From the NCBI RefSeq assembly GCF_029873635.1, contig NC_080418.1:8566562-8630561 (forward strand): 64,000 nucleotides of DNA, given 5' to 3'. A program made the position numbers and the translations under genes. Below are positions 1 to 64,000 of the stretch, in pieces. A model generated the notes under the pieces. That model was not told the DNA's origin. It saw only the letters and a list, made by a program, of their open reading frames with translations, and ran no database searches. The first letter of the stretch is position 1, and every line of letters starts with the position of its first letter. Origin of the DNA: Malania oleifera (taxonomy: Eukaryota; Streptophyta; Magnoliopsida; Santalales; Ximeniaceae).

Positions 1-361
1 CATATCCGCTCCAGTAGAAATGTCAGTGGCGGCGAGTAGAGCCCAACAGTATTTTCGGATTCATGATCGACCGAATAATGGAGACGAGATGGAAGAGAGT
101 GGGAGAGAGGGGACGATGAGACAGAGACATGAGAGACGCCCTTCTCTGTCTCTGTTTCTTTTCTTAATCCTGAAGGATCTCAGGATCCTTCAGGTTATTA
201 TATATATATATATATATCATTATAATATTATATTATATTATTTAATTAATAATTATTATTAATTAATTAATTAATTAATATTTTTTATTTTCATTCTTTT
301 TAAAAAATTTTAATTTTAATTTTAATTTTAATTTATTTTTTTTTTTTTTTAGGATTACTAC
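1..361 (-). mobile_element. Partial solo LTR (right part only), inserted in Ty3 element 1
   Basis: The Ty3 integrase reading frame on the minus strand stops abruptly near 362, and foreign AT-rich DNA follows. Read on the minus strand the insert begins TGTAGTAATCC, a degenerate form of the TGTAAxGxCCC start seen on other LTRs here. It then shows an AT-rich stretch, a (TA)n tract near 199-220, a CT-rich leader and a block near 1-35 that resembles 11035-11065 in the solo LTR at 9007-11530. The other end lies outside the window, so no target-site duplication can be checked. A plus-strand 80-residue ORF here is low complexity and is not taken as a gene. Confidence 0.6.
169..194. repeat. Perfect 11-bp inverted repeat (hairpin)
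   Basis: CCTGAAGGATC at 169-179 is mirrored exactly by GATCCTTCAGG at 184-194, with a four-base loop TCAG. In the minus-strand reading of the LTR it lies between the TA-rich promoter zone and the CT-rich leader, so it may be near the transcription start. Confidence 0.85.
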
Positions 362-1156
362 ATCCAGAAGGTCTCACGCAGGTCTCGATACATTTTTGTT
401 CCACCAAGATGTATCGTATACATAGAACGATGCACCTCCTCTAGAATCGTCCTTCTTATCTCAGTATCATTCAAAACACACAACCTGGTTCCAAACCTCA
501 GCACACCTCCCTCGGAGATGTTAAACTTTGTAGTCAGTCCTTGTTGTACCTTTTTCGTAACCTCTGCCAACTCTGCATCACTAGCCTGCGCAGCTTTTAT
601 ACGCTCAAATAAGGTCAATTGGACCACCAAACCCGTAAGTAAGCCTGATGATCACCAACCACCAACTATATACCTAAGCTTTCCAAATCTCGTCTGATGT
701 GACACTGAATTACAACCACAAATACAGTTGTAGGCCCTGACTTCCGACTCAACGCATCAGCTACCACATTAACCTTCCCCGGGTGATAACTGATCGTGCA
801 GTCGTAGTCCTTGATTAACTCTAGCCACCGCCTCTGCCTCATATTCAACTCCTTCTGCGTGAAGAAATACCTAAGGCTCTTATGGTCTGTGTAGATCTCA
901 CACTGCACACCATACAAATAGTATCGCTAGATCTTCAGTGGATATACCACAGCAGCCAATTCCAAATCATGCGTAGGGTAATTCTTCTCATACTCTGTCA
1001 ATTGCCGAGAGGCATAAGCTACTACCTTACCCCGCTGCATGAACACACATCCCAGTCCTTTCAGAGACGCGTCGCTATAAATCACAAACCCACCATCCCC
1101 CAAAGGAATGGTCAACACTGGAGCAGTAACCAGTCAGTGCTTTAGTTCCTGAAAGC
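362..1156 (-). pseudogene. RNase H and integrase zinc-finger part of Ty3 element 1 pol
   Basis: From 1156 downwards the minus strand reads through a typical Ty3 RNase H: a [18 protein letters not shown] stretch, then VVAYASRQL, then a [10 protein letters not shown] and [13 protein letters not shown] region ending in VADALSRKS near 730. After a gap with stops, 630-362 reads an integrase N-terminal zinc-binding domain (EVHRSMYTIHLGGTKMYRDL) and stops at RETFWM where the LTR 1-361 is inserted. Stops at about 1130 and after LKI (927) break the frame. The integrase core is absent from the window. Confidence 0.88.
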
Positions 1157-1208
1157 TATAAGAACCTGAACCATGATGCATGGGTTAATTATGTAAAAAA
1201 GTGATAAA

Positions 1209-1420
1209 ATCGTAAATTGAACAGGGTTCGTCGACGAGGCCAAGGTTCGTCGACGAAGGTTGAAGGCTCCTCATCAACGAAATTCAGAGTCTCGTCAACG
1301 AGGGAATGCTGAGAGGTCTGAAGGACTTGAAATATCCGGCTCGTCGACGAGGCCACTGACTCGTCAATGAAGCCAATGAAGGACTCGTAGATGAGGACAC
1401 CAATTCGTCGACGAATCACT
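1209..1420 (+). promoter_or_regulatory. U3 array of eight TCGTCGACGA-type palindromes
   Basis: Eight units matching [C/T]TCGTCGACGA[A/G], exact or with CpG changes, lie 15-40 bases apart and end about 20 bases before the TATA box. Changed units read TCATCAACGA, TCGTCAACGA, TCGTCAATGA or TCGTAGATGA. The position upstream of TATA fits an LTR enhancer (inference). Confidence 0.8.
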
Positions 1421-1433
1421 TAGGTCAAAGGTC

Positions 1434-1441
1434 CTATAAAT
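1434..1441 (+). promoter_or_regulatory. TATA box of solo LTR 1157-3342
   Basis: CTATAAAT follows the palindrome array and precedes the CT-rich leader, the arrangement expected of a plant LTR promoter. Confidence 0.65.
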
Positions 1442-2325
1442 GATATTTTTGGTTGCTTTGGGGTTAAGTTTCCCTAAACTCTCTCTCTCTCTCTCTAGAA
1501 TTCAAAGCTCTCTCTCTCTCTCTCTCCTTGATTTCTTCACCGTTTGTCTCTTGATTCGTAAATCCAATGTTATTGTGAGGATCAGAGAAGGATTCTCTAC
1601 GTTTCTAGTGGATCGAAATCTCGTTTCGAGCAATTTCGGGTTTCGAGCTAAAATCAAATTAAGGCTCGGTTTTCATTTCTGATTCAGTATATGTGTAGTA
1701 GTATGGATTGTAAGCCTGTATTGTACTGTGGTTTGTAGGTTTTGGAGTCTTGGTTCATAGTTTTTGGGATCGTTGAGTTCGTAATTGGAATTCGGGTTAA
1801 GGTAAGGGGATTCTGTTTATATCAGTTTATTTTCAAAATCGGGATCGATAAGCCTGTAGGCTACGGTTGTATGTATGTTTTAGCAACTTATTTGGGGAAA
1901 TCTATCGAGTAAAAATACCAAATTTTCAAGTTACAGTTTTCGGGAAAATTGGGGATTTCAGGTATCATCTCTACTTGGTTTCGAAATCTGTTAGTTACGT
2001 TGAAACTGTATTATTGAGGTGACCGTAATCCATATTTGCATAAACTGTATACTTGAATTTGTAAACGATATGATTTTTCGTAAACCAAATAAGTGTGGTA
2101 TGTATGGGTGTAGGTATTTATTCCAGGTATTTGTAAAACAACTATGTGGGCGGCTAATTACCGTACGCTGAAATGTATAGGAATGTGAGTTCCAAAATGA
2201 TTCCAAGGATTTGGAAAATAGTCATGTATCGGTTAACCACCATGGGCGAGAGTGGCCGGCTCTATATCCGGGGTGTGAAATATCACCAGTATGTTCCGGC
2301 TGGTCACCGAAGGGTGTGTTTTACA

Positions 2326-2735
2326 CCATATGTAGCAATGTAATCACTGTGGGCCTCGGTTGTCGCAGCGTAGTTGCGTGTGTAGCAATGTAATCACTGT
2401 GAGACGAGGTGACCTTGTGTAGTTGCGTATGGAGAAATGTAATCACTATTGGGCCTCAGTTATCGCATCGTAATTGCGTGTGTAGCTATGTAATCATTGT
2501 GAGACGAGGTGACCTTGTGTAGTTGCGTATGTCGCAATGTAATCACTATGGGCCTAGGTCGTCACAGCGTAGTTGCGTGTGTAGCAATGTAATCACTGTG
2601 AGACGAGGTGACCTTGTGTAGTTGCGTATGGAGCAATGTAATCACTATTGGGCCTCGGTGGTCGCAACGTAGTTGCGTGTGTAGCAATGTAATCGCTGTG
2701 AGACAAGGTGACCATGTGTAGTTGCAAACTAGTGT
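2326..2735 (+). repeat. Dimeric minisatellite, about 100-bp higher-order unit, four copies
   Basis: The word ATGTAATC recurs eight times with spacings of 50, 49, 51, 49, 50, 49 and 51. Two monomer types alternate: one continues GTGAGACGAGGTGACCTTG, the other continues GGGCCTCGGTTGTCGCAGCG. Each pair therefore makes a dimer of about 100 bp. Confidence 0.85.
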
Positions 2736-3347
2736 GATGACACTAACCGTATGTTTTCGATATCATATGTATTGGAATGGTTTTTTTTGTGAAAATACTG
2801 GAACTGTATGTATATTTATGGAAATGTTTCGAACTGTATCGTATTTTATAGTGTTATGCAGTATATAAAATAACACTGGTATGCCACACACTAATATAAC
2901 CTGCTTTCTTCCTTACTGAGAGGTGTCTCACCCCAAATGTACATATAATGTTTTCAAGTCCTTCAAGTAGCCGTAAGAAGCATCCGAGCGTCTAAAAGCA
3001 AGGGGTGTCGTAGCTACTGCTAGTACCTATTTAGGTACGAGTTTTGGTATCCAGACAGTTGGGATGGTTTTTGTAGACACCTAGGGTATGTTCTGTATTA
3101 TGGGAATGTATATCCTAGCTTGTATAGACTCTGGTATGATACTGTTAATGTATAAAAGACCGTATTCCGCTGCATATTTTGGATGAGTATGGATGATTAT
3201 GTGTATATATGTGGGCATCCGTTCACCCCACGGGGTTGGACCCTCTTTTGTACCGTGTCACATATGTTTTAAATTGATACAGAGACTAGTTAAATTACTC
3301 AAATTCACACCTGGGACCCACTTGCGGGTTCGGGCCGTGACAAAAGC

Positions 3348-4656
3348 ACTGCTCGCAATCATTGGTCCACTCAAATTGCACTCCTTTCCTAATCAATTGT
3401 GTCAAAGGTCCAGACAGTTTAGAGAAACCCTCTACGAACCAACGATAGTAACCCACCAGTCCCAGAAAACTCCGAACCTCCTGCACATTCTTCGACCTTA
3501 CCCTGTCGACCACAGCTTCAATCTTGTTAGGATCAACTAATATACCATCCCCAGTAACCACATGGCCTAAGAACGCAATCAGACTCAACCAGAATTCACA
3601 TTTCTTTAACTTAGCATATAGCTTCTTCTCCTATAGAATCTATACCACTAACCTCAAATGTTTCACGTGCTCTTCCGTACTCCTCGAGTATACCAGGATG
3701 TCATCAATGAATAGCACTACGAATCGATCCAGGTACTCATGGAAAACCCTGTTCATTATATCCATGAACACCTCTGGAGCATTTGTCAACCCAAGTGGCA
3801 TGACTAAGAACTCATAGTGGCCATATTTGGTCCGAAAAGCAGTCTTCGCTACATCCTCTACTCTAACCCTTACCTGATGATATCTTGACCGCAAGTTGAT
3901 CTTTGAAAAAACCCGCGTTCCCTGTAACTGGTCAAAAAATCATCTATACGAGGTAAAGGATAACAATTTTTCACCGTCACCTTGTTAATCTCATGGTAAT
4001 CAATGCACATCCGCATCGACCCGTACTTCTCCTTCACAAACAATACTAGAGCTCCCCAGGGCGAAACACTAGGTCGAATGAATCCCCTTCCTAGTAATTC
4101 CTATAAGTACTCCTTTAACTTCCAAAGTTCTGCTAGAGCCATCCGGTACGGAGCTTTAAAGATCAGTGCCTTACCCGGCAGCAACTCTATAGCAAACTCC
4201 ACCTCACGATCTAGACGTAAACCAGGTAAACCATCTGGAAACACCTCCAGGAATTCACTGACTACTCGAATGTCCTTGAGTCTAAACTAATCCCGCGACG
4301 GTTCCTTCATACAAGTTAGGTACCCCTGACATCCATCCAAAAGTAGCCTCCTCGCCTGTAAAGCCGATAGAATCTATGGCGCTAAACGCACACATAATCC
4401 CAAGAATTCATACTCCTGCTCCCCAGGAGGTCTGAAAACTACCACCTTCCTACGACAGTCAATCACAACATAACTGGAGAACAACCATTCCATCCCCAAA
4501 ATAACATCGAACCCCAACACGTCATATACAATAAAATTTACCGGTAGCAGCTTTCCCTGAATCACCACTAGGTAGTCTTCCAACATCTTCCTATAGAAAG
4601 ATACACTCCCAGATGGCGTAGTAACAGATAACACCTTATTTATGTCTCAGGTCTCA
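3348..4656 (-). pseudogene. Protease and reverse transcriptase part of Ty3 element 1 pol
   Basis: On the minus strand the region 4634-4374 is the C-terminal part of an aspartic protease (VNFIVYDVLGFDVILGMEWL). The active site DSGATHSF lies just upstream near 4690-4726. Reverse transcriptase follows: [17 protein letters not shown] near 4020, QDI-type region near 3900, [24 protein letters not shown] near 3840-3780, the catalytic FIDDILVYS near 3700 (the second and third residues of the usual Y-x-D-D are retained as I-D-D), then IAFLGHVV and [14 protein letters not shown] near 3560-3440. A frameshift near 3895-3910 and a stop near 3640 disable it. It runs into the solo LTR at 3342. Confidence 0.9.
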
Positions 4657-5828
4657 ACCCCACACCATACCACAAAATTCACAGACACAAAGGAATGGGT
4701 TGCACCCGAATCGAACAAAACAGTAGCTTTATTTAAAAGTAATAATAAGGTACATGTCACCACGTTACTTGCAAGCTCAGTATCTGCTGGAGTAAGAGAG
4801 TATACTCTGGCTGGAGCTGTATTCATCTGAATGCATCCCCGAGGTATCTGATTGTTCCCTCGGTTCCCACTGAATGCAGGCACATCTCGCTTCGGTGCAC
4901 GACAATCATGAGACATGTGGCCCGATTGGCCACAGTTGTAGTAGTTACCCCCAAATGACCGGCACTCACCCTCGTGCCACCTGAGGCATCTGGTACAACG
5001 ACCACTAGTCTGGCTCCCCTGAGAATCCTGACGCTTGGTATTCTAACAGTAACCCGAGCCCTTGCTCCTATTCTTCCACGATCCCTGATGAGATCCTATC
5101 TGAGAACTAGAAGGTATCGTCCTCTTCCTCGATTCCTAATCCACCTCATCCTCTCAGATACCGATCTCAATCACCATGGCCTTATCCACCAACACCGAGA
5201 ATTCACAGATCTGAAGCATACCCACCAGTCTGCGGATATCCTTCCTCAAACCCTTCTCGAACCTCTAAATCTTCTCATACTCGCTCGAGGTCAAACATGG
5301 TGCAAAGCAGGACAGCTCTATGTACCGAGCCGCATACCCCTGCACCGTCATACTCCCCTAAGTCAGAGCAGAAAACTCATCTGCCTTCGCATCACGTACA
5401 AAAGCCGGGAAGTATCTGTCAAAGAATACCTCCTTGAAACAGCTCCACATCATCTCATCAGGACCACCTCTCTGCTTCTTCAGCAGACTCACTGCAGTTC
5501 ACCATCGACCCGCCTCCTCAGATAGCTGGAAGGTGGCATAAAGGACTCGCTACCTATCTGTGTAGTGCAGAACCTCCAAGATCATCTCAGTATTCTCCAC
5601 CCAATCTTATGCTATCATCAGGTCAAGTCCTTTAGAGAATGTCAGAGGATGCATGCATGTGAACCTCTCAATGGGGCACCCCACAGCAGTAGGAGAGCAC
5701 TCGCGTCTCCTCACATTCCACCTGATCTCCCGTAATACCTATCTCGTCAAACCTCGAGACACAAAAGGAGACTCAACACTCGTAGTCTCCTCGGAGCCAC
5801 TCCCCAAGTCATTATCCTTGGGATCCAT
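4657..5828 (-). pseudogene. Gag of Ty3 element 1, with CCHC knuckle and start of protease
   Basis: The likely start is the minus-strand ATG at 5828 (MDPKDND). The frame then reads a Ty3 retrotransposon gag domain (YATFQLSEEAGRW, FFDRYFPAFVRDAKADEF, GYAARYIELSCFAP), a basic linker and a CCHC knuckle (CGQSGHMSHDC) near 4930. It continues without a clear break into the protease leader (RVYSLTPADTELASNVVTC) and the DSGATHSF active site. Numerous in-frame stops are present. Several fall where family members have Gln or Trp, as expected from C-to-T decay on either strand. Confidence 0.85.
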
Positions 5829-6138
5829 TCTACAGCACAAAGGGAATCTATCAGTATCCCTACGACACATACAGTTAACACCATGATCTACACTAATCGT
5901 GTTAACTATTCCCTACGAGGTCTAGGTCTGTCCTATCACACCGACACGAAAGTCATCAATGATCTTCCTTACTTTTACTAGAATCGTCATCCTAGGAAAA
6001 ACACGGAATACCGTCGACAAATCCCAGCCTAGCAACCAAACAACCCTCAACCAACTCTACCCATATCCACATCCTATACTCTGGTATGTACTCACAACTA
6101 AGCCTAACCAAGTCTACAATTTCTAGTAACCTGGTTAG
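5829..6138 (-). other. Untranslated leader of Ty3 element 1
   Basis: About 310 bases lie between the gag ATG and the primer site. No coding frame or structured motif was recognised. Confidence 0.55.
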
Positions 6139-6149
6139 CTCTGATGCCA
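6138..6149 (-). promoter_or_regulatory. Primer-binding site of Ty3 element 1
   Basis: The minus strand reads TGGCATCAGAGC next to the LTR end. This differs by one base from the TGGTATCAGAGC site complementary to plant initiator methionine tRNA. Confidence 0.75.
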
Positions 6150-6152
6150 AGT

Positions 6153-7831
6153 TGCCATGCCCCGAACCCAAAAATGGGACCGAGGGTGAGAATGTAACCT
6201 AATATGTCCCTGTATCTGATAAAACATGAGCAAAACATGGCTCTAACAAAACGTACGAACGGGTGCCCAAACACATCTCAAAATGGCAACCCACCAAAGA
6301 TACAGTCCTAGCACTTACCCAAGCGCTAAACGCAATACACCGGCCACTACGCTCCCTACACCAGAACACTAGTTTCGGTTACTCGAAGGACCTGTAAAAA
6401 TGTACGTACAGCAGGGGTGAGACACCTCTCAATAAGGAAGAACACAAGTTATATTGGTGTGTGGCATTTGAGTGTTATCATGATGCAACATACACGCAGT
6501 TAAATACAATCCAGTACTAGTTTCCACAATGCAGACACGCACACATACACATACACATGATCAAAAATCCTAGTATCGCCACACCCTCCAGCCCAAAGTC
6601 GACCCGCGACATATGGCGTTGGCTCATAACCAACCCGCAAACACGGCGCCACCGGCACATGGCTAGTCCCCGACTCCCATGGCATCGTACCGGCGCTAAA
6701 CAGGTGGATCCACACCCTTAGGCCTGATCTGCCGGAATAGGCTCACGCCCTCAGATATAGAGCCGGACACTCTTGCCTACGTGGCAGGTGATAAACACAC
6801 GCCTTCGGATATAGGATATAAAGCCGGACACTCTCAATACCTGGAATAATTTCGGAACTGCGTTGCTACTAGCATTTCAACATATCACACACACATGCAT
6901 GCTCATATAACCAAACAAACCACACCCATTTGGTAATATAAATCATGGTTTTCCAAATAAATACAGTTTAAACAAGTCAAGGCACGGTCATCCCAACATC
7001 ACAGTATAAATCAACGTATACCCTCAGTTTTCAACAAAACCAAGGATGCAGCTTGTCGACCCCTTTTTCCAAAACTGTAATAATGAAAAACCCATAGTTT
7101 TCCCCATTAGATCCCCCCATATAAGTAACCAAAACACGCATAGGACCGTAAACCACAGTTCCACCGAGTCCGATTTCAAAAATAACCAATATAAACACAG
7201 TTTCCCTTACCTTTTCCCTGAATAGCGAATCCCGAACTCCAAGGTCCCTAAACAGTAAACCAAGATCCAAAACCTACAAATCACAGTACAGAATATACTC
7301 ACAAAATTGTTACCTACAAAACTACCGGATCAGAATTGAAAACCGAGTCTTACCTCGATTTTTCTCCAAAACTCGAAAATCTTCGAAACGAGATTTCGAT
7401 CCATAGAAATTGTAGAGAATCCTTCCAAGATCCTCATGATAACTTCAGATTTCTAATTCCAGCAACGATCGGCGAAGAAATCTAGAGAGAGAGAGGGTAG
7501 GGAGAGTTCTAGGGAGAGAGAGATAGGATTGAAGTTTCTTAACGAAGAAGTAATGAAATTTCCTTTTTATAGCCCTTTGACCGGCCCACTTCGTCAACTA
7601 AATGGTGCCTTCGTCGACGAATCTTCCACTGACTTCGTCGACGAATCGGTGGCCTCGTCAATGAATTTGAGATCACCGATTTTTCTAAGACTCCTCAACT
7701 TCTTCTCGTCGACGAGTCTCTGAATTTCGTCAACAAGAAGAACAAAGGCTTCATCGACGAAATCTGTCAAATTCCCTATTTGCCCCTCTCTTATTTATTT
7801 AAACCCAGTTATCACGGATTGGGTTCTTACA
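6153..7831 (-). repeat. 5' LTR of Ty3 element 1, 1679 bp
   Basis: On the plus strand it runs from TGCCATGCCCCGAACCC to GGGTTCTTACA, ends that match solo LTR 1157-3342 in reverse orientation. Read on the minus strand it shows a palindrome array (7770-7575), a TATA box (7564-7571), a GA/CT tract (7480-7530), a repeated CGGACACTCT-containing block (6720-6840) and the conserved GGTGTCTCACCCC box (6414-6437). The right flank gives no testable TSD because the partner LTR is outside the window. Confidence 0.88.
7564..7571 (-). promoter_or_regulatory. TATA box and adjacent palindrome array of the element 1 LTR
   Basis: TATAAAAA on the minus strand is followed upstream, at 7587-7770, by seven TCGTCGACGA-type units. 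Three are exact and the others carry mainly CpG transitions such as TCGTCAATGA or TCATCGACGA. Confidence 0.7.
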
Positions 7832-8137
7832 GTCTAGAATATACTAGAGTATAAGACATGGATAAGACCTCGAGATTTGTTTTGTATACCTGGAGACAGG
7901 ATCTATTGACAAACTTCTGTGTTTTCTGGATCATTCGAAGGGTTCAGAAAATCATAGCAATCTATTGATGGGGTTGTTTATAAGTGGAAGGGTAGAATTT
8001 GAGTTGAATGATGATGTTAAATTAATGGGGTACGTCGATATTAAGGATGTGGATTTAGGGGGCTGAGTCTATAGTATGGTAGTGTTAGCTGATACTTAGG
8101 CTATTACCTTTTGATGGATTTTCATTTGCATTTCAGG
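7832..8137 (+). other. Leader remnant of Ty3 element 2
   Basis: This stretch separates the LTR of element 1 from the gag ATG of element 2. Its length, about 306 bases, is close to the leader of element 1. No primer site or own 5' LTR is seen, so element 1 probably inserted into or replaced the 5' end of element 2. Confidence 0.5.
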
Positions 8138-9006
8138 ATGGAATCCAGGGACATTACTGCCAACTTAGGAGGCAGTAGTACTAAGAGTGTCAGCCCTGAG
8201 GCTGGTAATGACTCTACGAGTATATTACGTAATTTTGCATAGCAGCTTATGGCTTAGGTGGTGCGAACGAATAGGGGGTAGGACCGTCTCATCTCTAAGA
8301 TGGGATGCTCCATTGATCAGTTCACCAAGTTGAAGCTTTCGGTGTTCGTAGGATGTGCAGATCCAGTTCGGGCTGAGAATTGGATCCAGGAGATCGAGAA
8401 GATCCTAAATGTTTTAAACTGCACGGAGAAACAGAAGGTAACCTTTGCAACATTCAAGTTGTTAGGGGAGGCAGAGAGATGGTGGATGTCGGTGAAGAAG
8501 ATGGAGGAGCACCGACCGATACCAGTAGCTATGGCATTGGCCCATTTCAGAGAGCTATTCTTTAAACGGTATTTTTTTGCCACAGTCAAAAATGGGAAGA
8601 TGGAGGAATTTACGAACCTGGCGTAGGAGTCGCTGTCAATGCAGTAGTACGCTGCCAAATTTCAAGAGTTATCCCGATTCGCTCCATTTATGATACCAGA
8701 TGAAGCAAGGAAGGCTTAAAAGTTTCAGAGGGGTTTGAGGAAGGAGATCTGTAGACAGACAGCGATCTTGCAGTTGCAAGACTTAGCTACCCTGGTGGAT
8801 AAAGCCACTGTGGCAGAGGAGAGTCTATTAGAGGACGTAGAGGTTCAGGTTCCGAAAAAGAGGCCAGCGCCTTCGAGTTCTTCGTTTGAGGCAAGGTAGG
8901 GTAACTGGAAGAAGTGCAGTGGTGGTACATCTCAGAATACCTCGTCTTATCACAATTGCTCTCTTTGTGGTAAGAGACACCCTGGGCAGTGTCGGATAAC
9001 TACGGG
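8138..9006 (+). pseudogene. Gag of Ty3 element 2
   Basis: The ATG at 8138 begins MESRDITANLGG. The frame reads a Ty3 gag domain: FVGCADPVRAENWIQEIEKIL near 8350, LLGEAERWWMSVK near 8460, FKRYFFATVKNGKMEEF near 8560, then AAKFQELSRFAP near 8650 and FQRGLRKEI near 8730. A first cysteine-rich motif (CSLCGKRHPGQC) is near 8960. In-frame TAG codons occur at about 8238, 8253, 8279, 8624 and 8645, two of them at positions normally Gln. The frame is cut at 9006 by a solo LTR and resumes at 11536. It is not functional. Confidence 0.88.
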
Positions 9007-11118
9007 TGTAACGCCCCGAACCCTTAAACACTGGTTTGGCGTGTTATACCTGGTAAAATCCTGATAAATCATAGTCCATAACATACGCAGCGGAAAACAT
9101 AATCATAATCTCCATATAACAATACACCATAACATCGTAATACCAGAGTTTACTACTTCCTATCTAAATTTCACAATATCCATCCAACACCTGCATTTCC
9201 ATATATACATACATTTCCAAAACATTTTAGTATTTTCACAACCATTCCACCCTTAAAAGACTTAAAACATAACAACATAAATAATTACATCCAAAATATC
9301 ATCAACATATACCATGTTTCTTTATATTCCTCAAAAATACTAAATACCCTCGAGCTCCCTAATCCCGACCTCAAGGATGTCCTGAAAAAAAAAACATTCA
9401 TATTCGGGTGAGACACATCTCAGTAAGGGAAAAAACATACATATTAAAACAACGTGTGACCAACATGAGGTAAATAGATATCATTTTTATTTCATTTGCA
9501 AATCATCATATAACATTGAAATCATTTTCTGAACCTAAACAATCACATGCAAATATTTAACCCACGAGATTACCCAAGGATAGGGGTGATTACCCGCCCA
9601 TACAAGTAGCACCCCTCTGCTCTAATACTTAGGTAAACTTAAGGTCACAATTAAAACATACCAGAGCACTCACCTTACTCAGTAAGCCCTCAAGTGTTAG
9701 ATTAATCTTGTACTCACACAGTTTAACAATAGTTTACCAGCAAAGGTCCTAAGGATAAGGAAGTCTACCCGCCCAAACAAGTAGGTTCTCTCTGCCCTAG
9801 TACGTTATGCGACTACTGCCACATCTGTAGCTACTAGAGCACTCACCTTACTCAGCAAGCCCTTAGGCGAAAGGTACGTCTCGCCCAATCGTAACATGTT
9901 CTACGTACATATATACTTCTAATATCATAATGCATCATTATTTCCATTATTATTCAATCATATACATATATTCATATTCATAGCTTAACATTGCATTGCA
10001 TTTCACTTTAAGTGACTCTTTCCCATTTGTATCATTCACGTTTCACATTTCATTTCATTACATTGTCATTCCATTATCATTTCATTGCATAACATTTTAT
10101 TTTCATTCCTTCATACTACAGCTAGTCTTTAGCCATCATTTGTTAGTCCACATAGAAATGCGCTAGAATCTGCTACAGTTAGTCCACATAGAAATATGCT
10201 AGAATCTGCTAACATGGCTATCTTTCAAACGTCTTACATTTACATGGTTGCATTGAACATACACAGGCAACGTAATCCATATCATATTTTATTCATAGTA
10301 TTTTACTTATTTAACCTGCATCTCATACATTTAACATATATATGCACAGAATCTCATGCCACACAATTTAGCAATAAAATTCATATACATTCCTTACAAA
10401 ATAAGCCAACCCATAATTATTATTTATACACTGTAAACACATTTCATTTCTTATTTATTTCATCAGAAAATTCTTTTCACTTTCATTCGTTTACGTTCAC
10501 ATTTACATAACTATATCGACAATTCTAAACTCAGAAAACATAAATTTCATGGATGGCATTTTAAACTCACATAAAAACATATATACATAAATAACACATA
10601 ATCATTTTTAATTCATAAAAACCTGATTTAATACATAAATTTCCCCTTTACCTGAATTCTCAAACTACACCGATAGGAATCCCACACCGATGCCCGCGGC
10701 GCTCACCCAGACCCTGATTCAAAAATCCTAGTTCCATTTAAATTATTCCTAAATAAAATACTATTTAAATATTTTCTAGGGTCATAATTTTCAAATTAAC
10801 AGTTATAACCGTAAATTTAACTAATTTGCCAAATTTTCCAAATCCCACTCTCGCTTTGGAGTGGGGCTTAAAAAACCTCAAATGGAAGTTTACCTACGTC
10901 AAAATGATGACAATCGCGACTAGGACCACGTGGTGGTACCCGATCATCGATTTAATGGTAGATTTAAAGCAAAATTGAAAAAAAGGGGAAAAGTTACCTT
11001 TCCTAGGAGCAATGCCTAAGCTGTTCCCACGACAAATCTGCTCCAATAAAAATGTCGGCAGCAAAATCAAGAATCAAATGGCACCTTCCGTTTCCCGATC
11101 CGCTGCAAATTCACCGAG

Positions 11119-11190
<72 letters not shown>

Positions 11191-11244
11191 AGACGAACGC
11201 ACAGGAAAAATAAAAATTCCAAAGGGGGGGTTGGCGTGCCTCTG

Positions 11245-11276
<32 letters not shown>

Positions 11277-11530
11277 CTTCTTCTTTCTTCAGTTAACTTT
11301 ACATATATATATATATATATATATTTCTCTTATTTCAATTAGTTCTTTTTTTAAATCCAATATAATAATGTTTAATTTAATAACTAATTATTTAATTAAT
11401 CTTAATTCAATTTAATTTTTAAATTTTTTTTCTTTTTTTTTCTTTTTCCCACGTCATTCCTTTTATTTATTTATTTGTTATTTTATTTATTTTTTTTATT
11501 TCAATCATTTCAATTTTTCGGGTCTTTACA
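9007..11530 (-). mobile_element. Solo LTR, 2524 bp (TSD ACGGG), in gag of element 2
   Basis: ACGGG at 9002-9006 is repeated at 11531-11535. The plus strand runs TGTAACGCCCCGAACCC to CGGGTCTTTACA. The promoter side is on the right: microsatellites and AT-rich DNA at 11120-11530, then the leader block near 11040, so transcription would be leftward. A minisatellite-like pair of blocks of about 180 bp lies at 9555-9880, each with ACCCGCCC and GAGCACTCACCTTACTCAG. The conserved box, here GAGACACATCTCAGTAAGGG, is at 9408-9429. No palindrome array is seen in its U3. Confidence 0.9.
11122..11325. repeat. Microsatellite cluster: (GA)n, (TTC)n, (TA)n
   Basis: A GA tract of about 64 bp at 11123-11186 is followed by TTC repeats at 11247-11287 and a TA tract at 11301-11324. 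A 97-residue ORF across them is an artefact of the repeats. Confidence 0.9.
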
Positions 11531-11535
11531 ACGGG

Positions 11536-12660
11536 GGCTTGTAGGCGGTGTGGTAAGAAAGGACATCTAGCTAGAGAATGTCGTATGTGGGGAAATAGTG
11601 GAGGCTCGCAACAGCCTTACAGAGGAAATACTCAGACGCAGCATAGTGGTCAACAAGGGGCACAACCCAAGCTAGGGTGTATTCTCTGATTCCAGGCGAC
11701 ACGGAGAACGCTGGTGATGTTGTCACATGTATTATTTACATGCTTTCTCATAAAGGTGTTGTATTATTTGATTCTGGGGCAACACATTCATTTATTTCCC
11801 AAGAATTTTCTAAACTGTGTGGATTAGAGGTGCAACTGTTAGATTATGAGCTGGTAGTGGCTACGCCGTCTGGGTTCGTAGTCGGGTGTAGCAAAGTAGT
11901 CCGTGACTTCTTGGTTGAAATTCAGGGGAGGGTACTACCAGCTGACCTTGTGGTATTTGATATGTATGGCTTTGATATCATCCTAGGGATGGATTGGCTA
12001 TCTGCCAGTATCGATTGCAACAGGAGAAAGGTGATGTTTAGACCGCCAAGGGAGCAGGAATTTAAGTTCCTAGGATCGTGTGTGCGTTCTGCACCACGGA
12101 TCCTTTCAGCTTTGCAAGTTAGAAGGCTACTTCTGAAAGGATGCCAAGGGTATCTAGTGTTTGTGAAAGACCCACCGGCTAAAGAACGTAAACTGGAGAT
12201 GATTGCAGTAGTGCGCGAGTTCCCTGATGTGTTTTCAGAGGACTTACCAAGATTACCTCCAGATTGTGAAGTGGAATTTTCTATAGAGTTAGCTCCAGGT
12301 ACCGCGCCGATATCGAAAGCTCTGTATCGTATGGCTCCAGCTGAATTGAAAGAGCTGAAAAACAACTTCAGGAGCTACTAGACAAGGGGTACATTCGACA
12401 TAGTATTTCTCCTTGGAGAGCACAAGTGTTTATTTGTGAAAAAGAAGGATGGGTCGATGAGGATATGCATCGACTACAGAGAACTTAACAAGGTGACGGT
12501 AAAGAACAAATATTCACAATCCAGAATTGATGATTTGTTTGACCAATTACAGAGTACGCAAATCTTCTTTAAAATTGATCTACGATTTGGGTATCACCAG
12601 TTGAAGGTGAAAGCAAAGGACATTCCTAAGACAACATTTTGAACTCGGTATGGCCATTAT
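11536..12660 (+). pseudogene. Zinc knuckle, protease and first half of RT of Ty3 element 2
   Basis: The gag frame resumes with a CCHC knuckle (CRRCGKKGHLAREC). A one-base frameshift near 11665 precedes the protease frame, which reads RVYSLIPGDTENAGDVVTC, then the active site LFDSGATHSF (about 11764) and YGFDIILGMDWL (about 11960). It runs on to FPDVFSEDLPRLPPDCEVEF and SKALYRMAP (about 12220-12340), the Ty3 RT entry region. After a break near 12380 the frame reads [26 protein letters not shown] and [15 protein letters not shown], then stops at 12642 and ends at TRYGHY where the LTR at 12661 begins. Confidence 0.9.
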
Positions 12661-13788
12661 TGTAGTGACCCGAAGAATAATAACATTTTAAGTATTAAAA
12701 AGGGAGAGAAAATAGAAACAGAAACAAAAGGAGACCATAATATTAAATAATCATAAATTTATAAAATTGCCCAGCTTCGTTGATGAACACAGGGTCTTGT
12801 CAACGAAGGTCTTCAGAATTTCGTCGACGAACACAGGGCTTCATTGATGAGAAAATACCGAGAGACCGTTCAGGCTGCTCTGAATTTCATCGACGAACAC
12901 AAGGCCTCGTCGACAAAATTTGTGAAGGGCTCGTCGATGAGGTGACGTGTCTCATCGACGAACCTGGCCCTATAAAAGGAGGAAAACCGGGATTTTTATC
13001 AGTTCTCTCACTACTCTCTCTCTCTCTCCTACGACTCTCTCTCCCTTCTCTCTTCACTTTTGGCCCCACCAGTCGCTGGATCGACGATCCGAAGCTACCA
13101 CGACCCTTCTGGCGGAGTTCTCTACACATCTATCAAAGCGGATCGTCAGGAAATCAAAATTGGAAATCATCTCAAATTCAGGGTAAGGCTTTTTAGTCTC
13201 CTTTTGGCCTTGTGGTAGTTATAGGAAATGATACATGCAGAAAAATATTGATGTTTAGTTCTGAAAAATATTGGTTTCAGGGTGTTTTGTAGGAGGCCCT
13301 GCGAGTATCGGGCTAGAGTACAGTAAGGGTTTTTCAGAGATAAGGTAAGGGATATATGCTAGGTTAGGAAATTTAAAAATATTATGCAGTATATTTATTT
13401 ATGAAAATTATGTACTCAAGTATGGTGTGGCTTGAGAATATGTATGTAGTATGGGAGTATGTTTTATGAATTGTAGTTTCATGATTTTATGTATTTTAGT
13501 GCTATGATTATGTGAATTACAGTACCATGATTTTACGGATTTTTAACACCATGATTATACAAATTACGAATACGGTATTATGATTATGTAGTTCCAGTAT
13601 TATGATTTATAGAGTTTAAAGCATGCCATGTTTTCTATTACCATAACATTCAAGTATGCAGACAGAGCATTTACAAAATATATAGACAGTCATACAAAGA
13701 TAGCATTGAGATGCCATAGTTATAGTATGTACAGAACAGAAAGATAGCGTTATGATAATTTTGAAAACATGATGAAAACAGTGAAAGA

Positions 13789-13829
<41 letters not shown>

Positions 13830-14721
13830 TATGTATATAATATCAGACCCTGTTGGACTATACATTTTATAGAACACGGTACTGTAGCTACATGGAGTAT
13901 ACAGTTTACAGAGTGCAACCACCTATTCAGATAATAGGTTGTAGGTCGATCGTATAGTGCCCTTGATGTGGACAGGCTCCCCATCAGATATGGGTAGAGG
14001 TGGGCAGATCGACCGAGGTAGTATAGTGATTTATCTGGTCGGCCAGCCAGTGTAGATCCCGCCTATGGACCGCACAACCCTATCATAAGGGGTTAAATCA
14101 TGACATACAAATATCCACAGGGGAACATTTACAGTTATTATTATGTATATTATGATTTACAGAGACCAGGGAGTTACTTATGTATGTTAAAAGTATTTTG
14201 AATAGTAACTTAAATACAGATGTGTTAAATGACATGAAAATGGTAATGAATATTATGATTTGTATTGTATTTATAGATCCAGATATACATGATTATATGG
14301 AAACATATTTTCACGATATGATGACTCATTTGCCACACACTAGTAATAGCATATATCGTCTTACTGAGCGTTGACTCATCCTAGTGTTGAAACCTTTTTC
14401 AGGTGATCCAGGTAGGCGAGCAGATCAGGCTCGCTGGTAGAGGGGTGTCTGTAGTGCCCTGACAACAAAGTGAGTACAGTGGAGGGTTTTTGTATTTGCC
14501 CTAGCTAGCTGAGGGCAATTTTGGGGAGTTAGTAACACATGTATATATTCTTTTGGGAAACATGATAGCACTCTGGTATTGTACAGTATGGTATATCATT
14601 ATGTATGGAAATGTTTATTTGTATTATGTTTCTCACTGCTTAGGATAATGTTATGGTATCAGACTAAGATAATTATTATAGTGGGAAAAAAAATCATGTT
14701 AATTAAGCAGGTTGTTGCACA
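12661..14721 (+). mobile_element. LTR of the GTCGAC-array family in RT of element 2, no clean TSD
   Basis: It starts TGTAGTGACCCGAAGAATAA and ends AAGCAGGTTGTTGCACA, closely similar to the ends of the solo LTR at 24869-26988. It carries eight palindrome units, a TATA box (12971-12978), CT tracts, a degenerate ATGATTATG-containing repeat (13430-13610), a (TA)n tract (13787-13826), the GGCCAGCCA...GCACAACCC block (14038-14110) and a diverged TACTGAGCGTTGACTCATCC box (14362). Flanking bases ATTAT and TTCGC do not match, and the host RT does not resume on the right. This junction is therefore rearranged. Confidence 0.8.
12776..12962 (+). promoter_or_regulatory. U3 palindrome array and TATA box of LTR 12661
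   Basis: Eight TCGTCGACGA-type units occur here, most with CpG transitions: TCGTTGATGA, TTGTCAACGA, TCATCGACGA, TCGTCGACAA and others. TATAAAAG follows at 12971-12978. Confidence 0.78.
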
Positions 14722-14804
14722 TTCGCCAGCAAATCACATAGCACAGTCCGTACGCTGGCAAAGCACATAGCTCGGCCCATACGCCGGCAATTCACATAGC
14801 TCAG
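14722..14804 (-). repeat. 31-bp minisatellite, left part (unit GTACGCTGGCAAATCACATAG)
   Basis: Units of about 31 bp containing CCGTACGCTGGCAA and CACATAGCTC run here and continue at 19547-19650. They were split by the solo LTR at 14805-19546. The same unit, in the same orientation, is found inside the LTR at 32135-34315. In the opposite orientation it is in the LTR at 24869-26988. This is probably a fragment of an inverted LTR. Confidence 0.8.
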
Positions 14805-15089
14805 TGTTGACCTTATAGGTCACACCCTGGTTTTGATAATGACAAACTCAATTGTATTTAATAAATATCCAGTTCATGTGCAGGTTTATACTAACATACA
14901 TTCAAGGGCACGTGAAAGCTTGAAGACAATTTCATATTCCCAATTGTAATATCTCTAAGTGAATTTTGTCTATAATAGTAATTAGGCTGTCTGTAATAGT
15001 AATTAGGGTACTGGTTTGTAATAAGCTCACACACATCACATGAATGATTTACTTTGTAAGCTCAAACCGAACCATAGAAAGACCTTAGA

Positions 15090-15645
15090 GTGTACCTTCG
15101 GGCGACCGAAGGTCGACCGACACCGGACTTTTTTGGTGTCTTCAAAATTGGACCCCAAGTGGCCTTAGGACACACACATATGCACATATATTTATTAGGC
15201 ACTTAAAATTGATTGAGTTGGGTCAATTCGGGACCGAAATGCACACTTGGTGCACTTTCGGTCGACCGAGCCAAACAGTTCAAATTGGCCCGGTCGACCG
15301 AAACCGGTCCGGGTCAACTATTTGACCCGGTCCCGGTCGACGGACCCCTTACAGGTCATTTGACTTCGGTCGACCGAACCACCTGGGAGTCAACTATTTG
15401 ACCCCCCGATCGACCGACCACTTTTGTACTCCAACAACTCGGTCGACCGAAGCGCCTCGGGAGAATTCCCAACAACTCGGTCGACCGAGCCATGCAGTTC
15501 AAAAAGGCCTCGGTCGACCGAAACTCGGAGATTTCAAAAATCGCCTTTACCCGGTCGACCGACCCCTTAGTTCAAAATGCCCTCGGTCGACCGAGCTACT
15601 TGAGTCCCGGTCGACCGAGCTACTTTTGGTCGACCGGACCTCTCG
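15090..15645 (+). promoter_or_regulatory. U3 array of about 14 CGGTCGACCGA palindromes
   Basis: About fourteen copies of CGGTCGACCGA, most exact, occur at spacings of roughly 20-45 bases with one larger gap (15120-15258). Between them lie recurring fillers such as AGTTCAAAA and GTCAACTATTTGACC. The array ends about 120 bases before TATATATA at 15767. The 62- and 101-residue ORFs here are by-products of the repeat. Confidence 0.85.
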
Positions 15646-18224
15646 GGTTGCCCTGATTTTTTTACCGCGATTAAATTTTTTAAACAGGGTTAAATTTTCT
15701 TAAGTGTCATTAATATTTTCTGAAAATTCCTAATAAGTCCCCAACGGTCAAAATTCTTGGTATGTCTATATATACTCCTTCATTTGGTGGATTAAGCACG
15801 GATTAGCAAATAAATTAAGAAAAATTTTCTCTCAAGCCAAATACTCATATTTGCCTCCTACTACTTACATTACTTTGAAAACCTACTCAAGCTTACACTC
15901 TTCATCTATCCAAATCATTTGTAAGTGTATTGAGTCTTTTATTTTTGGTTAGCTCTTCATATTGCTGTGTATTTGAATCGATTTTTGAGAGCATAACCTA
16001 AGTTTTCTTAGGAGACTTTGCCAATAAGCCTGCCCTAAGAAAGACTCTTTGTGACATCCCAAGTATTGCACTCTAGTTGCAATATCTTAGGAAGTTCATT
16101 TTTGTTTGGAGATTGCAAAAATACTTTCAAACATATTTGAATATCTTGTGGTGTTCATATTGATATATTTGGGAAAGGATATTCGTGTGTGTGTGATATA
16201 TATAAATCTTTGTGGTATTGTTTGTACAAGTTTTATAAATATGTATCATTTACCAAAAACAAAGATTATCTACTTTGCAATACAAGCACATACGCATTCT
16301 ATTGATTGATAATATTGAGGCTTGCTTGGTATTCTGTGTGAACACTCTTGACTGAATATTTTGAAGTGCACAGATTATTATTGACACTCTCACGTACGTG
16401 TTACACTGATAGAAAACATAGTTGAGAGATTGACATTTTAGACCACACAGAGCTTACATTTTAAATCACTTGTGGTGTTTGTGGTTATGCGCATTTGTGG
16501 TACATATCTGCTTTACTTGAAAGCACAATTGTATTGTACCTTTGATTGTATATCTGAGAGATTCCAGGCGTGGCCTGAGGGGGCGGTAATCCAGCCCAGT
16601 AAGGATTGGTGTAAAGGTTGAGGTCAGCCCCGCTAATTGACCTGGTTAAGGTTGAGGTCAGCCCTGTGGTAATTTGACCTGGTTTGTATAGGTGACGCTC
16701 CACCCGTTTAAGTGAGCAATGTAACACCCCGACCCCGAGGGGCCTGGGATATTAACTTTTTACTACTGATTTACAGCGGAAGCAAAATAAACTCAATTTT
16801 ATTCAAACCAGAGCGCTAATTATTCATGTTACAATCATTTATTTCAAAAGAAGAAAATTACACAAACGTAAATATCTGAAATCATACTATATTTCTAATT
16901 AATCTTTATTTTTTTCTAATCCCCACCCGCATGCTTGCTAAGCCTGCTTGCTAAGCCTGATTTCCGACATGTCCTTCAGAGTTATCTGAAATAAAATATG
17001 ATTGGGGTGAGACGACGCTCAGTAAGTAAATAAGATTATTATTAGTGTGTGGTCAAAATGAGCTTTTAAAGAATTTCGTAAAATAATATTTAATACTATA
17101 ATTTCAAGACTGCTTTTAGAATAAACATAACTTTAAAGATTTCTGCATAAAACTTTTGTCATCAATTTCAACAGTAAATTTTTACAATCATATACTATAA
17201 CTGCTAAATTAAACTTTTAACTTTAAAACTGTAAAAATATTTAATGATAAACATATACTTTTCCTTATACGTGTTCCTTAGATCGTCATTTAAGTACCAA
17301 AATGATTCTTTTCACGTAAACTTACACTTTTCCTTCAAATCATCAGTAACTTTGTACACGTAATTAAATGTGTATAAACATATATTATAAAAACCCACCC
17401 TTAGGCCTGTTTGCCGTAAGTCATGTTTACCCCCATAACTGGGTTGTGCGGTCCGAAGACTTGACTTAGCTGGCTGGCCGACCAAACTAAATCAACGTAC
17501 GTAAACTTTAAGTGAGATTTTCCTTATTAAGTCCTGGACTTAAACCAGGTGTGCACTTAGGAGAAATCCACTAACATAAATAACCACTCTGTAAACAGTG
17601 TGGGTGCACTCTGATCCGTATAAACTTTAAGCTGCGGTATCGAGCATCTGTAACTTTGAACTTTCGTTGCCATAAGGGGTTTGAAAATCATCTTATTATC
17701 ATTTATGCAATTTAAAATAATATCGTGAAAATCTCATCTTTACTCATATTTTCATAAAAATGCAACGTAAAAATAAACTCATGCCACACAATTTTTGTGT
17801 TAAAAATATATATAATTTTATTTTTGAATAGAAAGAAATGCTGAAAATTTACCCGAGGGGATTGGAACATTTCTTAACCCAAAAATAGATGCAAGTATAT
17901 TAAAGATAGAACTGGTATAATTAAATATGCGTAAAAATAAACTCATAGAAATTTTGTGGAACTAAGTAACATAATTAAAATTTACGTACAAAATAAACTC
18001 GGGTATGAATTTAAAATAAAAAGAAACTAACATAATCAAAATTTACTTACCTTCTTCTTTTACCGTGTGCTACGAACACAATAGTTATCTTTAAGAAATG
18101 AGATCGGAAAAAGTGGGTGATTGAGAATTTATTCAAAAATTCTCTCTCCACCACAAATTCTTTCACTCACTAATCCTTCTCTTCCTTGGAAAATTGTTGT
18201 GAAAAATGAAGGTTGAGAGCTCCC

Positions 18225-18232
18225 TATTTATA
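18225..18232 (-). promoter_or_regulatory. TATA box of solo LTR 16720-19265
   Basis: TATAAATAGGGAGC on the minus strand lies downstream of the GGGCCC palindrome array in the sense of transcription. Confidence 0.6.
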
Positions 18233-18582
18233 GGAAAATTTTGGGGAAGAAATAGAATTTATAAAAATGTGGGGAGATGGGTGAAATTATTATTATTTTT
18301 TTTTAAATTAAAGAATGGGCAAGGGATGGGCAAGGTATGGGTTGAGTATGGGATGGGGATGGAGGCCATGTGGGAGTGCTTGCCACCATTCCCACTAAAT
18401 AAATTTTTAATTAACTACTTACCTAATTAATTAATCAATTAGTTAATTAATTATTTTATTATTTTTTCTTAATCATTATTGTCATTATTATTATCATTGT
18501 TATTACTTATAAACTATTTTAAGTATTTATTTATTTTATTATTTATTTTTGAACAAGAATTAAATTTAAATTTTAAAAACTC

Positions 18583-19010
18583 ATGTGGGGCCCACAAGAC
18601 CATGTGGGGCCCACACAACTTCGAGACCCGAATGGATCCTACGTAACTCGAATAACTCTTATACGATTTTATGCATCCTACATAGCTTTGAGACTTGTGA
18701 AAACCTCCATACGGCTTCGGGACTTATGTGGGCCCCACACAGTCTTGTGGGCCCCGCATAGGATACCTATATTATTATTATTTTATCATATATCTCTACA
18801 AATTATATCAGTTAAAACATTATTTTATGTACTTATTTACGTATATAAACAGTGTCTTGTGGCTCCGGGACTCATGTGGACCCCACATAGTATTGTGGGC
18901 CCCACATATGATACCTATATTATTATTATCTTATTATGTATTTCGACAAATTATGTCTGTCAAAACACTATTTTATGTATATATACTTATTTACGTGTAC
19001 AAATAGTGTC
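18583..19010 (-). repeat. TGTGGGGCCCACA palindromes and a tandem duplication of about 140 bp
   Basis: Exact or near copies of TGTGGGGCCCACA occur at about 18583, 18603, 18727, 18744, 18875 and 18893. The block with GATACCTATATTATTATTAT and ACACTATTTTATGTA is present twice, at about 18727-18862 and 18873-19010. Confidence 0.8.
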
Positions 19011-19214
19011 TATCCTGTTTATCCTATGAAATTCCATTTTGACCAGGCCGACCTCTAGGGAGCGACTGAGCCGCAATGGTCTCTGAGCACTCGCTAAGAC
19101 AAGGTCTTTCTTAGGCATCAAATATGGAATCAAGGATCCTACAGAAAAATACTTATATATTGATATTAACTAAATGACCATTTTTATTATTTTATTATTA
19201 TTGTACTTTAATCA

Positions 19215-19254
<40 letters not shown>

Positions 19255-19546
19255 GGGTCATCACAAGCAAGGTATTGTGATAATCCTTGTGCTGGTTAGA
19301 AAAGGCGGGGACGTAGGCGGTTGGCCGAACCTCGATAACATATCCGCGTGTCATCTTCTCTTTACTGCTTTCTGATACTTGTGTGATTATTTAAACTGCT
19401 TCATCTGATCTCTGGCACATTTACATCATTTGCACTAGATTGACCCTAGGCTTGTGAACATACTGCTGCTAGGAGGAATACTTAGAAGGTAAAATTTAAA
19501 AATACCAATTCACCCCCCCCCTCTTGGGATCACGGTAAAGCTAACA

Positions 19547-19650
19547 CTCAGCCCGTACGCTGGCAAATCACATAGCTCGGTCCGTAAGCCGGCAAATCAC
19601 ATAGCCTAGCCCGTACGCTGGCAAATCACATAGCTTGGCCCATACGCCGG
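19547..19650 (-). repeat. 31-bp minisatellite, right part
   Basis: This continues the array at 14722-14804: CGTACGCTGGCAAATCACATAG and variants, ending ACGCCGGC where Ty3 RT sequence begins. Confidence 0.8.
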
Positions 19651-19800
19651 CTGGAACTGATTGCATTTCTAGGGCATGTGGTGTCCAAGGAAGGTGTATC
19701 AGTGGACCCAAGTAAGATAGAGGTAGTGGTGGACTAGGCAAGACCGAAGAATGTTCAGGAGGTCAGAAGTTTTCTGGGTCTTGCAGGTTACTACCGTCTA
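19651..19800 (+). pseudogene. Thumb-side RT fragment of Ty3 element 2
   Basis: The plus strand reads [26 protein letters not shown], a stop, then [20 protein letters not shown]. This is the RT segment that in element 1 lies at 3440-3590. The catalytic FIDD segment expected between 12660 and 19651 is missing. The fragment stops dead at 19800, where an inverted repeat begins. Confidence 0.88.
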
Positions 19801-19940
19801 TTTAATCACGTTGCATTTTAAAGGCCGATCAAATATTTCAATTATGGGCAATTTTCAATTGATAACTATCTGTTTTAATCAAAATTTTAATTATTTAAAA
19901 TTTAAAATTTATCTTTATAATAAAATGTAACGTGATTAAA
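19801..19940. repeat. 140-bp inverted repeat, MITE-like
   Basis: TTTAATCACGTTGCATTTTA at 19801-19820 is matched by its reverse complement at 19921-19940 with one mismatch. TA borders it on both sides, which could be a TA target duplication but may be chance. No known MITE terminus was recognised. Confidence 0.65.
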
Positions 19941-20436
19941 TATTTTAACCTAATAATTTTTCGTAGAAAATAAGTACTCAAGATTATTACTCATGTTTAG
20001 AGATGTAAATGGGACAAAGTAGATCTTGAATCCATTTTCCATGCCATCCTAAAACCTGCCATAGAGCATTAATTCCTCTTCATCTCATTAGAAGGTGTAA
20101 CAATTTTAATATTATTAAAACAAAATAGTTTATCTTACTTTGATGTAAGTATAGATAAAACACAATAATAAGAGTAAACGTTTCAAAGTTACGAATAATT
20201 GAATAAATTGCTTTCCACTTATTTTGACTTAAAAATAAATCCTAACTTCTAGTTTAATTCATTCAGGATATCAATTTTACTGTTATAGAGGCTAATCAGC
20301 CAAAGATTTCATCCATCTCAATCCATTAAAATCCAAGTAATAACGGTTTACAAATGGTTGCCCGACAGGAAGGGGGGTGTTTGGGACATAGGGCGTTTGT
20401 GAATTTTTTGGAGTTATTAAACGGTCAAACACGTTT
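19941..20436. other. AT-rich spacer, nothing recognised
   Basis: No ORF, repeat or gene-like signal was found in these roughly 500 bases. Confidence 0.6.
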
Positions 20437-21844
20437 TGAGAGTGGGGCCCACACATTAATAAATAATCCTTTATTATTATATATGGGGGTGTACCGTCAT
20501 ATATAATATATATGAGAAGATTGGTAAAAATGTATATTTGGGAAAATACTGCTATTATGTTGAAATGTATATATATTAGTATGAAATGCTAGGAAATATG
20601 ATTTTTAGAATGGAATGTACAGTTTGTTTAGCATTGTGTGACATGAATATTATTTTACCTGAAAAGTATTATGTGATGGAAATTTTATGAATAAAGCACG
20701 TTTTTACAGATTATGAGATAATGCAGTACATCATGGTTTCAAAATACATGATAAATGAATTATTTGTTCAACATGATATTTATGAAATATTCGATGCACG
20801 ACCATGATTGATAGCCGGTGCAAGGCCGTGTATGATATATGATTTCGCGCAAGGCCATATGTATGATTTTGGTGCAAGGCCACAAATATCAAAGTAAACG
20901 GCGCAAGGCCGTAAGTTTTTACATTATTACAGAACATGTTATCAATACATTTACATTAAACTGTATATTATCATGTATTATGTATTATCAGAACTCAGAT
21001 GATAGTTCAGTTCAGTTACAAGAGCACGGTACCATTGCTATACAAATCAGATATCTATGTTCAAACTTGTGCTAACCACCCTACAAGGGGGTGGGAGATG
21101 GATAGTCGATGTGGCTTTCAGTGTAGAGTTGTAGACGTCCACCTGGCAGTCCGGACCAGGGTGTAGCAGGCCCATCGTACTTACAGACATTTTTTACTCG
21201 GTAGTGGTCGGCCAGCCATTGTCGGGTCTTACCTTCGGGCTGCACAACCCGTCATAGGGGTAATACATGACATCAGCTAGTTATACATCCTTGGTGAATT
21301 TTCAGTATTATTAGTTATATCATTTTATGAACTATATGATTTATTATAAAATATGAAAGTATATGATTATTTAGTATGATATGATGAATGTTTTCAGGTA
21401 TATGAAATGTACTGTATATGTATAATTGCATCAAATATTCATGTTGCCACAAAGCTATATTTAGTTTATTTTCCCTTACTGAGAAGTGTCTCACCCCCGA
21501 ACTTAAATAATTTTCAGGAAACTCAAAAGGACCGGCGGATTGAGGCCGTCGTTGAGTCTGTTGTACTACCCCGTTAGGAGGGTAAGTTTGAACTAGGATT
21601 AGGAGATTTTGTTGTGGGATCCTAAAGTTATTTTTGTGTTTTTTGGAGATTGTATATAAACACAGTGTTTTGGATTATAGTTAACTCTGGTATTATGTAT
21701 TTGTGGTTATGAGAATGTGATTTACATTTACTGCTGCTTAGGTTTCCGCTATGAATGTTAGATGAGTCCCCGTTACCCTCGGATTCAGGTTGACCTTATC
21801 ATTAAATATGTTTTATTATATGATTAGATTAGCAGGTCATTACA
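20437..21844 (+). mobile_element. 3' part of an LTR (5' end missing)
   Basis: GTGGGGCCCACA at 20443 resembles the U3 palindrome of LTR 16720-19265. A GCAAGGCC-containing minisatellite of about 30 bp lies at 20812-20915. The GGTCGGCCAGCCATTGTC...GCACAACCC block is at 21207-21265, the GAAGTGTCTCACCCC box at 21483-21497, and the end GCAGGTCATTACA at 21832-21844. The start, TATA and leader seen in full-length relatives are absent or unrecognisable. Confidence 0.75.
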
Positions 21845-22277
21845 ATAACATTAAATATTCATGCTGCCACACGACTGTATTTAGTTTATTTTCCCTTACT
21901 GAGAGGTGTCTCACCCAGCCTAAATAGTTTTTAGGAAATCCAAAAAGACTGGCGGATCGATGCCGCTGTTGAGTTAGTTGTGCTACCCCACTAGGAGGGT
22001 AAGTTTTGAACTAGGATCAGGAGATTTTTGTCGTGGGATCCTAGATATATTTATGAAAGATTGTATATAAACACAGTATGATTGTGGATTGTAGTTAACT
22101 TTGGTATTATGTACCTTATGGTTTGGAGAATGTAATTTATATTTACTGCTGCTTTGGTTTCCGTTGTGTATGACAAGTGTATCCCTGTTACCCACAGGTT
22201 CGGGTTGACTTTGCTATGTTTTGTATTTATGATATTTAATATGGCTGATTATGTAGTAAATTAGGCAGGTCGTTACA
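21845..22277 (+). mobile_element. Second copy of the LTR 3' end, in tandem
   Basis: From ATTAAATATTCATGCTGCCAC onward this repeats the last 420 or so bases of the preceding LTR, including CCCTTACTGAGAGGTGTCTCACC (split here by length), the ATTGTATATAAACACAGT stretch and the end GCAGGTCGTTACA. Many point differences show that the two copies are not recent duplicates. Confidence 0.8.
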
Positions 22278-22530
22278 CATATGACATGTAAATATGCTCA
22301 GTGCTCTAATGTGTGCTACACACTCAATCAAGTATAGATTATCAGTCCAGATCTAGAGTGTATATCAAAGTAAGATTTGAAACACAATATGTGAATAACG
22401 CAAAATCATATCAAGGTTTCAAATATGCTAAGCAAGTTGATTCAAACAAACTCAACAATATATTTTAATATAAAAAGCACAATGGAGTGTTTGAAAAACT
22501 AACTTTTGAAAAGGATTTTGCACACAAAAA
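22278..22530. other. Spacer between LTR fragment and LINE
   Basis: AT-rich DNA without a recognised feature. Confidence 0.5.
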
Positions 22531-23198
22531 TATAGGTCTTTTTCTTTATGATTTTTTGTACATCTTTATCCCACCACCAACTCTCTTTGCTATTCAAGAA
22601 TTTTCCCTTTGATTCACCTAAAATCTCTTTTGCTATCTTTTTACTAAAGTTAGCTAATCTATTCCAAAGAGTATTTGTATCTATCCCATCCTCTATGGTC
22701 CAATCCCCATCTTTGATCATTTAATCTTTAAATTTTATTATTTTTTCTCCTTTTAGGTTCCATCATCTAGTTCTCTTACACTGGCTTATTTCAACCTTTT
22801 TCTTTCATTTTTTATACATATATCTAACACTAAGACTCTATGTTGTGTGGTTAGACTTTCACTTGGAATAACTTTACAATCTTTGCATGATAAACGAAAA
22901 ACCCTCCTAGTCGAAAAAAAAAATCTATTTGACTTCTATTTTGTCCACTTTTAAAGGTTATTAAGTGTTCTTCTCTCTTCTTAAAGCAAGTATTCATTAT
23001 ACTAAAATCATATGACATAGCAAAGTCAAAAATCATCTCCCCATGCTCATTTTTGTCTCCATATCCATATCCTCTATGTATCCTCTCATAATTTTTATTA
23101 TCTCTTCCAATGTGTCCATTCAAATTACCTCCTATAAATATTTTCTCAATCCCTAGTATGTCTTATATAATACTATCCATATCTTCCCAAAATTGTCT
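22530..23198 (-). pseudogene. LINE ORF2 fragment: endonuclease C-terminal part and beyond
   Basis: The minus strand reads RQFWEDMDSII, FIGGNLNGHIGRDNKNYERIHRGYGYG, FDFAMSYDFSIMNTCFKKREEHLITFKSG and SQIDFFF, typical of the apurinic endonuclease of plant non-LTR elements. It continues, after frameshifts, with LTTQHRVLVLD, KVEISQCKRTRWWNLKGEK, and SWWWDKDVQKIIKKK. It breaks at 23198, where TSD TGTCT marks a solo LTR, and resumes at 27204. Stops and frameshifts make it inactive. The RT domain is absent. Confidence 0.85.
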
Positions 23199-23627
23199 TG
23201 TTGGCCTAACCAAGGCTTACGACTCTTGATTTTGATGATAACAAAGTAAGGTTATTTATTTTTTTTCAAAGTTGTGATATTTCAGATATTGAAACAAAAG
23301 CATACTTCATGAACTCAAGAGATCAATTCTGAAAGCTCAAGAGACCAACATGGAAAGACTGAAAAATCACAAGAACATTAAAAGCTCATATCAACTCAAG
23401 TGATCAATATTGAAAATTCAGGAACTCAAAGCAACAACTCGATGACGTTTTTCAAAAAGTTCAAAGGAATGAAGAAAGTCAATAAGAGATGTATTGCAAG
23501 TACTTCGAGTATTTTCAAATTATGAAATTTCATTTTGAAGCTCATTAGGAATGAAAAGACTTAGAGACTCTAATTTTTTTTAAATCTTGGAACATATTTT
23601 TTGGAGAAAACAAATTAACATTTCAAG

Positions 23628-23632
23628 AATAG

Positions 23633-23711
<79 letters not shown>
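23628..23711. repeat. (AAT)n microsatellite, about 27 units
   Basis: An uninterrupted run of AAT lies upstream of the U3 motif array. Confidence 0.9.
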
Positions 23712-23714
<3 letters not shown>

Positions 23715-23737
23715 TATTTTAAAAGCCAGCTTTTTTT

Positions 23738-23955
23738 ACTTGACAGACGCCTGACTATGCAAAATGAGAAGCCTGACGAGGTTTCATCAGGCTACTGTCA
23801 CCCTTCTGCCTCTTTTTTAAAACTGGGTTATTCAGTGACAGACGCCTGACCCCAAAGTGACATGCGACTACCACCCTACTGCCTATGTATTTTATCTGTG
23901 TAATTCATGGACAGGCGACTGACGAAAACCCCTCAGGCTACTGCCACGCGGCAAA
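23738..23955 (+). promoter_or_regulatory. U3 array of CAGRCGCCTGAC / CAGGCTACTGYCAC units
   Basis: GACAGACGCCTGAC occurs at about 23741 and 23839, GGACAGGCGACTGACG at 23911, CAGGCTACTGTCAC at 23789 and CAGGCTACTGCCAC at 23935. Partial forms lie between them. The array sits upstream of TATAAATA (24075), the same place as the GTCGAC arrays of other LTRs. Confidence 0.65.
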
Positions 23956-24992
23956 TTTTGAATTTTATAACGGACATATTTTTGGAAAGTCAATTGCTTG
24001 GGAATCAAACTTGTTCAAAACTTGAACACTACTCCAAGTAAACTTGGGGAACAAGTTAGATACTTTTCTAAATCTATAAATACCCCTCAAGATCAATTAA
24101 TTCAATTACCAAGAAACAATTACAGCATTCAATCTCTCTCAATTGTTCTCAAACTCTCAAAGGCTCTCTCACTCTCAACTTGCACGAAAACTACTAAGGC
24201 TTTACTAACTCTCAATCTCTAGTATTGTGCTATAATTCTTTCATCTATTGAAAGAATCCTTCGATGATATACTCTTGGGGCTTCAATCTGAATTTCATAT
24301 TTGATTTTCTTTGAAGTATATAGCTATGAATTTATACTAATTAGCTCTTTTGAGAGCATCCCTTGTATACCTTGTTTCAAATCTTGTCTTGTAGATTCAT
24401 TGACGATTCGAGTGCTTGAATCGTTGGACCGAACGAGGGCATATCGTTTGGAGAGGCGAGCTCTAACCTAATTAAGTAGTGGTTGTAACGATGTTGTTCC
24501 ACCCAAAAAAGGAACTAATATAGTGGAATCCTTTGGTTGTTTGCCAAAGGTGAGGACGTAGGCCAGGGATAAGTCAAACCTTGTAAAAACTTGGTGTTCT
24601 TCTCTCTACTTTACTCTTTTCTTTCTGCACGATATTTTTATTTGTTGAATGTATATTACTGATTGTAGGGCTTAAGTAAAAAATTTAGAGAAGACTCTTA
24701 ATTTTAGAAAATACGTTTTTAATTAACCTTTCGCGGAAACCCGCAAGGGAGTACGTTGGTTAATTTGTGGAAATCTTGGTTAAGAGAGTGCATTACAAAT
24801 CAAAATCAAAACAAGACTTGCATATAAGCACAGGGCTGCTACCAAAAGCTAAAAGCATCAAGTTCTTATGTAACAACCCGAAGAATAATGGTAATTAAAT
24901 AATCAAAATAAAGGAGAATGGAAACAGGAACAAAAAGAGGCAATCGACGACGTTGCATTTTGGATGGGATAATCCCGAGGAATTTTTCAGCT

Positions 24993-25178
24993 CCTCGTCG
25001 ACGAACACAGAGGACTCGTCGACGAGGGTATAAGAGGTGCTCGTCGACGAAGATAGGATTCGTCGATGAGAAGATACTGAGAGAGGTTTTATGGAAACCT
25101 GAAATTCATCGACGAGGGTTGAAGTTCGTCGACGGACTTCCTTCAGGACTCGTCGACGAGGTGACGTGACTCATCGAT
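24993..25178 (+). promoter_or_regulatory. U3 array of eight TCGTCGACGA palindromes with TATA box
   Basis: Eight units, four of them exact TCGTCGACGA, end about ten bases before TATAAATA at 25190-25197. The rest differ at CpG positions (TCGTCGATGA, TCATCGACGA, TCATCGATGA), apart from one TCGTCGACGG. Confidence 0.82.
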
Positions 25179-25802
25179 GAATCTTGCAGTATAAATAGGG
25201 TTAAATGAGAATTTTCAGTCATTTTCCTGCGCCAAATCTCTCTCTCTCTCTCTCCTCATACGGTTTCTCCTCCTTCTCTCTAAGATTCTGGGCCAGATTT
25301 TTATTGGTTCGACGATCTGAAGCCACCACGACGCTCCTGGAAAAGTTCTCTACAAATCTGCTGGAGCGGATCATCGGTGGGGCTGAGTTGGAAACCATCC
25401 CAAATCCAGGGTAAGGCTTTCTACTCAGTATTTGGTTATTTGGCAGTTGTAGAAAGTGTTATAAGTGTAAAAATACTAAACTTTAGTTCTGAGGAAATGC
25501 TGTCTCCAGGGTGTTGAGTAGGGAACCCTGCGGGTGCGGGACAGATTTTCTTAGAGGCTTTTCAAGAATCAGGTAAGGGAATAAACTAAACTAGTTCTTT
25601 TAAGAAGATGTATGTATATGTAGCATTTGATTTCAGGAAAGTAAATATGTTTATATATATGATTTATATTTGAAAAAACACTATTGAAAATGATGGTATG
25701 TTGAATATATGAAAAACATGTTCAGTGTGGCATGGGTAGAAATTGTTATGAAATACTATTTTCTGGAAATGTAATTATGATACGGATTTTTATAATGGAA
25801 AA

Positions 25803-25990
25803 TCGGCGTACGGGCTGAGATTTTTATATATGTTTTCTGGCGTACAGGCTGAGCTATGTGTATGATTTTCCAGTATACGGGCTGTGCCATGGATATGATT
25901 TGCTAACGTACGAGCTGTGCTATGATATGATTTACCGGTGTACGGGCCGAACTATGATAAAATGTGAAATACCGGCGTACGGGCCGATGA
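25803..25990 (+). repeat. Minisatellite of about 33 bp, six copies
   Basis: The core CGTACGGGCTGAG recurs at about 25805, 25841, 25874, 25907, 25938 and 25972, separated by TATGATATGATTTxCCGG-like sequence. The reverse-oriented LTR at 32135-34315 carries about eight related copies at 33125-33372. Confidence 0.85.
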
Positions 25991-27203
25991 TTGTCATGAT
26001 ATACATACATATGCTAAATGATATGATTGATTTGATAATTAATGATATGAAATATTCATGTATCACAGTTTCAGTATATGTTATATGATATCAGAACCTG
26101 GTTGGCTTGGTCTAGGCTAACACTTGCACAGTACCGTTGCTATGTCCATTGTTATCATGATCATGATATTTGTGTTAACACTGCTGTACGGAGTGGTGTG
26201 AGATTGGATGGTCGATGTAGTTTTTAAGAAGTGTGTGTGCGCCCCTAGTGTACGGACCAGGTCTAGCAGACCCATCAGAATTACAAACTGTACTTTTAAC
26301 TTGACAGTGGTCAGCCAACCATTGTCAAGTCCCGCTTTTGGGCCACACAACCCAATCATGTGGGGGTAATACATGACAACAGTCAGCTAACCTACCAGGA
26401 ATGTTTTTGTATTATATTTTATAAGATGAAATATGATTATGAAAATGCAGTATGTTCTGTCATGTTATGATGATATATATGTTTTCCCACATATGACATA
26501 ACAGTTGTTAAATATGTTTCTATACGATATATGTATAACACGGAATACTCATGTTGCCACACACTAGTATTAGTTTATTTCCCTTACTAAGAGGTGTCTC
26601 ACCCCAAAATTTTATAAACTTTTCAGGAGCCCTTGATAGGGGAGCGGGAAAAGTCCCGCTGATCTAGTGTCATTGATCTGCCCTCTTTGAAAGGTAAGTT
26701 TTAGTAGGGACAGTTGGATTTTGTGGCAAATGTCCCTAAATCTTGTTTTTGGGATGTGTATACTGAAATACAGTGGATATAGTGACTCTAATATTTATGA
26801 TATTTTGATGGATGTTTTCGTATTTATGATAATGTGATTGTATGTTTCCTACTGCTTAGGCTTCCATTATGTGTTCTGATGTATCCCTGGTATCCACGGG
26901 TCTAGGTGGATTATGATTAGCTGAGATTTGTGATATTGAATTTATTATATTATGAAAAAAAAATGTAGAAATTAAGCAAGTCGTCACATCTTGATTGATT
27001 GATTGATTGATTTTAATATTGTGGTTGATTGGATTGTTTAATTTTCAGTACTTTGTGGTGTGTTTTGGTTGTGATTATAAATTGATTGATTTACTTACAT
27101 TGTTCTTGTTGCACTAAAACAAGTAAAGAAGTTAAAAAGAACTTAATTTTTTAATTAACCCAATTCACCCCCCCCCCCTCTTGGCAACGCTATTCTAATT
27201 TCA

Positions 27204-27845
27204 TGTCTCTTAAGATTTTCTGTTAAGCCGACTTAAGGAGCATAAGCAATAATGACATTTATTATCTCTTGTCCTAATACCATCTTGATTTTTATAATTC
27301 TATCCCCTACTCTAGTTACATCCACAATGCTATCTTTTAAGTTTTTGTCTATAATAATGTTTATTTCATTCTTATGTTTTTATTTTTCAGTGTGCTAAAG
27401 TTTAAATCCTAATTTATCAATTTTTTTAGTTTTCTCCACCACCCACTTAGTTTCTTGAAGGAAAATTATATTAATTCTTCTTCTGATCATTGTATCCACA
27501 ATTTCCACGCTTTTACCCGTAAGTATCTCTATATTCCAAGTTGCTAATCTAATCCTACTTTCCTAAACTAACGTCTTTACCTGCCCACATCCAAAATGAT
27601 GTAGGAACCCTCACATATTTAACACCGTACTCGGGCACTGACACAGCGCATCGCTTCGGGGTGACGACCTAGCCCACCCTCGCCCACTTCTCGCTACACT
27701 CAGGTGGTTCAAGTGCAACACATCGCTCGTAGGGGACGCCCCAACAAATATTTAGTAAGGATTCATATCTTAGTAATCTGACAAATTTTACGCTAGAAAT
27801 CGGCTACATAACGCAACCTTCCTCCTTTACTCGAGTTTGGGACCG
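27204..27845 (-). pseudogene. LINE 5' region and endonuclease N-terminal part
   Basis: On the minus strand 27595-27210 reads ESRIRLATWNIEILTGKSVE, then VDTMIRRRINIIFLQETKWV, the start of the AP-endonuclease domain (conserved WNI and QETKW), then IIAYAP and VGLTENLKRH at the solo LTR junction. Upstream, 27845-27600 is the untranslated 5' part, with GTGTAGCGAGAAGTGGGCGAG and similar GC-rich stretches familiar from plant LINEs. Together with 22530-23198 it makes one LINE. The 5' end at 27845 looks close to full length. Confidence 0.85.
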
Positions 27846-28720
27846 ACTGTGTGGGAAAAAATTTAGACATTAAGTGCATCACATGCAGAGTTGTCCAATT
27901 CGCTCAACATGTGTAATAATATTGAAATTTCTCCCTTGTGTCTGTAGGTAATGAAGAAAGTGTAGGGAATTAACACAAAATTTCCAAATCCTATGAGAAA
28001 ATAAAATAGAGAAAACACAACCACGCCAAAGAAAAAAGCAATCACACGCACAAGACAGTATTTACGTGTTTCAACAATTTTGCCTACGTCCATGGAGTTG
28101 TAGGGATTTCACTATAATCTAGAAGAAAATACAAAGAGTACAACAGTATAATATTTTTCTCTCTCGCTCTCTTAAGAAGTGCGATGACCAATTAACCCTA
28201 ATCACCATAACAGCAATTTTATATCCTACACACAACAATGAGCTACAAAACGGGCCCAAAAATTTTTCCCTAGTGCAGACCCCCACGAGTACGACTCGGC
28301 CTAAGCCTTCGCTCCATGGACTAAGTCTTATGATAGAAATCTCTCATTAAAAGAACCATGCAACATTATTTCGAGTCAGGTCATCATCCGGATCAAACGC
28401 CACTACGCTCCACAAAACCCAACAGAAAGCCTTACAACAAAGGCCCAAGAACGAAGCTTAAATTTCAATTTTGTATTTTCTTAGAAATTGTACTTGTAAT
28501 GTTCAAATGAATGAATATAAAACGATTTGTACAAAAATACCCAATTAATGAAAACTCAATTTTGTTTGGTGAGGTTGAGAGAACCAAAAATGAGAGACCC
28601 GTTCTAGGTGAAGACCTTAGATGGCACCTAAAAATAATGACTAAAAAGAACTAAAAGAAAAACTCCCCAAGTTTGGCTATACAATGGTCGGAAAAATGAG
28701 GTCTCTACAATGTTAAACAA
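27846..28720. other. Unclassified repeat-like spacer
   Basis: No coding frame is convincing. The stretch at 28040-28110 (TTTACGTGTTTCAACAATTTTGCCTACGTCC, described in parts) is of a type I have seen dispersed in plant genomes, but I cannot assign a family. A short minus-strand ORF at 27863-28093 is hydrophobic and has no recognised homolog. Confidence 0.35.
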
Positions 28721-29954
28721 ATAACATAAAATAATGTGTTAAATTATGATATTATTGTTAAAACTAATTAACAAAATACATATATGTGACAATTAATATC
28801 ACTAAAAATATACAAAAAAATTATACCAAAATATTATTTGTATTATGTATTTTAAAGGTAATGTTTTACGAAATAATATATTCCAAATATGTTTTTCTTA
28901 TCCACCTTTAGTAATAATAAGGTTGTATTTATTTACATTCAAGTTTCATATTAAAATAATATATCATTGCAATTTTCTAATATGAGGATTGATCTTAATA
29001 TTTGGATTCCCGCATAATCAGTGTCTATTATCAAAATTAAAAATTCAAATTCATTTGCTATCCTTAAACAATTTTATTCTCCTAAAAACAAATTTAATCA
29101 TTTCAATGTCACCTACATATAATTCAAACTTCTATTTTTTTTTTTTAACTTACTTCATATGCATTTGACCTTTCTTTTCTATTGTATTATCCCACTGCAA
29201 AGCACAAATATTTTTTAATAATTTTAAATAAAAGCCAAATAAATAGTCCACTCAATCACCAAAATTTTGATTATTTATTTGTACTATACTACTATACACC
29301 ATGTTTTAATTTTAGGGTGACTTTTACGATGACATGAACATAAAGCTATTAGCTAGATTTAGACCCACATCACACTATGTGACTTTTGTTGACTATCAAT
29401 TATTACTATATATCTAACTTCAGTCTTTTATTTCTTTACTTGTACAAATTTGTTACGTGCATCTTGGATTATATAATTGGCTAGTAGCCCGGTCCATTTC
29501 ATTAATTTTTAAAATATTTTTTTATTAAAATAATGTAAAAGATACTGGCTTCACTTCAACTTTAAAAAAAAAAATATAGCACAAAATTTATTAAAAAAAA
29601 CTTTATGCAACATTTGAGAACATGAATTTTGAACTTTAAATTTGAGTTTTAGACAAATTTTAATTAATTTTATATTATGTCTTATTCAAACCCAGTATAA
29701 ATCTAAATTCAAGGTCTTTCCAAACCTAAGATTAATCTTCTTCATTTTTTAAGATTTAAAAAATTAAACAAATCTTTTTTAATGTTTTTTTTTTTACGAA
29801 AACTCCAAATTTATTAATAACTCTCACTTATGACAGAAAAAAACCGTAGTTACAAATAAGCCACAAGACATTTACAAATAACTAACAAAACCAACCCAGG
29901 TTAAAATCACTCTCTAGCATAGAGTCGATTTATATATTCAAATCAAAGCAAACT
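28721..29954. other. AT-rich intergenic DNA, nothing recognised
   Basis: Very AT-rich sequence with homopolymer runs and no supported gene or repeat boundary. Confidence 0.6.
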
Positions 29955-30107
29955 TATTAGCGATATATTTACTTTCCATTTAGCACAATATATATTTTCC
30001 ATTTTTTCCAATTCTCTCATGTATATATATATATCCTTGTAATCCTTGTATTAAGGGTGAATTAATAGAGAAAAAAACTTTTCTCCCAATTTTAACATTG
30101 TGAGGCT

Positions 30108-31318
30108 ATATATTTTTCTACCTTTTGTGTCTTTCAGGACCTATCAACGAGGAAGCTGATGGGAATGTGTAAACTACGGGACAGGCTTTACCACTTTAAA
30201 CCTCCCTCTGCCTCAATTTTCCACTCTCAACGTGTTTCTAACACTACTCTTTGGCACCAACGTTTTGGTCACCCTTCCATTTCATGTATTCCGAAAACCT
30301 TACATATTTCTTCTTCTCATTTTCCTTGTGATGTTTGTACTCAAGCAAAGTACACTCGTTTACCTTTTCCTTGAATACACATAAGAGCACATTTTGTTTT
30401 AATCGGATTTATTGTGATATATGGGGTGGTTATCCTACAACTTCACTCTCTAGTGCACATTATTTTTTAACAATTATGGATGACTACTCACGTGCTACAT
30501 GGGTCTATCTTTTGCGCCTGAAATCTAATACTTTCACTTGTCTTAAAAATTTTTGCGCCATGGTCAAAAATCATTTCAATTGCACTGTTAAGCATGTACG
30601 CACTAATAATGGTCGCGAATTTCTATCCACCCCATTTCAAACTTTTTTCCATGATCAAGGCATTTTTTCACGAGCGCACATGTGTGGATACACCTCAGCA
30701 AAATGGTGTTGCCAAGCGTAAACATCGTCATCTTCTTAATGTGGCTCGGTGTTTATGTTTCCAAGCCAACCTTCCCATCTCTTTTTGGGGCGAATGCATT
30801 CTAATAGCCACCTATTTAATTAATCGCACTCTTATTCCCAGCCTAAATCATAAGTCCTCTTATGAACTTCTTTCCAGAAACCACCATTGCATACACACTT
30901 GCGAGTGTTTGGGTGCTTGTGCTATGCCCAAACCACTCGCCAACATCGCGATAAACTCTCTCCTCGTGCTCTTCGATGTGTTTTCTTAGGTTATACCTCT
31001 TCTCCCGTCCTTCCCCTTCCTATTTCTGATATAGACCATTCCTACACACCTACCCCTAGCCCTCTGCCTCTCTCTCCTTTTCCCTTGATATCCTCCCTGA
31101 CACCCTCGCCCTTGCCCTCGCCCCCTCCACCAACCGTTCCACCACCCCCTCCACCCACCTCCTCCCGGCCCAAACGAGCTGTCACACATCCCTCTTACTT
31201 GGCTGATTATATCTGTCCTACTTTACCAAAGTCCTCCACGGCTTCACAAGTTTCAAGATGTTCCTCAAGTACGGTTCATTGTCTCTTTTTTTTTTTTAAC
31301 TTATCATCGTTTCTCTAA
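30108..31318 (+). pseudogene. Pre-integrase and integrase of copia element 3
   Basis: The frame reads CVFQDLSTRKLMG, then the pre-integrase HHCC-type motif (LWHQRFGHPS near 30250 and CDVCTQAK near 30335). After a frameshift near 30370, the integrase core reads IYCDIWGGYPTTS, DDYSRATWVYLL, HVRTNNGREFLS, and after another shift DTPQQNGVAKRKHRHLL and NRTLIPSL. This gives the D-D-E pattern (near 30410, 30600 and 30710), though the region is broken by frameshifts at about 30370, 30660 and 30900. A proline-rich linker ([20 protein letters not shown]) lies at 31090-31200. Confidence 0.88.
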
Positions 31319-31325
31319 TCAACAT

Positions 31326-32134
31326 TTGGCTTTTCTTTCTGTCATGTCCCAACATCCCGAAACCACCTCTTATTCTCAGGATGTGCTGCACCCACATTGG
31401 CATGATGTCATGGCTTCTGAAATCCAAGCCTTAGAAACCAATAATACATGGGTTCTTCAACCACTTCCACCTGGGAAAAAATCAATTGATTGTAAATGGG
31501 TGTTCAAAATAAAACTTCGGGCCGATGGATCCATAGAGCGACACAAAGCTCGCTCGATGGCCAAGGGCTACACTCAGGTAGAAGGTTTGGATTATCATGA
31601 CATTTTTGCTCCTGTTGCTAAACTCGTTATTGTTAGGTGTGTTCTTGCAATGGCTGCTACTCGGAATTGGCATCTTCTTCAATTGGACGTCAACAACGCT
31701 TTTCTCCATGGTGACCTCGATGAGGAGGTCTATATGCTCCCTCCATCGGGTTATTGCAAATAAGGGGAGACTCGTGTTTGTCGTCTTCAGAAATCCCTTT
31801 ATGGCCTCAAGCAAGCTTCTCGCAATTGGTTCTCTAAATTATCTTCTGTTTTACTTGCTGTGGGTTTCACCCAATCTCAGGCTGATCACTCTCTTTTCAC
31901 CCGCTCTCGGGGTCAGTCTTTTACTCTTATACTTGTTTATGTTGATGACATTCTCGTGGCAGGCAATGATCTCTCCGATATTAGCTCTTTCAAAGTCATG
32001 CTCTCTCAGAAATTCAAACTCAAGGATCTTGGCAAATTGAAATATTTCCTTGGCCTCGAAGTAGCTCGCTCTCCTACTGGCATTTTTCTTAACCAACACA
32101 AATATGCTCTTGACATCCTCATTGATAGTGGTCA
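31326..32134 (+). pseudogene. Reverse transcriptase of copia element 3
   Basis: The frame reads [58 protein letters not shown], a stop at 31761, then [14 protein letters not shown], the catalytic [13 protein letters not shown] (about 31935) and [15 protein letters not shown]. It ends at DILIDSGH, where the solo LTR begins at 32135. Confidence 0.9.
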
Positions 32135-34315
32135 TGTAACAACCTGCATATTTTCCACACTTTTTTTTTTTATATCAATGTCATACATTCCAACTCAATA
32201 GGTCACAATCCACCTGGACTCATGGGTACCAGGAATATATCAGAACATACAGCAGAAGCTCTAGCAGCAGAAAACATACAATAATGTACATCTCAATATA
32301 ATATATATTACAAAATACCAGAGTTGCTACAATCGCTGTACTTCTACATATACATCCCAAAAATGAAATTTAGGGACAAATCCCACAAAACCTAACTATC
32401 CCTACCAAAACTTACCCTTCAAAAAGGGCAACAACTACTCTAGATCAGCGGGGCTTTTCTCGCTCTCTTATCAAGGGCTCTTAAAAAGTTAATAAGATTT
32501 AGGGGTGAGACACCTCTCAGTAAGGGAAATAAACTAGTACCAGTGTGTGGCAACATAAGTATTACGTGTTCTTCATATATCATACATAGCATATTCAGTA
32601 CTGTTTTATCAAATCTGGGAAAACATATATATAATTCAACATGGCAGAACATACTGCATTTTCATAACATATCTCATCTTATATCATAATAATAATAACA
32701 TAAAACAATCCTGGTAGGTTAGCTAGTTGTTGTCATGTATTACTCCCACATGACTGGGTTGTGTAGTCTGAAAGCGGGACCTGACAATGGTTGGCTGACC
32801 ACTACCAAGTCAAACAATAGTCTATAAGTCCGATGGGTCTACCCAGACTGGTCCGTACACCAGGGGCGATAACAGCACACTTCTTGAAAATAACCACATC
32901 GACCATCCAATCTCACACTACTCCGTACAGTGGCATTAACACAGATATCATGATCACGAGGACCATGGACACATAGCAACGGTACCGTGCAAGTGCTAGC
33001 CTAGACCAAGCCAACCAGGTTCTAATATCATATAGCATATACTAAAACTGTGATACATAGATATTTTATATCATTTATTCTCACATCAATCATATCATTT
33101 TGCATATATACGTGTATCATGAAAATCATCAGCCCATACGCTGGTATTACACATTTTATCATAGCTCAGCCCGTACGCTGGCAAATCACAGTCACATAGC
33201 AGGACCTGTACGCCGGAAAACGTAGCATAGCGCGTACGCTGGCAAATCACATCACATAGCACAGCGCGTACGCTGGCAAACATAGCACAGCTCGTACGTT
33301 GGCAAATCACATCACATAGCACGGCCCGTACGCCGGCAAACATATCATAAAAATCTCAGCCCATACGCCGGTTTTTCCATCCTAAAAAATTCATATCATC
33401 CACAATCCTAGAAAACAGTATTTCACAATATTTTTACTCATGCCACACAAATGGATTTTCACATATTCAACATACAATCATTTTCACAGTATTTTGCAAA
33501 TATAAATGATATATATAAATATATTTATTTTTCCTGAAACTAGATGCTATATATACATATACATGCATTTTCTCAAAAGAAAATTGGCTTAATTTATCCC
33601 CTTACCTGATTCCTGAAATGCCCCTAAGAAAATCTTCCCCACACCCGCAAGGTTCCCAACTCAACACCGTGAAAATGGAAATTCCTAATATTAAAGTTCA
33701 GCATTTTCATGCGCACAACATTTCTTATAACTAGCGCAAGACCAAATATGGCTTAAAAAGCCTTACCTCAACTCTGGGATGATTTCCAACTAGCTTTCTT
33801 CCACGATCCGCTCCAGCAGATTTGGAGAGAACTCCGCTGAGAGCGTTGTGGTGACTTCGGATTGTCGATCCGGTGAAGATCTGGCCAGAAATCAATGAAA
33901 GAAAAAGAGAAAATCGAAGGGGAGAGAGAGAGAAAAGAGATAGCTTCCTTAATAAGATAAAAATTCAGATTTTCATATTTATAAGTAGGGGATTTCATCG
34001 ATGAGCCCGTCCTTCGTCGACGAGTCCTTCACACATTTCATCAACAAAATCCACTTCTCGTCGACAAAATTCAGTCGGCTCCAAAAACCCCTCTTGGTAT
34101 TTTCTCATCGACGAAGCCCTATGTTTGTCGACGAAATCTTTAAAGCCTTTGTCGACAAATCCCATGTATTCATCGACGAAGCCTTGCTGGCCCCCTTTCC
34201 TTTAATCCTTCCAAAGTTCAATGTCGTTGACGAAGTCGACGGCCTCCTTCTGTTTCCGATTTCCATATCTATTTTCTTTTAATACTTTAACTACCATTTT
34301 ATTCGGGTCGTTACA
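32135..34315 (-). mobile_element. Solo LTR of the GTCGAC-array family (TSD GGTCA) in copia element 3
   Basis: GGTCA at 32130-32134 is repeated exactly at 34316-34320, and the copia frame rejoins as SGHPGARPA. The plus strand runs TGTAACAACCTGC to CGGGTCGTTACA. Read on the minus strand, it has the palindrome array (34250-33990), TATAAATA (33976-33983), GA-rich leader (33895-33935), the ATCCGCTCCAGCAGATTTG motif (33787, plus strand), the minisatellite (33372-33125), the conserved block with ACTGGGTTGTG (32750) and the TCTCACCCC box (32501-32526). It is the mirror image of 24869-26988 in layout. Confidence 0.92.
33976..34250 (-). promoter_or_regulatory. U3 palindrome array and TATA box of LTR 32135
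   Basis: Nine units of the TCGTCGACGA type are visible on either strand. One is exact and most others show CpG transitions, e.g. TCATCGATGA, TCGTCGACAA, TTGTCGACGA. The TATA box TATAAATA lies at 33976-33983 on the minus strand. Confidence 0.78.
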
Positions 34316-34320
34316 GGTCA

Positions 34321-35031
34321 TCCGGGTGCTCGTCCTGCCCACTTTCCCATGGAACAAAATCTGAAACTCAATAATACTGATGGTGATCTTCTCTCCGATC
34401 TAAGCTCGTTTCGGCGACTCATTGGACATTTGATCTATCTCACCATCACTCGTCCTAACATTGTATTTCTAGTCAATATTCTCAGTCAATTTATGCATTA
34501 GCCCAGACAACCGCATTATGATGCTGTTGTACATGTTCTTCGATACATTAAGGCTTCTCCAGATCAAGGCTTATTTTTTCCTACTGCCAACACTCTTCAA
34601 GTCTTCACTTATTCTGATTCGGATTGGGCTAGTTGTCCACTCACTCGTCGCTCCACCATTGGGTTTTTCATTCAGTTGGGCACTAGTCTAATTACCTGGC
34701 GCACTAAGAAACAAACTACAGTTTCTCGCTCCTCCGCCGAAGCTGAGTACCGGGCACTTGCTTTCACTACCTATGAACTTATATGGCTCAAAACTCTTTA
34801 AATGATCTTAGCATACCGCATTCCCAGCCTATGCTCTTATATTATGACAACCAAGTGGCTCTTCACATTGTCCAGAATCTTGTTTTCCACGAACGTACCA
34901 AACATATAGAAATCGATTGTCATATTGTTCATGAAAAGTTACGAGCTGACCTCTTTTTCACTAAACATATTCCTACTCACAGTCAACTTGCCGATATCTT
35001 CACCAAAACTTTGGGTAGTGACCATTTCTAA
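34321..35031 (+). pseudogene. RT end and RNase H of copia element 3
   Basis: It reads FRRLIGHLIYLTITRPNIVF, then LRYIKASPDQGLFF, SDSDWASCPLTRRSTIGFF, ITWRTKKQTTVSRSSAEAEYRAL, a stop and frame change near 34800, then [25 protein letters not shown] and [17 protein letters not shown]. This is a normal copia RNase H apart from the breaks. Confidence 0.9.
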
Positions 35032-35225
35032 AACTTATCCCGCAAGTTTGGCATTACGGATCTCTATACTCCAACTTGAGGGAGAGTATTAGCAATATAT
35101 TTGCTTTCCATTTAGCACAACATATATTTTCTATTTTTTTCAATTCTCTCATGTATATATACCCTTGTAATCCTTGTATCAAGGGTGAATTAATAGAGAA
35201 AAAAACTTTTGTCCCAATTTTAACA

Positions 35226-35994
35226 AAATTGAAATTGTGAAATTAATGTTCTTAAATATAAAGTTACCCTACGTCTAGGAATATAGATTTTTTTAATGGT
35301 AAATTTGAGTTTGTCTGAATTCTCTCAAAATTTAGCATAAAATTATATTAAGTTTTACCCGAATCAAAAAACTCCGAAATCGATGGTTCCAAACATTACA
35401 CAACAAATTTGGAACTTATTTTTTTTGGGTAAAATATCAAAGAGTAAAGGTCAAGTTGCATGTCCTCCACTATGCACCAATGCATGTGTACCAACAAATA
35501 GCAAAAGAGCATGAGCCTGTCCATACGAGGATGGAACAGAGGTGGGGGTGGTGAAAGAATCAGTGATGGACACGTGGCAAGTTGCGAGGACTCTTTTATC
35601 TTTTACGTTAACTTGTAGCTGGCTAATGGGATGCTGTTGGTGTTCGAGTGAAGGAGTGCGGACCTCTTGTTTGCAGAATTTCAATTCCTTTTAAAGTTGA
35701 CGAAGAAGATATTTCCTTTGCATGCATTACTATGGAGAGGGTGAAGCCAAACAGTATCTTCCAAAGTAGACACCTTTAATTTTTAAAGCCATATCTTTCG
35801 TAAACAGAGATGTACCATTCTTAAATTTTAGAGATCTCATAAATCACTGACGAAATTTCGAAAAAATTAATAAACTTTCTTTGATATTTGATTTTTTTGA
35901 TTCTTAAATTCTTTTTATCAAATATACGAGGAGGTTTATATCTTTTTCATAAACTTTAGAAGTGGTCCACAAATATTTTGAAAATTAAAGAAAA
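35226..35994. other. AT-rich spacer, nothing recognised
   Basis: No supported gene. A 77-residue minus-strand ORF at 35451-35684 has no recognisable domain and is not called. Confidence 0.5.
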
Positions 35995-36070
35995 ACTTTT
36001 GATGTTGCACCGGGTGATCCAATGTGGCTCGTTGGTGGCTAGAGTTCCGCGTCATCAGAAAAAAAAACAA
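35995..36070 (+). mobile_element. 5'-truncated SINE copy (3' end and A-rich tail)
   Basis: GTTGCACCGGGTGATCCAATG, GCTCGTTGGTGGCTAGAGTTCC and a following A-rich tail match the 3' domain of the fuller copy at 36232-36435, including the junction with the tail. Confidence 0.6.
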
Positions 36071-36231
36071 AAAAATCAACTTTCTTATTAAACTTGCAAT
36101 ATTTTATAATTAGACTTTATAATCAAATAATTTAAGGATCTGTTTAGTTGCGGAAATATTTTTTATTTTAGCTTCTTGAAAAACCATAAAACAAATTAGC
36201 TAATTTTTTACTTTTACAATATTGTAGAAAA

Positions 36232-36435
36232 TTCTCAGCCGGACTTGCTAAGTGGTAAGAGTGGACTTGCGACCACGAGTTCGATTCCCCACTTGTGGTT
36301 TGCACGGTGAATTACCAGGGATGTGTTAATGGACGGCCGGCAACATTTCCAACTCCATGGGTTTGGTGCCACACCCGAGGGTCCAAAGGGCTCGTCGGTG
36401 GTTGGAGTTCCCACATCGTCAAAAAAAATATATGG
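36232..36435 (+). mobile_element. tRNA-derived SINE with A and B boxes
   Basis: The head has an A-box-like GCTAAGTGGTAAGAG and a B-box GAGTTCGATTCC about 30 bases apart, as in a tRNA-derived pol III promoter. The body follows (GGTTTGGTGCCACACCCGAGG, GGCTCGTCGGTGGTTGGAG), ending in a CATCGTC stretch and an A run. It is not a functional tRNA because no cloverleaf closes around the boxes. Confidence 0.7.
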
Positions 36436-37284
36436 TAGGAAATAAATGACCAACAACAAACAGTTTTAACACCATTTACTAGAGTAAATTACTTTATTTT
36501 TCATTTATAATCTTTCAAATAATTACAAAATTGTTAGTTTTCCAAATTTGTATTAAAAAAATAGAAAATATTTTTCATTATTTTTTTAAATTTCTAATTC
36601 TTACTTTACATATGAGAGTATAGAAACTTCATATTTGTTAGCTAACTTCTCATAATCTTCATATTTATTAGCACCTAGAGTTTTTTAAAAAAGGACAAAC
36701 TATTTTTAGATTATGTCGAGAATTGATGAAAATAAGAAAGTCAATAATTTATCCTCTTGTCGATAAATTGATTCAATTTATTTTAACTATCCTCTTTTGT
36801 AAAATTATAATCAAGTGTATTTTTTATTTTTATTTTTATAAAAACCAAACTTGCAATGTGATGGAAGATAATTGTTTGGTGAAGCTTTATCATATGTATT
36901 GAGAAATAAATTGCTCAAAAGTTCAATAATGATTTGATAGTTGATGGTTTTTTATGTTACGGAAAAAGTAGAAATCATAAGATGATTACTCAAGTTAAAT
37001 TACTGGTCAATTTTAGGATCCTCACAGCATTAATTTTGACTACTTTTTAGTTTTTACGATTGTTGATATGCATTTACTGTTGTCGAGATGCATTTATGTG
37101 TGATTCTCGTTAATAAAAAAATCTTTTTTAAAAAAAAAAAATTGCATGTTAATAAAATAGATAATTTACTTAAAATGGTCAAAAGTCATAATAATTACAA
37201 ACACACTAAAACAATCTCAATAATTTTTTTATGCATATAATTTGGCCCCCCTAACCATGATTTTTGGATCCGCCGCTGCCCGTA

Positions 37285-37500
37285 ATTCTTTTTTTTTTTT
37301 TTTTAAAACTTGTAAACCCCAACTACCGTTGTGTCACTTTGGACACTATGGTGCGGTACCAAATCCCGGGAGTGAAAGCTCCCGTTCATTAACGCACCCC
37401 TAGTAATTCACGGACGTAATGCCTCAAAAGGGAATCGAACCCGACCTTGGAGTCACTAAAATTACAAATCGCCCTTACCACTTGAGACTGCCCATAATTA
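37285..37500 (-). mobile_element. SINE copy, minus strand, with A and B boxes
   Basis: On the minus strand CAAGTGGTAAGGGCGA and GGGTTCGATTCCC form A and B boxes near 37480 and 37440. The 3' body GATTTGGTACCGCACCATAG ... ACGGTAGTTGGGG and a T-run on the plus strand (A tail) complete it. The 3' part is related to the copy at 36232. Confidence 0.65.
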
Positions 37501-37894
37501 CCATAATAATGTTGGGAAAATGAAATATTTGTGCAAAAATTTATTTGTTTATACCAACAAATAATTTTATTTATAATATAATATTTGTGCTTGCTCAAAA
37601 AATATCTTAAAGCACCTATCACAATAGTCATCTCCAAAAGAATGTGTAGCCATATAAAAATTAAACAATTTTAAACAAACAAAATAAATTCAAAAAATAC
37701 ATGAGAACTTTTGGGAAGGTTTAAACTTATCGATCCCACCAAATTAATAAAACCCAATCATATATATATATATATATATATATAAAACACAAGTTTTTGA
37801 TTATTACCTCTTGAGTTTCTATCTTTCCTATTTTTGAGCCTACTCATATGGGCCTTTATCAAATTAAATACATGCAGTCTATTTATTTTTTATT

Positions 37895-38040
37895 TTTTAT
37901 TTTTGATAATTCGAGAGCTCCAACTACCATCGAGCTACTTTTGATATTATGATGCAGCACCAAATTCAAGGGAGTGAAAGTCATCTGCCCATTGATGCAC
38001 CCTAATAATTCACCGAAGTAATGATCCTATATTTGTGAAC
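37895..38040 (-). mobile_element. Diverged, 5'-truncated SINE copy
   Basis: The minus strand carries GAATTTGGTGCTGCATCAT and GCTCGATGGTAGTTGGAGC, matching the 3' body of the copy at 37285-37500. No B box is preserved. Confidence 0.5.
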
Positions 38041-38109
38041 TTGTCGGGCATTAGAAAATTAAGTAAATGACAAGTGACTTATATGCATATGTTTTTATTA
38101 TTATTATTA

Positions 38110-38260
38110 CATAGGAATTCTAGCCACAAACGAGCTGTTCGGACCCCCTAGTGCGGCACCAAACCTACAGATCAGTGTCTTCCGCCCCCAGGTCTCGCTG
38201 ATCAGGATAAAGTTTGGAATGCGAACACGGCTTCTATGCATTAGTTAGACGTTCGGCCAA
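38110..38260 (-). mobile_element. Diverged SINE-like 3' fragment
   Basis: The minus strand carries GGTTTGGTGCCGCACTAGGG, GGTCCGAACAGCTCGTTTG and GGCTAGAATTCC, similar to the 3' body of the other copies. The 5' part is unlike a tRNA. Confidence 0.45.
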
Positions 38261-38279
38261 CCCAACTCTCGGGACACAT

Positions 38280-38400
38280 CTTCATTACCATCCACGATCT
38301 CAACTGGTTTACAGAGCGAACTCTTACCATCCATAGTCCCCACTGGCTCATAGAATAAACTCTCATCATCCACAGGTATCACTGATTCCGTGAATGTATT
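38280..38400. repeat. Degenerate tandem repeat of about 43 bp, three copies
   Basis: CCATCCACGATCTCAACTGG, CCATCCATAGTCCCCACTGG and CATCCACAGGTATCACTG recur about 43 bases apart, each followed by a similar AGAxxxAACTCT stretch. Confidence 0.55.
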
Positions 38401-39103
38401 TACCTAAAATTGAATTTCCGATACTCTTTCTTACTTACTGATATCTTTCAACTTATATGCATACGTTGGACTTTGGCATGGGTGAAAAGTCTAGTACAGT
38501 ATAGACGATTAGGAAAATTTGATTTGGGTCCGTATATATCAAACCCATTCGCAAGGACTGTCTGGGTATAACAAGTAATCCTACCCCTATGTCTAGAAAT
38601 GAATTAAAATTTAAAAGTTAGATGCCAAACACCTCCGCCAAAAACAAGAAGTGGTTTGGATGATGACAAAGTAGTTTGGTCTTCCTATTGCATATATATT
38701 ATCGGGCAGCATTGATCGATTTTTTGGAGAAAATAATAAAATAAAAGAACTCTAGACTCTTCTTCCTGCGTTTTTCTGAAGGGTCGCAGAAGCAGGATGG
38801 ATCAAATTGATGGTGATAAGATATTTTGGTACGTAGCTTCCTAAGCTCAATCATGCAGAGCATGCCGACGAATACTAAACCATAAAGTTACAGCCATGCA
38901 TGCATCTTGTATGCTCTGTATGCAGACAAATAGAAAATGCAGAACACTTGAACACTTTCATGATGTGAAAATGTCTTATGCATAAGATTTGTATAAAGTA
39001 TAGTTATTATAAATTTAAAAGTATTTAAATATCAAATTAAAGATTTTATACTATTAGATACAGATAAATATTCAAGTAATACAATTAAAAAATCTCAGGT
39101 CAT
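38401..39103. other. AT-rich spacer, nothing recognised
   Basis: No supported gene or repeat. Confidence 0.5.
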
Positions 39104-39350
39104 CGCAAATTATCGGGTATCAAACAATCTTCAACTGAACAGGTTCTCGACAATTCAGCAACCAATAGAATCGTCAATGATTTGCTGAAAACGTCGACAA
39201 TTTTTAGTAATCCGTCGACGATTTGATGAAACCGTTAATAATTTTTTCCTAAAAAACTTTATGTCTGAAATTGTCAAAGTAGCTGTCGAATGGTATAGAA
39301 ACTATCGACGGTTAGCTAGAAAACTAAATAGTGTCCTTTATAAGACATGC
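39104..39350 (+). repeat. Degenerate CGTCGACGATTT-like array before a TATA-like site
   Basis: Units such as TCGTCAATGATT, CGTCGACAATTT, CGTCGACGATTTG and CTATCGACGGTT recur over about 210 bases, followed by CTTTATAAGAC at 39338. This is the layout of the U3 arrays of the LTRs, but no LTR ends could be found. Confidence 0.45.
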
Positions 39351-41165
39351 AATTATATTATTTACATATATGTGTGTGTGTGCATGGCCCTCCATCCTGC
39401 ATGCATGCATGCATAAATGAAAAACCTCATTTAATTTTTTTTAAAATTTTTTTATAACTCAAAATTCTAATTTTGACGAATCCTTTGAACCTTTAGAGCA
39501 AAACTTAAAGTTAAAAAATTAATACAATACGTGAAAAACCATTGAATAATATGCGTAAGTATTTTTAGCTGCAATGTTGTGATAGTAGATGAGTGGATTG
39601 AAATGAGAAAAGAAAAGTTGATGGGAAATTATTTGTCATTGATTGATTTGAATGATGGAGAGCTTAAAAAGGAAAGAAAGAGGACATGTACTGTATCCCT
39701 CTCTCAACTCTCAAAATGAATTCTTTTATATGGGTAGGGTTCAGCAAACAATGAAAAAAGACTTTACCGTTGAAATTGATTGGTGGTAAATTTTTTTTTT
39801 TATCTTTGTTAATAAATATGTCACATATGTTATTAATGGCCTTATGTGAATAATGTCACGTGAAATATTTTTATAATTCTTAATAAAATTCAAATATTCT
39901 TTTAACATAAATTAATGATATAATTTTTATAATTCAGTTTACAAATCAAAATTTGAACCTTTATATATGATATGTTTATAAGTCGTTAATTTTTTTTTAG
40001 CCAAATGAAGGGTATTTATTTGGATTTAAACATTTAACTTATCTAAAATATATTTTATCATATGTAATTTTATCAAATTTTGGTTAACTGTACTTTCTTT
40101 AAAGATTTTTTTGTTTTTTGGTCAAAATGTAAAAATATTTTTTTCACAAAATAATTTATCATATACATATTTTAATTATTTTATAATACATATAGAGGCA
40201 GGTATATCTATAAATTATTAGGTTTTTTTAACCAAATGTAATCTTATCTAATTTTGGTTGAACTACTTTCAATTTACAGCATAAAATTTAATGATATGAA
40301 GAATATTTGGTCTTAATTACTTTTTCAGCTACATATTTCATATTTTTGTATATAATATAGAAATTTACTTCTTAAAAGAATTTTTTGTCTTAATTTCAAA
40401 AGATAATAATATTTTTGTCCACAAAATAATTTGCACAATTTATAGTTTTAAGAGGAGAGAAAAAACACAATTTTGTTTCTCTCTAGTAATTTATATTTTT
40501 TTTTTTTTCAAAAACATTCAAATACTACACTCCTTGTCATATACTTGCAATACCCTTCACGCAAGACTTAAATATAAGTAGGAATTACATGAATTCAGAC
40601 TCCGAATTTCAGACTACATATCTTAAAAACGTGCCCTTTAATAAAATAAAATAAAAAATCAACAACCTTTTAAGGGATGGTATGAATTGAGATAAGAAGA
40701 TGGTGAATGAGTTGTGAATAGACTCATTATACTAACCCCTCTTAGAAGTGCAAAGATAAGGATTCATGGAAAATCGTGGAAGGAGAAAGAATGATGGTGA
40801 GGTGAAAGGATTTAGATTAGAAGAGAGGAAAAAAAAATAAGAAGGGATAGATCAAAGATAAAAGTAAACAAAAAGATAAAATAGTATGGGAGATGAAAGA
40901 CATTGGGACATGTTCTAGCACTGACTATTGCATCATGAGTGTTGAATTCATTGAACGACCTTAATTTACAAGATAGGAATACATCTATGAATACCCGTTT
41001 TGAGGCCAAATCTACATTAGTTTTAAGGTTATAAATACAATTTATACAAACTATAAATTCTAATCTTAAATTTGGTTCGTTTCCAAACATTAAAAGTCTA
41101 ATCATAAATCAAGATCATTTTATAGTACTAAAAGTTTAATTTATTATAACTGGCATGCTTGCACA
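39351..41165. other. AT-rich intergenic DNA, nothing recognised
   Basis: No supported gene. Short ORFs, such as that at 40812-41105 on the minus strand, are AT-driven and carry no domain. Confidence 0.55.
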
Positions 41166-42490
41166 ATGCTTCAAAAGATCTCTCAAACTTTATTGTATTT
41201 AAAAAACCAGTTCAATCATTGCAGAACTTCACCATAGCTTCCCTAGTTTGTACACGCGTGGTCATTCCAAAAGGTATGAACTTCTAGACGCTTGAATTTA
41301 GAGAATCTTTTCAATTCAACCAATTAATATTCACTATCAATAATAGCTCTTCCAACTTTTTCATCGACTATGATAAAAACGATTACAATCCATGGCTAGA
41401 CACATAGATCATTCTATACTGGATTTTGGACCAACTCAACAGTTAGGTCAATTTTCAGGTATTTTACTAAGGTAAGGTCATTTTTATATTTGTGTTCGCT
41501 CATTGTACTTGATAGCCATTTTCGTTGCTCCATTAGAAGTCTTTGTGAATTAGTATTTGTAAATGGTTTTTGGCCACTGCATTTGAGACACACTGCCCAA
41601 GTAATTAGAAAAATTGTCACTATTAGCCTTGACCTTTCAACAAATGCATTATTAGTGACAGTTTATGAGAACCATCACTAGCTAATATAAAACTATTAGT
41701 GATGGTCTTTCTCTTCAAGAATTCTACTTAAGGACGTGTTCTTCTCATTGTATTTTATCTCCAACTCATCCAAATTCTCATTTGTGGTGTTAGGCAGACT
41801 AATTAGGTTAGCCACAACATTATTTCTATCCTATTTTACTTCCTGAACAATATCAACAACTGTTTTTATCTATCCACTGCTACAAAGATAGTCTCTTATT
41901 GACCCTACAGAATTATAATCATCTTCACGAGCAACCCACTCATGCATAGATATTTGAACCAAGCTATTTCTTTCATGCATCCCATTCCTTTTTACTGTGA
42001 TAAACAGTTTCAAAAGATCTCTCAAACTCTATTGCATTTAAAAAATTAGTCCAATCATTGCAGAATTGTTGACATTTTCCCAGTCAACAAATGAATTATT
42101 AGTGACAGTTCTAAAAACCGTCACTATTACAAAACTATTAGTGACGGTTTAAGAACACTGTCACTTATAACCGACTATTAGTGATAGTTTATGATAATCG
42201 TCACTAATATTTTTGACATTTTCCCAGTCAACAGAAGCATTATTAGTGACGGTTCTAAAACTCGTCACTAATACAAGACTATTAGTGGCAGTTTAGAGAA
42301 ACCGTCACTAATACCCCAAAAAACGTCGTTAATATTTTCCTATGATAGTTTCAGCGGGAAAAGTGATTTTTAGTGACAAAAGTATTAGTGACGTTTTGAA
42401 TTTCATCACTAAAAGTGCAGTATTAGAGATGGTTTAAAAATTCATCACTAATACTTTCGTCACTAAAAATTAGTTTTTTTGTTATGACGT
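41166..42490. mobile_element. CACTA-like DNA transposon remnant with subterminal repeats
   Basis: ATTAGTGACGG and its reverse complement CCGTCACTAAT, exact or diverged, alternate many times at 41590-41720 and 42090-42470. The right edge, GTCACTAAAAATTAGTTTTTTT, resembles the subterminal part of plant CACTA elements, whose ends would read CACTA...TAGTG. That terminal motif is not intact here. A segment of about 65 bases (CAAAAGATCTCTCAAACT... to CAATCATTGCAGAA) is present twice, at 41170-41230 and 42007-42066. No transposase is present. Confidence 0.55.
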
Positions 42491-42948
42491 TTGTTTAGCT
42501 AACTATTTCTAATTACCATATCGCCTAAGCGATTCGCCTTACTCAGTGACTTGGGCAACTATCATGTTCCCAAAAAATGTTCATCATATTGATCACAAGG
42601 TGCATGTGCTAAGAGATAACACAAAGAAGAGCATAAATTTTAAATTTCTAATTTAAATTTATATGAATTTATACAAAATATAGCATAAAATTGTATTTAG
42701 TTTCTTTTAAATTTATATAAATTAATATTTAAAACTTGAAATTTTCATATTCTCAAGTAATTACTTAATCTATTTAACATTATTCTTTAAATATTACAAC
42801 GATATTGTACTATATATATATAATTCTCTTTAAATATTCGTGCTCCCCTCTATATATATATATATATAATTCTCTCTAAATATTCGTGCTCCCCTCTATA
42901 TATATATATATATATACCATACGCCCATTCTACTTCCCAACCTCGAAG

Positions 42949-42950
<2 letters not shown>
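42491..42950. repeat. AT-rich spacer with a 52-bp tandem duplication
   Basis: ATTCTCTxTAAATATTCGTGC followed by TCCCCTC and a (TA)n run is present twice, at about 42821-42868 and 42869-42917. Confidence 0.65.

Positions 42951-42987
<37 letters not shown>
42951..42987. repeat. (CT)n microsatellite
   Basis: A run of about 18 CT units. Confidence 0.9.
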
Positions 42988-42988
<1 letters not shown>

Positions 42989-43675
42989 AACATGTTTTCT
43001 GGCATTTTAGTGTTCCCTTTTTTACGGGACAGCTCCAGGTATGCTCCAAACTAGCAGCTACACACTCGCCCACACACATATTTATAGGGTTATTTTAATA
43101 TACTTTAATTCATGCATCCTCAATCGATTATTCTCTTCTTCTTCTTTTTCTTAAATTACTTTGCAAAATTTAAAAATACCAAAAATGATGGACTTGCATA
43201 TAGGAGTATGTTTGTTTGGAAAAATACATTAGTTTGGAAAAAAAAAATAACTTTCTCTAACCAAGAATGTCTTCTCTCCATCTTTGAGAGTAAACAAAAA
43301 GAAAATTGAAGAAAATATATTTATAAAAAATTCTTTTTTCCACGGGGCATTTATACAATAATTATAAATATTTTTTGCCCACCAAAATAAAGCTTAAATG
43401 AGCCCACTCAATATTTTAATTAGCTGCAGAATCTAGGCTATGACTAAATGACATGTGACTTTGTTTAACTTTGAAGTTTGCCAAATTTGATCACACAACT
43501 AATGTTATAAATATTTATTATTTGTATTTACTAATTTTTGATTGATTGATTTCTTAAATTTTAAAAATTATAAATAATAGATTAATTTTGAGCAAAATTT
43601 ACATTATGTGTAATACTTTTTATTTTAATATACATATTTTCTACATAAAAGTAGGGGTAAGAATGCGTACGCCAT
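42988..43675. other. AT-rich spacer, nothing recognised
   Basis: No supported feature. Confidence 0.5.
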
Positions 43676-44140
43676 GACGAGCCTCTCCCGAGGCCATGCC
43701 CTCACAAAGTGAGGCGCCTTGTGGCTTAATATGATAGTTCCAAATCGAATGTATATTAGGAAGATCTTGGACTTATAAGAATAACTTTCGAACGCCAATT
43801 ATGTGAGATACTTTTTATAGGGTAAAATCATGAGGTTAACAATCAAAGCGAATAATATCTCAGCAAATTTAAGTTAAGGTCGATACATTTGATATCAGAA
43901 TCACACTGAAAGAACTATCATATGAGGGTGTTAGAAATCAGACAAGAGAGTATAACACGATCCTACGTCGGATGTGTACTAAGAAGTTCTTGAACTTATA
44001 AATACAGCTTAGATGTCAACTATATGATGAGATGTTTTTTATAAAACAAAACTATTAGACTAGTGAATCAAAACGAATAACATCTTTTTGAAATTGGGCT
44101 GAGACTATTACACTTGAGGATGCTCTCTTTTTTATTCTTT
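43676..44140 (+). repeat. Two diverged copies of an unclassified repeat
   Basis: CCAAATCGAATGTATATTAGG, GATCTTGGACTTATAAGAATA and TGTGAGATACTTTTTATAGGG at 43740-43825 recur in diverged form at 43960-44045 (CCTACGTCGGATGTGTACTA, TTCTTGAACTTATAAATAC, TGAGATGTTTTTTATAA). Both are followed by an AATCAAAACGAATAACATC-like stretch. The family was not identified. Confidence 0.55.
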
Positions 44141-45467
44141 CCAGTCCTCTAAGGGTTGGTTATTCAGTAAAGAATTATCTTTACTAAACTAAAGAATTGT
44201 TTCAAACCACTTTAAAAAAAGTTCTTTTTTATTTTTAAAAAAAATTATTTGAAAAAACTACTTATCTAAAAATAATGTGAGTTTACTTATTATAATATTT
44301 TTTAGCTAAATCCTTTTTAAAAAAAAAACACTGATTTAGAAATTACTTAATTTCCTAAATAACTAGTTTTAAAAAGTACTTTTAAAAAAATAATTATTTA
44401 TTTATCAATAATAATTATTAATACGAGTACTTAAGTTAAATACTTTTTATAATAGATATTTACTTTTTAAGAAGTTTTAAATGGATGTTAATTAGTTTGG
44501 TGCAAAATAAAATCGAACTAATGATTTAATTTGGAATATTGAAATCGTACATAGGCCATAGGAAAAAATGAAAATGAATGAAAAATAAAATAAAGACAAT
44601 TATAAGACAAATTAAAATCTAACTCCAGATTTCCAAACGCGGCGTTAATGTTTTTACTTTTCACCCAAAAATGCATAGCTGTCGCGGTGGGGAAATTTTA
44701 GTAAAATTTATAACGACTCACAGGCACCGGCCAGTGGTCCAAAATATTCCCCACTGCCGTGAGCGACGGAAACCCGGACTTGAGCGGTTTGCCGACTAAC
44801 CGGTGTTCCGTTCCAGTCCAGATACGCTGTTTCCAGGCGAAAAATAGACCACTGCCGCGGGCTAACACTGGTTTTCCGATTTCTTAGGAAGAAGAAGAAG
44901 AAGTGCGAGCAGAAGAGGCTAGAAGAAACAGAAACCAACAACGTCCATCACCGAAACTGCATCGCCTACAACAGAGATCGACCGGAAGGACCACCGAAAT
45001 TTTCTTTGAAATCCGAAAACATTATTGGGTCAGACTCTGTCTTTTAAATCCTTGTTTGGAATATAGAATTTGAGTCATGAATTTTCCTAGTTTTAAAGCT
45101 TTGTGTCTTTTAATTTAATATTATATATAATTTAATATTGCTTTCTAGTTAACCTTCATCAATTTATGTCTTCTTAAATTTTAGATTGCAGAAATATTAT
45201 TGTTATTATTTTTTTGGTATAATTCGGAGATGTGTTGCCTTCAATCCTCTGGTGCCATTATTATCCCCCAACGGCTTCGCTGACCATTTCAGAAAATATA
45301 ATAAAATCCTTGTTTTACTTCTTTGCTCATGTTCGGAGCTTCATCAATGATTTTTATGGGTTTTCACCACTCATTTTCCATCTAATATCCTTCTCAGATC
45401 TCTCTATCATTCTGTGTGCAGTGCGGATTTTCACAGAAACGAAGGTATCAAGGCGACGAAGCGAGAA
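44141..45467 (+). other. Upstream region of the GIL1-like gene
   Basis: AT-rich to 44620, then a less AT-rich zone (44640-45010) that could hold the promoter and a 5'UTR exon. A pyrimidine-rich stretch ending GTGTGCAG at 45420 looks like a 3' splice site, so a 5'UTR intron is likely. No TATA box could be fixed. A minus-strand 77-residue ORF at 44708-44941 is not supported as a gene. Confidence 0.4.
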
Positions 45468-47405
45468 ATGTCGAACAGGGTGTCCAGTTTCTCCGATCTG
45501 ATCCAAAGAGTCGCCGCTTCTTGCTTGCTGCATCCGCTCGCTGCCGATCGGTGCGAACCCGGCGAGATCCCGAGGAAAACCGCTGGAGAATCCGACGAAG
45601 AATGCGACGACGAAGAGGAGTTTGAAGGAGAACGCGAGAAGGAGCAAGGGTTTAGGGTTTTGGGGGAGGTGGAGACAGTAATGGGGGAAGTGTTCGAGGC
45701 GGTGTCGGCGATGAAGAGGGCGTACGTTAGCCTGCAGGAGGCGCACTGTCCGTGGGACCCGGAGAAGGTGAGGGCGGCCGACGCGGCGGTGGTGACGGAG
45801 CTGGGACGGCTGGGGATTCTGAGGGAGCGGTTCCGGAGGACCGTTGGGAGAGGAGGTGGCGGAAGCGGGAGGAGGGTTGGGGCGGCGACGCTGAGAGAAG
45901 TGGTGGCGCCGTACGAGGCGGCGGTGGAGGAGCTGAAGAAGGAGGTGAAGGCGAGGGAAGTGGAGGTTGAGAACTTGAGGGAGAAGCTGAGTATGAGCGG
46001 AGTCACCTCTGGTGCCGCCGGCGGGGGAAGGAAGGGCAGAGGGCAGTCAAAGCGGAGAGTCAGCTGTAGTCAGGGTCAAGGTACGGAACTCTACTCTCAC
46101 TGGTCTTTAAATGACGGATATGCCCTTACAATGGAATCTAATTGGCATCTTTTCAGAAAGTGCATGGTTAAGGATTGAGCAGTTATATAATAAAAGTTTT
46201 GATAATTAACATGTTATTATTATAAAGTAAATAATAATATAAAAATAAAATTTTTTAAAAAATTATTAATATTTTTTATCAAAAAAACAGTTTAGTATAA
46301 TTATTTTATCAATAAAAATCTAATTTCAAAAGCTATTTTTAAATTTACTCAACAAAATAGTAGGTGTTGAGTAAAACAAAAAGCAAAATTTAAAAGTACT
46401 ATTCATCTCAAATTATTTTACGAAGTTCTAACAAAATTATTATGAATTATTTTGAAATATAATACTGTAAATTTTTTAAAATTTTGACTCTTTAAAATGT
46501 ACTTGTTACCTACCAATTGCGATGAATGCTGGCCCAAGAAATCATTTGGTAATTATCGGGGAGGTCATTCCAGTCATTTCACCACCTCCAAATACTGAGA
46601 CTGACGCCACCAATTCCCGATGACAGTTGCGCCGTCGCCGGCGCCTGACCTTTTCGAACCCACAATGAATCAAGTCAAGCAAGCATCCAAGGCCTTCACG
46701 GTTCTGCTCCTCTCCCTCATGCGCTCCGCCCACTGGGACATCGCCGCCGCCGTCCGTTCCATAGAAGCCGCAGCCTCCAATGGCGCCGTCACCGCCCCCG
46801 TCATCGTCACAGGCGCCGGCGACGGCGCTCACCACGCGAAGTACGCCCTGGAGTCATACTTGTGCCGGAAGATCTTCCAGGGGTTCGACCACGAGACCTT
46901 CTACATGGACGGCAGCCTCTCGTCGCTCCTCAGCCCGGACCAGTTCCGGCAAGACTGCTTCGCCCAGTACCGCGACATGCGAGCCATGGACCCCGCTGAG
47001 CTCCTTGGGATTTTGCCGACGTGTCATTTCGGCAAGTTCTGCGCCAAGAAGTACCTAGCCATTGTCCATCCCAAGATGGAGGAGTCGCTGTTCGGAGACC
47101 TGGAGCAGCACCGCCATATCATCGCCGGGAACCACCCCCGGACCGAATTTTACGGCGAGTTCTTGGGGCTGGCGAAGGCCGTGTGGCTGCTACACTTGCT
47201 GGCCTTCTCGCTCGACCCGACTCCGAGTCACTTCGAGGCGAGCAGGGGCGCCGAGTTCCACCCGCAGTACATGGAGAGCGTTGTGAGGTTCCCCGGCGGA
47301 CGAGTGCCGGGGGACCGGGTGATTGGGTTCCCGGTCACTCCGGGGTTTAAGCTTGGAAACGGGTGGGTGATTAAGGCGCGGGTTTATCTCGTGCCCAGAA
47401 CTTGA
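45468..47405 (+). CDS. GIL1-like DUF641 protein (gravitropic-in-the-light / IRK-interacting family)
   Basis: Two exons, 45468-46080 and 46627-47405, give 463 residues. The intron (46081-46626, GT...AG, AT-rich) interrupts codon 205 after its first base, and joining restores the frame exactly as GQ-V-APSPAP. Domains: an N-terminal SDLIQRVAASCLLHPL (9-24), an acidic stretch (40-60), the DUF641 core with VFEAVSAMKRAYVSLQEAH and PWDPEKVRAADAAVV (75-110) and LGRLGILRERFRR (112-124), a coiled-coil segment (about 143-175) and a basic hinge (186-198). Exon 2 holds the conserved C-terminal half (MNQVKQASKAFTVLLLSLMR, and ILPTCHFGKFCAKKYLAIVHPKMEESLFG). Arabidopsis GIL1, in the same family, is needed for light-dependent loss of hypocotyl gravitropism. 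The molecular role is not settled, so the function here is inferred. The start was chosen because family members begin at this motif. The exons are GC-rich and intact. Confidence 0.9.
46081..46626 (+). other. Intron of the GIL1-like gene
   Basis: Begins GTACGG after CAAG and ends ATGACAG. It is much more AT-rich than either exon. Reading through it gives an early stop (46178), so splicing is required. Confidence 0.85.
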
Positions 47406-48708
47406 AGTTTAACGGGTCGGGGTGGACCGGCATAATTCCGGTGATGTAATTGCGGTCATTTGGTTTGGGGATGCTATTCTCAGTCGGGTGGGTTTGCAGG
47501 TTTAATTTAATGTTGTTCAGAAAGAAAAAAGTAGCTCTGGCAACAACCTTAGAGTTGAATTTTTCATTTTGAAAGTGTTGTATTTGAATTTTAAGAAGAG
47601 AAAGGGCGTGTTAAAAGGTGAATTATTTTCTGTCATATAACATAGCACTAGGGTTTCGTGTAAGCTTTTAATAGGCCCCCATAAATAAAGTATAACTTAT
47701 TTTTAAAAATTGAGTAAAAAAATATTTAATTTTTTGAGATTTGACAAAAATAGAAAACAATGACTTTTCTGAGGTTTTATAAATTATATTGATTCCTTAA
47801 ATTTTAAAATTTTCATTAATCTTCCTAATATTTGAGTTTTAGAACACTTTTAGCTTTTAAAAAAAAAATTATGAAATAAAAGGAGATTTGTACTTTTTTG
47901 AAAAATTTAAACAAAATTTTTTAAAAAAAATTTAAAATCTTAGGGATGATCTCTGAAAGTTTTGAAACTTTATTATCAAATCTCAGAACTCGCATCTTTT
48001 ACACAAATATATATACATATTCCTGAACTGGAGCTTGTGTCCCATCCCTAGACCAATTCAACCAACTCAGGCTAAAAAATTTACTTAATTAAAAAGGAAA
48101 GGAATCACTTGTTTCTTTAGTCTATGTTTTATGAATGAGGCCAAATACAAAATAAAATGGTTTTCATAGCAAGTCCAACCTTGGTTCTTTTCCACCCACA
48201 AAAACAATTGTACATAACAAACACAACCTTTGAGTCATAAATTCAAATTTAGGTATATTTGAATTCCTGGTGTCAAATTAGGAAAATGTTCCCGTGACAT
48301 GGCAGCGTAGGCAAGGAGGAAAGGGGTTGTAGGCCGATGTACCCTCCTTTTCTGAGCTGCCACATGAGCCTGTGATGATCACCCGTGAAGAATACCATAC
48401 CATCGCTCTTTTAAGTCAAATTCGTCTAATCCCAAATCCATAAGTAGGAAATATTTTCATTTTTTAGTATATATTGAATTCATTACTCGTATAGTAGTGT
48501 TTCAATGTATAGTAGTGTTTCAATGACGGTAGGAAAAAATAATAATACAATCAATGAGAGAGAATGGGGGAAGACATACAAATACAACACAACAGCAGTG
48601 GGAACCTTGGTTGAGTTTCAAATAAAATCACCAACCAGTTGAAGATTCCAAGCAGAGGCTGTAGTCTTCCTACTGCTTTGCAGAAACCCAAATTCAAGAA
48701 AATAGATT
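47406..48708. other. Spacer between the two convergent genes
   Basis: It contains the 3' untranslated parts of the two convergent genes. No other gene or repeat was recognised. Confidence 0.5.
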
Positions 48709-51310
48709 TCATATTTCCCCCCTCAAGAATTTCTTTGCCTGACAGGAATACAGAAAGACACCAATTACATTTCTGGAAACAAGCAGGAAAAACATGGTTC
48801 ATATGAAAGCTGTATATGGTCAAAAAAAATTAAAATTAAAAACAGCAGTCACAATGACAAGGTGGAAGTTTCACATTATCATGAAGTGCAACTATATAAA
48901 CCATTTTCCAGAAGCATTAGCCAAACAATTGCCTAGTTGTAGATGAATAGAAACACTTATCCACCCAAATGCATGAACATAAATCATTGGCCTTACTTGC
49001 TCAAGAGAGAGAAACATTATCACATTCCATGATCCTAATCGGACAAAATTTGGAAAGAACCCCTTGTAGAAAGCGAAAGGTCCCTGCAAAACACCAACGG
49101 GTGTAAGTGATTTCTTCATACAGCAATGACTTTCAAAACAATGCTCCTTTTTGGTAACTGGCCTTCAAACAAAAGCCTTATCATCCATTACCGACATTAT
49201 ACATCATCACAATTGAATTCTTATGAAAACCAAAAATTATGCGACCTCATTCCGCAAAGTCTTGAAGAAACAATCCAAAGTGCTCTTGTAGGTTGAATCA
49301 CCCATCATCCTAGACTTCACCTGAAATATAACAAAGTCCAAGTGGCCAATGAGTGGCTAGCCCATCCATAAAACATCAAATAAAATTTATTTGCAGGAGA
49401 ATAAACCCAAAAATTTGCCGCTAAAAGAAAAGAATCATAATAAAAATTACAAGAAGAAGACAGGTTAAAGGAAGCATGTTACGCATCTAGGCCTGTTTAG
49501 TTTTGTTTCTTATTTTGCTTTGTTTGGATTTGTAGTCCTATTTTGGTTGGTTGTTGGTGTTGTTTTTGGGAGGCCATTAATGTCTTTTTTATCTGTTTTC
49601 TCCCAATGCTTGTCATGTAACCACGGTATTCCTCCGCCAAAAGTAAGGATATATCAATAAATAATTGGAGGTGCCGCCCTCCTTTAGTTGGGAAAAAAAA
49701 AAGGCATGTAACATCAATATGAAAAATATCTTAAGGTGAATATACAGTTTCTGATCTTTTTAGTAATATTTTTATAAGGTAAGTTCACAAACTTGAAATG
49801 CATAATGAACTTCACATAAACAAAAGTGGGATCAATCAGCTTTAGGTCACAGATAGAAAAAAAAGAGACATGGCATCATGATAGCAACATGGTACTGTAA
49901 GCTATTATTTTGGGGGACGAATCAAGACAGTTTATACTATAACTTCGTTAAGGCTAATTAAATTGTTTACGTAAAGGATGCACCATCAGTTATTTGAAAT
50001 TATAAAAGGTTTCCTTTTGCACAGGTGGTTAATGATGGAGGTCATATTTCTGGAGAGATATAAACTTACAATATATCAAAGTGCAGCTCTGGAGAGAAGC
50101 ACAACAAAGACAAAAAGTGCTCTTTTAGTCATTTTTGAATTGTCCATTCCTCGAATAAAATAGTCATCTAAATGTACACTTGAAATCCCAAACCAGGGCA
50201 ATAAGATGACATAGTTTAAAACCAAGTTGTTTTTATGAAAAATACCAATTATTTAGAGATTATTGATTCAATCAGTAACTGACTAGTCACTCTAAATCCT
50301 GTGTTTCACTGAACAAAGTCTACAGGGAAATGGACAAATGAAGTGATGCAGGATGCAGGAAATTAAGAGGAAAGAATAGAAAATCAAAATAGAATAGAGA
50401 CAAAACTCAATTAGGACTGAATGCCAATATTCCAATCTGCCCTCAAGGTTACACATTAAGACTTTATATAGGCTTTCTCCTAAAAGTAAATAAGTAAACA
50501 ATCTTTTGAAATTAATATCAGATTCTAATTAAAAAAAAAACATGATATCAAATACTAAAAATTAAAACAACACGTAAATGTAAAATCTTCAAATCACAAA
50601 GACCCTAGATAATCTACTAGATTATTATCTTATAAAATCCTACTCTAAAAATTCTGCAAATATAGGAAAATCCTCAAAATAATAAACTACAAGATTGCTC
50701 AAATATCCTAAAAATACCAAACATTTCCATTGCAGGCCTTGAAGGCTGAAGCTCCTATTGCATAATGAAGCTTACCACATCGACGGGGGAACCAATACAG
50801 ACTGCAAAGAAACCCGCACCAAGGCCTGCTATGAGATGAGTAAAAATACCATCTGTAAACCCTGGAATTTTCAAAATTGTCTGCATTAACATTAGACAGT
50901 CGTGGAATTCAATATATTAGAAATAGAACCCATTTACAATTATAACATAAAAAAATTCTTCCAAGTTAAACAGCTCAAACTCGAAAACTCACCTGCTTTA
51001 TTTGATCATAACTGGCTAGTTCAGCAGCATTTATAATAGCATTTCGTGCAATATTAGGCCCAAGCCCAGTCCACAGGGCTCCAAGTCCTTCCTAAATGAT
51101 GAATTAAATTCAGAATAAGCAAATCAACTATTAAACAAATCATACAAACAAACACAAACTTGACAAGGAAAATTACCTGTCTAACTATTGTATAATAAGC
51201 ACTCAAAGCTCCTGAATAATGCCTTGGCAACCCCACTGGCAATCTTCCTTCAATTTGGAGTCGAACTTTTACCAAATCAGTTGGATTAGCCACTGCTATA
51301 GCTAGAGCAC
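48709..51310 (-). CDS. Mitochondrial uncoupling protein (UCP/PUMP type), last six coding exons
   Basis: Minus-strand exons: 51310-51177, 51091-50993, 50880-50776, 49320-49246, 49083-48997 and 48738-48709 (stop TGA at 48711-48709). All junctions are GT/AG. The first visible exon starts two bases into a Gly codon, and the later junctions are phase 0. The spliced 175 residues read [19 protein letters not shown], then [85 protein letters not shown] and [13 protein letters not shown], ending [12 protein letters not shown]. The carrier signatures [10 protein letters not shown] and SPVDVVKSRMMG fit plant uncoupling proteins, six-helix carriers of the inner mitochondrial membrane that let protons leak or exchange anions and limit reactive oxygen. 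The N-terminal repeat is not visible. It must lie beyond a very large intron holding two copia elements, or be lost. Confidence 0.9.
49321..50775 (-). other. Large intron of the uncoupling-protein gene
   Basis: A 1455-bp intron lies between the exons ending SPVDV and starting VKSRMMG. It is AT-rich and contains no recognised transposon. Short ORFs inside it (49978-50163 plus, 50292-50501 minus) are not supported. Confidence 0.75.
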
Positions 51311-51606
51311 CTGTTTGATGTCAAAGTTCTCATTTTAGAAATCGAAAGGGAAAAGAATAGTGAAAAATATTTTTAGCATCTTTACCAAGGAGCTGTTAGA
51401 TAATAAAACATATTTTGGATCCTTATTGTGAGCAAAATTCAATTCAATATTTCTTGTTATTATGCACGTCCCAATCTTACATTATATAATACAATCAACT
51501 ATTATAAACAAGGAAATAATCCCCTTACAGAATAATATATAATCTTCTACATTTACCCACTTTCCTAATTTACTCATTATTCACAAAGATACTTGGGATT
51601 TTAACA

Positions 51607-53210
51607 CTCCCCCTCAAGTTGAATCATAGATATTAATCATCTCCAACTTGCTAATGAGATCATCAAAGTTCTGTCGTGCCAACCCTTTCGTAAAGATATT
51701 TGCAGTTTGTTCCTTGGTAGGTACATAAGTCATACAGATAGTTCCTTCTTCAACTTTCTCTTTGATAAAATGTCGGTCCACTTCCACATGTTTAGTCCTG
51801 TCACGTTAAAGATTGAGAGAGATACTGATGGCTGTTTTGTTGTCACAATAGAGTTTGATAGGAAATTTCACCGGGACCTATAGTTCATCCAAGAGTTTTC
51901 GTAACCACAGTCCTTCACATATTCCTTGAGCAACTGCCCTGAACTTAGCTTCGGCACTACTACAAGCCACTACATTCCATTTTTTGCTTCTCCAAGTTAT
52001 TAGATTTCCCCAGACGAATGTGCAATAACCGATGGTGGACCTTCTATCTTCCACTGATCCTACGCAATCTGCATCTATAAAGATCTCTACTTCCTTACTT
52101 TCACATTTCTTGAAGAAGAGTCCTTTGCCCGGGGAGCCCTTGAGATATTGAAGGATCTTGTACACAGCATCTAAATGAGCTTCTTTTGGTGAATGCATGT
52201 GTTGACTTACCACACTAACCGCAAATGTAATATATGGTCTGGTATGTGATAAGTAGATTAGCTTACCAACCAATCTCTGATATCTCTCCTTTTCAACAGG
52301 TATTCCACAGTCTTCGATCCTCTTTACTGCTTCAATTGGGGTTTCACTAGGTTTGCATCCAAGCATGTCAATTTCAATAAGGAGATCAGTGATATACTTT
52401 CGTTGAGAGACACTAATACCCTTTTTCGTTCTAGCAACTTCAATGCCCAAGAAGTACCGCATTTGTCTCAAGTCTTTAACTTCAAATTCAATAGCTAGAA
52501 CTTTCTTCAATCTTTCCATCTCTACTGTATCATCCCCAATTAAGATTATATCGTCAACATATACTATTAGAATTGTTCTCTTACCTCTTTCAGACTGTTG
52601 GAAGAACAGGGTGAGATCAGATTGCCCTTGTCGATATCTTTGGTTCTTCATTACTTTTGTAAATATGTCAAACCATGCTCTAGGAGATTGCTTGAGTCCA
52701 TACAAGGACTTCTTGAGTTTACACACTCTGTTTTCTTCACCTTTCTTACTGAAGCCTGGTGGTATTGTCATGTAGACTTCTTCTTCTAACTCGCCATTTA
52801 GAAATGCATTCTTAATGTCAAGTTGTTGTAGTGGCCAATCTAAGTTCGCTGCCAAGGACAAGAGGACCCGAACTGTATTCAAGTTTGCCACCGGTGCAAA
52901 TGTCTCCGTATAGTCAATGTAGTAAGTCTTTGTAAATCCTTTTGCAACGAGTCGGGCTTTATATCATTCAACTGTCCCATCAGATTTATATTTCACTGTG
53001 AAGACCCATTTACAACCAACTAGCTTTTTCCCTCTCGGTAAATTCATTACATTCCAAGTTCCACTTTTCTCCAGGGCCCACATTTCCTCCATGACAGCCT
53101 CCCTCCATTTAGGTATTTCCAGAGCTTCCTGAATATTCTTTGGAATTCTCATCCTATCAAGGTTAGAGGCAAAAGCACAATATCCTGTAGACAAGTTTTT
53201 ATAAGACATG
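51607..53210 (-). pseudogene. RT and RNase H of copia element 1
   Basis: A 337-codon open frame (52891-51878) reads [35 protein letters not shown], the catalytic LIVYVDDIILIGDD, RYFLGIEVARTKKG, LIYLSHTRPYITFAVSVVSQ, DADCVGSVEDRRSTIGYCTFVWG and CSSAEAKFRAVAQG. It ends at a TAG where family members have Gln. The same frame then continues through CDNKTAIS and RTKHVEVDRHFI to FTKGL. Upstream, 53209-52964 gives the RT start (WREAVMEEMWALEKSGTWNV, CKWVFTVKYKSDG). Few lesions are present. Confidence 0.9.
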
Positions 53211-54660
53211 TATTCAGATCAAGGATATTGAGTACATGACTTAGTTTGTTTTCTGACTGCAATAGTTAAATTGATGTCATCAGGTACAGGATTATCATAA
53301 GAGAGCTCATGACTATCTATTACCAAATCGAGATTGAGCGTGGACTTATGGTTGTTCGGAACCATCACCGGTTCCAACGCTCTTGGTGCCTTAGGTATGA
53401 GATTCTCCCTATTCTTTGTGTTTGGCTTTCTTGAGTAACAAGTATGTCTGTGTTGTTTTGCTTTCCTACATCTCCCCCTGAGGTTAAGTGCTATTTTGTG
53501 TTTGACAGGTCGGGAAGTGATGCAATGGGAGGCTCATGAGATGGGTCAAGGAATAAAGCAATGGGAGACTCAATAGATAGCACAGATTCAGTCGTAAAGA
53601 AGTCAAAGAACCGATCTTCACTCCATTTCTCCCCCGAAGGGAGGTCTTTGGGAAATAAGGAGTGGTTTCAAAGAATGTGACATCAAGTCTAACAAACATC
53701 CTTTTTGAGACAGGGTCATAGCATTTGTAGCCTTTTTGAGTAGGGGAGTAACCAATGAAGACACATTTTAACGGCACGAGGATCCAATTTATCCCGATGG
53801 TGAGCATGATGAACAAATGCAGTACAGCCAAAGATTTTCAGCAGAAGAATGGAGGGGAGTCGAGAGGTAGGAAAATGTTCCTGGAATTTCTGGAGAGGAG
53901 TGGCAAAGGAAAGTACTCGACTCGGCATTCGATTGATGAGATGTGTAGCTGTTAAGATGGCATCTCCCCAAAAATAGTTTTTCATGTTTGTAGTGAACAT
54001 CAATGCCCGAGCTACTTCAAGTATATGTCTGTTTTTCGTTCAACAATCCCATTTTGTTGAGGGGTATCCACACAAGAACTCTGATGAACAATCCCATTTT
54101 CTTGAAGATAAGTTCCCAAAATATCATTAAAATATTTCGTATCATTATCAGTACGTAAAATTTGAATGCGAGTCTGGAATTGTGTTTAAATCATGGAATG
54201 AAAACTGACAAAAATGGAACGGACTTCAATTTTATCTTTCAACAAGTAAACCCAACAAAGACGAGTATGGTCATCAATAAAAGTAACAAACCATTTCGTA
54301 TGGGTGCGATTGAGGGATCTTGAGGGTCCCCAAAAATCACTGTGAATCATAGTAAATGGATAGGATGGTTTGTATATGGATGTTGGGAAAGAAGCACGCC
54401 GGTGTTTTGCAACCTCACACACTTCACATTGAAACTCAGAAGACATTTTATTTGAATAGATAGAAGGAAACAAACGTTTTAAATATTGAAAATTTGGGTG
54501 ACCCATCCTAGAATGCCATAACAAAAGTTCACTATCTCTAGAAATAGATGCAGAATCACAAATTGCAGTATTACATTGTTTACTCAAGCTTGCCTCCTCA
54601 AAGTAGTAGAGTACATCATACGCCTTAGCAGTGCCAATCGTCTTCCCTGATGATAAGTCC
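53211..54660 (-). pseudogene. Pre-integrase and integrase of copia element 1
   Basis: The minus strand 54587-54186 reads LLWHSRMGHPNFQYLKRLFPS and CEVCEVAKHRRASFP (pre-integrase and zinc ligands), then MIHSDFWGPSRS and FVTFIDDHTRLCWVYLLKDK. After a stop it continues QILRTDND, DTPQQNGIVERK, a decayed stretch with several stops (54060-53960), and [25 protein letters not shown]. The C-terminal [20 protein letters not shown] follows in a shifted frame at 53740. Confidence 0.88.
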
Positions 54661-56086
54661 TAAAAAACACAATGAGATGAAATAAATTTAACAGAGCAAT
54701 TGGAGTCTTTTGTTAACTGGCTGATGGATAACAAGTTGCAAGATAACTTGGGAACATGTAGGATAGATTTTAAAGTTACAGAGTCAGATATGCGAATACT
54801 TCCTTTACCGACAACTAGTAAGAGAGAACCATCTGCAATTTTGACTCTCAGATTTCCGGCATATGGTGAATAGGATTAAAACAGTTGATAAGAACCAGTC
54901 ATATGATCAGATGCACCCAAGTCAATTATCCATGGTGATTTGTAACAGGATATAGTATTTAAGGTTGATAAATAATTACCTCAGTGAGCCAGAGAACCAG
55001 TGGAAGACCGACCCAATGTTTGAATTGAGGTAATCATTTTATATAGCTGATCCAACTGCTCAGGGCTGAATGCACTACTTGGAGTGGGATTATTGGTTTT
55101 TTGGCATTGTGATTTTTCAATTGAATTGTCAATCCTAGCTTGATACCCATGATTTTTTTTATATTGTCTCGGCTTCCAATCTGCAGGCTTTCCATGAATC
55201 TCCCAGCAGGTATCTTTTGAATGACCTGGCTTTCAACAGTGCTCGCACCATAATTTACCTTTTTGTGATCTTTGCTCGGATCCCGCAGAGCTTTTTGAAG
55301 TTAGGGCCAAGATGTCAGGCCCATTCGAATTTAGGGCTGGTATTTCAAGCCCAAAACAATCCGCCTGTGGCCTCAACATCACGCGTCATCGGCTCTCCTC
55401 CGTCCTTACTTCGGCGAACACCTTTCGGGTTTATGGCAGAGGTCGTCGGCCAAGAATTGTTCCCCATACGTCGTCCAGATCTCGGTTGAGGCCGGCCAAG
55501 AACTCGAAGACCCGTTCGTTTTCGAGTCGTTTTTTGTATCGTGCGCTGTCGCCAAAGCACTCCCATTCTTCTTCGATGCTCAGATCGAGCTCCTACCAAA
55601 GATGAGTCATCTCCATGAAATACTCAGTAACGCCTCTCTCACCTTGCCTCATCTGCCACAATCAGGTCTTGATCTCGAAAATCTGCGAGTAACTCTCGAC
55701 GTCGGAATATGTCTCACGAACGGCGTCCCAAACGTCCTCGCCATTGGCAAGAACAAGTAGATTTTCCCGATTGATGGCCGCATCGAGTTGACGAGCCAAG
55801 CAGTGACCATGGAGTTTTCGGACCTCCATTTTTGCAAGGCTACAACATCGGTAGAGTCTAGTTTCCTCCGTTCGCCGGTAAGATAACCTAGCCTCCCTTT
55901 TCCTTCAATTACCAATTTTATGGATTGAGCCCACTCACGGAAATTTTTTCCATTTAATTTCTCCACTAAGAGTGGAAAGGCTGTGTTGTCTAGCCCATTC
56001 GAACCCCCAACGGATGTGCCGTTTGAGTTGTCGTCGATATTTTCAGAAGAGGTCGACCCTCTGCTGTTGACGGTGCCGCTGGCCAT
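54661..56086 (-). pseudogene. Gag and protease of copia element 1
   Basis: Gag starts at the minus-strand ATG at 56086 (MASGTVNSRG). It reads FPLLVEKLNGKNFREWAQSIKLVIEGKGRLGYLTGE, then, in shifted frames, gag helical segments and a knuckle (CEHCxKPGHSKDTCWEIHGKP near 55200). The protease follows: IIDLGASDHMTGSYQLF near 54925-54880, where the usual DSG is DLG, a change of a catalytic-motif residue. ADGSLLLVVGKGSI and LHVPKLSCNLLSIS follow. Confidence 0.88.
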
Positions 56087-56307
56087 AGTTAGCTAAGGTT
56101 GAGAAACCCTAACTCTGATATCATGTGAGCGAAATTCAATTCAATATTTCTTGTATTATTTACATCCCAATCTCACATTATATAATACAATCAACTATTC
56201 TAAACAAGGAAATAATCACCCTACAGAATAATATATAATCTTCTACATTTACCCACTTTCCTAATTTACTCATTATTCACAAAGATACTTGGGATTTTAA
56301 CACTTAT

Positions 56308-56895
56308 TAAAGGGCTTAAGCTTTTAGGTCCAGTGGTTCTTCAATATGGCATAAAAGCTTCTTTAATGTAAAGACCCTGAATTTGAATCCTAAACTCCTA
56401 TTCTATATTAAATTCGACACAAGGAACCTGATGAGAGTGTATTTGGTAATAAAACATACTCTTGAGCCCTCACTTAACAGCTTAAACCATTAGGTTTAGT
56501 GATTCCCCACCAGAAACAACTTATAAACTGATTGCTCAAATGCTGATAAAATTGCAAAAGGTTCGCAATGTGCTCCTGTTAAAGTTAAAGCAACAGTCTC
56601 TCTCATCATCATGCACACAAGAATAAGAGAAGTGTCCCTGGCTTTACTACGAAACATGATTTTATGAACTTGTCATGGTCTTTTCTTTTAAAGGAACAAG
56701 TTCAAGAACACCTATCCATGTGTAAAAAGGAAAGCACAATAGAATCAAATGTGCTTTATGTTGAAAATGAAATTCATACCACCTTATTTCATTGAAAAAG
56801 TATATTCAAAATTATCCATGTTATTTAGCTACCGACAAAGTGTAATGCACTAAATCTTTGTTATTTTGAAACAATGTTTACCTCCATGATATCAT
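56308..56895. other. Spacer between the two copia elements
   Basis: No uncoupling-protein exon or other gene was found here on either strand. Confidence 0.55.
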
Positions 56896-57104
56896 TGATG
56901 CCTTTGCAGGGGGGGGGGGTGTGGAAATCAGCAAATTAAGAAGGCCACAAAATCAGCAAATCAAAACACCAAAAAACCAGCAAATCAAATCAGCAGATCT
57001 CTAGGCTAGAAAATAGGAAACTGAAACTACTAGAATCTGAAATAGTAATTTCAGATTTTATTCAAAAAATAGAAGTTCCTAATTTATTCCCTAGAAATCC
57101 GACA

Positions 57105-58560
57105 CCCCCCCCCCCCCCTCTCTCTCTCTCAAGTTGGAGCGTTGATATCTATTATGCCCAACTTGCTTACAAAGAGCTCAAAACTAGTTCTGAAAAGTCC
57201 TTTGGTGAAGATATCGGCTATTTGTTGAGTAATAGGAACAAAAGGCATGCAAACAACTCCACTATCAATCTTCTCTTTTATGAAGTGTCTGCAATCTCTA
57301 CATGCTTCGTGCGATCATGTTGCATTGGATTTTGAGCAATACTTATGGCAGCTTTGTTGTCACAATACAACTTAATCGGCATGTTCACTAGCATCCGCAG
57401 CTCTTCAAGAATTCTCTTCAGCCATAGCATCTCACAAACTCCGTTAGCCATAGCCCTATATTCTGCCTCGGCACTGCTCCTTGCAACCACATTCTGTTTC
57501 TTGTTTTGCCATGTGACCATATTTCCCCAAACATAAGTACAGTATCCTAACGTAGATCTCCTATCAATAACTAAGCCTGCCCAATCTGCACCAGTGTATG
57601 CCTCTATGTTCTACTGTGTGGTCTTCTGGAAGAGTAAACCCTTGCCTGGTGTACTTTTCAAGTATTCTAAGAATCCAATAAATTGCTTCAAGATGTTTCT
57701 CGTAGGGTCAATGCATAAACTGGCTTACCAAACTCACGGCAAAAGCAATATCGGGTCGTGTATGTGATAAGTAAATTAACTTTCCCACCAACTTTTGATA
57801 CCTAGTTGTATTCACTGGATCACCTTCCTTGTCATCTCCAAGTTTTTGACAAGGATCTATTGGAGTGTCTGCTAGCCTACAACCGTTCATCCCGGTCTCC
57901 TTAAGGAGGTCAAGGACATACTTCCGTTGGGAGACAACAATCCCTTTCTTCGACCGAGCAACTCCATTCCAAGGAAATACCTCAGAGATCCTAAGTCCTT
58001 GATCTCAAATGTTGATGAGAGGGAAGTCTTCAATCAGTTCATCTCAAGTACGTCATCTCCAGTAAGAATTATATCATCTACATACACAAACAGTTTCGCC
58101 ATCTTCCCATCCTGTGAATGTCTTATAAACATCGTATGATCACCTTGCCATCGAGTATACCCCTAACTTTTAACAAACTGAGTGAATTTCTCAAACCAGG
58201 CTCTTGGTGACTATTTTGACCCATATAAGGACTTCTTCTATTTACACACCTTTGTGCCAAACTTTTCACCAAATCCTGGAGGTGCATCCGTGTACACTTC
58301 CTCCTCCAGGTCTCCATTAAGAAATGCATTTTTTACGTCCAACTATTGCAAAGGCCAGTCACGATTAGCTGCAAGTGACAAAAGAACTCTTACAGAGTTT
58401 AGCTTTACAACTAGGGCGAATGTCTCCAAGTAATCAATGCCATAGGTTTGAGTGTATCCCTTGGCGACCAATCAAGCTTTATACCATTCTAGAGAACCAT
58501 CAGATTTATAATTGACTATAAACACCCATTCGCACCCTACAATTGTCTTTCCTCTTGGTA
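57105..58560 (-). pseudogene. RT and RNase H of copia element 2
   Basis: The minus strand reads, with frameshifts, EWVFIVNYKSDGSLEWYKA, a decayed [13 protein letters not shown] segment near 58320, SLYGSK near 58215, a YVDD-type motif near 58080 with preceding frameshift, NGCRLADTPIDPCQKLGDD and LIYLSHTRPDIAFAVSLVSQFMH (57890-57708), and VTWQNKKQNVVARSSAEAEYRAMANG to KLYCDNKAAISIAQNPMQHDRTKHVEI (57520-57278). Confidence 0.85.
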
Positions 58561-60240
58561 GATCAACTAACTCCCACGTGCCATTTTTTTCAAGAGCTTT
58601 CATCTCCTCAAAGATAGCCTCCTTCCACTCAGGAACTTTCAAAGCATCCTACACGGTATTAGGAATCTCTATAAAAGACAATTGTGCTGTAAAACCACGA
58701 AAAATAGGTGAGAAATTTTCACATGACACATAATTGGACAATGGATGTTGGGTGTAAGACCTCACACTCTTCCGGACAGAAATGGGACGTTCAGAATCAT
58801 CAAAATCAGGATTGGAACCAGACTCGGGTTCAAAACTAGAGGACTCAGAACTCGAAGATGAAATGGACTGAACATGAGGTAAAGGCTCGGTGAGGACATT
58901 ACCTGGAGGGTTTACAGAATCTAGACAGTGTAAAGGATTGGAAGACCCTTTCTTTCGAGTTGTCCTCTGTCGCGAGTAGACAATGTCAAATGGTACCAAC
59001 GCTGCAGTGTTTTTTTCTATTTCTCCTTTGTTAGTCATTATAGGATCATGAACATCATGGGATGGCACTGTAGGAAGACATGCCTTTTCAGTATCTTAAA
59101 AACTCAACTCACTTTCTCCTGGTATAATAAAGCTTGGGTTTTCAGGTTGAATAATCAAAATTGGAGAAGGGTCATTTTGCAAGTCTTCGGCTTGGAAAAA
59201 ATCATGAAACACAGCCGAATCTTTGTTTTGGTCCCCCCCCCCCCCTTGAAGATGAGGTGTAAAATAGGGATGTAATTCAAAGAATATAACATCCATGGTA
59301 ACAAATATTTTTTTGGAAATGGGTTCAAAACATTTATACCCCTTTTGAGTGGGAGCATAACCAACAAACACACATTTTGTGGCTCGGGATTCAAGTTTTC
59401 CTCGATTATGACTATGAATATGAACAAAAGCAGTACAGCCAAATATCTTTAGTGCTAAAGAAGAAGACAGCCGATTTGTTGGATAAAACTTTTGAAAAAC
59501 AAAAAAAAAATGTTTCAAAGCTTAAAACCTTATTAGGTGTTCTATTTATGAGATATGCAGCAGTAAGAACGGCTTCACCCCAAAGATATTTAGGTACCTG
59601 ATTGGTAAAAAGCAATGCCCGAGCTACTTCCAATAAGTGTTTGTTTTTTCTTTTAGCCAAACCATTTTGTTGCGGAGTGTCAACACAAGAGCTTTGATAA
59701 ACAATTCCTTTTTCAAGAAAAATTGGCCCAAAATGTTTTTAAAATGTTCTCGACCATTGTCACTCTGCAATATTTGAATATTTTTTTGAAATTGTGTTTG
59801 TACCATGGTGTAAAAATTTTTGAAAATTGTTTCCGCTTCAGATTTTTCCTTTGTCAAATAAACCCAACTTAATCTCGTGTGATCATCAATAAAGGTCACA
59901 AACCATTTTTTTCCATAATACATAGATGTTCTACATGGGCCCCAAATATCACTATGAATCACAGCAAATGGTATAGTTGGTTTGTAGGGTTGGGTGGAAA
60001 AGGATACACGATGATGTTTAGCAAACTGACAAACTTCACATTGAAAAGAAGATGAGACTTTTATTCCAAAATAAATTGGGAAACAAGTATTTTAAATATT
60101 GAAAACTAGGATGGCCTAACCTATAATGCCATAACATGATATCATTATCTTTGAAAATTTGACATTGTCTACTCGAGTTAGGTCCATCGTCAAAACAATA
60201 GAGTCCATCTTTTTCCTTAGCAATGCCAATCATCCTCCTC
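58561..60240 (-). pseudogene. Pre-integrase, integrase and linker of copia element 2
   Basis: LWHYRLGHPSFQYLKYLFP (about 60150) is followed by MIHSDIWGPCRTS, FVTFIDDHTRLSWVYLTKEK and QILQSDNGREHF (59962-59720). After a frameshift come [35 protein letters not shown] and [41 protein letters not shown] (59660-59340). The linker at 59068-58649 contains a Ser/Glu-rich stretch. A 13-C run at 59233-59245 lies in the C-terminal region. Confidence 0.88.
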
Positions 60241-61053
60241 GTGGTGAATTCCTAAAACTCACAATAAGAAGAGTAGAAATTAGCTTGACATTGATGATCA
60301 GAGGTAATTTTACTAATGGACAACAAATTGCGAGACAAATTTGGAACATGAAGCACATCATGGAAAGTTAACAACGAAGTGAGTTTGACAGTTCCTATCC
60401 CGGCAATTACCGAGAGTGAACCATCTGCAATTTTGACCTTTTTATTGCCTGCACACGGATTATAGGATGAGAACAATTTGGAGCAACCAGTCATATGATC
60501 AGTTGCACCAGAATCAATTATCCAAGAATGAACAAAATTATGAATAACACCTAAAAACGCAGTAGCAAGAGAATTACTCTTTTGTACCAAAGAACATAAC
60601 GGAGTTAAAGACAGTTTTGGAGATTGAAACAATTTGTACAAATGCTCTAATTGCTCCTTGGTAAAAGGGAATGCATCCGAGTTGGTAGAAGGCTACTGAG
60701 TCTCCTGAGCAGTGGCTTGGTAGGCATGACTATCACGTTTGGATTTGGCTTCCAATTTGCTGGTTTACCATGAAGCTTCCAACACGTCTCCTTCGTATGC
60801 TACGGTTTTTTGCAATGCTCGCACCATGGTTTCTTACACCCATTCGAGTTTTGTAACCGTTAGATAAAGGGCTGAATTATGGGAATAGTAATCAGCAGAT
60901 ACAGACTTGGAAGGAATAGTAGGATTAGGCGGAATGGTTTCAAAAGTACCGGAAGAGCCGATAGGATTTCTTTGGGCGCCAGTCATCGCCTACTTATACT
61001 ACATCATCAAAAGAAAGAACAAAATAGAAAAAGAGCATGAGGCTCTGATACCA
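60241..61053 (-). pseudogene. Protease and gag remnant of copia element 2
   Basis: The protease reads SWIIDSGATDHMTGCSKLFSSY (about 60530), ADGSLSVIAGIGTVKL and LHVPNLSRNLLSISKI. Upstream only a gag knuckle (CEHCKKP, stop, HTKETCWKLHGKP near 60800) and a short linker remain before the primer site, so the main gag domain is deleted. Confidence 0.85.
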
Positions 61054-61285
61054 TGAAGGATTTTTTAGAAAAGAATAACCATTCTTATTGAATTTCAAGA
61101 GACACAATTACAAGATAAAAAGTAGAGGACGACCACCAAATTAGGAAAGCCACAAAATCAGCAAATCAAATCAGCAGATCTCTAGGCTAGAAAACAGCAA
61201 ACTAAAACTACTAGAATCTGAAATAGTAATTTCAGATTTTATTCAAAAAATAGAATTTCCTAATTTATTCCCTAGAAATCTGACA

Positions 61286-62235
61286 CTTTTGTTAGATCAA
61301 CCAAAAGTTCTGTCAAAATTCAGGGTTAGTTGCAAAGATAAAACTAAAGTCCACTGTAGGCCCACGCTAAAATGTGTAACCAATGTAGGTTCGGACATTG
61401 ACCTAAGGATAACTCACACATCATCATAGCACAATCAGCTCATACCCACTTAGCTTCTAGCATGCATATACCCTAGAAAACACCCTAACAGTGGCATATT
61501 CCCTCTATTAACCACTTGGACACCTGGCACAATGGGAAAATTGGGGTAAATAAAAAAATAAAAAAAAGGAGAGATTCTAACACCAGCACATGGAATAATG
61601 AAAGGAAGGTGAATTCAGTTTTGACCGAGAGGATGGGCACACACCTGCCTATAAAAGGCTCTAGCCTCTTATGAAAAGGGGACTCAGAGAGAACAATGAA
61701 AATTTTCAGAGAGCAAGAAAGAAAGGAAAAAAAAAAATGTTCAGACAACCAATGCAGAAGCTTGAAGAAGGAAGAAAATACAAAGCAAAGTACTGGCGTC
61801 CTGCAGAGAACTATAAAGCGTCGAAGAGGAAAATAGGAAATCAGCAGGGGAGAAGATCTGATTTCAGAAAAGAGATCAAGTGCTAGAAGCTTAGGTTTCT
61901 CTTAACCTTTAATTTCTTATGTTCTCTCTTCGGAATGGAGCATGATAAAGAGTATTTGTGCTGTTGGCAGAAATGAATTTTATTTGAATGCATTGTTGAT
62001 TTAAATATGACTTTGTGCATGGAGTGTTCTTGATCTGAGCATGATTGAATGATTAAACTGTTTAGATGTTGAGTTTGAGCGAAATTGAGCATGTTAGTCG
62101 GTTTAGATTTCAATTTGAGCATGTTTGAATATAAGCTTTAATTCTGTGGTCTCTGTTGATGTTAACCATAGGCTTGGAATCTCGGGAGATTGACCGGTGG
62201 TAGGATGAGTGTTGGCGTTCTAGAATCTGGGTGTT
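61286..62235 (+). other. Unclassified region with a TATA-like site
   Basis: TATAAAAGGC at 61650-61659 is followed by an AGAGAGAACAATG leader-like stretch. The 71-residue ORF at 61671-61886 is rich in Lys and Arg and has no recognised domain. This could be the promoter of an LTR element, but no LTR ends were found. Confidence 0.3.
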
Positions 62236-62339
62236 AGACTAAGAGAGAAACTGAGAAAGAAAACAGAGAAAGAAAAAGAGAACAGAGCAATAAGAGAGAG
62301 AGAGAGAGAGGAGAGACAAAACAAAGGGAACAGAGTAAG

Positions 62340-62370
<31 letters not shown>

Positions 62371-62632
62371 GAGGCAGAAAACAGAAAGAACAGCACAGGA
62401 TAGAGAGAGATTGGTAAAAAAAAAAAAAGAACAGAAAACAGAGAGAACAGAGAAGGATAGAGACAGAGTGGTGAAAAAACAGACAGAGAGAGAGAACAGA
62501 GAAGGATAGAGTGAGAGTGGTGAAAAAGCAGACAGAGAGAAACTGAGAAAGAAAACAGAGCACAGAGAGAAAAACAGAAAAATGAGAGGGAAAAACAGGT
62601 ACAACAGAGAGAGAGAGAGTGACAGATCGCCG
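62236..62632. repeat. Purine-rich degenerate microsatellite region
   Basis: AGAGAGAACAGAG-like words recur for about 400 bases, including (GA)n at 62290-62312 and 62340-62368. Three long minus-strand Leu/Ser-rich ORFs over it are artefacts. Confidence 0.85.
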
Positions 62633-63735
62633 GAAAAGGCTCTGGCAACCTCTAGCGGTAGCCTGCAAGGTCAGTCGACGGCATAGGAAGGCAGATGGCA
62701 GTGACAGGTGCCCCGCAGCGACGGGATGGGCGCCATCCCCCCTTTTTCCCGCACATACGTGCTTGAGGAAGGAGAAAGGAAGGGAAAACCCCTCCTAGCG
62801 ACGCACGACACGCACCATGTGTCAGCACACAATACAGCATCAGTTTCCCACGCATTTCACCGAGATTTGGTCGGGTTGACCGGGTTTAATCTGAGTCCCC
62901 CCCCACATTTGGACCTAACCAGGTTCGGGCAAGATTTTTTTTTCATTTTTATACTATTTTATGTTATAAAAAGAAAATTGCATTTTAAATTCATTAAAAA
63001 AATCGAAATAAATACAGAAAAGTCTTAGATAGGAAGTTTTGGGGTTTTTTGAAATTAAAAACAAATCATTAAATAAAAATTTAAAAATAGATCAAATTGA
63101 GAAATTTTCTTTAAAAATCAAAAAAAATAATTTAAAATGACAATCAATGCATAAAAATAAATAAATAAAAATTGGGAGTTAAGAAATTCAGAAAAAATAT
63201 TAAAAATCATTAAAAATAGAGAAATTTGAGAAAAATCCTTTAAAAATCATTAAAGTTGTAGAAAATACCAAAAAAATAGAGAAAATTTTCTAGGACATTC
63301 CGTAACTGTTTTTAGTCATTTTTCAGCATATTTTTTATGTTTTATGATTTCTTTTACATGATTTAGTGTCTCTTCTTGATGTTTGTTTGCATAAATGTTT
63401 GTATTTGTGCATGTGTATGCACATGCGTGCACCACTATGAGGAGGAACTTAATAAAACATGATTATGTAATCCTCAATCATCTCTTGAGGGGCAGAGGGT
63501 CTAGCAGAGTCACTTCAAATTCACTCGATGGTGATTTTATAAAACTTTCTAATTATTGTGTACACATGTCATGTTTGTCAGCATGTGTGTTTTGCATGTT
63601 TGTTTGCATGTATGATCATATGTAGTTTGCATGTTGTTTGCATGTGTGTTTCGCGTATTTGTTTGCGTTTATGTTTGCATGTGTGTCAGCTTAGCTTGTT
63701 TGCTTGCATGTCCCTATTACCTCTGCATGTAATTG
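62633..63735. other. Spacer, nothing firm recognised
   Basis: A GC-richer patch (62640-62900) gives way to A-rich DNA and then, at 63380-63730, a stretch of recurring TTTGCATGT words. No gene was supported. Confidence 0.4.
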
Positions 63736-64000
63736 TGTGTTGTCTTACAACAACAAAACCAAGCCTTGAGTCCCACTAGGTGGGATCAGCTATATGAATC
63801 TTTTTTCACCAATTTATATGACCATGGACCATTTCTTTTGACAAATTTAGGGCTATTAAATCCTTACCATCTCATTCCAAATTATTTTAGGTCTACTCCT
63901 ACCCTTTCTACTACCCCCACAATAATTAACTCACTCTTCCTCACTTGCACACTATGTGGCCTACGTTGCAAGTATCCAAACCATCTGAGTTGTCCCTCCC
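63736..64000 (-). mobile_element. 3' end of a second LINE (runs off the window)
   Basis: From ACAACAACAAAACC the plus strand reads CTTGAGTCCCACTAGGTGGG, GGTCTACTCCTACCCTTTC and CTATGTGGCCTACGTTGC. I recognise this as the reverse complement of the 3' end of a common plant LINE, probably RTE-type. The ACAAC repeat at 63747-63757 is the short simple tail. The element continues past the right edge. Confidence 0.7.

Follow-up and report, generated by a model that had tools for sequence, protein, structure and literature searches.

The region examined here is a 64,000-nucleotide stretch of the Malania oleifera genome (NC_080418.1, positions 8,566,562 to 8,630,561; hereafter the window), in which five LTRs each carry an array of the 10-bp palindrome TCGTCGACGA upstream of a TATA box. 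We refer to these LTRs by the approximate distance from the last unit of the array to the TATA box, as TATA +9, +11 or +20 types. The array at the center of this study lies in the fourth LTR, a plus-strand TATA +9 element at 24869-26988, which is probably a solo LTR given its TG...CA ends flanked by TCTTA and TCTTG. Unit matching places eight in-phase units at 24995-25180 (plus strand), with steps of 21, 25, 19, 46, 20, 24 and 21 bp; a central box and spacer (GAAGATACTGAGAGAG...; 25070-25105, plus strand) separates two four-unit blocks, and the TATA box TATAAATA stands 9 bp past the last unit (25190-25197, plus strand).

The boundaries of the other four LTRs are taken from the original prediction. 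The first (1157-3342, plus strand; TATA +20), which opens with TA, has eight units at 1228-1414 with steps of 19, 24, 21, 49, 20, 24 and 20 bp and a TATA box 20 bp past the last of these (1435-1442), both on the plus strand; an internal repeat at 2329-2725 of the window, whose copies share 89-92% identity and are offset by about 100 and 200 bp, also lies in this LTR. The second (6153-7831, minus strand; TATA +20) has seven units with at most two mismatches at 7591-7760, whose steps in minus-strand order are 24, 21, 51, 20, 24 and 20 bp, followed at 19 bp by its TATA box (7564-7571), again on the minus strand. The third (12661-14721, plus strand; TATA +9) combines seven units with at most two mismatches and an eighth with three at 12777-12961 with a TATA box 9 bp further on (12971-12978), both on the plus strand. 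In the fifth (32135-34315, minus strand; TATA +11), eight units with at most two mismatches and one with three occupy 33995-34233, and the TATA box is found 11 bp past the last unit (33976-33983), likewise on the minus strand. Elsewhere in the window there is a GIL1/IRKI-type gene at 45-47 kb, and three imperfect units, 20-21 bp apart, are seen at 39171-39221 in another repeat that recurs at a sampled locus, L020. The former cluster, which contains no perfect unit and for which no TATA box was found, was excluded from the array counts, as was that of L020, which did not include the required unit with one mismatch or fewer.

The original prediction of seven to nine units per LTR, with each array ending close to its TATA box, is borne out: the five arrays hold 8, 7, 7, 9 and 8 units with at most two mismatches, and end 20, 19, 9, 9 and 11 bp from the TATA box. 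The nine units of the fourth array include one at 24944 and exclude two overlapping out-of-phase matches; lone two-mismatch matches at 7469 and 33797, inside LTRs and outside the arrays, were likewise excluded. With up to one mismatch, TCGTCGACGA has 28 matches in the window against 0.52 expected, a count reached by none of 100 shuffles, and 27 of these fall inside the five LTRs. A search of the 1.494-Gb genome recovered 132,361 perfect sites, as opposed to 1,383 for the reversed control, and two control palindromes of similar design have few sites (TCGACGTCGA, 433; ACGTCGACGT, 129). The window shuffles and these counts rule out a chance origin of the unit clusters.

The association with the TATA box, which had been claimed from the window only, holds across the genome: TCGTCGACGA occurs 8-38 bp upstream of TATAAATA at 18,150 places (9,719 + 8,431; control 3 + 3) and downstream of it at just 86 (50 + 36; control 2 + 2). 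To this we add a sample of 20 spaced 10-kb loci from contigs 1-5 (199,073 readable bases), in which all 21 perfect units and 40 of the 42 one-mismatch units have another unit, matching in at least 8 of 10 letters, within 60 bp. The clusters are therefore not scattered without relation to LTR U3 regions, the case that had been named as refuting the prediction; they recur within U3, ahead of the TATA box of the LTR, as the sites of an LTR U3 enhancer array do. The sample holds 13 arrays, from which we estimate about 100,000 genome-wide, a rough figure drawn from few loci. One apparent pair of clusters at L011, which looked like a 100% repeat, proved to be an overlap of cut windows.

The original prediction contained no spacing rule, yet the arrays display a clear grammar: two four-unit blocks, with steps of about 20, 24 and 20 bp, are arranged around a central box resembling GAAAATACCGAGAG, the blocks standing 45-51 bp apart. 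Among 128 neighboring pairs (units with at least 8 of 10 letters, at most 60 bp apart, from the window, the sample and three further loci) the step is 19-21 bp in 67, 22 bp in 1, 24-25 bp in 33 and 38-57 bp in 27. The genome has 32,162 pairs of perfect units at distances of 16-46 bp (control 0); of the first 100 listed, which lie close to the start of contig 1, 45 fall at 19-21 bp, 21 at 24-26 bp and 34 at 43-46 bp, the last class mixing steps across a decayed unit with between-block steps and being bounded by the search range, which ends at 46. One array with all eight units intact is present among the matches listed for these pairs. When 18 arrays were scored against the block pattern, their better-fitting block reached 30-39 of 40 and their second one 21-38, the maximum among 216 dinucleotide shuffles being 25; the second block exceeds this value in 16 of the 18 arrays, the exceptions being those of L009b (22) and L018 (21). 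As a step of 20-21 bp is close to two helical turns, the spacing suggests couples of dimers lying on one face of the DNA.

To understand which features of the array are maintained we examined 18 Ty3-type arrays (5 from the window, 3 from a genome-wide word search and 10 from the sample), using the 136 of their 144 slots in which at least 6 of 10 letters match; the other 8 slots have fewer. Not belonging to the Ty3 types, the arrays L009:57-225, L021 and L023 did not enter this set. Across the 136 units the letters outside CpG have changed in only 6 of 544 places, as against 152 of 816 for CpG letters (Fisher p ~1e-28); choosing units by their likeness to the motif inflates the constancy of the letters, but not the CpG contrast. 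The CpG changes are C>T or G>A in 141 of the 152 cases, indicating that copies of the array have been methylated. The C of ACGA and its mirror G are the most often changed (68 of 272, vs 36 of 272 for TCGT and 37 of 272 for TCGA), and mutation spectra of methylated CpG likewise favor ACG. Thus, the arrays probably inserted with intact units, which decayed afterwards in the methylated state. The pattern is a sign of methylation in these copies and not of binding that needs or avoids it, so it does not bear out the methylation-dependent site suggested in the original prediction.

The filler between the units behaves differently. Comparing the TATA +9 group (with the fifth LTR of the window, of +11 type) to the TATA +20 group, the six filler slots of equal length agree at 0.07-0.47, while the CpG letters agree at 0.64-0.79 and the other unit letters at 0.89-1.00. 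Inside the groups filler agreement is 0.30-0.93. The description of the filler as unrelated is accordingly apt between LTR types, where it is mostly near random, but not within them, where it is partly alike; its lengths are conserved. The filler between units 7 and 8 keeps GGTGACGTG in 6 of the 8 TATA +9/+11 arrays that have it (e.g. window 12941-12978), and GGTCAAAGG is kept before the TATA box in 7 of 9 TATA +20 arrays; we take these to be possible bZIP and WRKY sites, respectively.

The Ty3-type LTRs are linked to one another at about 65-90% identity in BLAST comparisons, and TATA[AT]A was found for 15 of the 18 arrays, those of L001, L013 and L018 having TATAAG in its place. Their affinity is anchored by L017, a full-length Ty3/gypsy element whose two LTRs (166-1977 and 7013-8849) both contain the array. 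Profile searches of its interior recovered, in broken pieces, Retrotrans_gag (below the cut-off), RVP_2, RVT_1, RT_RNaseH and the integrase-end SH3_Tf2-1 domain, the integrase core itself not being matched; the RNase H piece matches Ty3 structures. An LTR pair around genes in Ty3 order was found for L017 only; for the other Ty3-type arrays the classification relies on the similarity of the LTRs and the distance to the TATA box. A piece of RVP_2 also follows the first array of L027.

The arrays are, however, not confined to one group of related LTRs, as the original prediction had it, since they are also present in Ty1/copia elements. At L009 the array (57-225) belongs to a 3' LTR, upstream of which are encoded, in order, RVT_2, SH3_retrovirus and a weakly matched rve (E 0.013), and RVT_2 is likewise found upstream of the array-bearing LTR at L029 and L031. 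All three thus show an RVT_2-type reverse transcriptase followed by a polypurine tract and an array LTR, while L023 and L030 are called copia-type by LTR likeness only. A structure search with the copia reverse transcriptase piece gave no match among solved structures, and no Pfam match was obtained in the four internal pieces of L021 that were scanned. Genome-wide, a copia-type polypurine tract followed after 75-105 bp by TCGTCGACGA is seen at 383 places (178 + 205; control 0), some LTRs being counted twice via two units; among the matches listed at least two look Ty3-like and many others have one common copia-type LTR start. Both blocks of the grammar are present in L029 and L031 (steps of 21, 25, 22 and 47, then 20-21, 25 and 20-21 bp), and in L009 and L030 the grammar fits in one block only. 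The predicted fixed place upstream of the TATA box holds for the Ty3-type LTRs (9, 11 or 19-21 bp), but not for the copia-type L023, L029 and L031, in which TATATATG lies 90-91 bp past the last unit. By this placement the array is positioned like an enhancer rather than as part of a core promoter.

Does the central box, too, unite the two superfamilies? The comparison we trust uses all 18 Ty3-type arrays and only three copia-type arrays, placed by their units alone. Over the 20 letters after the first block, the TATA +9 group agrees with the copia-type arrays at 11.22 of 20 (null maximum 9.74) and the TATA +20 group at 8.56 of 20 (null maximum 8.30), values reached by 0 of 2,000 shuffles in both cases without shifts. 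Allowing shifts of up to 3, these figures become 0 of 2,000 for the TATA +9 group and 7 of 2,000 for the TATA +20 group; the agreement of the latter group with the copia-type arrays is weak, and with L029 and L031 alone it is reached by 1 of 2,000 shuffles without shifts and 9 of 2,000 with. An earlier version of the test, using 15 of the 18 Ty3-type arrays and four partly hand-picked copia-type boxes (L023 and L030 having been found by box letters), stayed below the null maxima without shifts (6.97 vs 7.62 and 6.25 vs 6.89, of 16) and surpassed them once shifts were allowed (10.78 vs 8.56 and 8.54 vs 7.93). Taken with the grammar, the agreement of the box between Ty3-type and copia-type arrays makes common descent of the cassette look the likelier, if unproven, alternative to two origins.

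Other palindromes form arrays in the same genome. A second CpG palindrome, CGGTCGACCG, makes a 12-unit run at 15259-15636 of the window, most steps of which are close to 33 or 40 bp; two further units stand at 15099 and 15110, and TATATATA is found 130 bp downstream of the run. This word has 37,462 sites genome-wide (control 256). Three units of CCGTCGACGG (3,279 sites; control 323) with at most two mismatches occur in a copia-like LTR at L012:2930-3000; at the same locus (4894-5043), copies of the palindrome CGTTACGTAACG are seen in about 150 bp. At L024, which is similar to L021 in its LTR-like flanks, the slot that holds the TCGTCGACGA array in L021 is instead filled at 8130-8434 by units resembling the quasi-palindromes TTCAGTCGTCTGAA and CAGTCGTCTG, many at 21-bp steps; CAGTCGTCTG has 15,584 sites genome-wide vs 832 for its reversed control. 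From this one pair of loci it looks as if motif arrays have been swapped in one slot, and the related palindrome arrays suggest a wider class. It is conceivable, though we advance it tentatively, that TCGTCGACGA, CGGTCGACCG, CCGTCGACGG and CAGTCGTCTG are interchangeable cassettes that pass between the LTRs of both superfamilies and are swapped in one slot, each having its own reader from a diversified DNA-binding family.

Stacks of host-factor sites upstream of the LTR TATA box have precedents in the heat-shock elements of the ONSEN LTR and in retroviral U3 enhancer repeats. To our knowledge these comprise few sites in one family each, with no eight-unit grammar across two superfamilies as is observed here. 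The BII boxes of the tobacco Tnt1 LTR, which bind defense-induced factors, are similarly located in a plant LTR, but belong to one superfamily, and the accessible part of that report describes neither a palindrome array nor sharing with Ty3 elements (PMC3316501). A different parallel is offered by the VANDAL DNA transposons of Arabidopsis, in which, going by the available portions of the reports, the VANC target motif YAGTATTAY forms rapidly expanding tandem repeats (PMC5735166, PMC10398659); they share with the present arrays the dense repetition of short motifs in the noncoding DNA of mobile elements and the variation of motifs among related elements, but are DNA transposons with their own VANC gene, whereas here we see a palindrome with a stiff grammar in LTR U3, and no extra gene in L017. 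The original prediction's statement that no description of the array was known agrees with the open papers containing TCGTCGACGA, none of which, judged by titles and the starts of abstracts, concerns LTRs. Nor was a description of the array found in the mostly open-access literature on LTR arrays, repeats and enhancers, U3 palindromes, copia and gypsy motifs and CGTCGACG DAP-seq.

We favor, at a probability of roughly 0.6, the reading that the array is a mobile U3 enhancer cassette bound cooperatively by a putative host protein dimer and common to both superfamilies. In this model, one dimer of a host protein that binds DNA sequence-specifically would sit on each 10-bp palindrome, and units would act in couples about two helical turns apart, with two couples per block and the two blocks flanking the central box. 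The bound units together would load a cooperative complex, which would switch on the TATA promoter downstream. The cassette would have moved between elements via recombination or template switching rather than having arisen twice. No known plant factor could be named for TCGTCGACGA.

Against this reading we weighed four others. The two blocks look like a duplicated four-unit block, and the spacing may have been inherited rather than selected, as it would be in a plain minisatellite of an old LTR passed on without function; but such a repeat would be conserved as a whole, and here the filler differs between LTR groups while the non-CpG letters of the units stay constant. On that disparity we reject this explanation, and the presence of the array in two superfamilies makes it the more improbable. 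The CpG letters themselves suggest another role. Plant SUVH1/3 complexes are CG-methyl readers with activating or anti-silencing action, and three CpG in each of eight units, up to 24 per ~190 bp, could, once methylated, recruit these or MBD7 and so keep a methylated LTR transcribable. The decay pattern shows that the arrays have indeed been methylated, and the MBD7 complex promotes the expression of methylated transgenes in Arabidopsis (PMC5462541), although in the portion of that paper at hand a statement on methylation density was looked for and not found. However, CpG density alone does not need the T and A outside CpG to be nearly invariant, and control palindromes with three CpG are rare; we regard such docking as unlikely.

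Similarly doubtful is that the array is the target of a transposon-encoded, sequence-specific anti-silencing protein, as VANC is on VANDAL motif arrays. The different motif array of L024, in the slot where its relative L021 has the TCGTCGACGA array, recalls the dense short motifs of VANDAL noncoding DNA, which differ among related elements in the available text (PMC5735166). But in L017, the one full-length Ty3 element examined, the ~5.0 kb between the LTRs contains gag-pol pieces and leaves little room for an extra gene, the presence of the array in both copia and Ty3 elements speaks for a host factor, and VANC arrays, by the part of the report available, expand and contract (PMC10398659), unlike the stiff TCGTCGACGA grammar. 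A role in RNA, finally, would place the palindromes at the 3' end of the genomic RNA, acting in dimer formation, packaging or poly(A) control. U3 is also transcribed there and self-complementary words can pair, but one word fills all slots with no slot-specific partners, and the arrays of Ty3-type LTRs are tied in place to the TATA box, so that we consider this very improbable.

If the array is indeed a mobile enhancer cassette, several implications follow. Ty1/copia and Ty3/gypsy are considered separate lineages with their own promoters, and a cassette sharing one eight-site grammar across the two would imply an exchange of control regions between these lineages. With ~100,000 arrays, as estimated from a small sample, a considerable fraction of this genome's transposons may be driven by a single host factor, and the fixed word and spacing should make the binder directly findable. 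The CpG-limited decay of the units could additionally be read as a copy-by-copy history of silencing. Were the more tentative idea of interchangeable cassettes true, these arrays would parallel, among LTR elements, the arms race of VANDAL and VANC, and retrotransposons would share promoters as exchangeable parts.
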